Assembly (NCBI RefSeq): GCF_008107685.1
Contig: NZ_VIRF01000078.1
Span: 62,001-126,000 of the forward strand
DNA from: Novosphingobium sp. BW1
GTDB taxonomy: Bacteria; Pseudomonadota; Alphaproteobacteria; Sphingomonadales; Sphingomonadaceae
DNA: 64,000 bases
Direction: 5' to 3'
Part shown: positions 1 to 64,000 of the stretch, piece by piece
How positions within the stretch are numbered: the first letter of the stretch is position 1
How the letters are laid out: each line of letters begins with the position of its first letter
Notes under the pieces: generated by a model
The model's database searches: none
What the model was told of the DNA's origin: nothing
The model's input: only the letters and a program-made list of their open reading frames with translations
Program-made: the position numbers and the translations under genes

Positions 1-309
1 GCGGGCACTGTCTCGGGCGCCCCCAAGGTTCGTGCCTGCCAGATCATCGCCGAACTCGAACACGAGACACGCGGCGCCTACGCGGGAGGCGTGGGCTACT
101 TCTCGCCCGATGGTTCGCTCGATTCGTGTATCGTGCTGCGCACCGGCGTCCTCAAGGACGGCGTGCTCCACGTCCAGGCGGGCGCGGGCATTGTCGCCGA
201 CAGCGACCCGACCTCGGAACAGAACGAGTGCCTCCACAAATCGGGCGCACTTTTCGCCGCCGCGCGCGAGGCGATCCGTATCGCCGGGGAACCGGGCTTC
301 GGGCAATGA
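1..309 (+). CDS. trpE: Anthranilate synthase component I, C-terminal part (5' end outside window)
   Basis: The open frame runs in from the left edge and stops at 307-309. It carries the end of the chorismate-binding domain: the GTVSGAPKVRA motif that opens the window, the GGVGYFSPDG segment and the GxGIVADSDPxxE signature. Component I turns chorismate into anthranilate using ammonia from the TrpG amidotransferase, the first step of tryptophan synthesis. About 102 residues are visible. The stop overlaps the ATG of the following lipoprotein gene (ATGA), so the two are probably translationally coupled, and trpG, trpD and trpC follow in the same direction. Confidence 0.93.
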   Translation, partial: AGTVSGAPKVRACQIIAELEHETRGAYAGGVGYFSPDGSLDSCIVLRTGVLKDGVLHVQAGAGIVADSDPTSEQNECLHKSGALFAAAREAIRIAGEPGFGQ

Positions 310-1142
310 TCCGCGCACGGGCGGCTCTCGCCCCCGCTGCGCTTGCCCTGCTGCTGGCCGCCTGCTCCGGCTCGGACGAGGACACCGCCGAGGCTGCCCC
401 GCCTCCGGCCTGCGAAAGCGCGCGCTTCGAGGGCGCAGCCTTCGTGCACTGCACTGCGGTGCCCGGTCGCCACGCAATCCACACCGTGCTCAGGCCTGAG
501 GGCGGCGCGCCCTACCGCACGCTGAGCCAGCTGGCCGTCAGCCGCCCCGAGGGCAGCGCGCCTGTCGCCTTTGCCATGAACGCGGGCATGTACGACAGCG
601 CCGGACAGCCCATCGGCTACTACGTCGAGGAAGGCGAGCGCCTCCACACGCTCAACACCAACGAGGGACCGGGCAATTTTCATCTTCTGCCCAACGGCGT
701 CTTCTTTGGCGATGCCAAGGGGCACTGGCGGGTGATGACCTCGGACGACTTCGCCGCGAAGATCACGCAGCGCCCCGCCTTCGGCACGCAGTCGGGCCCG
801 ATGCTGGTGATCGACGGCAAACTGCACCCGGCCATCGATCCGGACGGCACCTCGCACAAGCTGCGCAACGGCGTGGGCGTTGATGCGACGGGCCGCGCAC
901 ACTTCGTCATTGCCGAGGAGCCGGTCTCCTTCGGCAAGCTCGCCCGCTATTTCCGCGACGACCTGCAATGCGCCAACGCGCTTTTCCTCGACGGCTCGGT
1001 CTCGTCCTTGTGGGACCCCGAACACGGCCGGCTCGACACCGGACCCGAGCTTGGCCCCTTGATCGTCGTCGAGAAACGCGCGAAGGCGCAAGACACACAG
1101 ACGCAAGGCGCACCGGCGCAAGGCCAGAAGGCAAACCCATGA
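306..1142 (+). CDS. Phosphodiester glycosidase family (NAGPA/DUF2233) lipoprotein
   Basis: A 278-residue protein with a lipoprotein signal peptide (LLLAAC, acylated Cys about residue 20). The body matches the phosphodiester glycosidase / DUF2233 family, with segments such as [24 protein letters not shown] and [12 protein letters not shown]. Characterised relatives cleave phosphodiester-linked sugars (the human uncovering enzyme is the prototype); the substrate here is unknown. The start at 306 is chosen because it gives the signal peptide directly and forms an ATGA overlap with trpE. Its stop likewise overlaps the trpG start (ATGA at 1139-1142). A surface lipoprotein coupled on both sides inside a trp operon is odd and may only be hitch-hiking on its expression. 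Confidence 0.85.
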
Positions 1143-1735
1143 TCCTCGTCATCGACAACTACGACAGCTTCACCTGGAACCTGGTCCACTACGTCATGGA
1201 ACTGGGCACCGAGGTAAAGGTGGTGCGCAACGACAGCCTCACCGTCGAGGACGCGCTGGCCACAGGCGCGAGGGGCTTCCTCGTCTCGCCCGGCCCCTGC
1301 ACCCCGAACGAGGCGGGCATCAGCCTCGATCTCGTCGGCGCGGCGGCCGAGAAGGGCCTGCCGCTTCTCGGCGTGTGCCTGGGCCACCAGTCGATCGGTC
1401 AGTTCTTTGGCGGCAAGGTGGTGCGCGGCGGGCTCATGCACGGTAAGACCTCGACCATGACGCACGATGGCACCGGGGTCTTTGCCGGGCTACCATCGCC
1501 CTTCACGGCGACGCGCTACCACTCGCTGATTGTCGAGGACATTCCCGACTGCCTCAAGGTCAACTGCCGCTCCGAGGACGGCCACGTTATGGGCTTCGCG
1601 CACGAAAGCCTGCCCATCCACGGCGTGCAGTTCCACCCCGAATCCATCGCCACCGAGCACGGACATGCCATGCTGGCCAACTTCCTCGCGATTTGCGGGA
1701 TCGAGGCGAAGCTTCCCGAAAGGCTGAGCGCGTGA
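1139..1735 (+). CDS. trpG: Anthranilate synthase component II (glutamine amidotransferase)
   Basis: A 198-residue class I glutamine amidotransferase. The nucleophile Cys80 lies in GVCLGHQ, and His166 and Glu168 in GVQFHPES complete the triad. It starts with the typical [14 protein letters not shown] stretch. It supplies ammonia to TrpE. It could also serve aminodeoxychorismate synthase, since such subunits are often shared, but linkage to trpE, trpD and trpC favours the trp role. The ATG overlaps the stop of the upstream lipoprotein gene, and the stop overlaps the GTG of trpD. Confidence 0.96.
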
Positions 1736-2742
1736 GCGCCCTCACCCAGCTTCCCGATACCGCCGGTGCCATTGCCGAGGACGAAGCGCACGAGGCCTTC
1801 GGCGCGATCCTCGATGGCAAGATCGACGACGAGATGGTCAAGGACTTCCTTGTCACGCTGTCCGAACGCGGTGAGACGGCGAGCGAGATTGCAGGCGCCG
1901 CGCGCGCCATGCGCGAACGCATGATTCCGATCGATGCGCCCGAAAACGCCATCGATGTGTGCGGTACGGGCGGCGACGGGCACCACACGCTCAACGTCTC
2001 GACCGCGGTCAGCCTGGTGGTCGCGGCCTGCGACGTGCCGGTCGCCAAGCACGGCAACCGCGCGGCCAGTTCCAAGGCGGGCGCGGCCGACACGCTCGAA
2101 GCGCTCGGCATCGACCTCGACCGCGCTGCCGAAACCGCCGAGGACACCCTCAAGGACATCGGCATCGGCTTTCTCTTTGCGGCCAAGCACCACCCCGCGA
2201 TGGGCCGCATCATGCCGATCCGCAAGGCCATCGCGCGCCGCACGATCTTCAACCTGATGGGCCCGCTCGCCAACCCGGCCAACGTCTCGCGCCAGCTGGT
2301 CGGCATCGCCCGCCCGGCCTACGTCCCCATCTACGCCGAGGCGCTGGCCCGGCTCGGCACCACCCGCTCGATGGTCGTCTCGGGCGATGAGGGCCTCGAC
2401 GAGTTGAGCCTTGCCGGTGGCAACGAAGTTGCCGACGTGGCGGGCCGCGAGGTTGCCATGAAGCGCGTGACCGCCGCCGAGCTTGGCCTTACGAGCGCGC
2501 CGGTCGAGGCCATCCGCGGCGGTGACCCGGTCTTCAACGCGCAGGCCCTGCGGGACCTGCTCCAGGGCGAGCCCGGCGCCTATCGCGATGCCGTGCTGCT
2601 CAACGCGGCGGGCGCGCTGATGGTCGCGGGCGAAGTCGAGAGCTGGGCCGAAGGCGTCGAGGAAGCCGCCGAGGCCATCGACAAGGGCCTTGCCAACGCG
2701 CTCCTCAACTGCTGGATCGCCGCCACCAAACCGCGCGGCTGA
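1732..2742 (+). CDS. trpD: Anthranilate phosphoribosyltransferase
   Basis: A 336-residue enzyme joining anthranilate to PRPP. The PRPP-binding glycine-rich loop ([13 protein letters not shown], about residues 80-92), the [15 protein letters not shown] block and the [13 protein letters not shown] segment are all present. The start is the GTG at 1732, overlapping the trpG stop (GTGA); an in-frame ATG at 1693 would overlap trpG by 43 bp and adds non-conserved residues. Length is normal for the family. trpC follows after 14 bp. Confidence 0.95.
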
Positions 2743-2756
2743 CAACAGGGAACTCC

Positions 2757-3548
2757 ATGTCCGACAAGCTGACCGAAATCTGCGAGACCAAGCGCGGCGA
2801 AGTGACCGTGCGCAAGACCCTCTCGACACTGGACGAACTCGACGCGCAGGCCACCTTCCAGAGTGCGCCGCGCGGCTTCGAGGCCGCGCTGCGCATGAAG
2901 GCACAGGAGGGTTTCGCGCTCATCGCCGAGATCAAGAAGGCGAGCCCATCCAAAGGCCTGATCCGACCCGACTTCCGGCCTGCCGAACACGCGAAGGCCT
3001 ATGAAGCGGGCGGCGCGGCCTGCCTCTCGATCCTGACCGACGCGCCCTACTTTCAGGGGCATGAGGATTTCCTCGTCGAGGCCCGCGCTGCGGTGTCGCT
3101 GCCGGTGATCCGCAAGGACTTCATGATCGACCCCTGGCAGGTCGCCGAAGCGCGCGCGATCGGGGCCGACGCGATCCTCATCATCGTTGCCGCGCTTGAG
3201 GATGTGCAGATGGCCGAGATCGAGGCCGCCGCCCATGAACGCGGCATGGACTGCCTTGTCGAAGTTCATAACGAAGCCGAGATGGAACGCGCAAGTCGTT
3301 TGAAATCAAGGATTATTGGCATCAACAACCGCGACCTCAAGCGCTTTGTCACGGACATCGGCATTACCGAGCGGCTCGCCCCGTTTGCACCCGAAGGCGC
3401 TCTTCTCATCAGCGAGAGCGGGATCAACCGCCACGAGGATCTCGTGCGCCTTTCGGCCTGCGGCGCACGTACCTTCCTGGTGGGCGAAAGCCTGATGCGC
3501 GAGGCCGACGTCGAGGTCGCCACCCGGCGCCTCCTGACCGGCGCCTGA
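2757..3548 (+). CDS. trpC: Indole-3-glycerol-phosphate synthase
   Basis: A 263-residue (beta/alpha)8-barrel enzyme closing the indole ring. Family motifs are in order: [10 protein letters not shown] near residue 60 with the catalytic lysine, [12 protein letters not shown] near 118, [10 protein letters not shown] near 180 and LISESGI near 217. It is a stand-alone TrpC, not fused to TrpF. A good ribosome-binding site (acagggaac) precedes the ATG. About 190 bp without an obvious terminator separate it from moaC, which may have its own promoter. Confidence 0.96.
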
Positions 3549-3739
3549 GTCTTCCCAAAAGGGGCTGTCCTACACCGCAACGATCTGCGAGGATCGCGCA
3601 ATGACGCCCCTTCGCACCTCTTTGAACGCTGCTTCGATGGCGGGTCACAGGGGCCGGACACAGACCTCTCTGGACCGTGTCACCTGTGTCAACCTGACTG
3701 TCACCCTCCCTGTAACCCACCCGCGGCAAGGACCTTCTC

Positions 3740-4237
3740 GTGAGCTCATCGCTTAGCCATATCGATACGGACGGCACAGCGCGCATGGTCGATGTCGGCG
3801 CCAAGGCGGAAACCCGCCGCCTCGCCGTTGCCAGCGGCACGATCACGATGACCCGCGAGGCGCTCGACGCCGTGCGGGCCGGCGATGCGCCCAAGGGCGA
3901 CGTTCTGGGCACCGCGCGCATCGCGGGCATCCTTGCGGCCAAGAAGACCGCCGATCTCATCCCGATGTGCCACCCCCTGCCCCTCGATGCGGTGAACCTC
4001 GATTTCACCTTCGAGAGCGAGGAAGAATTCACAGGCGCCATCCGCGCCACCGCCACCGCCTCGATCACCGGCAAGACCGGCATCGAGATGGAAGCCATCA
4101 CCGCCGTCTCGCTCGCGCTCGTCACCATCTACGACATGGCCAAGGCGCTCGATAAAGGCATGGTCATCTCCGACATCCGCCTCGTCGAGAAGCAGGGCGG
4201 CAAGTCGGGCCACTGGAAAGCCGAAGGCTGGGTATGA
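3740..4237 (+). CDS. moaC: Cyclic pyranopterin monophosphate synthase
   Basis: A 165-residue protein acting with MoaA to make cyclic pyranopterin monophosphate, the first molybdenum-cofactor intermediate. Landmarks are HIDTDGTARMVDV at the N-terminus, IPMCHPLPL (about residues 74-82) and TGKTGIEMEA with AVSLALVTIYDM near the C-terminus. The start is the GTG at 3740, which places the conserved L-x-H-x-D about six residues in. The stop overlaps the moeA ATG (ATGA at 4234). The trpC-moaC-moeA-lexA order is common in alphaproteobacteria. Confidence 0.95.
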   Translation: MSSSLSHIDTDGTARMVDVGAKAETRRLAVASGTITMTREALDAVRAGDAPKGDVLGTARIAGILAAKKTADLIPMCHPLPLDAVNLDFTFESEEEFTGAIRATATASITGKTGIEMEAITAVSLALVTIYDMAKALDKGMVISDIRLVEKQGGKSGHWKAEGWV

Positions 4238-5481
4238 GCGGCGCGACCTCTCCCGACACACCCGTCATGGCGCCGCCGATCCCGCTCGAAGAGGCGCAGC
4301 GCCGCCTGCTCGCGCTTGCCGATCCGATGCGCCGCGAACATGTCGACATGGCAGGCGCCATCGGCCGCTACCTTGCCCAGCCTCTGCTCGCGCGCCGCAC
4401 CCAGCCCGCCGGGCACCTTTCCGCAATGGACGGCTACGCGGTCACCGATGGCGACCTCGCCGGCCCCTGGACCATCGTGGGGGAAAGCGCCGCCGGGCAC
4501 CCCTTCAATGGCAGAATGGCGCGCGGCGAGGCGGTTCGCATCTCCACCGGCGCGCTGCTCCCGTGCGACGCTGCCGGGGTCATTGTCCAGGAAGACCTCG
4601 CGCGCAGCGACCATGCCCTCGCGCTCACCGGCACAGGCCCCAGCCCGCAGGACCGTCACGTACGCCGCCTCGGCTCGGACTTTGTCACCGGCAAGGAAGT
4701 CCTGCCCGCCGGAACCCGCATCGGCCCTGCCCAGATTGCACTTGCCGTCTCGGCAGGGCACAGGCACCTTCCGGTATTCCGCGCGCCCGAAGTCGCGATC
4801 ATCGACAGCGGCGATGAGCTTTCGTCCGACCCTGAGAACTGCGCGACGCACCAGATCCCGGCCAGCAATGGCGCCATGCTGGAGGCAATGGTCGCCGGGC
4901 TCGCGGTCCAGACACGCCGCATCGGCCCGGTCGGCGATACGCTCGACGCGCTTATGCGCGCCTTGGACGAGGCAGCCCATGCCGACGTCATCGTCACGAG
5001 CGGCGGCGCATCGGTCGGCGAACACGACCTGATCCGCCCGGCGCTCGAAGCCTGGGGCGCAAAGCTCGCCTTCTGGCGCATCGCGATCAAGCCGGGCAAG
5101 CCGCTCCTCGTCGCAACCCGCCCCCGCTCACAGCGCCGCCAGATCATCATCGGACTGCCCGGAAATCCAGTCTCCGCGCTCGTCACCGGCTATCACTTCC
5201 TGCTCCCGCTACTGCGGCGCCTGATGGGCGCGCTCGATCCTGCACCTATGGCCGTCACCACCCGCCTCGACGGGGACCTGCCTGCCACCGGCGCACGTCG
5301 TGAGTTCCTGCGCGGTACTTGGGACGGGCAATGCGTACGGGCCGTGCACATCCAGGACAGCGGGGCCCTGGGCGCTCTTGCGGGCAGCAATGTCCTCATC
5401 GACCGTCCTGCGAACGGACCGGAAACACCTTCTGGCGCAAACGTGCGTATCTACATACTCCGGAACGGCGGTATCGCTTGA
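4234..5481 (+). CDS. moeA: Molybdopterin molybdenumtransferase
   Basis: A 415-residue MoeA, which inserts molybdate into adenylated molybdopterin. Visible signatures are LSAMDGYAV near residue 68, IRISTGALLP-like sequence near 103, the MoCF-domain motif VTSGGASVGEHD near 255 and the GLPGNPVSALV segment near 308. The C-terminal beta-barrel domain is complete. It is translationally coupled to moaC. The next gene, lexA, is about 120 bp downstream behind its own SOS operator. Confidence 0.95.
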   Translation: MSGATSPDTPVMAPPIPLEEAQRRLLALADPMRREHVDMAGAIGRYLAQPLLARRTQPAGHLSAMDGYAVTDGDLAGPWTIVGESAAGHPFNGRMARGEAVRISTGALLPCDAAGVIVQEDLARSDHALALTGTGPSPQDRHVRRLGSDFVTGKEVLPAGTRIGPAQIALAVSAGHRHLPVFRAPEVAIIDSGDELSSDPENCATHQIPASNGAMLEAMVAGLAVQTRRIGPVGDTLDALMRALDEAAHADVIVTSGGASVGEHDLIRPALEAWGAKLAFWRIAIKPGKPLLVATRPRSQRRQIIIGLPGNPVSALVTGYHFLLPLLRRLMGALDPAPMAVTTRLDGDLPATGARREFLRGTWDGQCVRAVHIQDSGALGALAGSNVLIDRPANGPETPSGANVRIYILRNGGIA

Positions 5482-5505
5482 CGTAGGAAATTCTGTTGCT
5501 TAATT

Positions 5506-5520
5506 GTTCTCAAAATGTTC
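5506..5520 (+). promoter_or_regulatory. LexA operator (alphaproteobacterial SOS box GTTC-N7-GTTC)
   Basis: GTTC at 5506-5509 and GTTC at 5517-5520 are separated by exactly seven bases (TCAAAAT). This is the direct-repeat SOS box established for alphaproteobacterial LexA. It lies about 84 bp upstream of the lexA ATG and 25 bp after moeA. A third half-site in the opposite orientation (GAAC, 5528-5531) sits seven bases further on. This indicates LexA autoregulation. Confidence 0.85.
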
Positions 5521-5603
5521 ACAAGTGGAACATCCAGAAGAACAGCTGATACGCGGGAAGCCCAATTTCCGTGTGCGGCACGCGCAGGAAAGAGGCAGCG
5601 AAC

Positions 5604-6287
5604 ATGTTGACCCGCAAGCAGCACGAATTGCTCCGGTTCATCCAGACTCGGCTTGACGAAACCGGCATTTCGCCCAGCTTTGAAGAGATGAAGGACGCGC
5701 TGGACCTCAAGTCCAAGTCGGGCGTGCACCGCCTGATCTCCGCGCTGGAGGAACGCGGCTTCATTCGCCGCCTGCCCAACCGCGCCCGCGCGCTCGAAGT
5801 GCTGCGCCGCGCCGATGAAGGTGGCCAGACGGCCCCTGCGGCAAACTCGAACGTCGTTCCCTTCGCGAAGCCTGAAGCCACCGCTCCCGCACCGGCGGGC
5901 GATGTGATCGAGATCCCCTTACACGGACGCATCGCCGCGGGCGTCCCGATCGAAGCGCTGGAGGACCAGGCGATCTTGCCCGTGCCCGCTGCGCTCCTGG
6001 GCCCTGGCGAACACTACGCGCTGGAGGTTTCGGGCGACTCGATGATCGAGGCAGGCATTCTCGACGGTGACTTCGCCCTCGTGAAGCGCACCGAAATCGC
6101 CAACGATGGCGAAATCGTGGTCGCCCTTGTGCGCGGTGAAGAAGCGACGCTCAAGTACCTACGCCGTGAAAACGGCATGATCCGCCTCGACCCGGCCAAC
6201 GCGGCCTATGAACCGCAGATCTACGCGGCCAATGAGATCAAGGTTCAGGGTAAACTCGCAGGCCTCCTGCGTCGTTACTTCCACTGA
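5604..6287 (+). CDS. lexA: SOS response repressor LexA
   Basis: A 227-residue repressor/autoprotease. The winged-helix DNA-binding domain occupies about residues 1-65 ([13 protein letters not shown]; recognition helix [15 protein letters not shown]). The self-cleavage Ala112-Gly113 bond is in RIAAGVP. The S24 catalytic dyad is Ser146 (SGDSMIEAG) and Lys184 (ATLKYLR). The ATG at 5604 is preferred over an in-frame start at 5571 because LexA proteins begin with MLTxKQ. It represses DNA-damage genes until RecA triggers cleavage, and an SOS box upstream shows autoregulation. Confidence 0.97.
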
Positions 6288-6314
6288 GCTTGCCGGATCG
6301 GACTGCCCGGTGCG

Positions 6315-8594
6315 CTACCGATCCGGGGACATCGATGATGGTATGGGCGGAATGAGGTCCTTCAAGGACATCTCTTCTTTCCGTCCACGCCACCATCCAT
6401 GCATCCCCTGCCCCTGCGCGACATTGCGCACCACGCCGCGCGACAGATCAACGCTCAGGCCTCCCGTCTGGCTGAGTGTTGCCCGGTCAGCCTTGAACCA
6501 ACGCGGCCGGCAGGCCCGCGGAAGCCAACGATCCGCGATCACGATGTCGGCGCGGTCGCAGGCGGCGGCCAGTTCTCTTTCGGGTACGATGTCCCGGCTC
6601 CTCGCTAACAGGACGTTGGCTGCGCGATTCTGCATCCGCAATGTGATCGAACAGAAGTCGGCATTGCAACGCGCCCCCGGATGATCGGGAAGGAAGATTG
6701 TCTCCCCGCGCAGCCCCGCATTTTCCTGAAAATTGTCGCGCACATAGTCGCTACGCGTGTCGCGCAGCAGCAGCAGCCTTGGTGCATCACGCCCGGCCGT
6801 CCGCTCGACAACGCCTACGTTGCGCCCATCCCCGGCGATCAGCAGATCAGGCGGCGACTGATTATAAAGAACAAGAAAGCCCATGAGACAGGGAAGAACG
6901 CCCAGAAGACGCACCCTTCCGACCAACAGGGCCAACCAAAATCCTCCAGCAAGGAACAGCGTGAAGGCCGCTTCGCCCATGCCCGGCACCAGCGTCACCG
7001 CCCCCGGCTGAACCGAGACCCAATGCGCCAGCCTCAGCACCGCATGGATGCTCCATCCCACAAGGGCCCAGAGCGGCCCGCCAAGGGTCAAAACGTCGGC
7101 CACCAAGGCCAGGACCACCCCGGGCATGATCACGAAGGTCGTCAACGGAATTGCCACAAGATTGGCCAATGAGCCGTAGAGCCCGGCCTTGTGAAAATGA
7201 AACAATGCAATCGGCATCAGGGCGAGCTCGATCGCCAGCCCGGTCAGCATGAGCATGCCGAACCAGCGCACGCCGCGCATCCATGCAGATTCCTCACGCG
7301 GACCGAGGAAATTGCGCACCGGCGCGCAGGACGACAGAGCCACGATGGCAAGGACAGCGGCAAAGCTCATCTGGAAGCTGGGACCCACCACGGCTTCTGG
7401 CCATAGAAGCATCACGGCGAATGCCGCCACCGCCAGAATTCGTAAAGACAACGCCTCGCGGCCGAGTGCCAGAGCGCCAAGCACGAGCAGAGCTGCGATA
7501 CACGAACGTACCGTTGGCACCTGCGCGCCAGTCAGCAGCGTATATCCAATCCCCCCCAGCGCAGCGAGCCCGGAGGCCAGTACCGGCAGGCGGACCCGCA
7601 AAGCCAAGGCGGGCCACACGGCAAGCGCGCGCACGGACAGAAAATAGATCAGGCCGATTACGGCCGTCACATGGAGGCCGCTTATCGCCAACAGATGCGC
7701 GAGGCCGGAATCGCGCATGGCCTGCGCATCGTCTGGCGTGATGCCCCCACGATCCCCGGTGACGAGCGCCACGGCAATGCCAGCCGCCGGCTCATCGACC
7801 TGCTCGCGGACATGCCCAGCCAGTCGGCGCCGAACGCGCGCCAAAGGCGCCACCCCTCCTGGCGCTGGCTCCAGGACGGTGACGGGCTTCAAGATCGTTC
7901 CTGAACCGGCGAGCCCGGCAAACCAGGCCGTTCTTGCAAAATTATAACCACCGGGGAGCAGCGGCGCTGCCGGCGGCATGATCCTCGCCTCGAACTGGAT
8001 GAGACTGCCCTCACCAATCTCCGCCGGTCGGACAGATTCGCCATCGGAAAGTTCGTCCGGCAGATTGAGCCGGATCTTGAGCGCGCGGCCAATTGCCTGT
8101 TCGCGCGTCGCAACCACCAACCTGCGCCGAGATTGGGCCGATTGCGTCTCTACCGCGAGCACCCGCCCCGTGAATGCTCCATACAGAGGCCGCTCGATGG
8201 GAGGTGTCCCCACCATCATGGAGCGCCCCCAGATCAGGACGCAGCCCGCCGCGATCATCAGGGGCACCCAAAAAAAAGCTTGCGAGACAGTTTGAAACGC
8301 ACCACATCGCCGCCAGCAAACTCGGGTCGCCAAGCTTGCTGCACAGCACAACGCAATGAGGCCTGACCATTGGGACGGCTTCGGAAGCGCAAACCATGCC
8401 GCGATGCCGGCCCCGAAAGCCACGGAAAGCCACGGGACACGATCGCGACAAGATTGCGAAAGAAATCCTTCGATTGCCGCCAAAGCACTCGACAAGTTGC
8501 GTTCGCTGTTCCATTGCCGACCCCGCAATGCAGCGTCTCCGGACACGATGTCCGGGCCCACAATTTCACCGGGTCGGGTGGCCTTGATCACCAT
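6315..8594 (-). CDS. comEC: ComEC/Rec2-family DNA-uptake membrane protein
   Basis: A polytopic membrane protein of about 740-760 residues. It has an N-terminal DUF4131-like region with TM segments, the Competence domain starting at the diagnostic VTGDRGGI...[13 protein letters not shown] stretch, about eight further TM helices, and a C-terminal periplasmic domain resembling a degenerate metallo-beta-lactamase region. Homologues carry single-stranded DNA across the inner membrane during transformation. The start is uncertain: ATG at 8594 is used here, but GTG codons at 8561 or 8546 are equally possible, and the reading frame stays open into gltX. It converges with lexA (27 bp apart) and diverges from gltX. 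Confidence 0.88.
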
Positions 8595-8622
8595 GCCCGG
8601 AATAGGACAGAAGGTGATTGGA

Positions 8623-10092
8623 ATGGCAAGTGGAAGTGCAACGAGCGGATCGAGCGGCACCAAGGCCGTCGTTACGCGCTTTGCTCCCTCGCCGACCGGC
8701 TTTCTCCATATTGGTGGCGCACGCACCGCGCTTTTCAACTGGCTCTTTGCCCGCCATCACGGCGGCAAGTACCTCCTGCGCATCGAGGACACCGACCGTG
8801 CCCGCTCTACCGACGCTGCGATCGAGGCCATCTTCGACGGCCTGTCCTGGCTGGGGCTGAATGGCGATGAGGACCCCGTCTTCCAGTTTGCCCGTTCCGA
8901 GCGTCACGCCGAAGTCGCGGCGAAGTTGTTGGAGGCCGGTCAAGCCTACCGCTGCTATCTGACTAGCGAACAGCTCGCGCAGCGCCGCCAGAAGGCACAG
9001 GATGAGCGACGTCCTTTCCGCCTCGACAGCGAGTGGCGCGAAGCCGATTCTTCGCAGTGGCCCGACGATCAACCCTACGTGGTCCGCGTCAAGCCCCCGC
9101 GCGAGGGCGAGACCACCATCGACGACCTGGTGCAGGGTCCGATCACGGTCCAGAACCGCGAGCTCGACGACTTCGTCATCCTGCGCTCGGACGGTACGCC
9201 GACCTACATGCTGGCGGTAGTTGTCGATGACCGTGACATGGGCGTGACCCACGTCATTCGCGGCGACGATCATATCAACAATGCGTTTCGCCAACTGGTA
9301 ATCCTGCGCGCGATGAACGCGATCGACGGAGGTTGGGAAGACCCGGTCTACGCCCACATCCCGCTCATCCACGGCGCTGATGGCGCCAAGCTTTCCAAGC
9401 GTCATGGTGCGCTCGGTGTCGATGCCTACCGCGACGAAATGGGCCTCCTGCCCGACGCGGTCTTCAACTACCTGCTGCGCCTCGGTTGGGGCCACGGCGA
9501 TGAAGAAATTATCAGCCGCGAGCAGGCCGTCGAATGGTTCGACATCATCAATGTCAACAAGGGCGCCTCGCGGTTCGACATCGCGAAGCTGCAAAATCTC
9601 AACGGTCACTACCTGCGCGAAGCGAGGGACGACTATCTCGCCGATCTCGTTCTGCCGCGGCTTGTCGCTGCCGGATACCCGGACGCCGACAAGGCCCTGC
9701 TGGCGCGCGCCATGGCCGAACTGAAGGTCCGCGCGAAGGACCTCAACGATCTTGCAGAAGGCGCTGTTTTCCTTTTTGCCAAACGCCCTCTCACTATGAC
9801 CGAGAAGGCGCAGAAGCTCCTGACCGACGAGGCGCGCGAGCGCCTGGCCGCGATCCACGAGCGTCTGAGCGGGGAGCCCGAATGGACCCTTGAGGCTTTG
9901 GAAGCCAACCTGAAGGCAATGGCCGCAGAGCTCGAACTGGGCCTCGGCAAGCTCGCACAACCCCTGCGGGCGGCCCTGACGGGTCAGACAACGTCGCCAG
10001 GGATTTTTGACGTATTGGTACTTCTTGGCCGGGACGAAAGTCTCGCGCGCATCGCAGCGCAGGCCGGAGAGCATACCGAGACACAAGCATAA
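8623..10092 (+). CDS. gltX: Glutamyl-tRNA synthetase
   Basis: A 489-residue class I aminoacyl-tRNA synthetase charging tRNA with glutamate. The HIGH-type motif is [14 protein letters not shown] near residue 23 and the KMSKS-type motif is [11 protein letters not shown] near residue 258. The anticodon-binding domain follows and length is normal. The ATG at 8623 is chosen because the frame is open upstream without conserved sequence. Alphaproteobacteria often carry two GltX paralogues, one misacylating tRNA-Gln; which one this is cannot be told from the sequence alone. The gltA ribosome-binding site overlaps its stop codon. Confidence 0.95.
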
Positions 10093-10105
10093 GGAGTAAG
10101 AACTG

Positions 10106-11389
10106 GTGGGTGATCAGGTTAAACTGAGCGCGGACGGCGCGGATTTGGAATACCCCGTCCTCAAGGGCAGCGTGGGCCCGGAAGTCATCGACATCCGCAA
10201 GCTCTACGGCCAGACCGGTAAGTTCACCTTCGACCCCGGCTTCACGTCGACGGCAAGCTGCGAATCCGCACTGACCTACATCGACGGTGGCGAGGGCGTC
10301 CTGCTGCACCGCGGCTACCCGATCGGCCAGCTCGCCGAGAGCTCCTCGTTCATGGAAGTCAGCTACCTGCTGCTGAACGGCGAACTGCCGAGCCAGGACG
10401 AGCTCTCGAACTTCGAGTACACGATCAGCCGTCACACGATGATCCACGAGCAGCTGCGTCACTTCTACCAGGGCTTCCGCCGTGACGCGCACCCGATGGC
10501 CATCATGTGCGGCATCGTCGGCGCCTTGTCGGCGTTCTACCACGACTCGACCGACATCACCGACCCCGAGCAGCGCAAGATCGCCAGCCATCGCCTGATC
10601 GCGAAGATGCCGACGATTGCGGCAGCTGCCTACAAGTACTCGGTCGGTCAGCCGATGCTCTACCCGGACAACAACCTGTCCTACACGGGCAACTTCCTGC
10701 GCATGACCTTCGGCGTGCCCGCCGAGGAATACGAGGTGATCCCCGCCGTCGAAAAGGCGATGGACCGCATCTTCATCCTCCACGCCGACCACGAGCAGAA
10801 CGCCTCGACCTCGACTGTGCGTCTCGCTGGTTCGTCAGGCGCCAACCCGTTCGCGTGCATTGCGGCCGGTATCGCCTGCCTTTGGGGCCCGGCGCACGGC
10901 GGTGCGAACGAAGCGTGCCTCAACATGCTGCGTGAAATCGGCACCCCCGACCGCATTCCGCACTACATCGAACGCGCCAAGGACAAGAACGACCCGTTCC
11001 GTCTCATGGGCTTCGGTCACCGCGTGTACAAGAACTACGACCCGCGTGCGACGGTCATGCAGTCGACCGTGCGCGAAGTCTTCGAAGCACTCAATGTTCA
11101 GGACCCGCTCTTCGAGACCGCCATGCGCCTTGAGGAAATCGCCCTCAACGACCCGTACTTCATCGAGAAGAAGCTCTTCCCGAACGTCGACTTCTACTCG
11201 GGCGTCGTGCTCTCGGCGATCGGCTTCCCGACCGACATGTTCACCGTACTCTTCGCCCTTGCCCGCACCGTGGGCTGGGTTGCGCAGTGGAACGAAATGA
11301 TCTCGGATCCCGGCCAGCGCATCGGCCGTCCGCGTCAGCTCTACACCGGCCCCACGCAGCGCGACTATGTGCCGCTCAGCCAGCGTTGA
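10106..11389 (+). CDS. gltA: Citrate synthase (type II)
   Basis: A 427-residue citrate synthase condensing acetyl-CoA and oxaloacetate, the entry to the TCA cycle. The catalytic histidines are visible in [13 protein letters not shown] and [15 protein letters not shown]. The N-terminal extension before the core domain is typical of the hexameric Gram-negative type. The start is a GTG at 10106, supported by a strong Shine-Dalgarno AAGGAG (10091-10096) nine bases upstream that overlaps the gltX stop. A Rho-independent terminator follows at 11423. Confidence 0.97.
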
Positions 11390-11422
11390 GCAGACGGTCA
11401 GGATCTGGCCATCTGAACGAAG

Positions 11423-11452
11423 GGGCCTCCGCGAAAGCGGGGGCCTTTTTCG
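11423..11452 (+). terminator. Rho-independent terminator after gltA
   Basis: The inverted repeat GGCCTCCGC / GCGGGGGCC with a GAAA loop (one G-T pair) is followed by a run of five T. It lies 33 bp after the gltA stop. Confidence 0.9.
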
Positions 11453-11520
11453 TTGGCTTCAAGGGTATTTGTCGAAGGGCACGCAGAGCCGCTCAGCCTC
11501 CGCCTCGTGCGGCAGCGCCT

Positions 11521-12903
11521 TCAGTCGGCGTCTGGATCGGCGGGTACGGTCAGGATAAAACGCGCACCGCGCCCCGGTTCGCTCTCAACCGTGAGATCGC
11601 CGCCCATGGCCCGGGCGAGGCGACGTGAAATAAACAGGCCAAGGCCCGATCCACCATCGCCCACGCGCCCGAGACGCTCGAACTTGTCGAACACGCGCGC
11701 CTGCTGCTCAGGCGAGATGCCCGGCCCCTCGTCGGCCACGACGACCCGTGCGTTCGCCCTCTCACCTTCCAGGCGTATCCATATCTGCGAGCCTTCCGGA
11801 GAATACCGGATCGCATTGCCGATCAGGTTCAGAAGCACCTGCAGAACCCGCCGGAATTCCGCGATGGCCGGCAGCGTCTCGCCGGGCTCGGGTGCGATCA
11901 GCGCGATAGTCTTTTCCCGCGCTCGCACATTGAGGATCCCTGCCGCCTGACGCGAGACTTCGCCAAGGTCGATCTGGTCCGGCGCAGTCTGGAAGTCGCG
12001 GGACTCGACGACTTCGAGGTCCGAAAGATCGTCGAGCAGGTCGAGCAGAAGCTGCCCAGCACTCGAGATTTCACTGGCATAGCCTGCGTAGGCATCGGGC
12101 AAGGGGCCGGCCATGCGCGTGCGAATGGTTTCGGCATTGGCAATGATACGGGCAATGGGCTGGCGCAGAACCGGAGCCAGCTCCTGGCCGACCAGCCCCC
12201 GCCGATTGCTTGGCAGCGCCGCGCCCTCCAACGAAGTCGCTGCCGTGGGAGCCGGAACATTCGAAAGCAGCAGCAGTTCAAAGCCTGCCGGATCGAAGCC
12301 CGGCTGCATCGCCGGGAGCAGGCGCACCTCGAACGGACGCGAGGAGGCGGGCACGATTACCCGGCTGCCATCAAGCAGCCGCCAGTGCAGCGGTTGATGG
12401 TGACTAACATTCTCAGGGGGCAAAAAATCGGTCCAGAGCCGTCCGATGCCGTTCTCCATGGCCACGGCGAGCTCGCGCAATTCCGGACTTTCCGTCTCCA
12501 CGGCAAGAATACGTTGACCCGCGTCCAGACGCGCCGTCAATTCGGCCAGGTGGCGGTCGGTCGCGGCTCGCCGTGCCTCGCTAGCTGTGGAATCCTCGGC
12601 AGGCTGGGGCGCACTGCGCCAATTGCGAATGCGGATTTCGCAGCCCTGCCCACCATCGCGCGGTTCGGCTTCCACCCAAGCTGTGACGACCTCGCCGCCA
12701 TCATGCGCGGACACGGCGCGGGCGAGACGAAATCCATAGCGCCTGGCCTTTCGCACCAGTTCCATCAGTTCAGGAACCGCGATGGGGCCCGGCAACTGCC
12801 CGCCGCAACGAAGGTGCAGCCCGGCCAGCGGCTCGTCGGCGCTCAGCAGGCAGTCCTGGGCATCGCTTTGCCCGCGCGCGAGGATGGTGCCGTCAGAACG
12901 CAT
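11521..12903 (-). CDS. PAS/histidine-kinase-like protein lacking the phospho-acceptor histidine
   Basis: A 460-residue soluble protein. The N-terminal half contains one or two PAS-like segments (about residues 18-95 and 115-215). The rest resembles a DHp helix pair plus HATPase_c. The ATP-binding boxes are intact: N-box LLNLIGNAIRYSP, G1 DEGPGI, F-box VFDKFERLG and G2 GSGLGLFISRRLA. In the DHp the usual S-H-E-L-R-T-P-L reads A-P-V-L-R-Q-P-I, so proline (about residue 244) replaces the phospho-accepting histidine. There is no TM segment. ATG at 12903 overlaps the end of the upstream gene by 11 bp. It may be a pseudokinase or an ATP-dependent adaptor; autophosphorylation at the normal site is not possible. 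Confidence 0.8.
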   Translation of the reverse strand: MRSDGTILARGQSDAQDCLLSADEPLAGLHLRCGGQLPGPIAVPELMELVRKARRYGFRLARAVSAHDGGEVVTAWVEAEPRDGGQGCEIRIRNWRSAPQPAEDSTASEARRAATDRHLAELTARLDAGQRILAVETESPELRELAVAMENGIGRLWTDFLPPENVSHHQPLHWRLLDGSRVIVPASSRPFEVRLLPAMQPGFDPAGFELLLLSNVPAPTAATSLEGAALPSNRRGLVGQELAPVLRQPIARIIANAETIRTRMAGPLPDAYAGYASEISSAGQLLLDLLDDLSDLEVVESRDFQTAPDQIDLGEVSRQAAGILNVRAREKTIALIAPEPGETLPAIAEFRRVLQVLLNLIGNAIRYSPEGSQIWIRLEGERANARVVVADEGPGISPEQQARVFDKFERLGRVGDGGSGLGLFISRRLARAMGGDLTVESEPGRGARFILTVPADPDAD

Positions 12904-13864
12904 CGGTGCGGCCCGCAGCTGAATTGAGAATGGCCGCCGCGCGATCCGCGCCGATACTGCCGAAGCCTTCGGGGAGGAGGACATCGGGATGCAGAGCCAG
13001 AAACTCCTGCTCGATTGCCCCGGTTCTCAGCCCCGCAGCCCGAAGCGAGAGGGCCAATCGCGCCATCTGCCCCTCGTGTGTCGAGAAGATCACGTGATCG
13101 CGCTCCTGCCCGGAGGCGAGACCAAGGGCACTCAGGAAAAGGGCCAGTCCTGCGCTGCAGACGGACAGGGCGGCCTGCGCGCCCCCGCCCAGGGCCAGGA
13201 TAAGCTGCGCGGCCAGCCCGATACGGGACACCCCTTCATCGAAGCGCGCCCGAACTTCGGCTGCCGCCCGCTCGCAATCCGCTGTCCAGCGCGGATTTTC
13301 GCCGTCCAGCTGGACGAGAGCCATCAACGCGGCATGCAAAAGTTCGCCCGGCAGTTCGGTTAGCGGCAATCGCATGCGGCGCTGGGCCTGCCCCCACCGC
13401 GCCTGCGCGGCGAGGAAGCGCATGGCGGTGTCCTGGGTTTCCGGATCATTCGAGGAGATCAGGGCCTGCAGCAAAGGCGGTACGACGGGATCGAGAGCAT
13501 GGCGTGCCTGAAGGCGTTCGGTCAGCTGCCATTCGAGCGCAAGCCCGTGCAGGTGCGTAAGCAGCTGCGGATTGTCGATAAGAGCCTGCCCCAGAAGGGC
13601 CGTCTGCGATCCGTCATCCGCCAGTGCTTCAGGATCGCTTCGGCACGATGTGATCGCGGCCAGGAGCTGGCCCGCCAGATCTCCCACCATGCCCCGAACA
13701 CGCGCAAGGATCTCATCGCTGAAAACCGAGTTGTCCTGGGCGCTGATAAGGTGCCTGAGAATGGGCAACATCGTTTGCGCCGAGGCATCACCTCGCGCAA
13801 GCTCCTCACCCATCATGCTTTCCAGCTGACGGGCACCATCCCTGAAGGCTGCCTGATCGTTCAT
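12893..13864 (-). CDS. Helical repeat-like protein, possibly DUF2336 family
   Basis: A 323-residue soluble, mostly alpha-helical protein rich in Ala, Leu and Gln, with no signal peptide. The helical hairpin pattern, and stretches such as DNSVFSDEILARVRGMVGDL and the C-terminal FSTHEGQMARLALSLRAAGL, fit the HEAT-like DUF2336 proteins of alphaproteobacteria, though I assign this only tentatively. DUF2336 members are often found near or fused to two-component proteins, which suits the adjacent kinase-like gene that it overlaps by 11 bp. No catalytic motif is seen. Confidence 0.68.
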   Translation of the reverse strand: MNDQAAFRDGARQLESMMGEELARGDASAQTMLPILRHLISAQDNSVFSDEILARVRGMVGDLAGQLLAAITSCRSDPEALADDGSQTALLGQALIDNPQLLTHLHGLALEWQLTERLQARHALDPVVPPLLQALISSNDPETQDTAMRFLAAQARWGQAQRRMRLPLTELPGELLHAALMALVQLDGENPRWTADCERAAAEVRARFDEGVSRIGLAAQLILALGGGAQAALSVCSAGLALFLSALGLASGQERDHVIFSTHEGQMARLALSLRAAGLRTGAIEQEFLALHPDVLLPEGFGSIGADRAAAILNSAAGRTDAF

Positions 13865-13899
13865 GCCATATGCCTAAACCGGCCTTGGTTAAATCGAGG

Positions 13900-15111
13900 T
13901 TATACTCCCGCTCGTTTCGACAGGACAAGTTCGGCGACGAGAATCGACAGGGCAAGCACCTGGACGACGCCGAGAACCTGCCCAAAAGTCGCACCCAGTG
14001 CGAGGAGCAAGGCGAGCACGGCCCGATCACTGATGAGAGCCCCGGGCCATCGCCCCAGAATCCTTGGCGCCAGAGCAATGACGAGAAAAAGCGATACCGG
14101 CGCATAGAGCCAGTGCAGGACGTCCTGACCGGGCAGACGCTCGACAGCACGCAAGACGAGACAGGCCAGAACAGCATCGACCAGCCAAACCATCGCGTCG
14201 GCGCGCTCGATCGCCGGAACAGTTTCGCCCAGCGGCCTGCGCTCGGCAGCCCGCACCTTGCGCCCGCCCTCGATGAGTATCCAGGCCAGACCGGCAACGC
14301 AAAAGCCTGCCCCCGGCAAGCCGAACCATCCCAGCAGGCCAGCCAGTGCGAGAAGAACCAGCGCCGCCGCACTGACGACGTTGCTCGCTCGGCCGACCTG
14401 AAGCAACGTCGCTCCGAACGCGATTGCACCATACTGGGCCAGGAGCCTGCCCGGCGACTGTCCGCGACCGGCCGTGAAATGCCGATGCAGCCACTCCTCC
14501 TCCAAGCCGATCGCATCGGCTTCGGAGGTGACAAGCCGCCAGTTCGCGCCTCCGCACACGGCAGCCGGCACATCGCGCATGGGCGTACCTGACTGCAACG
14601 CAAGGCGTGTCAGGATCGAGATCGTATCACTTTCCTCGGGCACCTCGCGCAGTCTGTCCACCACCCCCCCCGGCAACCGCATTAGACCGGCGGCACAGCG
14701 ATTGAGGTCGATCCGTTCGTATCCGGCGGTCCGGGCGCCTTCGACGGGCTGCACCAGAACGCAGCTGCGCATGTCATCCAGAAGTGGCAGAGCCACGTCC
14801 GGATCAACGAATAAGCCGTCGGTGATGACGAAAAGTTCGTCCGCTTCGCCCACTTGGGCGGGTACGTCATGCGGCCCGGAAACAATCCTGAACTGCACGC
14901 CCGCATCTTGGGCTGCGCGCTCCAGATCCTGGACGTCCGACGATTTGCCTGCGGCAAGGCACACGATGCGATGGCACTTCAGGGCAAGGACAAGACCAAG
15001 CTGATGCTTGGCGAGACTTGCTCCAGCCACCCGCAGACCGGCGCGCGGCGGGGTCTGGCCGCCACCGCTTGGCTCCGTCATCGATAACAAGGCTATGCGC
15101 AGAACACTCAC
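13900..15111 (-). CDS. Nucleotidyltransferase-like membrane protein of unknown function
   Basis: A 403-residue two-part protein. Residues about 1-210 look like a GT-A/nucleotidyltransferase fold: a P-x-A-G-L-R-V-A-G-A-S-L-A-K loop about residues 22-36, reminiscent of the GxGxRL...K loop, then DELFVITDGLFVDPD near residue 95, where substrate-binding acidic residues are expected. Residues about 220-400 hold five or six hydrophobic helices. The arrangement suggests a membrane-bound sugar-nucleotide or phospho-alcohol transferase, but the canonical loop is altered and activity is uncertain. It lies in the minus-strand cluster with the Hpt-like and kinase-like genes. Confidence 0.68.
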   Translation of the reverse strand: MSVLRIALLSMTEPSGGGQTPPRAGLRVAGASLAKHQLGLVLALKCHRIVCLAAGKSSDVQDLERAAQDAGVQFRIVSGPHDVPAQVGEADELFVITDGLFVDPDVALPLLDDMRSCVLVQPVEGARTAGYERIDLNRCAAGLMRLPGGVVDRLREVPEESDTISILTRLALQSGTPMRDVPAAVCGGANWRLVTSEADAIGLEEEWLHRHFTAGRGQSPGRLLAQYGAIAFGATLLQVGRASNVVSAAALVLLALAGLLGWFGLPGAGFCVAGLAWILIEGGRKVRAAERRPLGETVPAIERADAMVWLVDAVLACLVLRAVERLPGQDVLHWLYAPVSLFLVIALAPRILGRWPGALISDRAVLALLLALGATFGQVLGVVQVLALSILVAELVLSKRAGV

Positions 15112-15168
15112 TCCACCGAGGGCGTCCTTCTAGGCCCCGCACCGCCGGGTGCCAAGCGTGAGGCGGCA

Positions 15169-15471
15169 TTACGAATCGGGAAAACGCTGCAAATAGTCAC
15201 GTAGACGCCGTAGGACAGCGGGCTCGCCCGGAGCCGCATCCAGCGCTTCGAGCGCAAGAACGTGCAGATCGCCGGAATGAAAACTTGCCGCAAGCCCCTG
15301 CAAACGCGTGGCTGCGAGGGTCCAGTTCCCGTCGCAGCGGGACCGCTCCAAAAGATCCACCTGACGTGATACACTTTCGCGATAGGACTGGCGCAGCTGC
15401 GCCAGCAGTTCGGGATCGCCCCCCGCCGCCGCCGCGAACGTTGCTTCCAAGGCTCCGGTCTCATACGCCAT
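15169..15471 (-). CDS. Hpt-domain-like protein without the conserved histidine
   Basis: A 100-residue single-domain protein resembling histidine phosphotransfer domains. The segment LQGLAASFHSGDL (from about residue 57) aligns with the canonical H-x-L-K-G-x-A-x-x-x-G-A-x-x-L helix. However, the position of the phosphorylatable histidine is Thr55 (T-R-L-Q-G). It could still bind receiver or kinase domains. It is the first gene of the minus-strand cluster and diverges from the 920-residue coiled-coil gene across a 69 bp gap that probably holds both promoters. Confidence 0.7.
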   Translation of the reverse strand: MAYETGALEATFAAAAGGDPELLAQLRQSYRESVSRQVDLLERSRCDGNWTLAATRLQGLAASFHSGDLHVLALEALDAAPGEPAVLRRLRDYLQRFPDS

Positions 15472-15540
15472 ATCCCCAGATTACCGAACCAAGTCTTAAT
15501 CCGGGGTTTCCTGAGACCCCCGGCGTGGTATCGTAGAGCG

Positions 15541-18303
15541 ATGTCTGGAGATAGCAGGATCATATCGTTCGGCGGTGCCTCCACCGAGGACAGCGCAACG
15601 CAGGCCAAGGCCGACGACGCAACCCGGCTGCGCGATGCGCTTGCGCCCTCCAGCGATACGGAGGACGCCGCAGCCGCTTCGGATTGGGATGATGCCTGGA
15701 TCGGCAGCGGCGAAACGAGGAGCGAAAGCAGCGATGCGCAACGTCCCGAAGGCTGGATCGCCCCGACCCTGGCGGGCCTCGGCCTCCTGGCGTGGAGCGG
15801 TCTCTTCCTCGCCGCCCACTGGACCTATTTCCAGGCTGACTTCACCCTCGCGGCAGTTCCCGCCCTCATCAGCCAATGGTGCATTCCCCCGCTGTTGATC
15901 GGCATCGTATGGTTGCTCGCGCTTCGCCATTCCACGCGTGAGGGCAAGCGCTTCGGGGACATCGCCAGCACACTCTCGCTCGAAAGCGAGCGCCTCGAAC
16001 GCCGCCTCCTCAGCGTCAATCGGGAACTTAGTCTTGCCCGCGAGTTCGTCGCTGCACAGTCGCGTGATCTCGAAGCACTGGGCCGTCTGGCGTCGGAGCG
16101 ACTGTCCGGCAATGCGCTGAGACTGCAAGAGCTTATCGAAGAGAACGGCGAACGCCTCGAAACGATAGGCGCAGTCAGTACCACGGCCCTCGACAACATG
16201 GAAAAGTTGCGCGGCCAGCTTCCCGTGATTGCCAGCTCGGCCAAGGACGTAACCAGCAACATCGGCAACGCCGGGCGGACGGCGCGCTCCCAAATCGAGA
16301 ACATGATCGCCGGCTTCCATCGGCTGAACGAATTCGGACAGGCGAACGAACGCCAGATTGCCTCCGTGCGCACTGCCGTCGATGCCGCTCTCGCCCAGTT
16401 CGCCGGTCAGTGCGAGGATCTTGAAGTCCTTGCCCGCCAGCGGTTCGAAGCCTTGGCCGAGAGAGGCCAGGAATTCCGGAGCGAACTAGAGCGCCACGAA
16501 GCCGACGCTCTTGCGGCGATCCGCGCCCGCTCGGCCGCTCTGCAAAGCGAGCTTCACAGGACCCGCGAACAGCTGGACGAGAGCGAGGCCGCTACCCTCA
16601 CCTCGCTGCGCGCGCGCCTTTCCGCACTGCGCGAGGAATGCGGCGTGGTCGGTCGCAGCATCACAGATGCCCAGGGCCAGGCCGCCCGGAGCGTGCAGGA
16701 AAGCTTCGAGACACTCAAGGCCGAGCACGAGACCGCGCACGACCTGCTCGTCGCCGCGCACGAGACCACTCTTGATCAGCTTTCCCAACGCATCGAGGCG
16801 CTCGGAACGGACGCGGCTCGCACCGAAGACCGGATTTCCTCCGCCCAGCAGACCGTGGTCGCAAGCTTTACAGACCGTCTCTCCGAAGTCTGCGCGCAGG
16901 CGGACGCCGCCTTTGCACGACTGAAAAACCGCGACGGCCAGTTCGCCACCGAGGCGAGCGAACGCCACCAGCGCCAACTCGAACAGGAGCGCCATGCGCT
17001 GGCCCATATCGAGCATATGCTGGTCGAACTCGACAACGCTGTGGCCGAGAGGCTCGAAGGGCATCGCCACCAGGCCGAAGCGCTGAGTGAACGTGCGCGC
17101 AGCGTGACCTCGCAACTCGAACAGTTCGATGCGCGCCTGCGCTCCATTGCAACGCAAAGCGCCGATGCCGAAGGACGCCTTGCGACATCGCTGCATGGTC
17201 TGGCTGAAAACCTTTCCGCGAGCCAAACCTCGCTTTCGGCCGCTGATCGCGACGTTGCCAAGCTGACGGACGACAGCCTGCGCCTGCTCGATCTCCTGCG
17301 TGCCAGCTCCAGCCAGGCGCAGAACGAGCTGCCCCAGGCGCTCACCCATTCCGAGGAGCAACTCGACCGGATCGACACCGCGATCAACGAGGTGCGCGGC
17401 AAGCTTGCGGAGTCGTCCACGAGCGGTCAAGCACTCTCCGAGGCGATCCTGCAATCCGGTACGTCACTGGACAGGCTGCACGAACACCTTGTCGAGGCTC
17501 AGGCCTCCATCGCCGAGGGCACCACCGATCACGCGCAGCGCCTTGAGCACCTCCAGCGCAGCCTGACCGAGATCGAAGGCACGTTGCTCCAGAACGCCGA
17601 GCATGCGCGCGGCGAACTGACGGAGGCGATTAAAGATCTGCGCCAGAATTTCGACGAGGCGATCTCCGATATCGAAACTGGCGCGCCTGCCCGCATCGAT
17701 AGCGTCACCCAGACGCTGGGTGAGGAAAGCGGCAAGGCCATTGACAAGGCCATGCGGACCACCGCGGCCGAAATCTCGGGACAGCTCGAGCAGGCCGTTG
17801 CCCATGCAACGGGTGTCAGCCGCGAGGCCACGGCCCAGCTGCGCGAGCAGATGGAAAAGGTTACAGAACTGGTCGGTAACCTCGAAGCAAGGCTCGACGA
17901 AGCCCGTGAACGGGCAAGCGAGCAGGTCAACAATGACTTTGCCCGCCGGGCCGCGCTCATCACGGAATCTCTCAACTCCAACGCCATCGACATCGCCACC
18001 GCTATGTCGAGCGAGGTCTCCGACACGGCCTGGGCTTCCTATCTGCGCGGTGATCGCGGGATCTTCACCCGACGTGCCGTCACCCTTATCGATTCAAGCG
18101 AAGCGAAGGCGATCCAGCAGACCTTCGAGAGCGACGACGCTTTCCGCGAACACGTGAGCCGTTACATCCACGACTTCGAATCTCTCCTGCGCCAGGTCCT
18201 CTCGACCCGCGATGGCAATGCGATGGGGGTGACCTTGCTCTCCTCGGACATGGGTAAGCTATACGTGGCCCTCGCCCAGGCCATCGAACGCCTGCGCAAT
18301 TGA
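15541..18303 (+). CDS. Large two-TM coiled-coil protein, conserved in alphaproteobacteria
   Basis: A 920-residue protein. An acidic N-terminal segment (about 1-75) precedes two TM helices at about residues 78-97 and 106-126. A very long heptad-rich coiled coil follows (about 140-800, rich in Glu, Ala, Leu, Gln and Arg). A conserved C-terminal domain of about 90 residues contains YLRGDRGIFTRRAVTLIDSS, SRYIHDFESLLRQVL and LLSSDMGKLYVALAQAIERLR. Similar proteins are often labelled ATPase or kinesin-like, but no Walker motif is seen. The shape suggests an inner-membrane scaffold, perhaps for polarity, division or the envelope. A hairpin terminator follows the stop. Confidence 0.85.
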   Translation: MSGDSRIISFGGASTEDSATQAKADDATRLRDALAPSSDTEDAAAASDWDDAWIGSGETRSESSDAQRPEGWIAPTLAGLGLLAWSGLFLAAHWTYFQADFTLAAVPALISQWCIPPLLIGIVWLLALRHSTREGKRFGDIASTLSLESERLERRLLSVNRELSLAREFVAAQSRDLEALGRLASERLSGNALRLQELIEENGERLETIGAVSTTALDNMEKLRGQLPVIASSAKDVTSNIGNAGRTARSQIENMIAGFHRLNEFGQANERQIASVRTAVDAALAQFAGQCEDLEVLARQRFEALAERGQEFRSELERHEADALAAIRARSAALQSELHRTREQLDESEAATLTSLRARLSALREECGVVGRSITDAQGQAARSVQESFETLKAEHETAHDLLVAAHETTLDQLSQRIEALGTDAARTEDRISSAQQTVVASFTDRLSEVCAQADAAFARLKNRDGQFATEASERHQRQLEQERHALAHIEHMLVELDNAVAERLEGHRHQAEALSERARSVTSQLEQFDARLRSIATQSADAEGRLATSLHGLAENLSASQTSLSAADRDVAKLTDDSLRLLDLLRASSSQAQNELPQALTHSEEQLDRIDTAINEVRGKLAESSTSGQALSEAILQSGTSLDRLHEHLVEAQASIAEGTTDHAQRLEHLQRSLTEIEGTLLQNAEHARGELTEAIKDLRQNFDEAISDIETGAPARIDSVTQTLGEESGKAIDKAMRTTAAEISGQLEQAVAHATGVSREATAQLREQMEKVTELVGNLEARLDEARERASEQVNNDFARRAALITESLNSNAIDIATAMSSEVSDTAWASYLRGDRGIFTRRAVTLIDSSEAKAIQQTFESDDAFREHVSRYIHDFESLLRQVLSTRDGNAMGVTLLSSDMGKLYVALAQAIERLRN

Positions 18304-18311
18304 GACTAGAA

Positions 18312-18340
18312 AAGCCGCGGCCACGATCAGGCCGCGGCTT
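18312..18340. terminator. GC-rich hairpin between convergent genes
   Basis: A perfect 11 bp inverted repeat, AAGCCGCGGCC / GGCCGCGGCTT, with a seven-base loop. It lies 9 bp after the coiled-coil gene and just before the end of the convergent DUF1467 gene. The T run is weak (two T), so it may act as a bidirectional terminator or an mRNA-stabilising hairpin. Confidence 0.65.
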
Positions 18341-18349
18341 GTAGCCACC

Positions 18350-18652
18350 TCAGTAGCCCAGGTCTTCGCTCGGCATCTCGCCGTAGAAATTGAGATCCTC
18401 ACGCGTGATCCACCCATAGGACCAGTTGAGGGTAAACAGGACGCTGAAGACCGCGGCCAGGATCGTGGCCCGTAAGGCGACCTTACCGGGACGGAAATTC
18501 ACGGGCGCGGAATCTGCATGACCTGTCTGGACCTCATGGCCTTCGACCTCGTCGGGCGTGCGCAAGCCGATCGGCAGCACAATGAACGCACTCAGAACCC
18601 AGAATAGCCCAAAAATCGCGATCAGGGACGTCCATTGCATCGGTGGTATCAT
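18350..18652 (-). CDS. DUF1467 family small membrane protein
   Basis: A 100-residue protein with two TM helices (about residues 8-27 and 63-82). Between them is the conserved FWVLSAFIVLPIGLRTPDE stretch typical of DUF1467, a family of unknown function confined mainly to alphaproteobacteria. It is the last gene of the nuo-birA-coaX-rnj run, 48 bp after rnj. The start may be 18652 (GGGAG five bases upstream) or the in-frame ATG at 18640. Confidence 0.82.
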   Translation of the reverse strand: MIPPMQWTSLIAIFGLFWVLSAFIVLPIGLRTPDEVEGHEVQTGHADSAPVNFRPGKVALRATILAAVFSVLFTLNWSYGWITREDLNFYGEMPSEDLGY

Positions 18653-18700
18653 CTCCTCTCCCGGCCGCCCAACCTATGACGGCGGGTCGGCCGGAGGTGT

Positions 18701-20329
18701 TCAGTCGTTCCCCAAGATCAGTACCTGAACCTGCGGCTTCTTGCCCGACCAGCGCGTCGCCGCACGGCGGGTCGCAAGGCGCACCGCCTCATGGCGATCC
18801 TCAGGTGTGGCCTTGCGCGTACGCTGCAGAGCCTTGGCGACGTCTTCCTCAGCCTCGACCACGAAATCGGCGTAGTCCTCGTCAAGCGGCAAGCCAACGG
18901 CGCTTACCTTGACCTTTCCATTCAGCGTCGCGGCGACCGAGACGACGCCCTGGTAAGAAATGCGCCGACGCATCACCATCGCTTCGCCATCGGCCGGCGC
19001 AATGATGTCGCCATCGAGAAGGAGGCGTCCTGAATGCACTTCACCGAACTTGCCCGGATGCCCGGGAGCCAGGCGGACAAGGTCGCCATTCTTCTGGAAC
19101 ACCGCCTTGGGAATCCCGCAGGACCGGCCAAACGCAGCCTGTTCCTTCATGTGGCGCACTTCGCCGTGAACCGGCATGAGAACCTCGGGACGGATCCAAC
19201 TGTACAAGGCTTGGAGCTCCGGACGGCCCGGATGTCCCGACACATGGATCAAGCTCTGACGATCCGTGACAACCTTGACACCGGCCTCCGCCAGACGGTT
19301 CTGAATGCGTCCAATCGGGATCTCGTTCCCCGGAATCTGGCGGCTCGAAAAGAGGACCACATCGCCCTTGTCCAGCTTGATCGTATGATTGCCATCGGCG
19401 ATCCGGGCCAGCGCTGCGCGCGCCTCACCCTGCCCGCCGGTGGCCACGATCAGCACATCATCGCGTGGCAGGTCCATGGCCTCGTCCGCTTCGATGACCT
19501 CTGGGAAATCAGGCAGATACCCGCAGGATTTAGCAACCCCGATAATACGGTCGAGCGAGCGGCCCGCGACACAGAGCTGGCGCCCCGTCTTGACGGCAAT
19601 CGCGCCCAAGGTCTGGAGACGCGCCACATTGGAGGCGAACGTCGTTACAAGAACCCGCCGTCCTTCATGGCGCGAGATTTCCTCGAGCAGCCCCTCGTAA
19701 ACAGCGCCTTCGGAACCGGAAGCCTTGGGATTGAACACGTTGGTGGAATCGCAAACGAGGGCAAGCACGCCCTCGTCGCCAATCGCCCGCAACTCGTCTT
19801 CGGTCGCAGGCACGCCCACCTGAGGGGCTTCATCCAGCTTCCAGTCGCCAGTGTGGAAGATGCGACCATAGGGCGTGTCGATGACGAGCGCGTTGCCTTC
19901 GGCAATCGAGTGGGCGAGCGGCACGTAGCGGATACCGAACGGTCCCAGATCAAAAGGCTCCTCATCCTGGACCACGATCAGTTCGATTTCGCCTGCAATC
20001 CCCGCCTCTTCGAGCTTCGCCGCGACCAGTTTGGCCGTGAAGGGCGTAGCATAGATGGGAACACCAAGATCCTGTGCGAAATAGGGCACTGCACCGATAT
20101 GATCCTCGTGCGCATGCGTGAGCACGATGCCCAGCAGGTTCTCCCGCTCGGACTCGATGAACTCCAGGTCCGCAAAGACAAGATCAACCCCGGGATATTC
20201 ATTCATGCCGAAGGTCATGCCCAGATCGACCATCAACCACTTGCCCTGGCACCCGTAGAGATTGACGTTCATGCCAATCTCTCCCGAGCCGCCAAGGGCA
20301 CAAAAGATCAGTTCCTTACCCGGTATCAC
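18701..20329 (-). CDS. rnj: Ribonuclease J (metallo-beta-lactamase/beta-CASP)
   Basis: A 542-residue RNase J with 5'-3' exonuclease and endonuclease activity in RNA decay and rRNA maturation. The metal-binding motif THAHEDHIG is near residue 71. The later ligands ([18 protein letters not shown]), the beta-CASP part and the [10 protein letters not shown] motif are also present. The start is a GTG at 20329 whose GTGA overlaps the coaX stop. The nuo-birA-coaX-rnj order recurs in sphingomonads. Confidence 0.94.
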
Positions 20330-21105
20330 TTGGTCGATGCTCTCTCTGCAAGAATGGCCAGCCCCTCGAGCGTCAGATTCGCTTCGACGGCGTCAAAAAT
20401 GTCGGTTGCCTTGTCGAACAGCACCGCCAGGCCTCCAGTCGCGATGACTTTCGCCGGACGGCCGATCTGACGCTGCATACGCGCGATCAAGCCTTCCATC
20501 ATCGCGACATAGCCCCAGAAAACGCCGATCAGCATCTGGTCCTCTGTATTGCGACCGATGACCGAGGTCGAGCTGGGAACGGCAATGCCGATGCGCGGCA
20601 GCTTGGCGGTATTGCCCACAAGTGCGTCGAGGGACAGGTTGATGCCAGGCGCGATGATACCGCCCTTGTAGGCACCATTGAAATCAACCGCATCGAAGGT
20701 GGTCGCCGTTCCGAAGTCGACAACAATGAGGTCTCCTTCGTACTTGGCATGAGCCCCGATCGCATTGACCGCGCGGTCGGCACCCAGCGTACGGGGCTCA
20801 TCCACATCGATCTCAATATCATAGGTTGCCCTGCCGACACCCGCGACAAGAGGTTCGACATCGAAATAGTGCCGGCACAGCACCTCGAGATTGTGCAGCG
20901 CGCGCGGCACTACGGTCGAAATGATGATGCTGTCTATGGCGTCGCGATCCACCTTGTGGATGTCAAGCAACTGCATCAGCCACACCGCGTATTCATCGCC
21001 GGTCCGGCGCGCATCTGAAGCAATGCGCCACCGCGCCCGAACCTCGGAGCCCTCGAACAGCGCAAACACGACATTCGTGTTCCCGGCATCAATTGCAAGC
21101 AGCAT
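20326..21105 (-). CDS. coaX: Type III pantothenate kinase
   Basis: A 259-residue ASKHA-fold kinase phosphorylating pantothenate, the first step of CoA synthesis. The phosphate-binding loop is [14 protein letters not shown] at the N-terminus. [12 protein letters not shown] and [14 protein letters not shown] follow, with the usual catalytic aspartate. ATG at 21105 is preferred to an upstream TTG because it puts [10 protein letters not shown] at the start and has AGAGG at a suitable distance. It is 17 bp downstream of birA. Confidence 0.94.
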
Positions 21106-21122
21106 GAAAGGCAACCTCTAAC

Positions 21123-21845
21123 TCAACCCGGGATATTGGGTAGAAACACATCGCCGGCATGGATCTCGCGTACAATCTCATCCGCGCATCGCAGCCGCAG
21201 GCTCCCTTCCGGCGACAGCCCGTCAAATCGCCCCGAAACAGGCTCTTCACCGGGAGGATGAACGCGAAGGACCGTTCCCTTTGGATGGGCCGCAGTCTGC
21301 CAGCGCCGCAGCAATGGAGCAAGCCCTGCCCCGCGCCAGCGCTCCAGCTCCAGGGCAAAAGCCTCGTGAAGGCGCTCGGCAAACGCGTCACGATCAACCG
21401 TTGCGCCGTAAGCACGCAAGCTCGTTACGGGCCGGTCGGGCAAATCCGGGACCGAGCACAGGTTCACCCCCACACCCACAACAACGCGTCCCTGGATCAT
21501 TTCCAGGAGAACCCCCGCCAGCTTCGCGCCATTGAGCAGGAGGTCGTTCGGCCACTTGATGACGAGGTCATCGCGGGAAGGCAGAAAGCCGCCCACGGCC
21601 TCGTGAACGGCTAACGCAACGACAAACGCCAGCGTAGATGGAGCGGGCTGGCCCGGGCTCCAATGCACCACCGTCGAGCCCATGAAATTGCCCGAGCCAT
21701 CGAACCAGTCACGGCCCAGGCGTCCCCTCCCCTGCGACTGGCGGTCTGCAACCAGCCAGTCGCCCTCGGGAAGGTAATCGCCCCGCTTCAACCGGTCGAC
21801 CAAATCGAAGTTGGTCGAACCAGTTTCCTCAACGTACCGGATCAA
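21123..21845 (-). CDS. birA: Biotin--[acetyl-CoA carboxylase] ligase
   Basis: A 240-residue biotin protein ligase with the biotinyl-adenylate loop GRGRLGRDW, the KWPNDLLL motif and KLAGVLLE. It lacks the N-terminal winged helix of E. coli BirA, so it is a ligase only and not a biotin-operon repressor. The start is a TTG at 21845: the frame is closed just upstream by the nuoN stop, which lies in the same frame. It is the first non-nuo gene of the operon tail. Confidence 0.92.
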   Translation of the reverse strand: MIRYVEETGSTNFDLVDRLKRGDYLPEGDWLVADRQSQGRGRLGRDWFDGSGNFMGSTVVHWSPGQPAPSTLAFVVALAVHEAVGGFLPSRDDLVIKWPNDLLLNGAKLAGVLLEMIQGRVVVGVGVNLCSVPDLPDRPVTSLRAYGATVDRDAFAERLHEAFALELERWRGAGLAPLLRRWQTAAHPKGTVLRVHPPGEEPVSGRFDGLSPEGSLRLRCADEIVREIHAGDVFLPNIPG

Positions 21846-21857
21846 GACGGAGCCGGA

Positions 21858-23321
21858 TCACAGAGCGGCGAAAAGAGCGGTCGTCGCCGTGTTGGCGGTC
21901 TCGCCCAGCCACGAAGTCAGCAGGTAACCCAGCGGCGAGATGAACGCACAGGCGACCACGAGGATGAGCTTGTGCCAGACGTCGCTCTCACCCTTCACCA
22001 CATCGGCGGGCTCGTCGAAGTACATGACCTTGACGACCTTGAGGTAGTAGAAGGCGCCGATGACCGAAGCGGCGATACCGATAAAGGCCAGCGCGAGCAT
22101 GTCGGCCTGGACCGCAGCCTGGAAGACCACAAACTTGCCCCAGAAACCGAACAGAGGCGGGATACCGGCAAGGCTGAACATCACGGTCGCGAGCGCCAGC
22201 GCGAGGCCCGGACGCGTACGCGAGAGACCCGCCAGCTTGGGGATATCCTCGACGTAGTTGCCGTTCTCGTCCTTGAGCATCAGAATAGCGGTAAAACCGG
22301 CAATCGACATCGCAACGTAGATGGTCACGTAGATCAGCATGCCCGAGGCACCGGCCTGCGTGGCCGTGGCAAGTCCGACGAGGATGAAGCCCACATTGTT
22401 GATCGACGAGTAGGCCATCAGGCGCTTGATGTTGCTCTGGCCGATGGCGCCAAGAGCGCCCACAACGATCGAGGCCAGCGCGACGAAGAGGATGATCTGC
22501 TGCCAGGCTGCCGCCTGATCACCAAAGGCATCCAGGAGAACGCGCATGATGAGGCCGAGACCCGCCACCTTGGGCGCCGTCGCGAAGAAGGTGGTCACCG
22601 GCGTCGGTGCACCTTCGTAAACGTCCGGTGTCCACATGTGGAACGGCACGGCGCTGATCTTGAAGGCCAGACCCGCCAGCATGAACACGATGCCGAACAA
22701 CGCGCCGTTCGAGAGGCCTTCCGAAACGCTGGCGTTGATGCCTACGAACGACGTGGTACCGGCGAAACCGTACGTCAGGCTCATGCCGAAGAGCAGGATG
22801 CCCGAGGCCAGAGCGCCCAGCACAAAGTACTTGAGTCCCGCTTCCGCCGAACGTCCGTCGCTTCGCAGGATCGCAGCCAGAACGTAAGAGGAAAGCGACA
22901 TCATCTCTAGACCGATGTAGAGCGTCAGCAAATCGGCAGCCGACACCATCATGCCCATGCCTACCGTCGCGAAAAGCACGAGCAGCGGGAATTCGGCACG
23001 CATCGAATCGTAGCGTTCGAAGTAGCTCGGCGCGAGAACCAGCGTAACCGCAGCCGAACCATAGATCAGAATCTTGGCGTAGCTGGCAAAAGCGTCCGCC
23101 CGGAACTGGCCGAAGAAGGCCGAGGTTTCTGGCCCCATCGCCCCGCCGCAAAGGGCAGGAGCGACAAGAACCATGGCCGCGACGAGCGTGGCGACCGACA
23201 CGATCGAGATGAGGCGGCTCGCCTTGTCCCCGCCCCAGGCGGCGACAAGGAGCAGAACCAGGCCTGCGACGGTGATTGTTTCTTCAGGCGCGATCAGGCG
23301 CAGCGACTGCGACCAGTCCAT
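21858..23321 (-). CDS. nuoN: NADH-quinone oxidoreductase subunit N
   Basis: A 487-residue antiporter-like membrane subunit of complex I with about 14 TM helices. Family sequences such as YIGLEMMSLSSYVLAA, FHMWTPDVYEGAP and RLMAYSSINNVGF, with the conserved Lys and Glu residues of the proton path, are present. The ATG overlaps the nuoM stop by one base (TGATG). It is the last nuo gene. Confidence 0.96.
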   Translation of the reverse strand: MDWSQSLRLIAPEETITVAGLVLLLVAAWGGDKASRLISIVSVATLVAAMVLVAPALCGGAMGPETSAFFGQFRADAFASYAKILIYGSAAVTLVLAPSYFERYDSMRAEFPLLVLFATVGMGMMVSAADLLTLYIGLEMMSLSSYVLAAILRSDGRSAEAGLKYFVLGALASGILLFGMSLTYGFAGTTSFVGINASVSEGLSNGALFGIVFMLAGLAFKISAVPFHMWTPDVYEGAPTPVTTFFATAPKVAGLGLIMRVLLDAFGDQAAAWQQIILFVALASIVVGALGAIGQSNIKRLMAYSSINNVGFILVGLATATQAGASGMLIYVTIYVAMSIAGFTAILMLKDENGNYVEDIPKLAGLSRTRPGLALALATVMFSLAGIPPLFGFWGKFVVFQAAVQADMLALAFIGIAASVIGAFYYLKVVKVMYFDEPADVVKGESDVWHKLILVVACAFISPLGYLLTSWLGETANTATTALFAAL

Positions 23322-24859
23322 CAGTGTGCCCCCTCATGCGCAGAGACTTCTTCATGCGCAGGCTTAGGATTGCCTGCCGTCGGCTTGGCATCACCCTCCG
23401 GCGCCGCACGGGCGATCCGGGCTTCCAGCGCGGCAATATCGGCGCGCATCGGAGCCATGAAGCTCTCAGGGTAGATGCCCATCCACAGAACCGGAATACC
23501 AAGCGCGACAACCATCAGGATCTCACGCGCGTCCAGGTCCGGCATGGCGGCGGCATCGGCGTTCTTCTGGGGGCCAAAGACCACCCGGCGGTAAAGGTAG
23601 AGCATGTAGGCAGCACCCAGGATGATGCTGGTGGTGGAGATAAGGCCAACCCAGCTCGAGACCTGGTAAGCACCTGCAAGGCTCAGGAATTCGCCAACGA
23701 ACCCGCTCGTACCCGGCAGACCGATGGAAGCCATCGTGAACAGCAGGAAGAACAGCGCGTAACGCGGCATGTTGATGGCAAGACCGCCGTAGCGGGCGAT
23801 CTCACGGGTGTGGAGACGGTCGTAGATGATGCCCACGCACAGGAACAGCGCGCCCGACACGAGACCGTGGCTGAGCATGACCAGCATCGAACCTTCGAGA
23901 CCCTGCGCGTTGAACGCGAAGAGACCGACGGTCACAATCGCCATGTGTGCGACTGACGAATAGGCAATCAGCTTCTTCATATCGTCCTGCACCAGCGCGA
24001 TCAGAGAGGTCACAACCACAGCCGTCATCGACAGACCCCAGATCAGCGGCGCGAACTGTGCCGAGGCTTCGGGGAACATCGGGAGCGAGAAGCGGATGAA
24101 GCCATAACCGCCCATCTTCAGGAGGACACCGGCCAGAATGACCGAGCCCGCCGTCGGCGCCTGAACGTGCGCCGCGGGAAGCCAGGTGTGCACCGGCCAC
24201 ATCGGCATCTTCACGGCGAAGCTCGCGAAGAAGGCCAACCACAGCCAAGTCTGTGCCTGGGGATCGAAATCGTAGGCCATCAGGGTCGGGATGTCGGTCG
24301 TGCCCGAAACATTCACCATCCACAGCATCGCGATCAGCATAAGCACCGAACCGAGAAGCGTGTAGAGGAAGAATTTGTACGACGCGTAGATACGGTCTGC
24401 ACCGCCCCAAATGCCGATGATCAGATACATCGGGATCAGGCCAGCTTCGAAGAAGATGTAGAACAGGAAGAGATCCTGAGCGGCGAACACACCGATCATG
24501 AGCATCTCGACCAGCAGAAAGGCGGCCATGTACTCACCCACACGCTTCTCAACCGACTTCCAGCTCGCGCCGATGCAGACCGGCATGAGGAAAACGGAGA
24601 GCATGATCAGGAGGAGAGCAATGCCATCGATACCCAGGGCATACTTGAAGCCCGCGAAGAGCGCATGGCTCTCCTGGAACTGCCACTGGGCACCGCCCAC
24701 ATCGAAATTAAGCCAAAGGACAACACCAAGAGCCAGATTGGCCAGGGTTGCGGCCAGCGCGAGGACACGCGCTGACTTGGCATCAAGGTAAAGACACACC
24801 AGTGCCGCCGCGAGCGGCACTAGGAGCATCAGACTGAGGATCGGAAAACCACTCATCAT
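23321..24859 (-). CDS. nuoM: NADH-quinone oxidoreductase subunit M
   Basis: A 512-residue antiporter-like proton-pumping subunit. Visible are FYIFFEAGLIPMYLIIGIWGG (its Glu is the conserved TM5 residue), the MWPVHTWLPAAHVQAPT motif and KKLIAYSSVAHM. It ends with a hydrophilic tail of about 25 residues rich in Ala, Glu and His that is not part of the conserved core. It sits between nuoL and nuoN with almost no spacing. Confidence 0.96.
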   Translation of the reverse strand: MMSGFPILSLMLLVPLAAALVCLYLDAKSARVLALAATLANLALGVVLWLNFDVGGAQWQFQESHALFAGFKYALGIDGIALLLIMLSVFLMPVCIGASWKSVEKRVGEYMAAFLLVEMLMIGVFAAQDLFLFYIFFEAGLIPMYLIIGIWGGADRIYASYKFFLYTLLGSVLMLIAMLWMVNVSGTTDIPTLMAYDFDPQAQTWLWLAFFASFAVKMPMWPVHTWLPAAHVQAPTAGSVILAGVLLKMGGYGFIRFSLPMFPEASAQFAPLIWGLSMTAVVVTSLIALVQDDMKKLIAYSSVAHMAIVTVGLFAFNAQGLEGSMLVMLSHGLVSGALFLCVGIIYDRLHTREIARYGGLAINMPRYALFFLLFTMASIGLPGTSGFVGEFLSLAGAYQVSSWVGLISTTSIILGAAYMLYLYRRVVFGPQKNADAAAMPDLDAREILMVVALGIPVLWMGIYPESFMAPMRADIAALEARIARAAPEGDAKPTAGNPKPAHEEVSAHEGAH

Positions 24860-24860
24860 C

Positions 24861-26894
24861 TTATCCCGCGATCACCCAGCTGATGGCGCCAACAAGGCCC
24901 AGCAGCATGACTAGAGCGTAGCTGTACAGGTAGCCCGACTGGACCTTCTGCGCATAGGTCGAACCCTTGGACACGACCCAGGCCGCGCCGTCCGGACCGA
25001 ACCGGTCGATAATCCCGATATCGAGCACCTTCCAGAACAGCTTGCCGAAAGCGAAGGCGCCCTTGATGAACACGAGATTGTAAAGTTCGTCGAACATCCA
25101 CTTGCGGTAGACGAAGGTGTAGACCGGGCCGATCTGCTCCACGACCTTGGCGGGGAACGACGTGTTCTTGATGTAACCATACCAGGCAATGACAAGGCCG
25201 ATCAGCATCACGATAAAGGGCATGTACTTGTAGATACCCGAGACTTCATGGAGCGAATGGATCAGGTGCTCGTGGAAGACGAGACCGCCCTGCCAAAACT
25301 CACCCGTACCTTCACTGACGAACCAGTGCTGGAACGCGAAGCCGGCAACCACAGCACCAACCGAGAGAATGATCAGCGGCAGCAGCATGACCAGCGGGCT
25401 CTCGTGCGGGTGGTAGCCACCGGTGCCCTCAAGCGCGTGGCCGTGATTGCCCTTGCCGTGGTCATCGTGACCGTGGCCGTGGCCGTGGGCATCATGGACA
25501 GCGTGCTGGATGTGCTCCGAACCGGCCCAACGGGGCTTGCCGAAGAAGGTGAGGAACACCAGGCGCCACGAGTAGAAGCTCGTCATCAGAGCGGCGGCGA
25601 TACCCATCCAATAGGCGAAGAGGCCCATCGAGGTGCCGCTCGCGAACGCGGCTTCGATGATCGAGTCTTTCGAATAGTACCCGGCAAAGCCGACACCGAA
25701 GAGCCCCACCCCCGTAATCGCCAGCGTGCCCATCGTCATGGCCCAGAAAGTTACCGGGATCTTCTTACGAAGGTCGCCGTAGAACCGCATGTTCTGCTCG
25801 TGGTGCATCGCGTGGATGACCGAACCGGCGCAGAGGAACAGCAGAGCTTTGAAGAAGGCGTGCGTAAAGAGGTGGAACATCGCCGAGCCGAACGCGCCGA
25901 CACCGATGGCGAAGAACATGTAGCCGAGCTGCGAACAGGTCGAGTACGCGATCACGCGCTTGATGTCCCACTGTGTGCAGCCAACGGTTGCCGCGAAGAA
26001 GCAGGTGGCCGCACCGATGAAAGTGATGACAGTCATCGTCGTGGCGCTGGCTTCGAACATCGGCGAAAGGCGGCAACACATAAAGACACCGGCGGTGACC
26101 ATGGTCGCCGCGTGGATCAGGGCCGAGACCGGGGTCGGGCCTTCCATCGCGTCCGGGAGCCAGGTGTGAAGGCCCAGCTGCGCTGACTTACCCATCGCGC
26201 CCACGAACAGCAGCAGCGTGATCACCGTCATCGTATCGGCACGCATGCCGAGGAAGCCGATGGTCGAGCCCGCCATGCCCGGAACCGCATCCAGAATCTC
26301 GGGGATCGAGACGGTGCCAAAGACAATGTAGGTGCCAAAGATGCCAAGCATGAACCCAAGGTCACCAACGCGGTTGACGACGAAGGCCTTGATAGCAGCC
26401 GCACCGGCCGAAGGCTTGCGCAGGTAGAAACCGATCAGAAGGTACGAGGCGAGGCCCACGCCTTCCCAACCGAAGAACATCTGCACCAGGTTGTCGGCCG
26501 TCACCAGCATGAGCATCATGAAGGTGAAGAGTGAGAGGTAAGCGAAGAAGCGTGGCTTGTCCGGCTCATCGTCCATGTACCCCCACGAGTAGAGGTGCAC
26601 GAGCGAGGAGACCGAAGTCACGACAACCAGCATGACGGCAGTCAGCGTATCGACGCGCAGCGCCCAGTCGAAGACGAAGCTACCCGAGGCAACCCAGTGT
26701 AGGACCGGAACCACCGTCGGCTCAGCCGAGCCGGTGAGGTAGGGGATGAAGACCGACCAGGACAGGGCGGCGGAGATGAACAGGCCTACGGTCGTGATGA
26801 CCTTGGCCGCCATTCCACCGAGATCCTTGTTCCCAAGGCCAGTGATGATCGCTGCCAGAAGCGGCAGGAATACGATGATCAGGATCGGGTGCAA
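24861..26894 (-). CDS. nuoL: NADH-quinone oxidoreductase subunit L
   Basis: A 677-residue subunit, the largest antiporter-like protein of complex I, whose long lateral helix braces the membrane arm. Core motifs are FFGWEGVGLASYLLIGF, GLHTWLPDAMEGPTPVSAL and KRVIAYSTCSQLGYMF. A loop at about residues 465-510 is an unusually histidine-rich stretch (about 13 His in 45 residues, with repeated H-G) facing the soluble phase. It lies 4 bp after nuoK. Confidence 0.96.
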   Translation of the reverse strand: MHPILIIVFLPLLAAIITGLGNKDLGGMAAKVITTVGLFISAALSWSVFIPYLTGSAEPTVVPVLHWVASGSFVFDWALRVDTLTAVMLVVVTSVSSLVHLYSWGYMDDEPDKPRFFAYLSLFTFMMLMLVTADNLVQMFFGWEGVGLASYLLIGFYLRKPSAGAAAIKAFVVNRVGDLGFMLGIFGTYIVFGTVSIPEILDAVPGMAGSTIGFLGMRADTMTVITLLLFVGAMGKSAQLGLHTWLPDAMEGPTPVSALIHAATMVTAGVFMCCRLSPMFEASATTMTVITFIGAATCFFAATVGCTQWDIKRVIAYSTCSQLGYMFFAIGVGAFGSAMFHLFTHAFFKALLFLCAGSVIHAMHHEQNMRFYGDLRKKIPVTFWAMTMGTLAITGVGLFGVGFAGYYSKDSIIEAAFASGTSMGLFAYWMGIAAALMTSFYSWRLVFLTFFGKPRWAGSEHIQHAVHDAHGHGHGHDDHGKGNHGHALEGTGGYHPHESPLVMLLPLIILSVGAVVAGFAFQHWFVSEGTGEFWQGGLVFHEHLIHSLHEVSGIYKYMPFIVMLIGLVIAWYGYIKNTSFPAKVVEQIGPVYTFVYRKWMFDELYNLVFIKGAFAFGKLFWKVLDIGIIDRFGPDGAAWVVSKGSTYAQKVQSGYLYSYALVMLLGLVGAISWVIAG

Positions 26895-26898
26895 GGCC

Positions 26899-27204
26899 TT
26901 ATCCCTTCATCCGGTTGACGTCGTCGACGGCAATAGTGCCGCGGCCACGGAAGTAGATAACGAGGATCGCCAGACCTACTGCGGCTTCACCCGCGGCGAC
27001 AGTCAGAACGAACATGGCGAAAATCTGGCCCGTCAGATCGCCAAGGAAGGCACTGAACGCAACGAGATTGATGTTCACCGCGAGCAGAATGAGTTCAATC
27101 GCCATGAGGACGATGATCACGTTCTTGCGGTTGAGGAAAATGCCGAGGACACCGAGCACGAACAAGATCGAGCTCACCACGACATAGTGTTCGACGCCGA
27201 TCAC
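26899..27204 (-). CDS. nuoK: NADH-quinone oxidoreductase subunit K
   Basis: A 101-residue, three-TM subunit. The two membrane glutamates used in proton translocation are in [13 protein letters not shown] and [13 protein letters not shown]. The ATG overlaps the nuoJ stop (ATGA, 27201-27204). Confidence 0.96.
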
Positions 27205-27818
27205 AGCGTAACCCCCTTGCCCACTTCGGGCTTCACGTTGACGGTCGCCTCGTCGGGACGACGTGCGTTCTGCTTGGAGATGTTCTGAACGAGCGCCTCG
27301 CCGCGCTGACGATGGGTCAGGACGATGGCACCGATCATGGCGACAAGCAGGATGATACCGGCTGCCTCGAAGAGGAACAGGTAGCGGCTGTAGAGAAGCG
27401 CACCGATGGCAGTCGTGTTCGAGAGGCCCTCGGCGACGGCGGCGGTACCATCCGGCGTGCCGAGCTCAAGTGAACCGGCGCGATAGGCCCCGACTCCAAG
27501 GACGATCTCAGCCAGAAGGACAAGCGCGACAAGCGCCCCCAGCGGGAAATAGCGAACGAAGCCTGCGCGCAGTTCGGCGAAGTCGATGTCGAGCATCATG
27601 ACGACGAACAGGAACAGGACGGCGACCGCGCCCACGTAGACGATAACAAGCAGCATCGCGATGAATTCCGCACCGACCAGCACCATCAGGCCCGCAGCGT
27701 TGAAGAACGCCAGGATGAGCCAGAGGACCGAATGCACCGGGTTGCGCGAAAGGATAGTGATCGCGCCTGAGGCGACGGTCATCACCGCGAAGAGATAGAA
27801 GGCAATAACGTGAATCAT
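27201..27818 (-). CDS. nuoJ: NADH-quinone oxidoreductase subunit J
   Basis: A 205-residue, five-TM subunit with the conserved [26 protein letters not shown] helix region that carries the pi-bulge of the coupling path. The hydrophilic C-terminal tail of about 40 residues is variable in the family. It is 15 bp downstream of nuoI. Confidence 0.95.
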
Positions 27819-27833
27819 GACCGCGCGAGCCCC

Positions 27834-28319
27834 CTAGCGATACGGCGCATCGGCTTCAAGGTTCGCGGCGATTGCACGCTCCCACTTATCGCCGTTCGCC
27901 AAAAGCTTAGCCTTGTCATAGAGCAGTTCCTCACGCGTTTCTGTCGCGTATTCGAAGTTCGGCCCCTCGACGATCGCATCCACCGGGCACGCTTCCTGGC
28001 AGAAGCCGCAGTAGATGCACTTCGTCATGTCGATGTCGTAGCGCGTGGTGCGGCGCGAACCGTCGTCACGCGGCGCAGCTTCGATCGTGATCGCCTGTGC
28101 CGGACAGATTGCCTCACACAGCTTGCACGCAATGCAGCGCTCCTCGCCGTTGGGATAACGGCGAAGGGCATGCTCACCACGGAAACGGGGCGAAAGCGGG
28201 TTCTTCTCGAAGGGGTAGTTGATCGTCGCCTTCGGCTTGAAGAAATACTTCAGCGTCAGGGTGTGGGCCTTCACGAACTCATAGAGCGTGAAGGACTTTA
28301 CGAGTTGAGCGACGCTCAT
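27834..28319 (-). CDS. nuoI: NADH-quinone oxidoreductase subunit I (two 4Fe-4S ferredoxin-like)
   Basis: A 161-residue subunit carrying clusters N6a and N6b. Two CxxCxxCxxxCP motifs are present: [12 protein letters not shown] near residue 60 and [12 protein letters not shown] near residue 100. The ATG at 28319 shares one base with the nuoH stop. The frame is open far upstream inside nuoH, but NuoI proteins start with the short helix seen here ([14 protein letters not shown]). Confidence 0.96.
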
Positions 28320-29362
28320 CAGGAATACCTCGTCAGCATCAGGTAGCCCGAGACCAGGACCACGAAGAGGAGCGAAACCGGCAGGAAGACCTTCCAGCCA
28401 AGACGCATCAGTTGGTCGTAGCGGTAGCGCGGGACGGTCGCCTTCACCCAGGAGAAGACGAAGAAGAAGAAGAAGACCTTGAGCAGGAACCAGATGAAGC
28501 CCGGGACAAGGTACAGCGGCGCCCAGTCCAGCGGCGGCAGCCAGCCACCGAAGAACAGCGTTGTGTTGAGCGCACACATCAGAAGGACGTTCGCGTATTC
28601 ACCCAGCCAGTAAGCGGCAAACGCCATTGACGAATATTCCGTCTGGTAACCGGCCACGAGTTCCGATTCCGCCTCGGTAAGGTCGAACGGCGCACGCTGG
28701 GTTTCCGCCAGCGAGGAAATGAGGAACATCACCCACATCGGGAACAGCAGCGGGTTAAACACAAAGCCGTTGAAGATGCCGAAGACATGCCCCTGCTGGG
28801 CCTTGACGATATCGTTCATATTGAACGTACCCGACCACAGGACGACACAGATTATGATGAAGCCAATGGAGACTTCGTACGAGATCATCTGGGCCGATGC
28901 GCGCATCGCGGAAAAGAAGGGATACTTCGAGTTCGATGCCCAGCCCGCCATGATCGTGCCGTACACACCCAACGAGCTGATCGCGAGAATGTAGAGCAGG
29001 CCGACGTTGATGTCGGCGAGCATGGCGCCCGAGTTGAACGGGATCACCGCCCACGCCATCAGCGCGATGGTGAAGGTCACCACCGGCGCGATGAGGAAGA
29101 TACCCTTGTTGGCAGCCGAAGGAACGATGGTTTCCTGGAGAAAAACCTTCAAACCGTCCGCAAACGACTGGAGGAGGCCGAAGGGGCCGACCACATTGGG
29201 GCCACGGCGAAGCGCCATGGCGGCCCAGATCTTGCGGTCGACGTAGATGATCATCGCAACGGCCAGCATCAGCGGCAAAGCGATGAGCAGAATGCCGCAG
29301 ATGGTCGCGACAAACCACGCCCAGTCATAGGTCATTCCAAGCGATTGGAAGAAAGCGGTCAT
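28319..29362 (-). CDS. nuoH: NADH-quinone oxidoreductase subunit H
   Basis: A 347-residue, eight-TM subunit forming the quinone-binding chamber with NuoB and NuoD. The [21 protein letters not shown] loop and the acidic [25 protein letters not shown] loop are fully conserved. The ATG overlaps the nuoG stop by four bases. Confidence 0.96.
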
Positions 29363-31377
29363 TCCGCGGCCTCCGCGATCTCTTCCCCGTGAAGCAGTTC
29401 AGCCGAACACTGCTGCATCACCGCGCTGGCGCGCGCGATGGGGTTGGTCAGATAGAAGTCCTTGATCGGATAGGCGATCACACCGGAAGCGGAACCGCCA
29501 CCGGCTGGCAGGTCCTGCCCGTAGCCAGCGAGACCTTCGTTGCCAAGTGCAGGAACCACAGCGGCCATTGCGGCCCGCAGTTCCTCGAAGGTGTCAAATC
29601 CAACGGAGACCCCGAAGGCATCGGCCATGGCACGCAGGATCGTCCAGTCCTCGCGGGCATCGCCCGGAGCGAAGACCGCCTTGTCCGAAAACTGAACGCG
29701 CCCTTCCGTGTTGACGTAAGTGCCATTCTTCTCGGTGTAGGCGGCTGCCGGCAGGACGACGTCAGCGGCATGGGCGCCCTTGTCGCCATGGTGACCGATA
29801 TAGACGACCATTGAGTTGGCAAACTTGGTGAAGTCGACTTCATCCGCGCCCAGCGCCAGCAGCACCTTGGGGGCCGCAGCGACCAGGTCGGCAATGCCGC
29901 CCCTCTGCGCATAACCCAGCATCAGGCCGCCCATGCGAGCCGCCGAGAGGTGCAGGACATTGAAACCGTTCCAGGTCGAGCCGTCTTCCAGTTCACGCAC
30001 TAGCTTAAGCTGGCTGGCGATCGAGAGCGAAGCCTCGAGACCACCACGGCCAAGCCCTGCCCCGCCGACAATCATCGCCGGGCGCTTGGCATTAAGGAGG
30101 GCATCCCAGACGTGCTGCGGAAGCTGGTTGAGAACCGAGAGGTCCTCACCAAGGAACTCGCCGCCAAACGTGGTTTCCCACTCGGGACCGATCAGGAAGA
30201 CCTTGGCTCCGCGCTTGACCGCCTTGCGCAGACGGACATTGACGAGCGGAGCCTCGGTACGGACCTGGCTGCCCACGATCAGGATCGCGTCCGCAGTCTC
30301 GATATCGTTAAAGCCGGTGTTGAAGTTGACCGCAGCCAGGCTCGAGCAGTCGTAGTCCATACCGGTCTGACGACCTTCCAGGAGCGACGAACCAAGCGCA
30401 CCGAGCAGTTTCTTGGCCGCAAACATGGTCTCACAATCGAGCATGTCGCCTGCCACGGCCGCAATCGAATTGCCCGGATTGAGCAAGGCGATGGCCGAGA
30501 AGGCTTCCTGCCAGCTTACCGCAACCAATTTGCCGCCTTTGCGCAGGAAGGGTTTGTCGAGGCGGCGCTTCGTCAGGCCGTCGACCTGGTAGCGCGCCTT
30601 GTCCGAGATCCATTCCTCGTTGACATCGTCGTTGACGCGCGGAAGTACGCGAAGCACTTCGCGTCCACGGCTGTCGATGCGGATGTTCGAACCCACAGCG
30701 TCAGAGACGTCGATACCGATCGTCTTCTTGAGCTCCCAGGGACGGGCCTCGAACGCGTAGGGACGCGAGGTCAGCGCGCCGACCGGGCAAAGATCGATCA
30801 CGTTGGCCGACATCTCGTGCGTTGCCGCCTTCTCAAGATAGGTCGTGATCTGCATGTTCTCGCCGCGATAGATCGCGCCGATCTCGTCCACGCCGGCGAT
30901 CTCTTCCGAGAAACGCACGCAGCGCGTGCAGTGAATGCAGCGCGTCATCGTGGTCTTGATGAGCGGGCCCATGTTCTTGGTGGTGACGGCGCGCTTGCTT
31001 TCGTCATAGCGCGAACCGCCACGGCCATAGGCCACCGACTGATCCTGAAGATCGCACTCGCCGCCCTGGTCGCAGATCGGGCAATCAAGCGGGTGGTTGA
31101 TGAGGAGGAACTCCATCACACCTTCGCGCGCCTTCTTGACCATCTCGGAGTCCGTGCGAATCTCCTGGCCTTCGTTGGCGGGCAACGCGCAGGAGGCCTG
31201 CGGTTTGGGCGGTCCGGGCTTCACCTCGACCAGGCACATGCGGCAGTTGCCGGCGATGCTCAGGCGCTCGTGATAGCAGAACCGCGGGATTTCCTTGCCG
31301 GCGAGTTCGCAGGCCTGCAGGACGGTTGCGCCCTGCGGTACCTCGATTTCTACGCCGTCTACTTTGACCTTGGGCAT
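29359..31377 (-). CDS. nuoG: NADH-quinone oxidoreductase subunit G
   Basis: A 672-residue iron-sulfur subunit. The N-terminal 2Fe-2S ferredoxin domain has Cys ligands in [17 protein letters not shown]. The His-ligated cluster region is in [22 protein letters not shown]. The 4Fe-4S motif [10 protein letters not shown] follows near residue 148, then a molybdopterin-oxidoreductase-like domain that no longer binds molybdenum in this family. It is coupled to nuoF by a one-base overlap. Confidence 0.95.
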
Positions 31378-32678
31378 TACTCAGCAGCCTCCGGCATGTT
31401 TTCGGCAATCCGGCGTTCCAGCTCGGGGCGGAAATGACGGATCAGACCCTGGATCGGCCATGCAGCGGCGTCACCCAAGGCGCAGATGGTGTGGCCCTCG
31501 ACTTGCTTGGTCACCTGGAACAGCATGTCGATTTCTTCGACCGACGCGTCACCGGTGCGCAGGCGCTCCATGACACGCCACATCCAGCCCGTGCCTTCGC
31601 GGCACGGTGTGCACTGGCCGCAACTCTCATGCTTGTAGAAGTACGAGATGCGGCTGATGGCGCGCACGATGTCGGTGGATTTGTCCATGACGATGATCGC
31701 AGCGGTACCAAGGCCCGAACCGACGGCCTTGAGACCGTCGTAATCCATCGGACAATCGATGATGTCCTTGGCGGGTACCAGCGGAACCGAAGAACCACCC
31801 GGGATCACGGCGAGGAGGTTGTCCCACCCACCGCGGATGCCACCGCAATGCTTTTCGATCAGTTCGCGGAAGGAGATCGACATCTCCTCTTCCACGACGC
31901 ACGGCTTGTCGACGTGGCCTGAGATCTGGAAGAGCTTAGTGCCGCGATTGTTCTCGTTGCCGAAGCTGGAGAACCAAGCCGCGCCGCGCCGCATGATTGT
32001 GGGCGCGACCGCGATCGATTCCACATTGTTCACGGTGGTCGGGCAACCGTAGAGCCCGGCACCAGCCGGGAACGGGGGCTTAAGACGGGGCTGGCCCTTC
32101 TTGCCTTCCAGGCTCTCAATCATCGCGGTTTCCTCACCGCAGATGTAGGCCCCTGCACCGCGGTGCACAAAGACGTCGAAGTCGTAGCCCGAACCGCAGG
32201 CGTTCTTGCCAAGAAGACCTGCTGCGTAGGCTTCTTCACGTGCGGCGAAGAGCACCTCGGCTTCGCGAATGTATTCACCGCGAATGTAGATGTACGCCGC
32301 ACGCGCGCCCATCGCGAAACCTGCCACCAACGCGCCTTCGAACAGAAGGTGCGGATCGTGGCGCATGATTTCGCGATCCTTGCACGAGCCGGGCTCGGAT
32401 TCGTCCGCGTTGATGACGAGGAAGCTGGGCTTGGGGTTACCCGCTGCGTCCTTGGGCGGTTCCTTGGGCATGAACGACCACTTGAGGCCGGTCGGGAAGC
32501 CCGCGCCGCCGCGGCCACGAAGGCCCGAAGCCTTCATTTCCTCGACGATGACTTCCTTGCCCTTCGCAAGGATATCCTTGGTGTTGTCCCAGGCGCCACG
32601 CGCCATGGCTTCCTTAAGGTTCCAGGGCTGGAACCCGTAAAGGTTGGTAAAAATGCGATCCTTGTCGGCGAGTGCCAT
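31377..32678 (-). CDS. nuoF: NADH-quinone oxidoreductase subunit F (NADH/FMN/4Fe-4S)
   Basis: A 433-residue NADH-oxidising subunit. The NADH/FMN glycine-rich loop is [16 protein letters not shown] near residue 52. The second FMN segment is [25 protein letters not shown], and the N3 cluster motif [12 protein letters not shown] is near residue 350. It lies 3 bp downstream of nuoE. Confidence 0.97.
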
Positions 32679-32681
32679 GAC

Positions 32682-33350
32682 TTACCACTCCCCCCGGTAA
32701 TCGTGATTTTCGGTGACCATGTCCCTGAGCGTGGTCGGACCACCGACGGGCTCCACCGTGTGACGGCCCGGCTCCTGCGTACCGGCCTTGGGCGTTTCGC
32801 CCGCGGCCAGCGCGTCAAGCACCTTGTCGAGGCGCTCGGCAGTGAGGTCCTCGTAGTTGTCGTCGTTGATCTGGACCATCGGAGCCGACGCGCAGTTGCC
32901 CATGCATTCAACTTCGGTGAACGACCAGAGGCCGTCTTCAGAGATGTGACCTGCCTTCATTCCGCGCTTCTTGCAGGCAGAGATGAGGTCATCCGACCCG
33001 CGCAGCATGCAAGGCGTCGTCCCGCAGACCTGAACGTGGAACCGACCGATCGGCGCGATGTTGTACATCGTATAGAACGTCGCAACCTCGACGACGCGAA
33101 TGATCGGCATGTCGAGATAGGACGCGATGTATTCCATCACCGGGATGGGAAGCCACCCTTGCGTATTCTCTTCGGCGCCGACCTGGCGCTGGGCAAGGTC
33201 GAGCAGCGGCATCACGGCCGAGCGCTGGCGCCCTTCCGGATAACGTGAAAGCACGTCCTTGGCCTTCTCGGCGTTTTCGGGCGTCCAGGCGAAATTGCCC
33301 CAGCGCGCCCGCAGTTCCGGCGTATCCGGTTCGATATAGCGGTCAGCCAT
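32682..33350 (-). CDS. nuoE: NADH-quinone oxidoreductase subunit E (2Fe-2S)
   Basis: A 222-residue thioredoxin-fold 2Fe-2S subunit with the CGTTPCMLRG and ECMGNCASAPMVQIND cysteine pairs near residues 100 and 138. The C-terminal tail of about 50 residues after the cluster domain is longer than in E. coli and similar to other alphaproteobacterial and mitochondrial-type forms. Its ATG overlaps the end of the small membrane-protein gene by eight bases. Confidence 0.95.
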   Translation of the reverse strand: MADRYIEPDTPELRARWGNFAWTPENAEKAKDVLSRYPEGRQRSAVMPLLDLAQRQVGAEENTQGWLPIPVMEYIASYLDMPIIRVVEVATFYTMYNIAPIGRFHVQVCGTTPCMLRGSDDLISACKKRGMKAGHISEDGLWSFTEVECMGNCASAPMVQINDDNYEDLTAERLDKVLDALAAGETPKAGTQEPGRHTVEPVGGPTTLRDMVTENHDYRGEW

Positions 33351-33543
33351 GCTTACCTCTGCGCTTCAGCCACTGTTCCTGGCCGAAAAAGAAAATTTCA
33401 AAACCACCGATGGCGGTCGCCAGCATGGAGACCGTTTGCGAGGGTACCCCTCCCACCGACATCACGCCGAAATAAAACGCGACGAGGCAGAGGCCCGTAA
33501 GCCCTGCCCATACGCGCAGCATCTCAACCGAGGAAAGGTTCAT
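33343..33543 (-). CDS. Small two-TM protein inside the nuo operon
   Basis: A 66-residue protein with two hydrophobic helices (about residues 10-28 and 35-54) and a basic C-terminus (KRRGKHG). ATG at 33543 shares bases with the upstream stop (TGATG), and the stop overlaps nuoE. It is therefore embedded in the operon by translational coupling on both sides. I do not recognise a family. It could be an accessory or assembly factor for complex I; no motif proves this. Confidence 0.72.
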   Translation of the reverse strand: MNLSSVEMLRVWAGLTGLCLVAFYFGVMSVGGVPSQTVSMLATAIGGFEIFFFGQEQWLKRRGKHG

Positions 33544-33890
33544 CGAATGAACTCCACCCGGCTGCACTTGTCGCCCTCGAAGCTGTAGACGGCAAGAACG
33601 TCGAACGGCTCCACGAATTCGGACCCGTCGCTCGCAGGCCCACGCGTGACGTGCTCACGGAAGACGACGAAGTTCTCCGTTTCCTCGATCGAGACGATCT
33701 CGGCGTGATTCTCGGGCCACTTGACAAAGGCGGCAGCAAGGCCGGTGCGTGTGCCTTCCTTGCCCTCGCGTACCACCGCACCGCGGTAACCTGCCTCGCA
33801 GGCATCGTCGGTCATGTAGGAGACGTAGAGATCGGCGTTCTTGGCGTTGTAGGCCGCGATCATCGCCTTGGCTGTTTCGAGCTTACTCAA
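33540..33890 (-). CDS. NTF2-like (SnoaL-type) protein inside the nuo operon
   Basis: A 116-residue soluble protein with the alpha+beta cone pattern of NTF2-like/SnoaL proteins: an N-terminal helix pair ([20 protein letters not shown]) and later strands ([32 protein letters not shown]). The start is a TTG at 33890 forming TTGA with the nuoD stop, the only start that keeps the coupling seen across the operon. Such folds bind small ligands or form dimers. A role in complex I is inferred from position only. Confidence 0.75.
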
Positions 33891-35098
33891 CGGTCACACT
33901 CTCCGAACACGATATCAAGGGCACCCAGGATGGCCGTGGCGTCGGGCAGCATGTGTCCCTTGCACATGAAGTCCATGGCCTGGAGATGGCTGAAGGCCGT
34001 CGGGCGGATCTTGCAGCGGTACGGCTTGTTGGAACCGTCCGAAACCAGGTACACGCCGAATTCGCCCTTAGGGCTCTCCGTCGCTACGTAGACCTCGCCT
34101 TCGGGGACATGAAAGCCCTCGGTGTAGAGCTTGAAGTGATGGATCAGCGATTCCATCGAAGTCTTCATCTCGGCGCGTTTGGGCGGACCGACCTTACGGT
34201 CGGTGGTCATGATCGGGCCTTCGGGCATCTGCGCGAGGCACTGCTTCATGATCTTCGCAGACTGGCGAACTTCCTCGACGCGCACCATGAAACGGCCGTA
34301 GCAGTCCGACTCCGTTGCAACCGGAACGTCGAATTCCATGCGATCGTAAACGTCGTAGGGCTGGCTCTTGCGGATATCCCAGGGGATACCGGCGCCGCGG
34401 ATCATCGGACCCGAGAAGCCCCAGGCCAGCGCGTCCTCGCGAGAGACCTTCGCGATGTCGACATTGCGCTGCTTGAAGATGCGGTTGTCGACGACGAGGC
34501 TCATCGCGTCCTCGAACAATTCGGGCAGACGCGTGTCCAGCCAGTCGCCGATGTCGGCGAGCAGCTTGAGCGGCACATCCTGGTGCACGCCGCCCGGACG
34601 GAACCAGGCGGAGTGCATACGGGCACCCGATGCGCGCTCGAAGAAGTTGAGGCAGTCCTCGCGGATCTCGAACAGCCACAGGTTCGGCGTCATCGCGCCG
34701 ACGTCCATGATGTGGCTGCCGATGTTCATCATGTGGTTCGAGATGCGGGTCAGCTCGGCGAAGAACACGCGCAGGTACTGCGCCCGCAGCGGAACTTCGA
34801 TATTCAGCATCTTCTCGATCGCGAGAACGTAGCTGTATTCCATACCCAGCGGCGAGCAGTAATCGAGCCGGTCGAAGTACGGCAGCGCCTGGAGGTAAGT
34901 CTTGTTCTCGATCAACTTCTCGGTGCCGCGGTGGAGAAGACCGACGTGCGGATCGACACGTTCGATGATCTCGCCGTCCAGCTCCATGACCATGCGCAGA
35001 ACGCCGTGGGCCGCCGGGTGCTGGGGACCGAAGTTGATCGTGTAGTTGCTGATGACCTCGTCGCCGGTCGTGGGCGACTGCTCAAGCTGCATGCTCAT
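33887..35098 (-). CDS. nuoD: NADH-quinone oxidoreductase subunit D
   Basis: A 403-residue 49-kDa-type subunit forming the quinone site with NuoB. Diagnostic segments are [21 protein letters not shown] with the quinone-headgroup histidine region, [14 protein letters not shown] and [19 protein letters not shown]. NuoC and NuoD are separate here, not fused as in E. coli. The ATG overlaps the nuoC stop by four bases. Confidence 0.97.
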
Positions 35099-35844
35099 GC
35101 CTTGTCTCCCTTTTCGTCCTTGGCGGGCGCCGGCGGAGATTCCTTCTTGGCCGCCTTGGCATCGGTGTTTTTGTCGGCACCTGTATCCTCGGGGCTGTCG
35201 GTCGTCTTCTTTTCGGCGACGGGCGGCGCGTCGGCCTTCTCGTCGCCGGGGAGGATGTAGTCAGACCCTTCCCAGGGGCTCATGTAGTCGAAGGTACGGA
35301 AGTCCTGGGCCAGCTTGACGGGCTCGTAGACAACGCGCTTGTCCTCTTCGGAGTAGCGCAGTTCGACATAGCCCGTGAGCGGGAAGTCCTTGCGGAAGGG
35401 GTGCCCTTCGAAGCCATAGTCGGTGAGGATGCGGCGCAGGTCCTTGTTGCCAGCGAAGATCACGCCGTACATGTCAAAGACCTCGCGCTCGAGCCAGCCT
35501 GCGTTGGGCCACAGCGTCGTCACGGTCGGCACAGGCGTGCTTTCCGAGGCCGTGCACTTCACGAGCAGGCGGTGGTTCTTGGTCACCGAGAGCAGCATGT
35601 AGACCACCTCGAAGCGCTCCACGCGCGAGGGGTAGTCGACACCGGCCATTTCCATCATCTGCTGATATTCGTGCTCGTCACGCAGCAGCTTGAGGGCGTT
35701 GGCGATTTCGGGGCGCGCGACAGTCAGGACGACTTCGCCGTGCTGCTCCGTGGCGGAGATCAGCATCGGGCCCAGGGCGGCGCTCAGCGCTTCCACGACA
35801 CCATCGTTGGAAGCGTATTTGGGAGCAGAGTGAAGAACGGTCAT
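35095..35844 (-). CDS. nuoC: NADH-quinone oxidoreductase subunit C with charged C-terminal tail
   Basis: A 249-residue 30-kDa-type subunit with the family signature [38 protein letters not shown]. The core ends near residue 200 and is followed by a disordered tail of about 45 residues rich in Lys, Asp, Ala and Pro, absent from shorter homologues. It precedes nuoD with a four-base overlap. Confidence 0.96.
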
Positions 35845-35857
35845 GGTCGGCTTCCTC

Positions 35858-36421
35858 TCAACGCTCGATCGTGCCGACGCGGCGGATCTTGCGCTGCAGC
35901 TGCATCACCCCATAGAGCAGCGCCTCGGCGGTCGGCGGGCAGCCCGGGACATAGATGTCGACCGGAACAATGCGGTCACAACCACGCACGACACTGTAGC
36001 TGTAGTGGTAATAGCCGCCGCCGTTTGCGCACGAGCCCATCGAGACGACGTACTTGGGCTCCGACATCTGGTCATAGACCTTGCGCAGCGCCGGGGCCAT
36101 CTTGTTGCACAGTGTGCCCGCGACGATCATTACGTCGGACTGGCGCGGCGAAGCGCGCGGGGCAGCTCCGAAGCGCTCCATATCGTAGCGCGGCATGTTC
36201 ACGTGGATCATCTCGACCGCACAGCAAGCAAGACCGAAGGTCATCCACCACAATGAGCCGGTACGGGCCCACTGGAACAGTTCCTCGGTCGAGGTTACGA
36301 GGAAGCCCTTGTCAGAAACTTCCTGATTGAGATCGTTGAAAAACGCCTGATCGGGGGCGGCCACCTGGCCACTCTGGCCCGACGCCAGCGGCTGTCCGGA
36401 TGCGTTGACGAGCGTGCTCAT
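35858..36421 (-). CDS. nuoB: NADH-quinone oxidoreductase subunit B (cluster N2)
   Basis: A 187-residue subunit binding the terminal 4Fe-4S cluster N2. The tandem cysteines in GLACCAVEM, the later cysteine in [18 protein letters not shown] and that in [15 protein letters not shown] are the ligands. ATG at 36421 gives an ATGA overlap with nuoA. An N-terminal extension of about 35 residues (Gly, Ser, Gln-rich) precedes the conserved domain. Confidence 0.96.
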
Positions 36422-36792
36422 TCCCAGTCCAGAGCTCCCTTTTTCCATGCATAGGCGAGGCCAATGGCCAGTTCACCAAGGAACACCATCATCGTACCCC
36501 AACCAGCCCAACCAGTCAGGTCGAGCGAGACGGCCCAGGGGAACAGGAACGCGGCTTCAAGGTCGAACACGATAAAAAGGATCGCAACGAGATAGAAGCG
36601 CACGTCGAACTGGCTGCGCGGATCCTCGAATGCGGGGAAACCGCACTCGTACTCGCTCAGCTTATCCGCATTCGGCTTGGCAGACCCCGTAAGGTGCGCC
36701 ACGCCAATAGGCAGGAACACGATGATCGCAGACAGGGCGAGCGCGATCGCGAGAAAAATGAATATCGGCAGATATTGCGACAGATCAGTCAA
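36418..36792 (-). CDS. nuoA: NADH-quinone oxidoreductase subunit A
   Basis: A 124-residue, three-TM subunit with the conserved [32 protein letters not shown] loop. The start is taken as the TTG at 36792 ([13 protein letters not shown], matching the family N-terminus, with AGAGG upstream). An ATG at 36831 would add 13 non-conserved residues. It is the first gene of the 13-kb nuo operon; the promoter should lie in the AT-rich gap to the divergent thiolase. Confidence 0.94.
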
Positions 36793-36831
36793 TGGTCTCT
36801 GGCCTCTTACCGGGTGGCGGCAGAGCCGCAT

Positions 36832-37297
36832 TATGGCACCGTGTGTGGTTTCCGGGCGTTGAGCGGGTCCTTAGGCCGTCCCTCCGCACACCGCAAGGTG
36901 TCCGTCAGGATTATTCCCTTCCCGTCCATCGCACTGCAACAAAAAGACGCAAAACCGCAGCAGATCTAGGCCCGTAGCGATCTTATCGGGTCAATTGGAG
37001 GAAACAATCTGCAATAGTGCGCACAGCAGGGTGAACTTTTTGCAAGCCAAATGCGGTTCGATTCGCCTCTCTTTTATTGCAAGCCGCACACAGAATAGCT
37101 ATTGCGAGTCAATTGCATTTTATCTGACACATGAAAGATCGGATTTGGGTTGTTCTCCTCGCCAGAGGCATTGCCCTCCCCGCGCCGCACCAGGGGCACC
37201 ACCGGGGCGTTGTTGCAAGAAGCAGCGTTGAAAATGGCGCAGCGCAACATTATCGAATAAGAACGCGAACCGTATTAAGGCAGGAAGGCTCTACGCC
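36832..37297. promoter_or_regulatory. Divergent intergenic region between nuoA and the thiolase gene
   Basis: No credible gene is seen here. The middle (about 37000-37150) is clearly more AT-rich than its surroundings and is the likely seat of the nuo and thiolase promoters, but no -10/-35 pair stands out. The motif TTGCAAGCC occurs twice in direct orientation (37040-37048 and 37077-37085, 37 bp apart), with a partial third copy TTGCAAG at 37213-37219. These may be a regulator site. Confidence 0.45.
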
Positions 37298-38491
37298 ATG
37301 ACCCAGATTTCCGCTTCCGATCCCATTGTCGTACTCTCCTACGCACGCACCCCGATGGGCGGCCTGCAGGGCGCTCTTGCCGGGGTCGATGCTACCGAAC
37401 TCGGCGCCACTGCCGTCAAGGCTGCGGTCGAACGCGCGGGCGTTGCCGGGGAGGATGTCGAGCGCATCTACATGGGCTGTGTGCTGCCGGCCGGTCTTGG
37501 CCAGGCCCCTGCCCGCCAGGCAGCGCTCAAGGCGGGCCTTCCCAAGTCGGTACAGGCAACGACGGTCAACAAGGTCTGCGGCTCGGGCATGCAAACCGTC
37601 ATCATGGGCGCAGAGGCCCTTGCCTCGGGCTCAATCGACCTTGTCATCGCAGGCGGCATGGAATCGATGACCAATGCCCCATACCTTTCCAAAAAGCATC
37701 GTTCGGGCGCGCGTGCCGGTCACGACACGATCTACGACCACATGTTCCTCGACGGCCTCGAGGATGCTTATGAGGGCGCGTCGATGGGCTCGTTCGCACA
37801 GGTCACCGCCAACGACTACCAGCTCACACGCGAGATGCAGGACGATTACTCCATCGAGTCGCTGCGCCGCGCCAACAAGGCCATCACCACCGGCGCGTTC
37901 GCCGACGAGGTCGTCCCCATCACCGTCAAGAGCCGCAAGGGCGACACCATCGTCGATACCGACGAGCAGCCGCCCAAGGGCAAGCCCGACAAGATCCCGA
38001 CCTTGCGACCGGCCTTTGCCAAGGACGGCACGATCACGGCCGCTTCGTCGAGCTCGATCTCGGATGGCGCGGCCGCGCTTGTGCTCACCCGAAAAAGCGT
38101 TGCCGAGGCCAAGGGCCTCTCGCCGGCTGCCACTGTCGTTGCCGTGGAAGCCCACGCACAGGAGCCCAAGGACTTCACCACCGCCCCTGTCGGCGCGATC
38201 GAGAAGCTGCTTGCGAAGACGGGATGGAGCATCTCGGACGTCGATCTCTTCGAGGTCAACGAAGCCTTTGCCTGCGTCGCCATGTTCGCGATGAAAGACC
38301 TCGGGATCACGCACGACAAGGTGAACGTGAACGGCGGTGCGACCGCACTTGGCCACCCCATCGGCGCTTCGGGCACGCGCATCATCGTCACCCTCATCAA
38401 CGCCCTCAAGAGCCGCGGCCTCAAGAAGGGTATCGCCTCGCTGTGCATCGGCGGCGGTGAAGCCACCGCGATCGCGGTTGAACTGGCCTGA
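37298..38491 (+). CDS. Acetyl-CoA C-acetyltransferase (thiolase)
   Basis: A 397-residue thiolase catalysing the reversible condensation of two acetyl-CoA to acetoacetyl-CoA. The active-site residues are Cys94 (NKVCGSGMQ), His353 (ALGHPIGASG) and Cys383 (SLCIGGGEA). It matches biosynthetic PhaA/AtoB-type enzymes in length. No phaB or phaC is adjacent, so a polyhydroxybutyrate role cannot be claimed over general fatty-acid or ketone metabolism. GGAAGG nine bases before the ATG is a good ribosome-binding site. A terminator follows. Confidence 0.93.
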   Translation: MTQISASDPIVVLSYARTPMGGLQGALAGVDATELGATAVKAAVERAGVAGEDVERIYMGCVLPAGLGQAPARQAALKAGLPKSVQATTVNKVCGSGMQTVIMGAEALASGSIDLVIAGGMESMTNAPYLSKKHRSGARAGHDTIYDHMFLDGLEDAYEGASMGSFAQVTANDYQLTREMQDDYSIESLRRANKAITTGAFADEVVPITVKSRKGDTIVDTDEQPPKGKPDKIPTLRPAFAKDGTITAASSSSISDGAAALVLTRKSVAEAKGLSPAATVVAVEAHAQEPKDFTTAPVGAIEKLLAKTGWSISDVDLFEVNEAFACVAMFAMKDLGITHDKVNVNGGATALGHPIGASGTRIIVTLINALKSRGLKKGIASLCIGGGEATAIAVELA

Positions 38492-38510
38492 TCTGCCCTG
38501 GCCCGGTCGA

Positions 38511-38556
38511 CGAAAAAAGCCCCCCGGATGGTTCTCCTCCGGGCGGCTTTTTCGTT
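38511..38556. terminator. Bidirectional terminator between convergent genes
   Basis: A hairpin with arms GCCCCCCGGA / TCCGGGCGGC (one mismatch) is flanked by six A on the left and five T on the right. It can therefore terminate both the thiolase gene (+) and the convergent SH3-protein gene (-). Confidence 0.88.
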
Positions 38557-38574
38557 ACCATACCAGCCTGCTCC

Positions 38575-39051
38575 TCAGGGCGTGCCCGCACCCCATAGGC
38601 TGCTTTCAGGCACCCAACCGCGATGCCCCTGGATATCCAGCTCACACCACCCCGCCTCGCAATCGCCGAGGAGGCCGACAACACCCGGCTCGACCTGCCA
38701 CAGGACAGGGGCAGCCTCACCGCGCTCCGCGTGCATTTCGATGAGGTCTTCGCCGCGCACGATGGCCCCACGCTGACGTGAAAGCAAAAGGTCGCGCATC
38801 CAGCCCCGTGCACCGTCGGGATCTTCCACCTGGCGCCATGGGCCCTCGCGCCGGATGACCTTCACCGGCAGATGCAAGCGCCGATAGACCCAATCGATAC
38901 GAAAGCTGTTGCCGGGTCCCACGCGCATGTTTGCTTCGTCAACGTCGATGGACGCCCAGTAGGGCACTTCGTCCTCGTCGGCAGCATGCGCGAACGAAGG
39001 ACAGATGCACAGGGCCGCAAGCGCAGCCAGGATCGAGTATTTGCGCAACAT
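38575..39051 (-). CDS. Exported SH3-domain protein
   Basis: A 158-residue protein with a cleavable signal peptide (residues 1-23, ending AHA). Two bacterial-SH3-like modules follow: ANMRVGPGNSFRIDWVYRRLHLPVKVI with GPWRQVEDPDGARGWM, then a second unit ending in CELDIQGHRGWVPESSLWG. Such proteins sit in the periplasm and may bind peptidoglycan. No catalytic domain is present. It diverges from the 2-hydroxyacid dehydrogenase gene, with 82 bp between the two starts. Confidence 0.85.
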   Translation of the reverse strand: MLRKYSILAALAALCICPSFAHAADEDEVPYWASIDVDEANMRVGPGNSFRIDWVYRRLHLPVKVIRREGPWRQVEDPDGARGWMRDLLLSRQRGAIVRGEDLIEMHAERGEAAPVLWQVEPGVVGLLGDCEAGWCELDIQGHRGWVPESSLWGAGTP

Positions 39052-39133
39052 GGTTCTGACTTACTTCCCGGAACGCGGATTCATCAAGACGCCTTGACCG
39101 CGCGACTGCACAGCGCGATAGCCTAAAGACGCC

Positions 39134-40150
39134 ATGTCTGCATCCGATATTACCGCTCGTCTGCCGCTTCCCACACGCCCCTCGGTCGTCGTGACCCGTC
39201 GGCTCGCCCCTGCGGTCGAAGAGCGCATGCGCGAATTGTTCGATGCCGATCTCAACACGCCTGACACCCCCCTCTCCCGAGATGAACTGCGCGCGGCGAT
39301 GGCCCATTGCCATGTCCTCGTTCCCACGGTGACCGACACGATCGACCGGGATCTAATCGAATCGGCCGGACCGAACCTTGGCATGATTGCCAATTTCGGA
39401 GCAGGAACAGAGCATATCGACCTCGCAGCAGCGCGGGCGCGGGGCATTCTCGTCACAAACACCCCGGGTGTGTTCACCGATGACACCTCAGACCTTACAT
39501 TGGCACTGCTCATACTGACCATGCGGCGCTTCAAGGCCGGCATGCAGACCCTGCAAAACGGTGCCTGGGAAGGCTGGGGACCAACCAGCATGCTGGGCCA
39601 TAGCCTGTCGCGCAAGACGCTGGGCATCGTGGGCATGGGACGGATCGGGCAGGCCGTCGCCCACCGTGCGCGGGCCTTTGGCATGAACATCGTCTACCAC
39701 AATCGTCACCGCCTGCCCGAAGCGCTCGAGAACATGCTTTCGGCTTCCTTCGAGCCCGAGATAGAACGGCTGTTCGCCACGTCCGATGCCGTGAGCCTCC
39801 ATTGCCCGTTGACCGCTGCGACGCATCACCTTGTCGACGCTGCACAGATCGCGGGCATGAAGAGCACCGCCTGCATAATCAATACCGGCCGGGGCGGCCT
39901 GATCGACGAAGACGCCCTTGCCGAAGCGCTGGAACAGGAGCGGATCGCGGGTGCCGGGCTGGACGTCTTCGCACACGAGCCGGAGGTAAGCCCGCGACTT
40001 CTCGCAGCGCCCAATCTTGTTGCCCTGCCCCACCTTGGCAGCGCGACCTTTGAAGGGCGAGAGACCGCTGGTCACAAGATCATCGCCAATATCCGCTTCT
40101 GGGTCGATGGCCACCGCCCGCCCGACCAGGTCCTACCCGAGATCGACTGA
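39134..40150 (+). CDS. D-2-hydroxyacid dehydrogenase (glyoxylate/hydroxypyruvate reductase-like)
   Basis: A 338-residue NAD(P)-dependent dehydrogenase. The Rossmann loop is LGIVGMGRIGQAVAHRARAFGM near residue 163. The substrate and catalytic residues are in INTGRGGLIDEDAL (Arg), DVFAHEPEV (Glu) and LPHLGSATFEGR (His). The arginine-histidine-glutamate triad makes it catalytically complete. Substrate is inferred as glyoxylate or hydroxypyruvate by resemblance and is not certain. Confidence 0.9.
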   Translation: MSASDITARLPLPTRPSVVVTRRLAPAVEERMRELFDADLNTPDTPLSRDELRAAMAHCHVLVPTVTDTIDRDLIESAGPNLGMIANFGAGTEHIDLAAARARGILVTNTPGVFTDDTSDLTLALLILTMRRFKAGMQTLQNGAWEGWGPTSMLGHSLSRKTLGIVGMGRIGQAVAHRARAFGMNIVYHNRHRLPEALENMLSASFEPEIERLFATSDAVSLHCPLTAATHHLVDAAQIAGMKSTACIINTGRGGLIDEDALAEALEQERIAGAGLDVFAHEPEVSPRLLAAPNLVALPHLGSATFEGRETAGHKIIANIRFWVDGHRPPDQVLPEID

Positions 40151-40235
40151 CGTCGGCGTGATCGATGTGCGCTTGGCGTTAACCATTCCCATGCTCTAAG
40201 TGACGCCTTAAATGGTGTTGCCACGAGATAGAGGC

Positions 40236-41564
40236 ATGAACGGGATGGGGCGCGCAGACAAACAGATCGGAAAGGCCGGGCACCGCCTCGCCATTTTGGG
40301 CTTGAGCGTCTTCCTTGCCACCATTTCCCGACCCGCCTTTGCCCAGAGCGGAGCGCTCGATCTCGCCGATACGGGCGATACGGCCTGGACCCTGGCCGCG
40401 AGCGTACTCGCACTTGCCGCGACGCTTCCCGGCTTTTTACTCTTCGCTTGCGGTCAGGCGCGCGGGCGTAACCAGGTCACAACTTTGTACCAGGGCACGG
40501 GCGCGGTACTCGCCAGCGCGCTTGCCTGGGCGGTCGCGGGCTACACGCTTGCCTTCGGCCATGAAACAGAGGGTTGGCTTGGCGCCGGAAACGCATGGAT
40601 GCTACGTGAATTTGGCAATCTGCGCGCAGCTTCAAGCATCCCCGAGAGTGGCTTTGCGCTCTTTCAGACAACCTCGACACTTCTGCCAGTCGCGACCCTG
40701 GTCGCGTTCCGATCCGGCCGCATAAACACCGGCTGGTTCATGCTCTTTGCCCCGCTGTGGTCCCTGGTCGCCTACGCTCCGCTGGCCCACGCAATCTGGG
40801 GAGGTGGCTGGATCTCGAAGAGATTTGCCCCGATTGACTGGAACGGGGGCATCGTGATCGGCGTAGCCGCCGGAGTGAGCGGACTCGTCCTCGCGCTCAT
40901 GAGTGCGGAGCGCGAACCAGCCCCCTCCCCGCTATCGCCACTGGGCCTTCTGCTTGTTCTTCTCGGAGCCGCACTTTTCCTCGTCGGACGTATCGCGGCG
41001 AGTGGTGGGCAGGCGTTTACCGGCAACGACGATGCCGCCGCAGCCATGCTGGCAACGATGCTGGGTGCCGCGGCAGGGGCTATGACGTGGCTGCTTCTGG
41101 GACTTGCCACGAAGCGCCCGCCGGGGCCGCTTTCCCTCGCTCGCGGCATTCTTTGTGGCCTCGCCTGCATTGCGCCTGCGGCGGGCTACGTATCGCCCGG
41201 CGGTGCCCTCGTAATCGGCATGATCGGTACAGCGGTGAGCTACGGTCTTGCCAGGGCACTGCAAGCCCGGACCCGCCTGGGGGATGCTGGCGTGCTCGCC
41301 AGCGTGTTTGCAGGGGGCGGAGCGTGCGGCAGCCTGCTCGCGGTGCCGTTCATCCAGCCTGCGCTGGGTGGCACAGGACACCCCTCCGGCACCAGCGCGA
41401 TGGATCAGCTGATCGGACAGGCCGGGACACTCGCAATAGCCACGGTCTGGATTGCAGGGACCACGCTCATTCTGGCGACCATGGTTTCCCTCGTTCGACC
41501 GATGCGCCCATCGCAGGAGCGCATCGACCAAGGTCTCGACATCGCCACGACAGACGGATTCTAA
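40236..41564 (+). CDS. Ammonium-transporter (Amt) family protein lacking both pore histidines
   Basis: About 442 residues: an export-type N-terminus (signal-like helix ending AFAQ near residue 37) then about 11 TM helices. Amt landmarks are ALAWAVAGYTLAFG near residue 103 and PLWSLVAYAPLAHAIWGGGW near 173-192. The DWNGG motif follows near 201 (Asp201 corresponds to the conserved Asp160 of E. coli AmtB). The twin pore histidines are replaced: the first position is Gly209 (I-V-I-G-V) and the second Phe358 (S-V-F-A-G-G-G). No glnK is adjacent. It may be a sensor, a different channel or a degenerate paralogue. The start is uncertain (40212, 40236 or 40245). Confidence 0.82.
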   Translation: MNGMGRADKQIGKAGHRLAILGLSVFLATISRPAFAQSGALDLADTGDTAWTLAASVLALAATLPGFLLFACGQARGRNQVTTLYQGTGAVLASALAWAVAGYTLAFGHETEGWLGAGNAWMLREFGNLRAASSIPESGFALFQTTSTLLPVATLVAFRSGRINTGWFMLFAPLWSLVAYAPLAHAIWGGGWISKRFAPIDWNGGIVIGVAAGVSGLVLALMSAEREPAPSPLSPLGLLLVLLGAALFLVGRIAASGGQAFTGNDDAAAAMLATMLGAAAGAMTWLLLGLATKRPPGPLSLARGILCGLACIAPAAGYVSPGGALVIGMIGTAVSYGLARALQARTRLGDAGVLASVFAGGGACGSLLAVPFIQPALGGTGHPSGTSAMDQLIGQAGTLAIATVWIAGTTLILATMVSLVRPMRPSQERIDQGLDIATTDGF

Positions 41565-41572
41565 AAAATAAA

Positions 41573-41606
41573 AGCCCTGCAAGATCAGAATCTTGCAGGG
41601 CTTTCT
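41573..41606. terminator. Strong hairpin terminator between convergent genes
   Basis: A perfect 13 bp inverted repeat, AGCCCTGCAAGAT / ATCTTGCAGGGCT, with a CAGA loop. An A-rich stretch lies on its left and TTTCTT on its right. It is placed 9 bp after the Amt-like gene and 20 bp before the end of the convergent oxygenase gene, and can serve both. Confidence 0.9.
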
Positions 41607-41625
41607 TGCCAATTTCTGCAGCCGA

Positions 41626-43032
41626 TCAGTCGCCGGTCAGGATGCGATCCACCAGTTCTTTCACACTCGGTGTGAAGCCGTTCGAGTAGAAGGGATCCTG
41701 CTTGAAGTTGTAGGCAGCATGACCCGCGAACATCAAATTCTCTTCCACCGGTCCGCCGTGGGCAATGTCCTGAAGCGTCTTCTGGATGCAGAAACTGCGC
41801 GGATCGGCCAGGCGGCCGGTCGTATAATCGTCATGGTCCTTCCACGACGAGAAACCGCAGTGCGAGAGGCAGCCCATGCAGTCAGCCTGATCCTTGCGGA
41901 TTTCGTCGCGCTCGTCCGGAGCCACGAAAACGATGGTGTCGTCAGGCGTCCGCAGGCCGTCGGTGAACCCTTGCTGCGCCCAGGCACGCGCCCGTTCGAG
42001 ATCCTTGGGGGTGACCCAGAAATTCTTGCCCTTCACGCCGACGTCGAGACGCACGGTGTGCTCACCCGCCTCGACCTTCGAGTAGGGGATCTGGCGCTCC
42101 GAACGCGCTTCGAGCAGACGCAGAAACGGATTGCGCACGGCCGAAGAGTAGAAGCCGGTCGGCGAGAAACGGTGCAACAGCACATCACCAGGTTCGAGGT
42201 CGCGCAGTGCGTCCTTCCAGGCCTGCGGGATCGGGCTTTCCGTGGTCAGCAGCGGGCGCGTGCCATACTGGAAGGCAATGCTGCCCAGCTCGGCGTTGTC
42301 GATCCAGTTTTCCCAGTCGCGCAGATACCATACACCGCCCGCCATCACGATTGGCACGTCGTCCGAAATGCCTTCCTTGCGCATCACGTCGCGCAGCGCC
42401 TTCACGCGCGGATAGGGATCTTCCGGCTTGAGCGGATCTTCCGCGTTCGAAAGTCCGTTGTGACCGCCTGCGAGCCAAGGATCTTCATACACTACCGCTG
42501 CCATCAGGTCCGCGACCTTGTGGTACGCCCGCTTCCAAAGCGCGCGGAAGGCACGGCCTGAACTGACGATAGGGAGATAGTTGACGTTGTAGTGTGCCGC
42601 GATCTCGGACAGGCGATAAGGCATGCCCGCCCCGCAGGTCACGCCGGTCACAAGACCGGGAGTCTTTTCGAGGATACCTTCGAGCACCTGCTGCGCACCG
42701 CCCATTTCCCAAAGGACGTTGATATTGATCGCGCCTTGGCCGTTGGAAATCTCGTACGCCCGCTGGACCTGCTCGACGCCGCCATCAATGGCATAGCGGA
42801 TCAGTTCCTCGTGGCGCTCTTTGCGGGTCAGTGCATTGTAGACCTGTGGAACGATCTTGCCGTCGGCGTCGTAGCTGTCGGCGTTGACAGCACTGACCGT
42901 GCCGATGCCACCCGCTGCCGCCCAGGCACCCGAACTCATATGGTTGGTGGCCGAGACGCCTTTACCGCCTTCAATCAGCGGCCAGACTTCACGTCCACCA
43001 TAGTTAATCGGCTTTAAACCCTTGAAACCCAT
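41626..43032 (-). CDS. Nitronate monooxygenase-like FMN protein
   Basis: A 468-residue protein of the nitronate monooxygenase (2-nitropropane dioxygenase) superfamily. Barrel landmarks are SGAWAAAGGIGTVSAV, VTGVTCGAGMPYRLSEIA, the GGHNG motif after PWLA, PIVMAGGVWYLRDWENW and GSIAFQYGTRPLLT. Compared with the classical enzyme of about 350 residues it has a C-terminal extension of about 120 residues. That extension contains a small cysteine cluster (DCMGCLSHCGFSSW near residue 388) that could bind metal or Fe-S. Substrate unknown. Confidence 0.85.
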   Translation of the reverse strand: MGFKGLKPINYGGREVWPLIEGGKGVSATNHMSSGAWAAAGGIGTVSAVNADSYDADGKIVPQVYNALTRKERHEELIRYAIDGGVEQVQRAYEISNGQGAININVLWEMGGAQQVLEGILEKTPGLVTGVTCGAGMPYRLSEIAAHYNVNYLPIVSSGRAFRALWKRAYHKVADLMAAVVYEDPWLAGGHNGLSNAEDPLKPEDPYPRVKALRDVMRKEGISDDVPIVMAGGVWYLRDWENWIDNAELGSIAFQYGTRPLLTTESPIPQAWKDALRDLEPGDVLLHRFSPTGFYSSAVRNPFLRLLEARSERQIPYSKVEAGEHTVRLDVGVKGKNFWVTPKDLERARAWAQQGFTDGLRTPDDTIVFVAPDERDEIRKDQADCMGCLSHCGFSSWKDHDDYTTGRLADPRSFCIQKTLQDIAHGGPVEENLMFAGHAAYNFKQDPFYSNGFTPSVKELVDRILTGD

Positions 43033-43138
43033 CGTAATTCTTATCTTTCCCCCTCGGCGTCAAACTCCGACTTAAGAAGTCGGTGTAACCATTCAACGCC
43101 CGTGAATGGAATTTTCCTACCTGAACCCTGATACAGAG

Positions 43139-43891
43139 CTATTCCGTGTCCGCCTCACTGGACATACGGCACGGCACGATCGCTTCCGGTCCCGGTCGTC
43201 CTCCGGAAGCTTCGAACTGCGCGTAGTAGCCCTGGAGCTCAGGCTTACGGACAAATTGGCTCAAACGGAAGCCTACCGCTGCAAATTCGCAGAAGAGAAG
43301 TTCCGGCGGCATGCCATGTTCACCTGTCGAGCGATCGACATCCACGACGATGACCTTGCCCCCTTCACGCAACGCCGGTCGCAGGCGCCAAAGGAAGGCA
43401 TATGGCTCGCTAACCTCGTGGTACATGTGAACCAAGAAGATGCGGTCGAAACTGTTTTCCGGCAAGCGTGCATCGTCGGGTGTCCCCAACTTGATGGAGA
43501 CATTCTCCAACCTTTCACGCTCCACGCGAAGGCCCAGCTTCTGGATGACTTCGGGGTCGATATCGCCGGCCAGCACTCGCCCGGTCGAACCGACCCGCTG
43601 CGCCAGACGCACCGTGTAGTAGCCATCGCCTGCACCGATGTCGGCAACCGTCATGCCCTTGGAAATCCGGGCAAGGTCCATCACGACCTTTGCTTCGTTG
43701 ACGCTGTCGCGCTGGACTTCGTTGGAAAAGGCCGTCGAGCCCCCCGGAGAGATCGGGCGGTCCGGCACCGGAAAGTCGCGCGAAGTGGCCGGACGATCCG
43801 GATCGGCCTCGCTCTGTGTGCAGGCCGCCAGGGCCGAAGCTGCGCACAGCAGCAATCCAGATGAGATCAGCCTGGCCTTCTGAGACCGCAT
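43139..43891 (-). CDS. Class I SAM-dependent methyltransferase with lipoprotein signal
   Basis: About 250 residues from ATG 43891. A lipoprotein-type signal (LLLCAASALAAC) precedes a Rossmann methyltransferase domain: motif I VADIGAGDGYYTVRLAQRV, an acidic residue at the end of strand 2 (AGDIDPE), DRIFLVHMYHEV and GGKVIVVDVDRS. An upstream in-frame ATG at 43927 would put twelve extra residues before the signal. Related lipoprotein methyltransferases are widespread in sphingomonads with unknown substrates. Export of a SAM-dependent enzyme is puzzling because SAM is cytoplasmic. Confidence 0.85.
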   Translation of the reverse strand: MRSQKARLISSGLLLCAASALAACTQSEADPDRPATSRDFPVPDRPISPGGSTAFSNEVQRDSVNEAKVVMDLARISKGMTVADIGAGDGYYTVRLAQRVGSTGRVLAGDIDPEVIQKLGLRVERERLENVSIKLGTPDDARLPENSFDRIFLVHMYHEVSEPYAFLWRLRPALREGGKVIVVDVDRSTGEHGMPPELLFCEFAAVGFRLSQFVRKPELQGYYAQFEASGGRPGPEAIVPCRMSSEADTE

Positions 43892-44034
43892 CAGGCGAGG
43901 CCAGAACTTACGCGAGGAACGCAGCATTGCGCTGGTGTACCGCGTTCGCTTCGGCTTGGCAAAGCCCTGAAAGGGGGCCGACCTTCCGGCCCTCCCCGCA
44001 TCTCGCACTGACACCGCTTTCTCGCGCGTCGATC

Positions 44035-45162
44035 TCAGTCGACGTCTTCGATTTCGACCTTCTCGCCGGTCACGCGCTGCGAAAGCGCGGCGGCCATGAA
44101 GGGGTCGAGTTCGCCATCGAGAACATCGTCCGGCGCCGTCGAGACGACGCCGGTGCGCAAATCCTTGACCTGCTGGTAAGGCTGCAGAACGTAAGAGCGG
44201 ATCTGGTGGCCCCAGCCAATGTCGCTCTTGCTCGCGTGCTCGGCACTGGCGGCTTCCTCGCGCTTGCGCATTTCTTCCTCGAATAGACGCGACTTGAGCA
44301 TGCCCATCGCGATTTCGCGGTTCTTGTGCTGCGAACGGTCGATCTGGCTCGCCACCACGATGCCCGAGGGCTGGTGGGTGATGCGCACGGCCGAATCCGT
44401 CGTGTTGACGTGCTGCCCGCCCGCGCCCGAAGCGCGGTAGGTGTCGATCTTGAGGTCGGCCGGATTAATGTCGATCTCGAAGGTGTCGTCAATCACCGGG
44501 TAGACCCAGACCGAAGAGAAGCTGGTGTGGCGGCGCGCCGAACTGTCATAGGGGCTGATGCGTACGAGGCGGTGGACGCCGCTCTCGGTTTTGGCCCAGC
44601 CGTACGCGTTTTCGCCCTTGAGCAGAAGCGTGCAGCTCTTGATGCCCGCCGCTTCGCCTGCGTGGTATTCGACCAGCTCGACCTTGAACCCCTTGCGCTC
44701 ACCCCATCGGGTATACATGCGCTGGAGCATCTGCGCCCAGTCCTGGCTCTCGGTCCCGCCGGCACCGGCATGGACTTCGAGATAGGTATCGTTGGCATCA
44801 GCCTCACCCGAGAGCAGCGCCTGGATCTTGTCGCGATCGGCACGCGCGGCCAGTTCGGACAGGGTAGAAAGACCTTCGGCGATGGTTTCGTCATCACCTT
44901 CCATCTCCCCAAGTTCCACGAACTCGACTGCATCGTTCATCTCGGCGGTGATCTCGTTGACCGCACCGATCGAAGCCTCGAGGCGGCGACGCTCACGCAT
45001 GACTGCCTCGGCTTCCTTGGGGTTGTCCCAGAGCGTGGGATCCTCGACACGCGCGTTCAGCTCATCGAATCGCCGCAGCGCGCGCTCCCAATCGAGCGAC
45101 TTGCGCACGAGAGCGAGCGCTTTTTCGATACGGTCAATGTGGGCCTGCCCCTCGGCACGCAT
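44035..45162 (-). CDS. prfB: Peptide chain release factor 2
   Basis: A 375-residue RF2 that reads UGA and UAA stops. The GGQ motif is in SGAGGQHVNTTDSAVR, and the EVHAGAGGTESQDWA segment opens the core domain. ATG at 45162 begins the helical domain MRAEGQAHIDRIEKAL. No in-frame UGA or frameshift site is seen near codon 25, so the autoregulatory programmed frameshift of E. coli prfB is absent, as usual in alphaproteobacteria. Confidence 0.95.
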   Translation of the reverse strand: MRAEGQAHIDRIEKALALVRKSLDWERALRRFDELNARVEDPTLWDNPKEAEAVMRERRRLEASIGAVNEITAEMNDAVEFVELGEMEGDDETIAEGLSTLSELAARADRDKIQALLSGEADANDTYLEVHAGAGGTESQDWAQMLQRMYTRWGERKGFKVELVEYHAGEAAGIKSCTLLLKGENAYGWAKTESGVHRLVRISPYDSSARRHTSFSSVWVYPVIDDTFEIDINPADLKIDTYRASGAGGQHVNTTDSAVRITHQPSGIVVASQIDRSQHKNREIAMGMLKSRLFEEEMRKREEAASAEHASKSDIGWGHQIRSYVLQPYQQVKDLRTGVVSTAPDDVLDGELDPFMAAALSQRVTGEKVEIEDVD

Positions 45163-45335
45163 GGCGCGATACTCCAAATCAGATTGTGCACGCGCCCTAG
45201 CGGGCGCCACGCGGAATGCAAAGCCGCCCGCGACGAGACGAGCCGGAAAGGCAGCCCCATATCCGCGGACAGGCGCAGTGTTCAAGCCCCTCGCCCATAA
45301 ATCATCGCGGCGAGACAGGCATGTGTCGCTTGTGA

Positions 45336-45875
45336 TTAGCGGGCGAGCTTCTTCACCGCCGCCATCGTCAGCTTGACGTGGTCGCGGTAGTCACTGTCCG
45401 AATGCACCATGACGACCTTGCCATCCTGCCCGATCACGTAGCTGACGCGCTGGGTCAAGCCATCGGGAAGCCCGTCGACCTTGAGGGCGACGTCGTAGTC
45501 CTTGATGACCTTGGGCGGGGCGATGGCGACGGCAAACTTATCGCGGCATTCCTCGGTAGAGAATTTCTTGAGCGTCGGGAGGTCATCCCCCGATAGGCCC
45601 ACGACCGTCGCGCCCAATCTGGCGAATTCGGGGGTCGCCTCGGCGAAGGCGTGGGCCTCCAGCGTGCACCCTTGCGTGAACGCCTTGGGGTAGAAGTACA
45701 AGACCACCGGCCCCTTGCGCAGCGCTGCAGAGAGATCGAAAGTCGTCTCCTTTCCCGCCTTCGCACCCTTGGTCACGAACGCTGGCGCCTTCGCCCCGAC
45801 AGGAAGAGCGGCGTGCGCCGACATGGAGAATACGGAAAGCCCGAAAGCGGCGAGCGGGAGGATCATTTTGCGCAT
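45336..45875 (-). CDS. Exported peroxiredoxin (AhpC/TSA, BCP-like)
   Basis: A 179-residue protein with a signal peptide (cleavage after about residue 22, AHA) and a thioredoxin-fold peroxiredoxin domain. The peroxidatic Cys70 is in FYPKAFTQGC. The usual PrxQ partner five residues later is missing (His instead); Cys110 (STEEC) may act as the resolving cysteine or the enzyme may be 1-Cys. It probably detoxifies peroxide in the periplasm. Start 45875 or the in-frame ATG at 45866. Confidence 0.88.
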   Translation of the reverse strand: MRKMILPLAAFGLSVFSMSAHAALPVGAKAPAFVTKGAKAGKETTFDLSAALRKGPVVLYFYPKAFTQGCTLEAHAFAEATPEFARLGATVVGLSGDDLPTLKKFSTEECRDKFAVAIAPPKVIKDYDVALKVDGLPDGLTQRVSYVIGQDGKVVMVHSDSDYRDHVKLTMAAVKKLAR

Positions 45876-45946
45876 GAGGCCACTCTGGCGCGTGGGCGCG
45901 CCACTGTCCAGCCTGTACGGCAGGGACTGCCCTACCTCAAAGAGAA

Positions 45947-46095
45947 ACCGCCCCGTTCATCTTCGCACGTGGGCGAGGTGAACGGGGCGGTGGGGCGACC
46001 CTCGGAGTTTTCCCGTGCCGAACAGGAGAGAGTGAGAGAGGCCCGGCACGAGGCTGTTTGTAGTTTTAGCGCGGTCTTGGAGGATGCGACCGCGC
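45947..46095. ncRNA. Cluster of three hairpins; possible small RNA or structured leader
   Basis: The 390 bp gap between the peroxiredoxin and lyase genes holds no gene but three strong inverted repeats. They are ACCGCCCCGTTCA with its perfect complement (45947-45959 / 45979-45991), CGTGCCG / CGGCACG (46014-46020 / 46044-46050) and GCGCGGTC / GACCGCGC (46069-46076 / 46088-46095). Read on the minus strand, the last hairpin is followed by TTTCTCTTT, like a terminator, and the other two loops are C/U-rich (CCTCC and repeated CTCTCT). An sRNA with anti-Shine-Dalgarno loops is therefore plausible. On the plus strand it could instead be the 5' leader of the lyase gene. Strand and function are unproven. 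Confidence 0.45.
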
Positions 46096-46267
46096 TTGCC
46101 ATTCTTACTAGCCGCTATTGGAAACGATTGCACTAGCACTTTAGGCGAAGATTGGATCTGGCGCGGACCTTCTGCCCTTCGCCCTGCGCGCAAAGATGCC
46201 GCGTGCGGCCGCTTGACCCGCACGCACACGCACCCCAAGGACGAGGCCGATACAAGGAGAGCCACCG

Positions 46268-47146
46268 ATGTCTGCAAACGCCCCGATCCGTCCGCGCCGC
46301 AGCGCCCTCTACCTGCCGGCCTCGAACGCCAGGGCCATCGCCAAGGCGCGCACCTTGCCCTGCGACGTGGTCGTGCTCGACCTTGAGGATGCCGTGGCGC
46401 CCGAAGCCAAGGCAGATGCCCGCGAGGCTGCGCTTGCGGCGCTTGAGGAAGGTGGCTTTGGTGCCCGCGAGGTTGCCGTGCGCATCAACGGGATCGACAC
46501 CGAATGGGGCGTGGACGATCTTGCCGCGCTTTCCGGATCGAAGGCGGACGCGGTCCTCGTTCCCAAGGTTTCCACACCGCTCGACATCGGCCGCTACGAG
46601 GAAGCGCTTGAGACGGCGCCAGAGGCAATGCAGCTGTGGGCGATGATCGAGACCTGCAGTGCGGTTCTCAACCTGGAACCGCTTGCGGCCATGGCCGAGA
46701 CCACGCGCCTCTCGCTCTGGATCATGGGCACCAATGACCTTGCCAAGGAAATGCGCGCCCGCCTGACGCGCGAGCGTACGCCGTTCCAGCCCTTCATGGC
46801 GCAGGCGGTGGCGGCCGCGCGGCTCCACGGCCTCACCATTCTTGACGGTGTGTGCAACGAATTCCGCGACCTCGAGGTATTCGAAGCCGAGGCACGCCAG
46901 GGCCTCGACTTCGGCTTCGACGGGAAGAGCCTGATTCACCCCGCGCAAGTCGAGCTCTGCAACACCGTGTTCAGCCCGAGCGCCGAGGAACTGGCCTGGG
47001 CCGAAGCGGTCATCGCGGCTTTCGATCTTCCCGAAAACGCCGGTAAGGGCGCCATCCGCGTGGAGGGGAAGATGACTGAACTGCTCCACCTCGAACAGGC
47101 CCGTCAGCTTCTGGCTGTGGCGCAACACATCGCCACTAGGGGCTAA
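46268..47146 (+). CDS. CitE-like CoA ester lyase (HpcH/HpaI aldolase family)
   Basis: A 292-residue barrel enzyme of the CitE/malyl-CoA lyase group. Conserved segments are SALYLPASNARAIAKA, VVVLDLEDAVAPEAK (metal-binding acidic residue), VRINGIDTEWGVDDL, MGTNDLA and DFGFDGKSLIHPAQV. The substrate is probably a 3-hydroxy CoA ester such as citramalyl-, malyl- or methylmalyl-CoA. No citrate lyase alpha or gamma genes are adjacent, arguing against a true citrate lyase subunit. AAGGAGA just upstream is a strong ribosome-binding site. Confidence 0.88.
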   Translation: MSANAPIRPRRSALYLPASNARAIAKARTLPCDVVVLDLEDAVAPEAKADAREAALAALEEGGFGAREVAVRINGIDTEWGVDDLAALSGSKADAVLVPKVSTPLDIGRYEEALETAPEAMQLWAMIETCSAVLNLEPLAAMAETTRLSLWIMGTNDLAKEMRARLTRERTPFQPFMAQAVAAARLHGLTILDGVCNEFRDLEVFEAEARQGLDFGFDGKSLIHPAQVELCNTVFSPSAEELAWAEAVIAAFDLPENAGKGAIRVEGKMTELLHLEQARQLLAVAQHIATRG

Positions 47147-47194
47147 TTGCGGGTCGATCGCAGCGGATGCAGAGACGCTGCGATCGGCTTCACC

Positions 47195-48568
47195 TCAGGG
47201 TTCGTCGTGCGCCGGGACTGCGCTGATCGCGCCGGGCTCGTTCGCGACAATTTTCAGAACCGCGGTCCACGCCTCGACATTCTGCTGAAGGGCGGCCGGA
47301 TCGACCTTGTCCAGCGTGTCGTCGGGGGTGTGGTGCAGGTCGAAGTAGTGCATGCCATCCTGGCCCAGATCGACCACGGCCAGTTTCTGCTCGGCGATGA
47401 TCGGACCAACGTCGGTGCCGCCATGGGCCGCGCCCTCGTGCGGCACGATACCGAGCGGAAGGACGGCACCATTGACCTTGTCGGCAAGATCGCTGTTGCC
47501 CGCCGCAAAGCGGGTCTTGGCCTGCCAGACACGGTCCGCGCCGAAATCGCTTTCCATGGCAAGCGCGTGCGGCTCGTTCGCGTGCAGCTTCATGTAGTGA
47601 TCGCCGCCGCTGTAGTAGATACCCTGCTCTTCATCGCCCGCCCACAGCACGCGGATCGTGCGTAGGGCCTGACCACCGTCCTGCGCGGCGAGCGCAGCGG
47701 CTGTCACGATCCCGCAGCCTGATGCATCGTCGATAGCCCCGGTGCCAAGGTCCCAGGAATCAAGGTGGCAGCCCACCAGGATCATCGGCAGGCTGGGATC
47801 GCGCCCCGGCAGATCCGCGATCACGTTGCCTGAAGTCGCATTCTCCAGCGGCCTACCTTCAAGACGAAGGGCGATCTCCATCGGTTTGCCGCCGCCTGCG
47901 ATACGCGCGATCAGGTCTGCATCGGGGTTCGATACCGCGCCCGCCGGGATCGGGTTTGCCTTGCCAAAGGCAGTCACGCCGGTATGCGGATTGCGATGAC
48001 TGTCGGTGCCCGCCGAACGGATGACGATGGCAAGAGCACCGCGCTCGGACGCCATCGCGGGCCCGGCCCGGCGCACGTTACCATAAGGTCCATAGCCTGA
48101 ACCGTCCTGCGCACGGCGCATCGCATGGTCGACAAAGGCGATCTTGCCCTTGAGCGAACCTCTAGGGGCGGCCTCCAGCGCCTCCAGCGTCGAAAAATAG
48201 ACCAGCGGTGCGGTCAGACCGCCCTCGGGCGTGGGCACCGAAAAGCCCAGCGCGGTGATGGCGAGCGGCTGCGGATAGGGCGCGGTCAGGCGTGCCTCTT
48301 CAGGCCCGCGCTGCCAGGTCGTCGTCGCAAATTCCTCGATCCGTACGTTCTGGAAGCCCAGCGCCTCGAGCTTGGCCTTGCCCCAGTCGCGGGCGCGGTC
48401 CTCGGCTTCGGAGCCCGCCATGCGCGGACCGACCTCCGTGGTCAGCCCCTCGGTGATTTCCCAAGCCACCCCCTCGCCCTCTACAGGCTTGGCGGTAACG
48501 GGAATGGCGTAAAGGGCGACGGCGGTGAGCACCGCGCCGAGCGCGGTTGAAGGAATGTTGCGTATCAT
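47195..48568 (-). CDS. Exported M28-family metallopeptidase
   Basis: A 457-residue secreted peptidase. A signal peptide (about residues 1-26, ending VTAK) precedes a PA-domain insert and the M28 catalytic domain. Zinc ligands and the catalytic acid are in VGCHLDSWDLGTGAIDDASGC, WAGDEEQG and YFDLHHTPDDTLDKVD. The frame is open well upstream across the ettA gene, but ATG 48568 directly starts the signal peptide. It is probably a periplasmic aminopeptidase or carboxypeptidase. Confidence 0.9.
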   Translation of the reverse strand: MIRNIPSTALGAVLTAVALYAIPVTAKPVEGEGVAWEITEGLTTEVGPRMAGSEAEDRARDWGKAKLEALGFQNVRIEEFATTTWQRGPEEARLTAPYPQPLAITALGFSVPTPEGGLTAPLVYFSTLEALEAAPRGSLKGKIAFVDHAMRRAQDGSGYGPYGNVRRAGPAMASERGALAIVIRSAGTDSHRNPHTGVTAFGKANPIPAGAVSNPDADLIARIAGGGKPMEIALRLEGRPLENATSGNVIADLPGRDPSLPMILVGCHLDSWDLGTGAIDDASGCGIVTAAALAAQDGGQALRTIRVLWAGDEEQGIYYSGGDHYMKLHANEPHALAMESDFGADRVWQAKTRFAAGNSDLADKVNGAVLPLGIVPHEGAAHGGTDVGPIIAEQKLAVVDLGQDGMHYFDLHHTPDDTLDKVDPAALQQNVEAWTAVLKIVANEPGAISAVPAHDEP

Positions 48569-48745
48569 CGCACGAAGGTATCGCGGCCATAGGCGCCTGC
48601 CAAGCAACGAAACACCTTGGCGCGCAAGCTGTCCGCATCCATGCCTTACCGCCTGCTTCCAACTCATCGGGCCGCTTGCAGGCCGGGGACGGGCTCTGTA
48701 AGGGCCAAGGCCAAGTATTCCATCAACACAGCATCCGAGGACCGC

Positions 48746-50425
48746 ATGGCCGCGCAATACGCCTTCGTCATGAAGGACATGACCAAGACCTTCCCGGGCG
48801 CACCCAAGCCGGTGCTCTCCAACATCAACCTGCAGTTTTACCAGGGCGCCAAGATCGGCATCGTTGGCCCCAACGGCGCGGGCAAGTCGACCCTTATGAA
48901 GATCATGGGCGGTATCGACACCGATTTTTCGGGCGAAGCCTGGCCCGGTGAGAACATCACCGTGGGCTACCTGCCGCAGGAACCCCAGCTCGACGAGAGC
49001 AAGACCGTGCTCGAAAACGTCAAGGACGGCGCGCGCGAAGTGGCCGACATGGTCGACCGCTTCAACGCGATCTCGGCCGAAATGGGTGATCCGCAGGACG
49101 ACACCGACTTCGACGCGCTCATGGAGGAAATGGGCACGCTGCAGGACAAGATCGACGCCGTCGATGGCTGGACGCTCGACAACCAGCTCGAAGTGGCGAT
49201 GGAAGCCCTGCGCTGCCCGCCCAGCGACTGGGACGTTAAAAGCCTCTCGGGCGGTGAAAAGCGCCGCATCGCGCTGACCCGCCTGCTCATCCAGAAGCCC
49301 GACATCCTGCTGCTCGACGAACCGACGAACCACCTCGACGCCGAAAGCGTCAACTGGCTGGAAAATCACCTCGCCGAGTACCACGGTGCCGTGCTGATGA
49401 TCACCCACGACCGCTACTTCCTCGACAACGTGGTGGGCTGGATCCTCGAACTCGACCGCGGAAAGTACTTCCCCTACGAAGGCAACTACTCGACGTACCT
49501 TGAGAAGAAGGCCAAGCGCCTTGAGCAGGAAGACCGCGAGGCGACGGGCCGTCAGAAGGCCCTCAAGGACGAGCTCGAGTGGATCCGCGCCGGCGTCAAG
49601 GGACGCCAGACCAAGTCCAAGGCCCGTATCCGCAAGTTCGAGGAACTGCAGAACGCGCAGGACCAGCGCACCCCCGGCAAGGCCCAGATCGTCATCCAGG
49701 TGCCCGAGCGCCTGGGCGGCAAGGTCATCGAAGCCAAGGGCATCTCCAAGGCCTTTGGCGACAAGCTTCTGTTCGAGGACCTATCGTTCATCCTGCCGCC
49801 CGGCGGCATCGTCGGCGTCATCGGCCCCAACGGTGCGGGTAAGTCGACCCTCTTCAAGATGCTCACCGGCCAGGAGAAGCCCGACACCGGCGAGATCGAG
49901 ATAGGTCAGACCGTGCATCTGGGCTATGTGGACCAGAACCGCGACCACCTCGATGGCAAGAACAACGTCTGGGAGGAAATCTCCGACGGCCTCGACTACA
50001 TGAAGGTCAACGGCCACGACGTGTCGACACGTGCCTATGTCGGCGCCTTCAACTTCAAGGGCCAGGACCAGCAGAAGAACGTCGGCAAGCTCTCGGGCGG
50101 TGAACGCAACCGCGTCCACCTTGCCAAGATGCTCAAGGAGGGTGGCAACGTCCTCCTGCTTGACGAACCAACCAACGACCTCGACGTTGAAACCCTCGGT
50201 GCGCTCGAAGAGGCGATCGAGAACTTCGCCGGATGCGCCGTGGTCATCTCGCACGACCGCTTCTTCCTCGACCGTCTGGCCACGCACATCCTCGCCTTCG
50301 AGGGCAACAGCCACGTCGAATGGTTCGAAGGCAACTTCGAGGCCTACGAAGAGGACAAGCGCCGCCGCCTCGGCGATGCGGCCGACCGTCCGACCGCGCT
50401 GGCCTACAAGAAGCTGACGCGCTGA
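48746..50425 (+). CDS. ettA: Energy-dependent translational throttle protein EttA (ABC-F)
   Basis: A 559-residue ABC-F protein with two nucleotide-binding domains and no TM segments. Walker A is GPNGAGKST near residues 39 and 358. The signatures are LSGGEKRR and LSGGERNR, and Walker B is ILLLDEPTNHLDA and VLLLDEPTNDLDV. The Arm/linker sequence (RTKSKARIRKFEEL-type, here KGRQTKSKARI) fits EttA, which gates the ribosomal E site according to ATP level. ATG 48746 is preceded by CGAGG. A terminator follows the gene. Confidence 0.95.
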   Translation: MAAQYAFVMKDMTKTFPGAPKPVLSNINLQFYQGAKIGIVGPNGAGKSTLMKIMGGIDTDFSGEAWPGENITVGYLPQEPQLDESKTVLENVKDGAREVADMVDRFNAISAEMGDPQDDTDFDALMEEMGTLQDKIDAVDGWTLDNQLEVAMEALRCPPSDWDVKSLSGGEKRRIALTRLLIQKPDILLLDEPTNHLDAESVNWLENHLAEYHGAVLMITHDRYFLDNVVGWILELDRGKYFPYEGNYSTYLEKKAKRLEQEDREATGRQKALKDELEWIRAGVKGRQTKSKARIRKFEELQNAQDQRTPGKAQIVIQVPERLGGKVIEAKGISKAFGDKLLFEDLSFILPPGGIVGVIGPNGAGKSTLFKMLTGQEKPDTGEIEIGQTVHLGYVDQNRDHLDGKNNVWEEISDGLDYMKVNGHDVSTRAYVGAFNFKGQDQQKNVGKLSGGERNRVHLAKMLKEGGNVLLLDEPTNDLDVETLGALEEAIENFAGCAVVISHDRFFLDRLATHILAFEGNSHVEWFEGNFEAYEEDKRRRLGDAADRPTALAYKKLTR

Positions 50426-50448
50426 CACATCCCTCCACAAGGATCGAG

Positions 50449-50478
50449 ACGGCCCGCCCGAAACGGCGGGCCGTTTTC
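50449..50478 (+). terminator. Rho-independent terminator after ettA
   Basis: A perfect 10 bp stem, ACGGCCCGCC / GGCGGGCCGT, with the loop CGAAAC and four T at the 3' side, 24 bp after the ettA stop. Confidence 0.92.
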
Positions 50479-50676
50479 GTATATGACGGCCCCAGTCGCG
50501 ACGTTCATCAAAATAACCCCTGACATGAACGCAAAGCCGTAACCCAGTTCAGCTTCAGGCAAGTCGCCTCAGGGTAGAACCGGATCAACGCTGAAAACGA
50601 TTGGATAAAGCTCTCACCCCACCTCCGCGCAATGGTTACGGAACGATTGGCTGCGAGAGCAGAAGAGGTACCCACA

Positions 50677-51564
50677 ATGTCCAGAACACTTCTGAAGGCC
50701 GGAGCCTGGGGAGCCATGCTCCTTGCCACGACCGGAATGGTCCTTCCCGACATCGCGATTGCGCAGGAACGTGGGCGTCATGAGCGCGCTAACCGCGGTG
50801 ATCGCGGCGGCCAGCGCCAGGCGCGTCAACAACGCCAGGCGAACCCGCAACGCCAGGCGAGCCCGCAACGCCAGGCGAGCCCGCAACGCCAGGCCCGGCC
50901 CAGCCGTCCGGCGCAGACCCGCAACAATCGTGGTGGAGCAAGTATCGAACGGAGGCAGGAGCGCGCAGAGCGCAATTACAGCCGCCGCGAGACAAGCCGC
51001 GCCCAGCGCCTCGAGCGTAGCCGCGCCAGCCGCGCCGAGCGCACGGCCCGGCCGGATGCCCGCCGCAATGTGCGCGACAACCGCCAGGCCCAGAATCGGG
51101 AAACCCGCCGGGACACACGGCGCGACACCCGCTATGACCACCGTGACCAGCGCCGGGACAGCCGGTTTGACCGTCGCGACGACCGCCGTGGAAATCGCTA
51201 TGAACGGCGTGATAACCGCCGCGACTATCGCTCCAGCCGCCGCGCCGAACGGCGTTGGGACCGCAACGAGTGGCGCCGCAACAACCGCTACAACTGGCGT
51301 AGCTATCGGGCTCAGCACCGTTCGCACTACCGCCTGGGACGCTACTACGCCCCCTACCGCGGCTATGCTTACCGCCGCCTGAGCATCGGCTTCTCGCTGG
51401 GCGCGATGTTCTACGGCAGCCGTTACTGGATCAACGACCCCTGGGCCTACCGTCTGCCCGCCGTCTACGGCCCCTACCGCTGGGTCCGTTACTATGACGA
51501 CGTGCTTCTGGTTAACACCTATACGGGCGAAGTTGTCGACGTGATCTACGACTTCTTCTGGTAA
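50677..51564 (+). CDS. RcnB-family exported protein with Arg-rich repeat region
   Basis: A 295-residue protein with a signal peptide (ending IAIAQ near residue 30). A very Arg/Asp/Gln-rich low-complexity middle (about 32-215) contains the tandem P-Q-R-Q-A-S motif. The C-terminal RcnB domain has WVRYYDDVLLVNTYTGEVVDVIYDFFW at its end. RcnB of E. coli is a periplasmic protein in nickel/cobalt homeostasis. Sphingomonad members are often annotated this way but their metal role is unproven, and this one is much longer than RcnB. ATG 50677 has GAAGAGG eight bases upstream. Confidence 0.87.
   Translation: MSRTLLKAGAWGAMLLATTGMVLPDIAIAQERGRHERANRGDRGGQRQARQQRQANPQRQASPQRQASPQRQARPSRPAQTRNNRGGASIERRQERAERNYSRRETSRAQRLERSRASRAERTARPDARRNVRDNRQAQNRETRRDTRRDTRYDHRDQRRDSRFDRRDDRRGNRYERRDNRRDYRSSRRAERRWDRNEWRRNNRYNWRSYRAQHRSHYRLGRYYAPYRGYAYRRLSIGFSLGAMFYGSRYWINDPWAYRLPAVYGPYRWVRYYDDVLLVNTYTGEVVDVIYDFFW
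50831..50894 (+). repeat. 18-bp tandem repeat within the RcnB-family gene
   Basis: The unit AACGCCAGGCGAGCCCGC is repeated about 3.5 times (starts at 50831, 50849, 50867 and a partial copy at 50885), with one base difference in the first copy. It encodes repeats of six residues (R-Q-A-S/N-P-Q). Being in frame, copy-number changes would lengthen or shorten the protein without frameshift. Confidence 0.88.
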
Positions 51565-51589
51565 CACCCTCGTTCATCGATCGCGATCA

Positions 51590-51619
51590 GCCCCCTTGCT
51601 CTGCGGCAAGGGGGCTTTT
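51590..51619 (+). terminator. Rho-independent terminator after the RcnB-family gene
   Basis: A perfect 10 bp stem, GCCCCCTTGC / GCAAGGGGGC, with a six-base loop, followed by four T. It lies 25 bp after the stop codon. Confidence 0.92.
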
Positions 51620-51677
51620 GCGTATCCGGGACAATCCCGAGATTGATCCGTCCTCGTGAACCTGCGAGCATGGTTCG

Positions 51678-52343
51678 ATGGACGCAGAGCGACTTTTGGA
51701 TCGAGAGATCCTCGCCCGCATCGGCACCCGGGTGCGCAACCGGCTCGACGCCGCACCCGCCGTACGCCGCCTCCCCGACGAACGCGCCGAGATCTACACG
51801 CTCGACAATTTCCTCGACGCGGACTGCTGCCGCCATCTGATCGATCTGATCGATGCCGAAGCGCAGCCCTCCGCCCTGGTCGACGATTCCGACAACACAC
51901 AGATCCGCACGAGCTGCTCAAGCGACATAGATCCCGAGGATTCAGTCGTACGCCGCCTCGACGCGCGGCTGTGCGCCCTGACCGGACTTTCGGGCCAGCG
52001 CAGCGAAGCTGCGCAGGGGCAGCGCTACGAGTGCGGCCAGTTCTTCGCCGAACATTGCGACTGGTTCGACACCAGCGCCGAATACTGGCAGCGCGAGAAA
52101 AACTGCGGACGCCAACGCAGCTGGACCGCGATGATCTATCTCAACGCCGTCGATGAAGGCGGCGCGACCGAGTTCACGCGCCTTTCGCTGCGTATTCGAC
52201 CAAGACTGGGCGGCCTTCTCCTGTGGAACAACGCCTTGCCCGACGGGCGACCCAACCCCTATACCCTCCACGCCGCCCGGCCGGTTGTGCGGGGCACCAA
52301 GTACATCGTCACGAAATGGTTTCGCTCCCACACCTGGCAATAG
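51678..52343 (+). CDS. 2OG-Fe(II) dioxygenase, prolyl 4-hydroxylase-like
   Basis: A 221-residue protein with the double-stranded beta-helix of 2-oxoglutarate/iron dioxygenases. The HxD iron ligands are in FFAEHCDWFD (about residues 122-124). The distal histidine is in YTLHAARPVVRGTKYIVTKWFR, whose lysine or arginine would bind 2-oxoglutarate. The RSWTAMIYLN and EGGATEFTRL strands are typical of prolyl 4-hydroxylase-like enzymes. The protein target is unknown. Both iron ligand sites appear intact. Confidence 0.88.
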   Translation: MDAERLLDREILARIGTRVRNRLDAAPAVRRLPDERAEIYTLDNFLDADCCRHLIDLIDAEAQPSALVDDSDNTQIRTSCSSDIDPEDSVVRRLDARLCALTGLSGQRSEAAQGQRYECGQFFAEHCDWFDTSAEYWQREKNCGRQRSWTAMIYLNAVDEGGATEFTRLSLRIRPRLGGLLLWNNALPDGRPNPYTLHAARPVVRGTKYIVTKWFRSHTWQ

Positions 52344-52479
52344 GCCGCGCGGGCTCACCTCCCACACTTCTAAAGCGGCGGTGGCGGCGCGCGCCGGCCG
52401 CTAGCCTTGTGATCCTTGGTGTGATCGCCGCACCCCGCCGCCCTGCCCTGTGACAACCGAGGCCGAGCAGACTGACAGG

Positions 52480-53500
52480 CGGCAGGATTCTCGCGCCCTG
52501 CGCAGGCCTTTTTGCGAACCAGGAGGCTCGCGAGGCGGCCCTCGATCCGCTTGCCGCGCTCTAGTTCCTGACAATGCCGATGCGCGCTAGCGGGCGACCT
52601 GCGCTTTTCCCACGCCCTCTTCCAAGAGCGCATGGCTGAGCACGTTGCGGCACTACGGCCGGAAATGCGGAGCCTCGAAGGGGCATTCCCGTTCCACCAT
52701 TTTGCGGGACTTCAGCTTGATTTTCCCTCGCTCATCGCGCCCGGCGGGCCTTTTCCTACGATAACGAAGAAGATTACCGTGAGGTCCTGCGACTCTACGC
52801 CGCTTTTCCCACGATCATCGACACCGCCATCGCCCGCTACGAAGCTGGAGGATTCTATGTGGAAGGCGCGGGCCGCATCCCGGCGACCTTCTTCTACAAC
52901 ACTTAAAACCTGGAAAATTACTTCGTCTCGAGCGTGACGACACTTTACCAGCACGAAGCCATGCCCGGCCATCACCTGCAGATCAGCCTTGCACGCGAGA
53001 ACTCCGCCCAGCCCACCTTCCAGCGCAATTCGCAGACCACTGCGTTCGTGGAAGGCTGGGTGCTTTACGCCGAGACCCTGGTCTACGACATGGGCCTCTA
53101 CGACGACCCGCTTCAGCATTGGGGAACGCTCGACGATGAGATGCTGCGCGCGATGGGCCTCGTCCTCGACACCGGCCTTGACGCACGTCATTGGTCACGC
53201 GCGCAGGCCATCGACTACATGCTTGACCATTCCGGCATGGGTTGCAGCGATGCCGAGGCCGAGGCCGAAGTCGACCGCTACATCGCGATTCCGGCCCGGG
53301 CCCTGTCCTATAAAATCGGCGCGCTCACCATCCAGAAGCTGCGCCGAGACGCCGAACAACGCCTCGGCTCGCGCTTTGTTATCCGTGACTTGCACGAGAC
53401 CGTTCTAGTCTCGGACGCGTGCCGCTCTGCCTGCTAAAGGAACAGGTCGAGGGATGGGTTGCCGCGCCAGAGGGGACCTCTGTTGCGCAGCACGCCCGCT
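52480..53500 (+). pseudogene. Decayed DUF885-family metallopeptidase gene
   Basis: Pieces of one DUF885 (YHEAxPGHH-type) protein can be read in several frames. They are GLFANQEAREAALDPLAAL near 52506-52562 (then TAG), DLRFSHALFQERMAEH through LQLDFPSLIAPGGPF (52600-52750), YDNEEDYREVLRLYAAFPTI in another frame (52757 on), an apparent internal deletion near 52845, an in-frame TAA at 52904-52906, then the metal motif YQHEAMPGHHLQIS at about 52945. A last frameshift near 53410 brings in LLKEQVEGWVAA. The core catalytic third is open (52934-53437) but the gene as a whole is dead. The intact protein would be near 600 residues. Confidence 0.87.
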
Positions 53501-53519
53501 AGTTTGGGTTTGCGCAGCC

Positions 53520-55139
53520 TCAGGCCAGCGCTTCGGCGATGAGCTTGCGCGTCTCAGGCACACCGTAGAGCGCGATGAAGCTGCCCATGCGCGGCCCCTG
53601 GCTGGAGCCTAGCAGCGTCTCGTACTGCGCCTTGAACCAGTCACGCAGGCTCTCAAAGCCGTACTGCTCGTCCTTGCCGATCTCGTAGACGATGTTCTGC
53701 AGGTCCTCCGCCGAAACATTGGCCTCGACCTTGGCAAGCTGCGCATCGAGCTCGGCAAGAGCGGCCACTTCACCGCCCTCGGGCTTGCGGCGCTGCAGGG
53801 TCGGCGCGATGTAGTCACGGTTGTAGGCGAGCGCGCAGCTCACCATCGCGTCCAGCGCGGGGTGCTCGGTAGGTTCGGCGTTTTCGACATAGTTCGCCAG
53901 GTAGGACCAGACCTGCTCACGCGTGGCGTTGGCGCCTAGCACACCGACAAGGTTCAGGAGCAGCGCAAAGGTTACCGGCGGCACCGGCACATCGTTCTGC
54001 TTCTGGCCGTTCGTGCGCAGGAGGTGCCACACCGGGTTGCCCAGTTGCTTGTCGAGCGCCTGCTTGAACAGGTTGCCATAGAACTGCCAGTATTCGTCCA
54101 CGGCCTTGGGGATCACGCCGATGTGCAGCTGCTTGGCGCTCTTGGGTTCACGGAACAGATAGAAGCCGAGCGACTCCTCGGTGCCGTAGGTCAGCCACTG
54201 CTCGATGGTGAGACCATTGCCCTTTGACTTGGAGATCTTCTCCCCGTTCTCATCGAGGAACAGCTCATAGATCAGCCCTTCGGGACGGCGACGGCCGAGG
54301 ATCTTGGCGATCTTGCCTGACTGCGTGACCGAATCGGTCAGGTCCTTGCCGCACATCTCGTAGTCGACACCAAGGTCCACCCAGCGCATGGCCCAGTCGA
54401 CCTTCCACTGCAGCTTGGCCTGGCCGCCGAACACGCTCTGCTCGACCGTGGAGCCGTCCTCGTCGGTGAAGCGGATCATGCCGGTCGCGGGATCCAGCAC
54501 TTCAACCGGAACCTGCAGAACGACGCCCGTTGTCGGCGAGACCGGGAGCACGGGCGAATAGGTCTTGCGACGCTCTTCGCGCAGCGTGGGCAGCATGACG
54601 CCCATAATCGCATCGTAGTGGGTGAGGACACCGCTCAACGCGTGGTCGAAACGGCCCGCATTGTAGCGCTCGCTCGCCGAGACGAACTCATAGTCGAACC
54701 CGAAGCGGTCGAGGAATTCGCGCAGCATCGCGTTGTTATGGTGCGCAAAACTTTCGAACTTGCCGAAAGGATCAGGAATGCGGCTGAGCGGCTTGCCCAG
54801 GTTCGCGGCAAGCAGTTCGGCCCGCGGGATATTGTCCGGAACCTTGCGCAGACCATCCATGTCGTCCGAGAAAGCGACCAGTCGGGTTACGCCGTCCTCC
54901 GGCTTCGCGCCGACCAGCGCCTCGTAGGCGCGGCGCACGAGTGTGGTGCGCAGGACTTCCTGGAACGTCCCGATATGCGGCAGCCCCGAGGGGCCATATC
55001 CCGTCTCGAACAGGATAGGCTCTGGAGAACCGTCAGCACCGCTCTTGCCATTGGGATAGCGCTTGAGCAGTTTCTGGGCCTCCTGGAAGGGCCAGGCCTT
55101 GGACACACGGGCGGCTTCGATCAGGGCATTTTCAGTCAT
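53520..55139 (-). CDS. lysS: Lysyl-tRNA synthetase, class I
   Basis: About 539 residues from ATG 55139 (ATG 55151 would add four). It is a class I LysRS, unrelated to the common class II enzyme, with the HIGH-type motif YGPSGLPHIGTFQE and the KMSKS-type motif EKISKSKGNGL. Class I LysRS is normal in many alphaproteobacteria and archaea. The C-terminal helical anticodon-binding region is complete. It lies back to back with the MscS gene and just after the decayed DUF885 gene. Confidence 0.94.
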   Translation of the reverse strand: MTENALIEAARVSKAWPFQEAQKLLKRYPNGKSGADGSPEPILFETGYGPSGLPHIGTFQEVLRTTLVRRAYEALVGAKPEDGVTRLVAFSDDMDGLRKVPDNIPRAELLAANLGKPLSRIPDPFGKFESFAHHNNAMLREFLDRFGFDYEFVSASERYNAGRFDHALSGVLTHYDAIMGVMLPTLREERRKTYSPVLPVSPTTGVVLQVPVEVLDPATGMIRFTDEDGSTVEQSVFGGQAKLQWKVDWAMRWVDLGVDYEMCGKDLTDSVTQSGKIAKILGRRRPEGLIYELFLDENGEKISKSKGNGLTIEQWLTYGTEESLGFYLFREPKSAKQLHIGVIPKAVDEYWQFYGNLFKQALDKQLGNPVWHLLRTNGQKQNDVPVPPVTFALLLNLVGVLGANATREQVWSYLANYVENAEPTEHPALDAMVSCALAYNRDYIAPTLQRRKPEGGEVAALAELDAQLAKVEANVSAEDLQNIVYEIGKDEQYGFESLRDWFKAQYETLLGSSQGPRMGSFIALYGVPETRKLIAEALA

Positions 55140-55274
55140 GCGCGCGCTCATCTGCGATTGCGCGCGATTTCGCAAGCGCCTTCGGCACTCCGTCTGCGCG
55201 CAAACCGAAACAGGAACCCCCGGCGGTCCTCAACAGTTAGGTGCAAAACGCACCGGAAGGACGGAAAAATCTTC

Positions 55275-56150
55275 GTGAATTATATCGAGACCCTGACCAA
55301 GGAATTGGAGAGCATGGCCATGGGCTTCTTCCAACTCCTGCCCTCGCTCGCCATCGCCCTTGGCATCGTCATACTCACCTGGATCATGGTTGGCGTGTTC
55401 GTGCGCATCATCGGCCGGGTCACCAAGCGCGCAGGCCTGCGCACCGATCTGCAGCAGCTTTTGGAAACAGTGACCAAGCTTGCGGTCTGGATCCTGGGCA
55501 TCCTGATCGCGCTGACCGTCGCAATCCCGAGCTTCACTCCGGCAGGTGCCGTCGCTGGACTGGGTGTCGGTGCTCTGGCTATCGGCTTTGCCTTCCAGGA
55601 CATCTTCGAGAACTTCCTCGCTGGCGTGCTCATCATGCTGCGCGAAAAGATGAACATCGGCGATTCGATTTCGTGCAACGGCATCATGGGTTCGGTCGAG
55701 CGCATCACCCTGCGTGAAACCTACATCCGCCAATTCTCGGGCGAACTGACCGTCGTGCCCAACTCGATGCTGTTCAAGAACGCGGTCGACATCTTCAATG
55801 ACCAGGCCGTACGCCGAGAGCAGGTGGTCGTGGGCGTATCCTACGACACCGACCTTGAAACCGCCGAAACGACCATCCGCAAGGCCGTGGAAGGCATTGC
55901 TGAAGTCGACAAGGACAAGGGCGTCCTTGTCTTCGCGCAGGAATTTGGCGCAAGCTCGGTCGACTTCCTGGTGCTGTGGTGGAGCAACACCGGCGAGCAG
56001 GACAAGCGCCTGACCAAAAGCCACGTGATCATGGCGATCAAGAAGGCGCTTGACGACGCCGAGATCGAGATCCCCTTCCCTTACGTCACGCACACCTTCA
56101 AGGAAGCGCTTGCGGTCGAGAATGCGCCTCTGGCCGCCAACGAAACCTGA
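55275..56150 (+). CDS. Small-conductance mechanosensitive channel (MscS family)
   Basis: A 291-residue MscS-type channel. Three TM helices (about residues 18-40, 60-82 and 85-110) are followed by the pore-lining helix with the Ala/Gly pattern GAVAGLGVGALAIGFAFQDIFENFLAG. The beta domain has the MNIGDSI and VVPNSMLFKN motifs, and the C-terminal vestibule domain is complete. It releases solutes on hypo-osmotic shock. The start is a GTG at 55275; an internal ATG at 55314 is possible. Confidence 0.92.
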   Translation: MNYIETLTKELESMAMGFFQLLPSLAIALGIVILTWIMVGVFVRIIGRVTKRAGLRTDLQQLLETVTKLAVWILGILIALTVAIPSFTPAGAVAGLGVGALAIGFAFQDIFENFLAGVLIMLREKMNIGDSISCNGIMGSVERITLRETYIRQFSGELTVVPNSMLFKNAVDIFNDQAVRREQVVVGVSYDTDLETAETTIRKAVEGIAEVDKDKGVLVFAQEFGASSVDFLVLWWSNTGEQDKRLTKSHVIMAIKKALDDAEIEIPFPYVTHTFKEALAVENAPLAANET

Positions 56151-56162
56151 CAATTCGAGTTA

Positions 56163-56204
56163 CGCCCGTTCAAGCCGGATCACTCTGGCGACTTGAACCG
56201 GGCG
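56163..56204 (+). terminator. Hairpin after the MscS gene (weak terminator candidate)
   Basis: Inverted repeat CGCCCG-TTCAAG / CTTGAA-C-CGGGCG with one bulged base and a loop of about 16 bases, starting 13 bp after the stop. There is no T run, so it may be only an mRNA-end hairpin. Confidence 0.4.
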
Positions 56205-56240
56205 CGATAATCCGCTGACTGGCCGGCATGGAGGGGATTC

Positions 56241-57026
56241 ATGCCGGCCTTTCGCGTTCGGCACCTTCTCACTGGCGTCGTGGCGCTGGCACTCTCGGCT
56301 GCGGCTCCGGCCTGCGCCGCGACATTCCCTCCTCAATCGCCTTCGAGGAAATCCTCGATGCCGCGCTCGAGATTATCGAACATGTCGAATCGATCCCGGG
56401 GCATGGCCTTGCCGGACCGGCAGAATGACAGGGCGCCCAGGACCCTTGCCCTGCGGATCGCGCAGAGTGGCACGCCGATCACGCCAACGCTTCTTGCGCA
56501 CCACAATCTCTGCATGGTGGCCCGCACGAAAGGCGCATACGCCGCGCGCGCCGGGACCGACACCCTCAACCCGGTCGCCCAGCAGACAGAAGTGGAGCAC
56601 ATTTCGCTGTGGTCCAGGCAGGAGCCAACCGAGCACCCCGCCAAGGACCTGTGGCTCGGTCGCTTCACCGCAATGCTCGACGAAGCTGGCGTCACCCTGA
56701 TGAGCGGCAGCGATGCCGGTATCCTCACGAACATTCCCAGCCCGTCCTTGCACGACGAACTTGCCCTGATGGTGCGTGGCGGCATGGCGCCTGTCCGGGC
56801 CCTGCGCGCAAGCACCACCAACACCGCCAAGGTCCTGGACACGAAACAGGCAAGCGGTTGCTTCTCGCAAGGCTCCCATGCGGACATCATCCTCTCCCCC
56901 TGCGCCCCTTCCGAAACAATCCGTTGCAGCCGCGAGATCGAGGCGGTCATCGCCTGCGGGCATTTCCATGACAGACTGGCTCTCGACAGAGCTCCTCGAA
57001 AGCGCCGCGCATGCCAACAGCTAGCG
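56241..57026 (+). pseudogene. Decayed amidohydrolase gene
   Basis: An intact signal peptide (56241 on, ending PACA) is joined directly to the middle of an amidohydrolase, so the N-terminal metal-binding (HxH) part is missing. The segment FEEILDAALEIIEHVESIPGHGLAGPAE (about 56339-56427) is in one frame. The rest (ITPTLLAHHNLCMVARTKGAYAA ... LMSGSDAGI ... HADIIL) is in another, so a frameshift lies near 56430. A further shift near 56970 gives the ending TELLESAAHANS. The parts resemble imidazolonepropionase-like secreted amidohydrolases. Confidence 0.82.
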
Positions 57027-57203
57027 GAACTTGCGCAACCTTATGGCTGGAATGGACGAGCAAGGCACGCTGCTCGATCCCTCCACTCTGGGGATGTGAA
57101 CCGGCCCGAATGAGCCCCCGTTCGCTGCGCCCCGCCCATTGAGGTGCGGATAGATGCACACCGCGCATTCCCTTCCGTTCTAGCTGCGCTTAAGACCTGA
57201 ACC

Positions 57204-59924
57204 ATGTCCGCGTCCCGACTACCTGCTCTTCACGCCAGCCACAGCGGCTGCTGGCTTCACGACGGACAAGGAGACGCGCGCGCCCTCTCCAAGGGACAGG
57301 CCGTCACCGCGGTCGCGGATGCCCCGCACCTGATCCTAAACGCCCCACTGCTCGCGACGCGCCTGGGCTATCCTGATCTTGCCGGGCTTGACCTGCTCGA
57401 ACTCTACGCGTTTATGCACCCTGCCCGCTTTGTCGTGCCCACGCCCAAGGGGCTCGCCGATGCGCTGGGCCTGCCGCGTCCTGAAGCCGACAGTGAAGTG
57501 CCCGAACTTCTCCAGCACGCCGCGATGCGTCTCCTGGAAACCTGCGAGCAGCCCGACTGGGCCGAGCGTGAGGGAGCCTGGACCTCGCTGCAATCGCTGG
57601 TGAAGATGCGCTGGCCCTGGGCCACACTGCTCGCCCCGCGCCTCGCCAAGCCGCAGAAGGCCGAGCGCTGGATCTTCACACGCTTGCCGGAGTGGGAAGA
57701 GTCGCCCGAGCCGCCCCAGCCGCGCCAGCTCAACATTCCGGATGGGGCCGTTCTCGACCGCCTGGCCCATCTCATCGGACAGGGCGCAGAGGAGCGCGCA
57801 GGCCAAAAGGCTTTCGCCGTCGAGGCCGCGCACGCCTTTGCTCCGCGCAGCCGAGCTGGCCTTCCCCATGTCGTTCTGGCCCAGGCAGGCACAGGCGTGG
57901 GCAAGACGCTGGGCTATCTCTCCCCAGCCTCCGTCTGGAGCGAAGCCAGCGGCGGCACGGTCTGGGTCTCAACTTACACCAAGGCGCTACAGCGCCAGTT
58001 GCGCAAGGAAAGCCGCCGCGCCTGGCCCGAGACGCGGCCCGATGGTTCGCAACCGGTCGTAGTGCGCAAGGGACGCGAGAATTACCTGTGCCTCCTGAAC
58101 CTTGAAGATGCCCTTCAGGGCGGCTTCGCCGGACGGGCCGCCATCCTCGCCCAACTGGTCGGCCGCTGGGCCGCCTATACCCAGGACGGCGACATGATCG
58201 GCGGGGATCTGCCCGGGTGGCTCGGCACTCTGTTCCGCAAGCGCGGCATCGCGGCGCTGACCGACCAGCGCGGCGAATGCGTCTATGCTGGCTGTCCGCA
58301 CTACCGCAAATGCTTCATCGAGCGCGCCGCGCGCGCCAGCATCAATGCGGACCTCGTCATCGGCAACCACGCGCTGGTGATGATTAACGCGGTTCGCGGC
58401 CGCGACGTCGCCTCGCGCCCGACCCGCATTGTGTTCGACGAAGGCCATCATGTCTTCGACGCGGCCGATTCGACCTTCGCTGCCGAGCTTTCGGGCACCG
58501 AGATGATCGAACTGCGGCGCTGGGTAATCGGCCCGGAGAAGAAGTCGCGCGGACGCCGCCGCGGCCTCGCAGCGCGGCTCGCCGACGTTGCAAGCTACGA
58601 CGATGAAGGCGACAAGGCAATCCTGACCGCCCTTTCCGCCGCCGAAGCCCTGCCTTCCGACGGTTGGCTGCAGCGCATCAACGACGGCGAGCCGTCCGGT
58701 CCGCTCGAAGAATTGCTCGCAGCCGTGCGCGCCACCGTTTATGCGCGCGATGAAAGCGGCGGACAGGAAGCCGGCTATGGTCTCGAGACCGAAGCGGCCG
58801 GGCTGGAGGGGGCTTTCGTCGAGGCATCCCAGGCCGCACGCCTCGCCCTTTCGGAACTACGCCTTCCGTTGATCCAGCTTGGCCTTCGCCTCCAGGCCTT
58901 GCTCGAAGACGGGCCGGACTGGCTCGACGGCCAGGGCCGCGCGCGTATCGAAGGTGCACGCCATTCGCTGACCTGGCGCATCGACCTGCTGGTCGCCTGG
59001 GAAAACCTGCTCGAACGCCTCGGCGGTCCGGCCGACCCCGAATATGTTGACTGGCTCGCCCTTGCCCGCTCCGAAGCGCGCGAGTTCGACATCGGCATCC
59101 ACCGCCACTGGCTCGATCCGATGAAACCCTTCGCGAAGGTCGTGCTCGAACCCGCGCACGGGGTCATCATGACTTCGGCCACCTTGCGCGACGGCGACAG
59201 CTGGGAGCGCGCCATCACCCGCTCGGGCGCACCGCATATCGAGGTGAGCCCACGCCTTTCGCTCAGCCCGAGCCCGTTCGACTACGCCGCGCAGGCCGAA
59301 GTCCTGATCGTGCGCGATGTCCCGCGTGGCGACATTGCCGCACTCGCCGCGGCCTACGGCCGCCTGATCGAGGCATCGGGCGGCGGCGTGCTCGGTCTGT
59401 TCACAGCGATCCGTCGTCTTCGCGCCGTTCATGGGCGTATCGCAGACCGGCTGGCTCGCGGTGGCCTCCCCGTCTACGCCCAGCACGTCGATCCCATCGA
59501 CACCGGCACACTGGTTGACATCTTCCGTGATGATCCGGGCGCCTCGTTACTTGGCACCGACGCGCTGCGCGACGGTGTGGACGTTCCTGGCCACTCGCTT
59601 CGCACCGTCATTATGGAGCAGGTGCCCTGGCCCCGGCCCACGATCCTGCACCGCGCGCGGCGCATGGCGGGAGGCGGCTCGGCCTATGACGACAGCATCA
59701 TTCGAGCCCGCCTCGCGCAGGCCTTCGGCCGTCTTATCCGCAGCAAGGAGGATCGCGGGCATTTCATCGTGCTGTCCTCGGCCTTCCCCTCACGCCTGCT
59801 CGACGCCTTCCCCGAAGGCACCCCCATCGCGCGAATTTCGCTCGACGAGGCTTTACAGCGCGTTGCCGGTCATGCTTCAGGGAATCCGATCGCGAACCGG
59901 GCCGATCCGGCGGATCGCAGTTGA
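57204..59924 (+). CDS. DinG/XPD-like ATP-dependent DNA helicase
   Basis: A 906-residue superfamily 2 helicase. Walker A is AQAGTGVGKTLGYL near residue 227. Four cysteines (LCLLN then CVYAGCPHYRKC, about 298-372) form the 4Fe-4S cluster site of XPD/DinG helicases. The Walker B variant is FDEGHH near 413, motif III is IMTSATLRDGD and motif VI is RLAQAFGRLIRSKEDRG. The N-terminal 200 residues are specific to alphaproteobacterial members. It probably unwinds D- or R-loops or damaged DNA. No SOS box was found upstream. Confidence 0.92.
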   Translation: MSASRLPALHASHSGCWLHDGQGDARALSKGQAVTAVADAPHLILNAPLLATRLGYPDLAGLDLLELYAFMHPARFVVPTPKGLADALGLPRPEADSEVPELLQHAAMRLLETCEQPDWAEREGAWTSLQSLVKMRWPWATLLAPRLAKPQKAERWIFTRLPEWEESPEPPQPRQLNIPDGAVLDRLAHLIGQGAEERAGQKAFAVEAAHAFAPRSRAGLPHVVLAQAGTGVGKTLGYLSPASVWSEASGGTVWVSTYTKALQRQLRKESRRAWPETRPDGSQPVVVRKGRENYLCLLNLEDALQGGFAGRAAILAQLVGRWAAYTQDGDMIGGDLPGWLGTLFRKRGIAALTDQRGECVYAGCPHYRKCFIERAARASINADLVIGNHALVMINAVRGRDVASRPTRIVFDEGHHVFDAADSTFAAELSGTEMIELRRWVIGPEKKSRGRRRGLAARLADVASYDDEGDKAILTALSAAEALPSDGWLQRINDGEPSGPLEELLAAVRATVYARDESGGQEAGYGLETEAAGLEGAFVEASQAARLALSELRLPLIQLGLRLQALLEDGPDWLDGQGRARIEGARHSLTWRIDLLVAWENLLERLGGPADPEYVDWLALARSEAREFDIGIHRHWLDPMKPFAKVVLEPAHGVIMTSATLRDGDSWERAITRSGAPHIEVSPRLSLSPSPFDYAAQAEVLIVRDVPRGDIAALAAAYGRLIEASGGGVLGLFTAIRRLRAVHGRIADRLARGGLPVYAQHVDPIDTGTLVDIFRDDPGASLLGTDALRDGVDVPGHSLRTVIMEQVPWPRPTILHRARRMAGGGSAYDDSIIRARLAQAFGRLIRSKEDRGHFIVLSSAFPSRLLDAFPEGTPIARISLDEALQRVAGHASGNPIANRADPADRS

Positions 59925-59983
59925 AAAACCGGCACCACGCCCGCCTGGCGCGCAGGCAGATGTTTTAGGAAGCGGCAGAGCCC

Positions 59984-60529
59984 ATGAAGACCCTTGGAAT
60001 TTTTCGCCACGCCAAGTCGGACTGGAACGATGCGCGCCTCCGCGACTTCGACCGCCCCCTGAACGCGCGAGGCCGCAAGGGCGCGGCCATCATGGGCCTG
60101 CACATCCGTGACCACGCCCAGAACTGGAGCCGTATTCTCGCCTCGCCTGCGGTTCGCGTCACCCAGACGCTCGACCTCGCCAGCGAAGCGGCTGGCGCGG
60201 CCCCATCGATCACCTGGGACCGGCGCATCTACCTCGCCAGTTCCGCCACGCTCATCGACGTGCTGCGGGAACAGGAGGGCGATCCTGACTCGATCATGAT
60301 GGTCGGCCACAATCCGGGCCTCGAAGACCTCATCTTCGACCTCGTGCCCGACAATGGAAACAGCCCGCTGCGCGACATCGTCGAGGAAAAGCTGCCGACC
60401 GCCGCGTTCGCTGTCCTCCAGCTCGACATCGATAGCTGGGACAAGGTCGACTTGGGGTGCGCCAAACTCGTGCACCTGCAGCGCCCGCGCGACCTCGATC
60501 CCGACCTGGGCCCGAACGCCAACTTCTAG
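59984..60529 (+). CDS. SixA-like histidine phosphatase
   Basis: A 181-residue histidine phosphatase superfamily protein. The phospho-accepting His9 is in GIFRHAKSDW, and the second catalytic histidine is in MMVGHNPGLEDL near residue 109. It resembles SixA, which dephosphorylates Hpt domains in E. coli, but small family members also act on other phosphoesters. It lies 59 bp downstream of the helicase gene, in the same direction. Confidence 0.88.
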   Translation: MKTLGIFRHAKSDWNDARLRDFDRPLNARGRKGAAIMGLHIRDHAQNWSRILASPAVRVTQTLDLASEAAGAAPSITWDRRIYLASSATLIDVLREQEGDPDSIMMVGHNPGLEDLIFDLVPDNGNSPLRDIVEEKLPTAAFAVLQLDIDSWDKVDLGCAKLVHLQRPRDLDPDLGPNANF

Positions 60530-60944
60530 GCGGCAGGTTCGGAAACCAAGAGCTACGGACAAACGCGTGGTGGCACGTCGCCCCGGGCAAGGACGTTATC
60601 GACCAGCTTATGCGGACAAGCATCAAGTCGACGACCGAATCTTTGCCTGGAGAAGACGCGCGTGATTGATTTCACCTCGGAGGCTGACCAGGCGTCACTT
60701 TCCCAGATAGGCCGCCCCTTCTAGTCGTACGCTCCCGGACGCACTCGTTCCACAATCACGCGAAGCGCCGCAAGCCGGACCGGCGCAGCCCAGATCTTTC
60801 CAGGCGGCACCGCATGACCGTTGCCCAGAGATACCGTCTGATGGCGGCAATCCGCCAAATGTGGCAGATTGCCCCTATGAGACCCAAAACAAGCACATAT
60901 CTGCAGTTGCGCCGCTTCGTGGACCACGAGATCTGGGCAGGCGA
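60530..60944. other. Non-coding or decayed stretch
   Basis: No frame here shows a recognisable family, a good start signal or neighbour-like codon use over more than about 70 codons. It probably contains gene debris leading into the membrane-protein remnant that follows. Confidence 0.4.
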
Positions 60945-61275
60945 GTTCGGCCGGTTACGCCGGTTTTCGCATTACTGCCGTTCGTGCTGGCCGGGACGAT
61001 CCAGCCCCATGTGGGCACTACGGCTGCGACGTGAACATGGGTCATCGCCGGCATTGTTGGTAGCGCTTGGACCGTCTTTGTATCGTGGCGCACCTACGGG
61101 CTGTTCAAAGCCTTTGCCGCTCGCGGCGATCGCCAATTTTACGCGCGCAACACGTTCGCTCTGGCGCCCGAATATCAGGCCAGTGAAAGCGCAACGAAGG
61201 CGAAGTGGAAGCGCAGGATGGCCCGGCAGCGGAAGCGATGCGTAGCCCTTTTGTCACCAAGTGTCGGCAGCACTA
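60945..61275 (+). pseudogene. Remnant of a small membrane protein
   Basis: One frame reads a hydrophobic helix (ALLPFVLAGTI), then an in-frame TGA (61032-61034), then a second helix (TWVIAGIVGSAWTVFVSW). A basic cytoplasmic tail follows (FAARGDRQFYARNTFALAPEYQ ... KAKWKRRMARQRKR). The frame has protein-like composition but no start and is broken by the stop. The family was not recognised. Confidence 0.4.
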
Positions 61276-61308
61276 GGCGGCGTGGACAAATTCGGGGCGG
61301 CCCTGAAC

Positions 61309-61527
61309 TTATAGCGGTTGGAGGGGGATTTGGAGCGCAGCGTCGATTAGGTCTGCGGCAACTTCCCTGCCGAAGGTGTTGATGGTGATGTGACCGTCAT
61401 CCGGTATGCTGATGTCGAAGAACGTATCCCCGTCGGCTAAGAGCACCTTCAGACGTATGCTGTCGAATTCCACATCAGTCGCCCACTGATATTTCACCGT
61501 GCGATCTTCGAGTTTCAGCGTTCCCAT
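61309..61527 (-). CDS. Small hypothetical protein
   Basis: A 72-residue soluble protein with a plausible alternating-strand pattern (TVKYQWATDVEFDSIRLKVLL, GDTFFDISIPDDGHITINTF) and a C-terminal helix. Codon use is less GC-biased than in the neighbours, which would fit a transferred or decaying gene next to the IS5-type remnant. No family was recognised and no clear Shine-Dalgarno was seen, so it may not be expressed. Confidence 0.45.
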   Translation of the reverse strand: MGTLKLEDRTVKYQWATDVEFDSIRLKVLLADGDTFFDISIPDDGHITINTFGREVAADLIDAALQIPLQPL

Positions 61528-61640
61528 ATAAGCAGCTTATCGCCTACTGATCCGGTTTTTCATCGATCCGGCGTTATAACAGTGAATACGATTGACGTAG
61601 CGCAGGACGCTTGATTCAAGGCTGCTTTTTGGAGGCAGGC

Positions 61641-62427
61641 TTGAGCAGCGGCGATCTCACCGAGGCGGAGTGGCGCGTTCTGAACGACTTGCTGCCGATC
61701 GAGCCTGAGAACCGAGGTCGCGGCAGGCTGCCCGGGCAGAACCGTTCAATCATCAACGGCATCCTCTGGCGGCTGCGCTGCGGCGCTCCGTGGCGCGACG
61801 TCCCGCCGAAATATGCTAGTTGGAACACCATCTATCGGCGGTTTCGGCGGTGGAGTGAGGTCGGGGGCTGGGAGCCCGTTGCCGTGACGTTGGCCGGGAT
61901 CATGGCAGACAGCGGCCACTACAGCATCGACAGCACACCACCGTCTGCGCCCACATCTCGGCAGCGGGCGGAAAAGAGGGACTCATCGACGCGCTCTTGG
62001 CCGCTTGCGGGGCGCGTTCACCAGTAAGCTTAACTGCTTGGCTGATGCCCTCGGACCACCGCTCTCCTTCCACCTGCCGATCGGTGAGTCAGCCGACTGC
62101 AAGGCGTATGGTGACCTCATCGGCCTACCCGAACGCGCACCCGATGCGCTGGTCGCCAACAAGGGCTAAGATGCAGGCGCGATCCGGGCCGAACTCGCTG
62201 AACGGAAGATCAAGGCAGTTATCCCTGGCCGCTCAAACCGCCGCGTGAAGATCGAACATGATCGAGCACTCTACAAATAGCGCAAACAGATCGGGCGCAT
62301 GTTCGGCTACCTCCAGGTCAACCGGGCCTTCGCCACCCGATACGATCAACTGGCCAACAGCTTCCTCGGAATGATCCATCTGGCAACACCCAGATACTGG
62401 CTCAAACTTGTCCAAGCCACCAAGGGG
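61641..62427 (+). pseudogene. IS5-family transposase, degenerate
   Basis: The start is TTG 61641 with GGAGG five bases upstream. The first part (LTEAEWRVLNDLLPIE, NGILWRLRCGAPWRDVPPKY, ITIYRRFRRWS-like, MADSGHYSIDST) is the N-terminal IS5/IS427-type transposase. A frame change near 61938 could be the programmed frameshift of this group. The later part (FTSKLNCLADALG, ALVANKG, IKAVIPGRSNRRVKIEHDRALYK, LANSFLGMIHLATPRYWLK) is cut by in-frame TAA at 62167 and TAG at 62278, so it is inactive. No terminal inverted repeats or target duplication could be recognised. Confidence 0.88.
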
Positions 62428-62523
62428 CAATGTGATCCATATGAACGAAAAGCACCGGGGTATTTTTTCTCCCGATCTCAGGAAAATTCCTCGCCTCTGC
62501 TCACCAATCCACCTTACAGATTA

Positions 62524-62907
62524 TTAACCAGCCTCAAGTGCTAATCTGAGCTTTTCACGAATTTTACTAAGGGTTTTCCGCATTGATTCGCCTGAATTCA
62601 GATCGGAGTATCCCAACAAGTTCGACGCCCGCGGTGCCCCCCCCCCAGACGCCTCCTGCTCCAGAAGCTGACTAGCACCGCGCAATGTATACCCTTCACG
62701 ATGAACCAGATCGTCGATACGGCGCAGCAGCGCGATATCCTCGGGACGGTAGTAGCGCCGCGAACCACTGCGCTTGACCGGCTGCAGCATCGGGAACTGG
62801 GTCTCCCAATAGCGCAGGACATGCTGGCGCAGGCCCAGCAAGGCGCTGACTTCGCCGATCGTACGCAGCGCGCCGGGCTGCTTATGGGAGCCTGGCGCCT
62901 CGTGCAT
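62524..62907 (-). CDS. MerR-family transcriptional regulator
   Basis: A 127-residue regulator with an N-terminal MerR helix-turn-helix: RTIGEVSALLGLRQHVLRYWE and wing SGSRRYYRPEDIALLRRIDDLVHREGYTL. The C-terminus is short with no metal-binding cysteines, so the effector is unknown. ATG 62907 is used; an upstream GTG at 62946 lacks a properly spaced ribosome-binding site. A MerR gene directly after ihfA and fabH is a conserved alphaproteobacterial arrangement. Confidence 0.9.
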   Translation of the reverse strand: MHEAPGSHKQPGALRTIGEVSALLGLRQHVLRYWETQFPMLQPVKRSGSRRYYRPEDIALLRRIDDLVHREGYTLRGASQLLEQEASGGGAPRASNLLGYSDLNSGESMRKTLSKIREKLRLALEAG

Positions 62908-62957
62908 TGCCTTCAAATTGTTGGAAGAAGTCTTCAGAATCCGCACTCCGTCTGGCC

Positions 62958-63254
62958 TCAGGCCCCGGCAATGCGGTCCTTCAGCATCTGGCTGGCCCGG
63001 AAGGTGAGGACACGCCGCGGCGTAATCGGCACCTCCACCCCGGTCTTGGGATTACGCCCCATGCGCTCACCCTTATCGCGCAGAAGGAATGTTCCGAAAC
63101 CGGAGATCTTCACGTTCTCACCGTCACCGAGGGCCGTCACCATGTGCTGGAGGATAGATTCCACCATGGAGAGCGACTCCGCCCTCGAAAGTCCGAGTTG
63201 ACGATGAATCGCGTCCGCGAGTTCTGCTCGCGTCAATGTATCCACTGACCGCAT
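62958..63254 (-). CDS. ihfA: Integration host factor subunit alpha
   Basis: A 98-residue HU/IHF-family DNA-bending protein. It has the helical dimer base ([21 protein letters not shown]), the family signature [23 protein letters not shown] and the beta-arm proline region [14 protein letters not shown]. It bends DNA in recombination, replication and transcription. ATG 63254 is used; a TTG lies one codon upstream. The gap to fabH is AT-rich and may hold a promoter. Confidence 0.94.
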
Positions 63255-63364
63255 CAAGCCTGCATCCCCTTCAAACGCTTATCCTGAGGGGATGATATGA
63301 AAATCAACGAAAATTGCAATGCTGCGTCGAATAAGGAACGCATCCAAAATGCGTTTTATCGAAT

Positions 63365-64000
63365 TCAAACCCGCAAAAGGCTCGCGCCCCAAGTGAAACC
63401 ACCGCCCATGGCTTCAAGAACGACAAGGTCGCCCTGTGTGATCCGGCCATCGCGGACGGCCTGGTCGAGCGCCAGAGGAACCGAGGCCGCCGAGGTGTTC
63501 GCATGCTCACCCACGGTCTTGACGACCTTCTCGGGCGAGAGTGAGAGCTTCTTGGCGGTGCCATCCAGGATGCGGGCATTGGCCTGATGCGGCACCAACC
63601 AATCGATGTCCGCCGTTGTCAGACCTTCTGCCTCGAGCACTTCGTGAAGCACTTGAGCCAGGTTCACCACGGCATGACGGAAGACCTCACGGCCCTTCAT
63701 CCGCAGCTTGCCCACGGTTCCGGTAGTCGAGGGACCGCCATCGACATAGAGTAACTGGTTGTGGGCACCATCGGCGTGCAGCTTGGTCGCAAGAATACCA
63801 CGGGGCGTTTCGCCCTCGGCCTGCTCCTGTGCCTCGAGCACAATCGCACCCGCCCCATCTCCAAAGAGGACGCAGGTGGTACGGTCCTCCCAATCAAGAA
63901 TCCGACTGAAGGTCTCGGCTCCGATCACAAGCGCGCGTTGGGCCATACCCGAATGCAGCATCGAGTCGGCCACACCCAGGGCATAAAGGAAGCCCGAACA
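63365..64000 (-). CDS. fabH: 3-oxoacyl-ACP synthase III, C-terminal part (5' end outside window)
   Basis: The window edge falls at the catalytic cysteine codon (CSGFLYALG at the very end). Downstream are the [10 protein letters not shown] segment, the active-site histidine in [10 protein letters not shown] and the asparagine in [15 protein letters not shown]. FabH condenses acetyl-CoA with malonyl-ACP to start fatty-acid synthesis. About 211 residues are visible, roughly two-thirds of the protein. plsX would be expected just beyond the window. Confidence 0.95.

Follow-up and report, generated by a model that had tools for sequence, protein, structure and literature searches.

We analysed 64,000 nucleotides of Novosphingobium sp. 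BW1 (NZ_VIRF01000078.1, positions 62,001-126,000, forward strand), a stretch that we call the window. An initial annotation had described five clustered genes here, four on the minus strand and one on the plus strand, which diverge from a shared gap of 69 bp. All five open reading frames were found again at their positions, and the gap has exactly this length. The features are as follows.

11521-12984, minus strand: histidine-kinase-like protein, ATP site kept, Pro271 replacing the phospho-histidine (Pfam, alignment)
12893-13864, minus strand: all-helical DUF2336-like protein (Pfam matches of relatives, same-slot protein)
13900-15111, minus strand: membrane protein of a degenerate IPCT-DIPPS type, nucleotidyltransferase fold plus membrane helices (predicted fold, motif count)
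15169-15471, minus strand: Hpt-fold protein of 100 residues, Thr55 replacing the phospho-histidine (profiles, alignment, tree)
15472-15540, no strand: divergent intergenic region of 69 bp between the Hpt-like gene and the landmark gene
15541-18303, plus strand: landmark gene 'COIL', 920 aa, putative TipN/GPR-type membrane-anchored helical protein (ORF, hydropathy, profiles)
15757-15918, plus strand: pair of membrane helices predicted near the N-terminus of the landmark, at residues 73-91 and 108-126 (hydropathy)
17878-18300, plus strand: best conserved region of the landmark, a C-terminal domain of about 140 aa (profile searches)

The kinase probably starts near 12903 rather than at its annotated end, because its relatives begin there in an alignment judged by eye. 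CtrA-type sites follow the pattern TTAA-N7-TTAA; no such site lies within the 69-bp gap, and the two found across the whole window correspond to the chance level. A tRNA scan of the window gave no tRNA.

For the 920-residue protein, the size and the two transmembrane segments noted in the initial annotation of a coiled-coil membrane protein are correct, while its kinship with the TipN/GPR-type landmarks had been missed. We read it, from its sequence features, as a pole landmark of this type, with TipN and GPR themselves entering the comparison by description only. At a hydropathy threshold of 1.3, two separate membrane segments in the N-terminal region were seen in 37 of 39 rows of the window's order and in 21 of 22 other alphaproteobacterial rows. 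The predicted helicity of the body rests on weak SMC and apolipoprotein matches; the match to the apolipoprotein model PF01442 reaches E 3.2e-8 and 33.9 bits, below the cut-off of 90, and of two relatives of 2,000 aa, one gave no match to this model and the other 2.1e-5, again below the cut-off. GPR, which is described as TipN-like (PMC8546619), is also described as having two membrane domains at its N-terminus, together with regions that resemble apolipoproteins (PMC8262873). Along with RgsE it belongs to the growth pole proteins of the Rhizobiales. The landmark shares with both the two N-terminal membrane helices and, putatively, a helical apolipoprotein-like body, but with 2,115 and 2,089 aa they are about twice as long (PMC8262873, PMC7327166). 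A passage of PMC7327166 names distant RgsE homologues from Emcibacterales and Rhodospirillales, not from the window's order. We found a member of this putative landmark group in 182 of 196 genomes of that order; of 289 alphaproteobacterial genomes, 107 contain the C-terminal domain.

The length is similar to that of TipN, the new-pole landmark of Caulobacter crescentus (882 aa, PMC13170164), and a related C-terminal domain occurs in two genomes that we take to be Caulobacteraceae-like because of their DivJ scores (443 and 466 bits, both below the cut-off of that model). In each of them the sole match to the domain is a membrane protein of 833-860 aa; hhalign gave 95.1% and E 3.4e-8 at 18% identity, obtained with a thin profile of two sequences. 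One of these two proteins (L191) shows a single membrane segment above the threshold of 1.3. The two loci differ from ours in that no match to the Hpt, kinase, DUF2336-like or membrane-protein profiles was detected there, and the idea that an Hpt adjoins the landmark in Caulobacter was consequently dropped.

The gene next to the landmark encodes a protein with an Hpt fold by profile, and it does lack the phospho-histidine, as had been claimed from the sequence. The window copy alone matches no Pfam Hpt model, its weak matches being the TetR C-terminal and HrpJ models, and no Hpt, ShpA included, is among its PDB matches. The family makes the relationship visible: 11 of its 19 members match PF01627 weakly (best 2.1e-4), and the family profile aligns with canonical Hpts at 94.5% and E 7.8e-8 (hhalign). 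A mixed profile that included outgroup Hpts found 2ooc, ShpA, as its best PDB match (E 1.3e-10). The same structure was the only PDB match at E<=0.01 for L133, the sole canonical landmark-side Hpt that was searched singly. ShpA is the phosphotransferase of the Caulobacter ShkA-ShpA-TacA relay (PMC7010744), whereas the window Hpt carries no histidine at the corresponding position. In the family, the phospho-histidine is present in none of the 19 copies read (L044 and L048 were left out of the counts because they offered no Hpt to align), while all eight outgroup Hpts read at the same divergent position beside the landmark possess it. The His-less Hpts form one clade with a support of 100/98, and the histidine probably disappeared in a single event at the root of the window's family.

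The kinase-like protein had likewise been described as a kinase without phospho-histidine but with an intact ATP site, and both points stood up. HATPase_c is matched at E 4.8e-31 by the window protein, whose HisKA match falls below the cut-off, and by 19 of 20 family members. The G2 box is present in 19/19 orthologues and G1 in 18/19; the N-box pattern was found in only 4/19 and is too strict, as the aligned sequences hardly vary at N386 and N390. At the position where active relatives carry the phospho-histidine the window protein has Pro271, and none of the 19 orthologues read has the histidine. L049, which has it, was dropped from the 20 rows as a paralogue; a DUF2336-kinase fusion in L049 was also considered and dropped, since Pfam finds only HisKA there. 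The five outgroup kinase relatives that were read all contain SHELRTPLN or SHELKTPLN, and all five carry PAS domains. The PAS domain that had been assigned to the window kinase itself was not confirmed, as no PAS model is among the families matched by the 20 members. With DivL (4q20), a regulator of CckA (PMC9430884), the protein shares the kinase fold, the ATP-type domain and the missing phospho-histidine. We reject that it is the DivL of this genome, because a separate DivL-like gene exists. The product of the latter has Tyr in place of the H-box histidine, unlike the Pro of the window kinase, and 4q20 is its only match at E<=1e-20, while 4q20 ranks lower among the PDB matches of the window kinase.

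The initial annotation had counted two degenerate phosphorelay folds, which agrees with our data, but had overlooked the membrane protein as a third degenerate protein. Its nucleotidyltransferase-like character was borne out by structure prediction, in which the N-terminal part adopts a nucleotidyltransferase fold. The predicted model as a whole shares the overall fold of the bifunctional membrane enzyme IPCT-DIPPS (4mnd), with Z 24.0 over 362 residues and an rmsd of 4.1. The core of the CDP-alcohol phosphotransferase motif is DGxxAR. This core, which belongs to the enzyme, is found in none of the 18 membrane-protein copies, while the relatives L213 and L215 have it and pass PF01066. The full-length motif pattern as written also misses L213 and L215, and therefore only the DGxxAR core discriminates. 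The absent motif does not exclude another chemistry in the membrane protein.

The fourth minus-strand protein is a divergent DUF2336-like protein. The support for this earlier label comes from relatives, as PF10098 matches one of 15 of them (1.1e-6), and from the same-slot protein of L216, which exceeds the cut-off with 51.8 bits; the window protein itself gave no match, nor did PF10098 match anything else in the window genome. Foldseek returned nothing for the fold at E<=0.001 and there was no VIA row at a Z of at least 5. No known fold can thus be named, which is not proof of a new one. Our literature search found no mention of DUF2336.

Comparison of the gene order, with landmark positions available for 106 of 113 family genomes, placed the membrane gene upstream of the landmark, in divergent orientation, in 90 of 105 genomes. 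The kinase follows the membrane gene directly in 102 of 103; the miss is G053, in which both genes are matched weakly and on separate contigs, and in G105 and G155 the membrane gene is matched but the kinase is not. Because the linkage is kept in so many genomes, the homologues are not scattered and chance is untenable as an explanation. The linkage postulated for the five genes is therefore real. They do not form a single unit, however. In 15 of the 105 genomes the trio of membrane protein, DUF2336-like protein and kinase is located away from the landmark, and there the kinase had moved along in all 15, while the Hpt remained beside the landmark in 13; in the other two it was neither beside the landmark nor matched. 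The locus thus consists of two modules that usually occur together, one of Hpt and landmark, the other of the trio. Since the trio can be located elsewhere and the Hpt was not found adjoining the landmark in 32 of 106 genomes (26 without any match, six with weak matches elsewhere only), the association is not a strict one. Only the family whose Hpts, where read, are His-less contains strong matches to the membrane gene and to the operon kinase, so that two changes coincide. Literature searches gave no report of such a gene set, in line with the earlier statement that no system of this composition is described.

Three enzyme-related proteins of an operon that usually adjoins the probable landmark lack key catalytic residues or motifs, which suggests that old signalling enzymes became binding partners. 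We consider it somewhat more probable than its negation that a landmark here stands beside an operon of non-catalytic partners, which tune a cell-cycle or polarity phosphorelay at the pole. The folds (by profile or prediction), the missing residues, the gene linkage and the single clade of His-less Hpts are the observations on which this model is built. We infer the polar location, the binding, the ATP gating and the link to the cell cycle. The landmark, as the member of the TipN/GPR/RgsE group in the window's family, would mark or build the cell pole. The divergent operon would supply partners related to signalling or lipid enzymes that are most likely past that chemistry and most likely act through binding. 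Among these, the pseudo-kinase, kin of His-bearing PAS sensor kinases, could be an ATP-gated binder, and the pseudo-Hpt could dock receiver domains or the landmark, or act as a decoy for them. The pseudo-IPCT-DIPPS protein may be a membrane anchor or ligand sensor and the helical DUF2336-like protein an adaptor. Together they would position or tune the cell-cycle/polarity phosphorelay at the pole, as DivL does for CckA. A stricter version, to which we give somewhat less than even chances, is that in the window's family a phosphorelay node beside a pole landmark turned into a catalysis-free scaffold, a polar complex of pseudo-Hpt, pseudo-kinase and pseudo-phospholipid enzyme, which operates by ATP- and ligand-gated binding alone.

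Two independent systems could also have come to lie side by side, in which case the adjacency would stem from a chromosome order that is conserved around gltX-gltA and rnj-coaX and not from a joint function. The 15 genomes with a displaced trio fit this idea, and so do the flanking genes, which are conserved as well in 20 family loci (gltA 16/20, gltX 15/20, rnj 18/20, coaX 18/20). Yet the modules are divergent and adjacent in the other 90 genomes, and the coincidence of the trio with the His-less Hpts argues against it; we therefore regard independence as unlikely. A further model, which we judge to be rather improbable, sees the operon as a membrane-ligand sensor. A non-catalytic nucleotide or CDP-alcohol pocket would signal to the DUF2336-like protein and the ATP-binding kinase and thereby to polar envelope growth. 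The near full-length match of the predicted fold to IPCT-DIPPS and the kinase directly downstream of the membrane gene in almost every genome are consistent with such a route. It is very improbable that phosphotransfer by the Hpt and the kinase persists by way of unconventional residues. Such a mechanism has been proposed for the Caulobacter Hpt HmrB, which is described as lacking HxxKG yet needing two other histidines for function (PMC11481889). The window Hpt does carry His65, ten residues past the usual site, but this residue is present in just 11 of 19 family members and the remaining Hpt columns hold His in at most three. Two kinase columns have His in ten or more of 19 rows: residue 200 (13/19), which is not part of the kinase core, and residue 312 (18/19), which is Leu in the window copy. 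Alternative phospho-histidines were rejected in both proteins as not conserved.

Most work on TipN/GPR-type landmarks has been done in Caulobacter and Rhizobiales. If our favoured model of non-catalytic partners at a pole landmark is true, the landmark and its degenerate-enzyme operon would offer a tractable new model for the setting of poles, and the locus one for pseudo-enzymes that take over from phosphotransfer. Through the Hpt at its side, the putative landmark is furthermore connected with ShpA-like phosphotransferases, and this in several families of Alphaproteobacteria. The Hpt-landmark pair occurs outside the window's family too, with the histidine intact in the copies read, and the absence of this residue here provides a natural experiment on histidine loss.

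An ORF check of the window recovered all five open reading frames that the initial annotation had grouped into one cluster:

Window 15541-18303 (+): 920-aa helical membrane protein, probably of the TipN/GPR type, here called the landmark
Window 15169-15471 (-): His-less Hpt-fold protein with Thr55 in place of the phospho-histidine, divergent from the landmark
Window 13900-15111 (-): membrane protein
Window 12893-13864 (-): DUF2336-like "fourth protein"
Window 11521-12984 (-): kinase, forming a trio with the two genes listed before it

We take the family of the window (f1) to be Sphingomonadaceae and its order to be Sphingomonadales, in line with the initial annotation. In match tables read by eye, the membrane protein was matched in 110 of 113 f1 genomes and the kinase in 104 of 113 at E<=1e-60, with one genome, G053, being doubtful. 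The DUF2336-like profile matched 59 f1 genomes plus one weak match outside, and the membrane protein gave ten matches outside f1, the best at 2e-15. Because the strong matches are limited to f1, we regard the trio as an f1 operon, of which the middle gene is the most variable. In all 102 genomes compared, the kinase and the membrane gene share a strand, with the kinase lying downstream at no more than 2.5 kb (102 of 103 if G053, omitted from that comparison, is added). The membrane gene itself is divergent from the landmark and at most 6 kb upstream of it in 90 of the 105 f1 genomes with both positions, and lies away from it in 15. Of the 59 genomes with both the DUF2336-like gene and the landmark, 58 have the two within 6 kb of each other. 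In the 15 genomes with a relocated trio, the kinase was relocated as well (15/15); the Hpt was still beside the landmark in 13, and the other two gave no Hpt match. Genomes outside f1 carry the Hpt-landmark pair too. The cluster consists of two modules, the trio and the Hpt-landmark pair, which are usually, not always, together.

Of 196 genomes of the order, 182 gave a match to the landmark at E<=0.001, and all 14 genomes missing such a match lie outside f1. Its strongest conservation falls in the last ~120-140 residues. A profile of this C-terminal part, A1, built from 28 sequences, matched 107 of 289 genomes of the class Alphaproteobacteria, own family included, in open frames that vary widely in length. 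Two separate N-terminal-proximal hydrophobic segments are present in 37/39 rows from the order and 21/22 other class rows at a hydropathy threshold of 1.3, and in all of them at 1.0. GPR is described as similar to TipN (PMC8546619) and as carrying a pair of membrane domains at its N terminus and a C terminus that is essential (PMC8262873); its homologue RgsE is given two membrane helices (PMC7327166). The landmark is set beside TipN, GPR and RgsE by these published descriptions. In family f70, two genomes reach 443 and 466 bits against the DivJ equivalog, under its cut-off of 1000; they alone of 289 match it at E<=1e-110, and the next-best score seen, among 50 genomes, was 319 bits. Each has a single A1 match, a protein 833 or 860 residues long, to whose C-terminus A1 aligns in profile alignment (95.1%, E 3.4e-8, 18% identity). 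These proteins resemble TipN as it is described, with a length of 882 aa (PMC13170164). At locus L135 (4879-13690), a 2,743-aa protein combines the landmark C-terminal domain with two membrane segments, and a His-bearing Hpt lies ~100 bp away on the opposite strand.

Among 19 aligned f1 Hpt copies, Trp and Phe are invariant and the active-site His is found in none. Pfam Hpt was matched weakly by 11 of these 19 and by 10/10 canonical landmark-side copies from outgroups. The window copy searched alone matched neither an Hpt model nor an Hpt structure; profile comparison united the f1 His-less set with the canonical one. The His-less Hpts group as one clade (support 100/98) in a 32-sequence tree, which points to one change. 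In other families of the order, the Hpt is divergent from the landmark in 8 of 18 loci read, with the His kept in 8/8, and 8 of 20 outgroup genomes checked have a landmark-side Hpt. Of 20 loci hand-chosen from other families of the class, seven, spanning five families (f12, f17, f77, f128, f130), have an opposite-strand Hpt about 0.1 to 1.2 kb upstream of the landmark, all with HTLKG, HSLKG or HTIKG. For one landmark-side canonical copy searched alone (L133), ShpA (2ooc) was the only PDB match at E<=0.01. At an eighth class locus, L138 (4726-12314), a landmark-type protein of 1,630 aa is immediately preceded, on its own strand, by a hybrid kinase matching the Hpt profile. Within f1, a divergent Hpt lies within 5 kb of the landmark in 74 of 106 genomes with a listed landmark position (G083 among them as a partial match); 26 gave no Hpt match and six only weak matches elsewhere. 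Many genomes of genus g2 carry one stop within the Hpt match (e.g. G047:C1:1749292-1749585), perhaps only an early protein end.

The window kinase matches HATPase_c strongly and HisKA weakly. Of 20 aligned kinase rows, L049 was dropped as a paralogue; in the remaining 19, the His position holds P (15) or else S, R, D or Q, and the G boxes are retained. The kinase also found matches at E 9e-61 to 1e-70 in 15 outgroup genomes of the order, and the five read are all PAS kinases that carry SHELRTPLN or SHELKTPLN. A distinct DivL-like protein, whose H-box contains Tyr, is encoded by another gene of the window genome. The L049 paralogue (5690-7330, 547 aa), seen near the landmark in one genome, is the reverse of the window kinase: it has the His and matches HisKA, not HATPase_c.

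An AlphaFold model of the membrane protein (mean pLDDT 89.1) gave 4mnd, the IPCT-DIPPS bifunctional membrane protein, as top structural match in both programs (Foldseek E 1.2e-8; VIA Z 24.0, rmsd 4.1 over 362 residues). None of the 18 aligned copies has the DGxxAR core of the CDP-alcohol phosphotransferase motif, nor do three relocated copies (L216-L218) or the f2 relative L214. The core is present in two same-order relatives, L213 (359-1846) and L215 (366-1748), which pass PF01066 at 3e-9, although the full-length motif pattern as written misses these as well. A loose pattern matched one of the 18 copies, L050, in our view by chance. The fourth protein is modelled as all helical (pLDDT 90.9), and its putative DUF2336 kinship rests on one relative's match and on a protein that occupies this slot at L216 and scores over the cut-off. 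At L046, L047, L050, L217 and L218, the slot is filled by an ORF of 301-360 aa without significant match to the fourth-protein profile, while at L048 only 23 bp separate the kinase from the membrane gene and the slot is thus empty.

TipN is described as a new-pole marker affecting ParA and PopZ behaviour (PMC10127582), so a part in polarity or in chromosome segregation would be the first candidate function for the landmark. The folds, the lost residues, the single clade of His-less Hpts and the gene order are established here. The landmark would sit at a cell pole, the degenerate proteins may bind it or one another, and ATP or a membrane ligand could gate that binding. The main argument for a joint function is the equal family range of the trio and the His-less Hpt; the main arguments against it are the 15 genomes with a relocated trio and the 32 of 106 genomes with no adjacent Hpt. 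Our literature searches turned up no description of such a set of genes. Landmarks of this type are already known; what seems new is the operon next to this one, apparently free of catalysis.

One flank of the cluster carries gltX and gltA, the other DUF1467 (PF07330 by Pfam match), rnj (similar to RNase J) and coaX; the names gltX, gltA, rnj and coaX are presumed from their sequences. The citrate synthase gene (window 10106-11389) adjoins the kinase end of the operon, and gltA is present in 16 of 20 f1 loci. A study working with tipN mutants reported citrate synthase to be a cell-cycle regulator in Caulobacter (PMC7083601). The position of the operon beside it may be coincidence.
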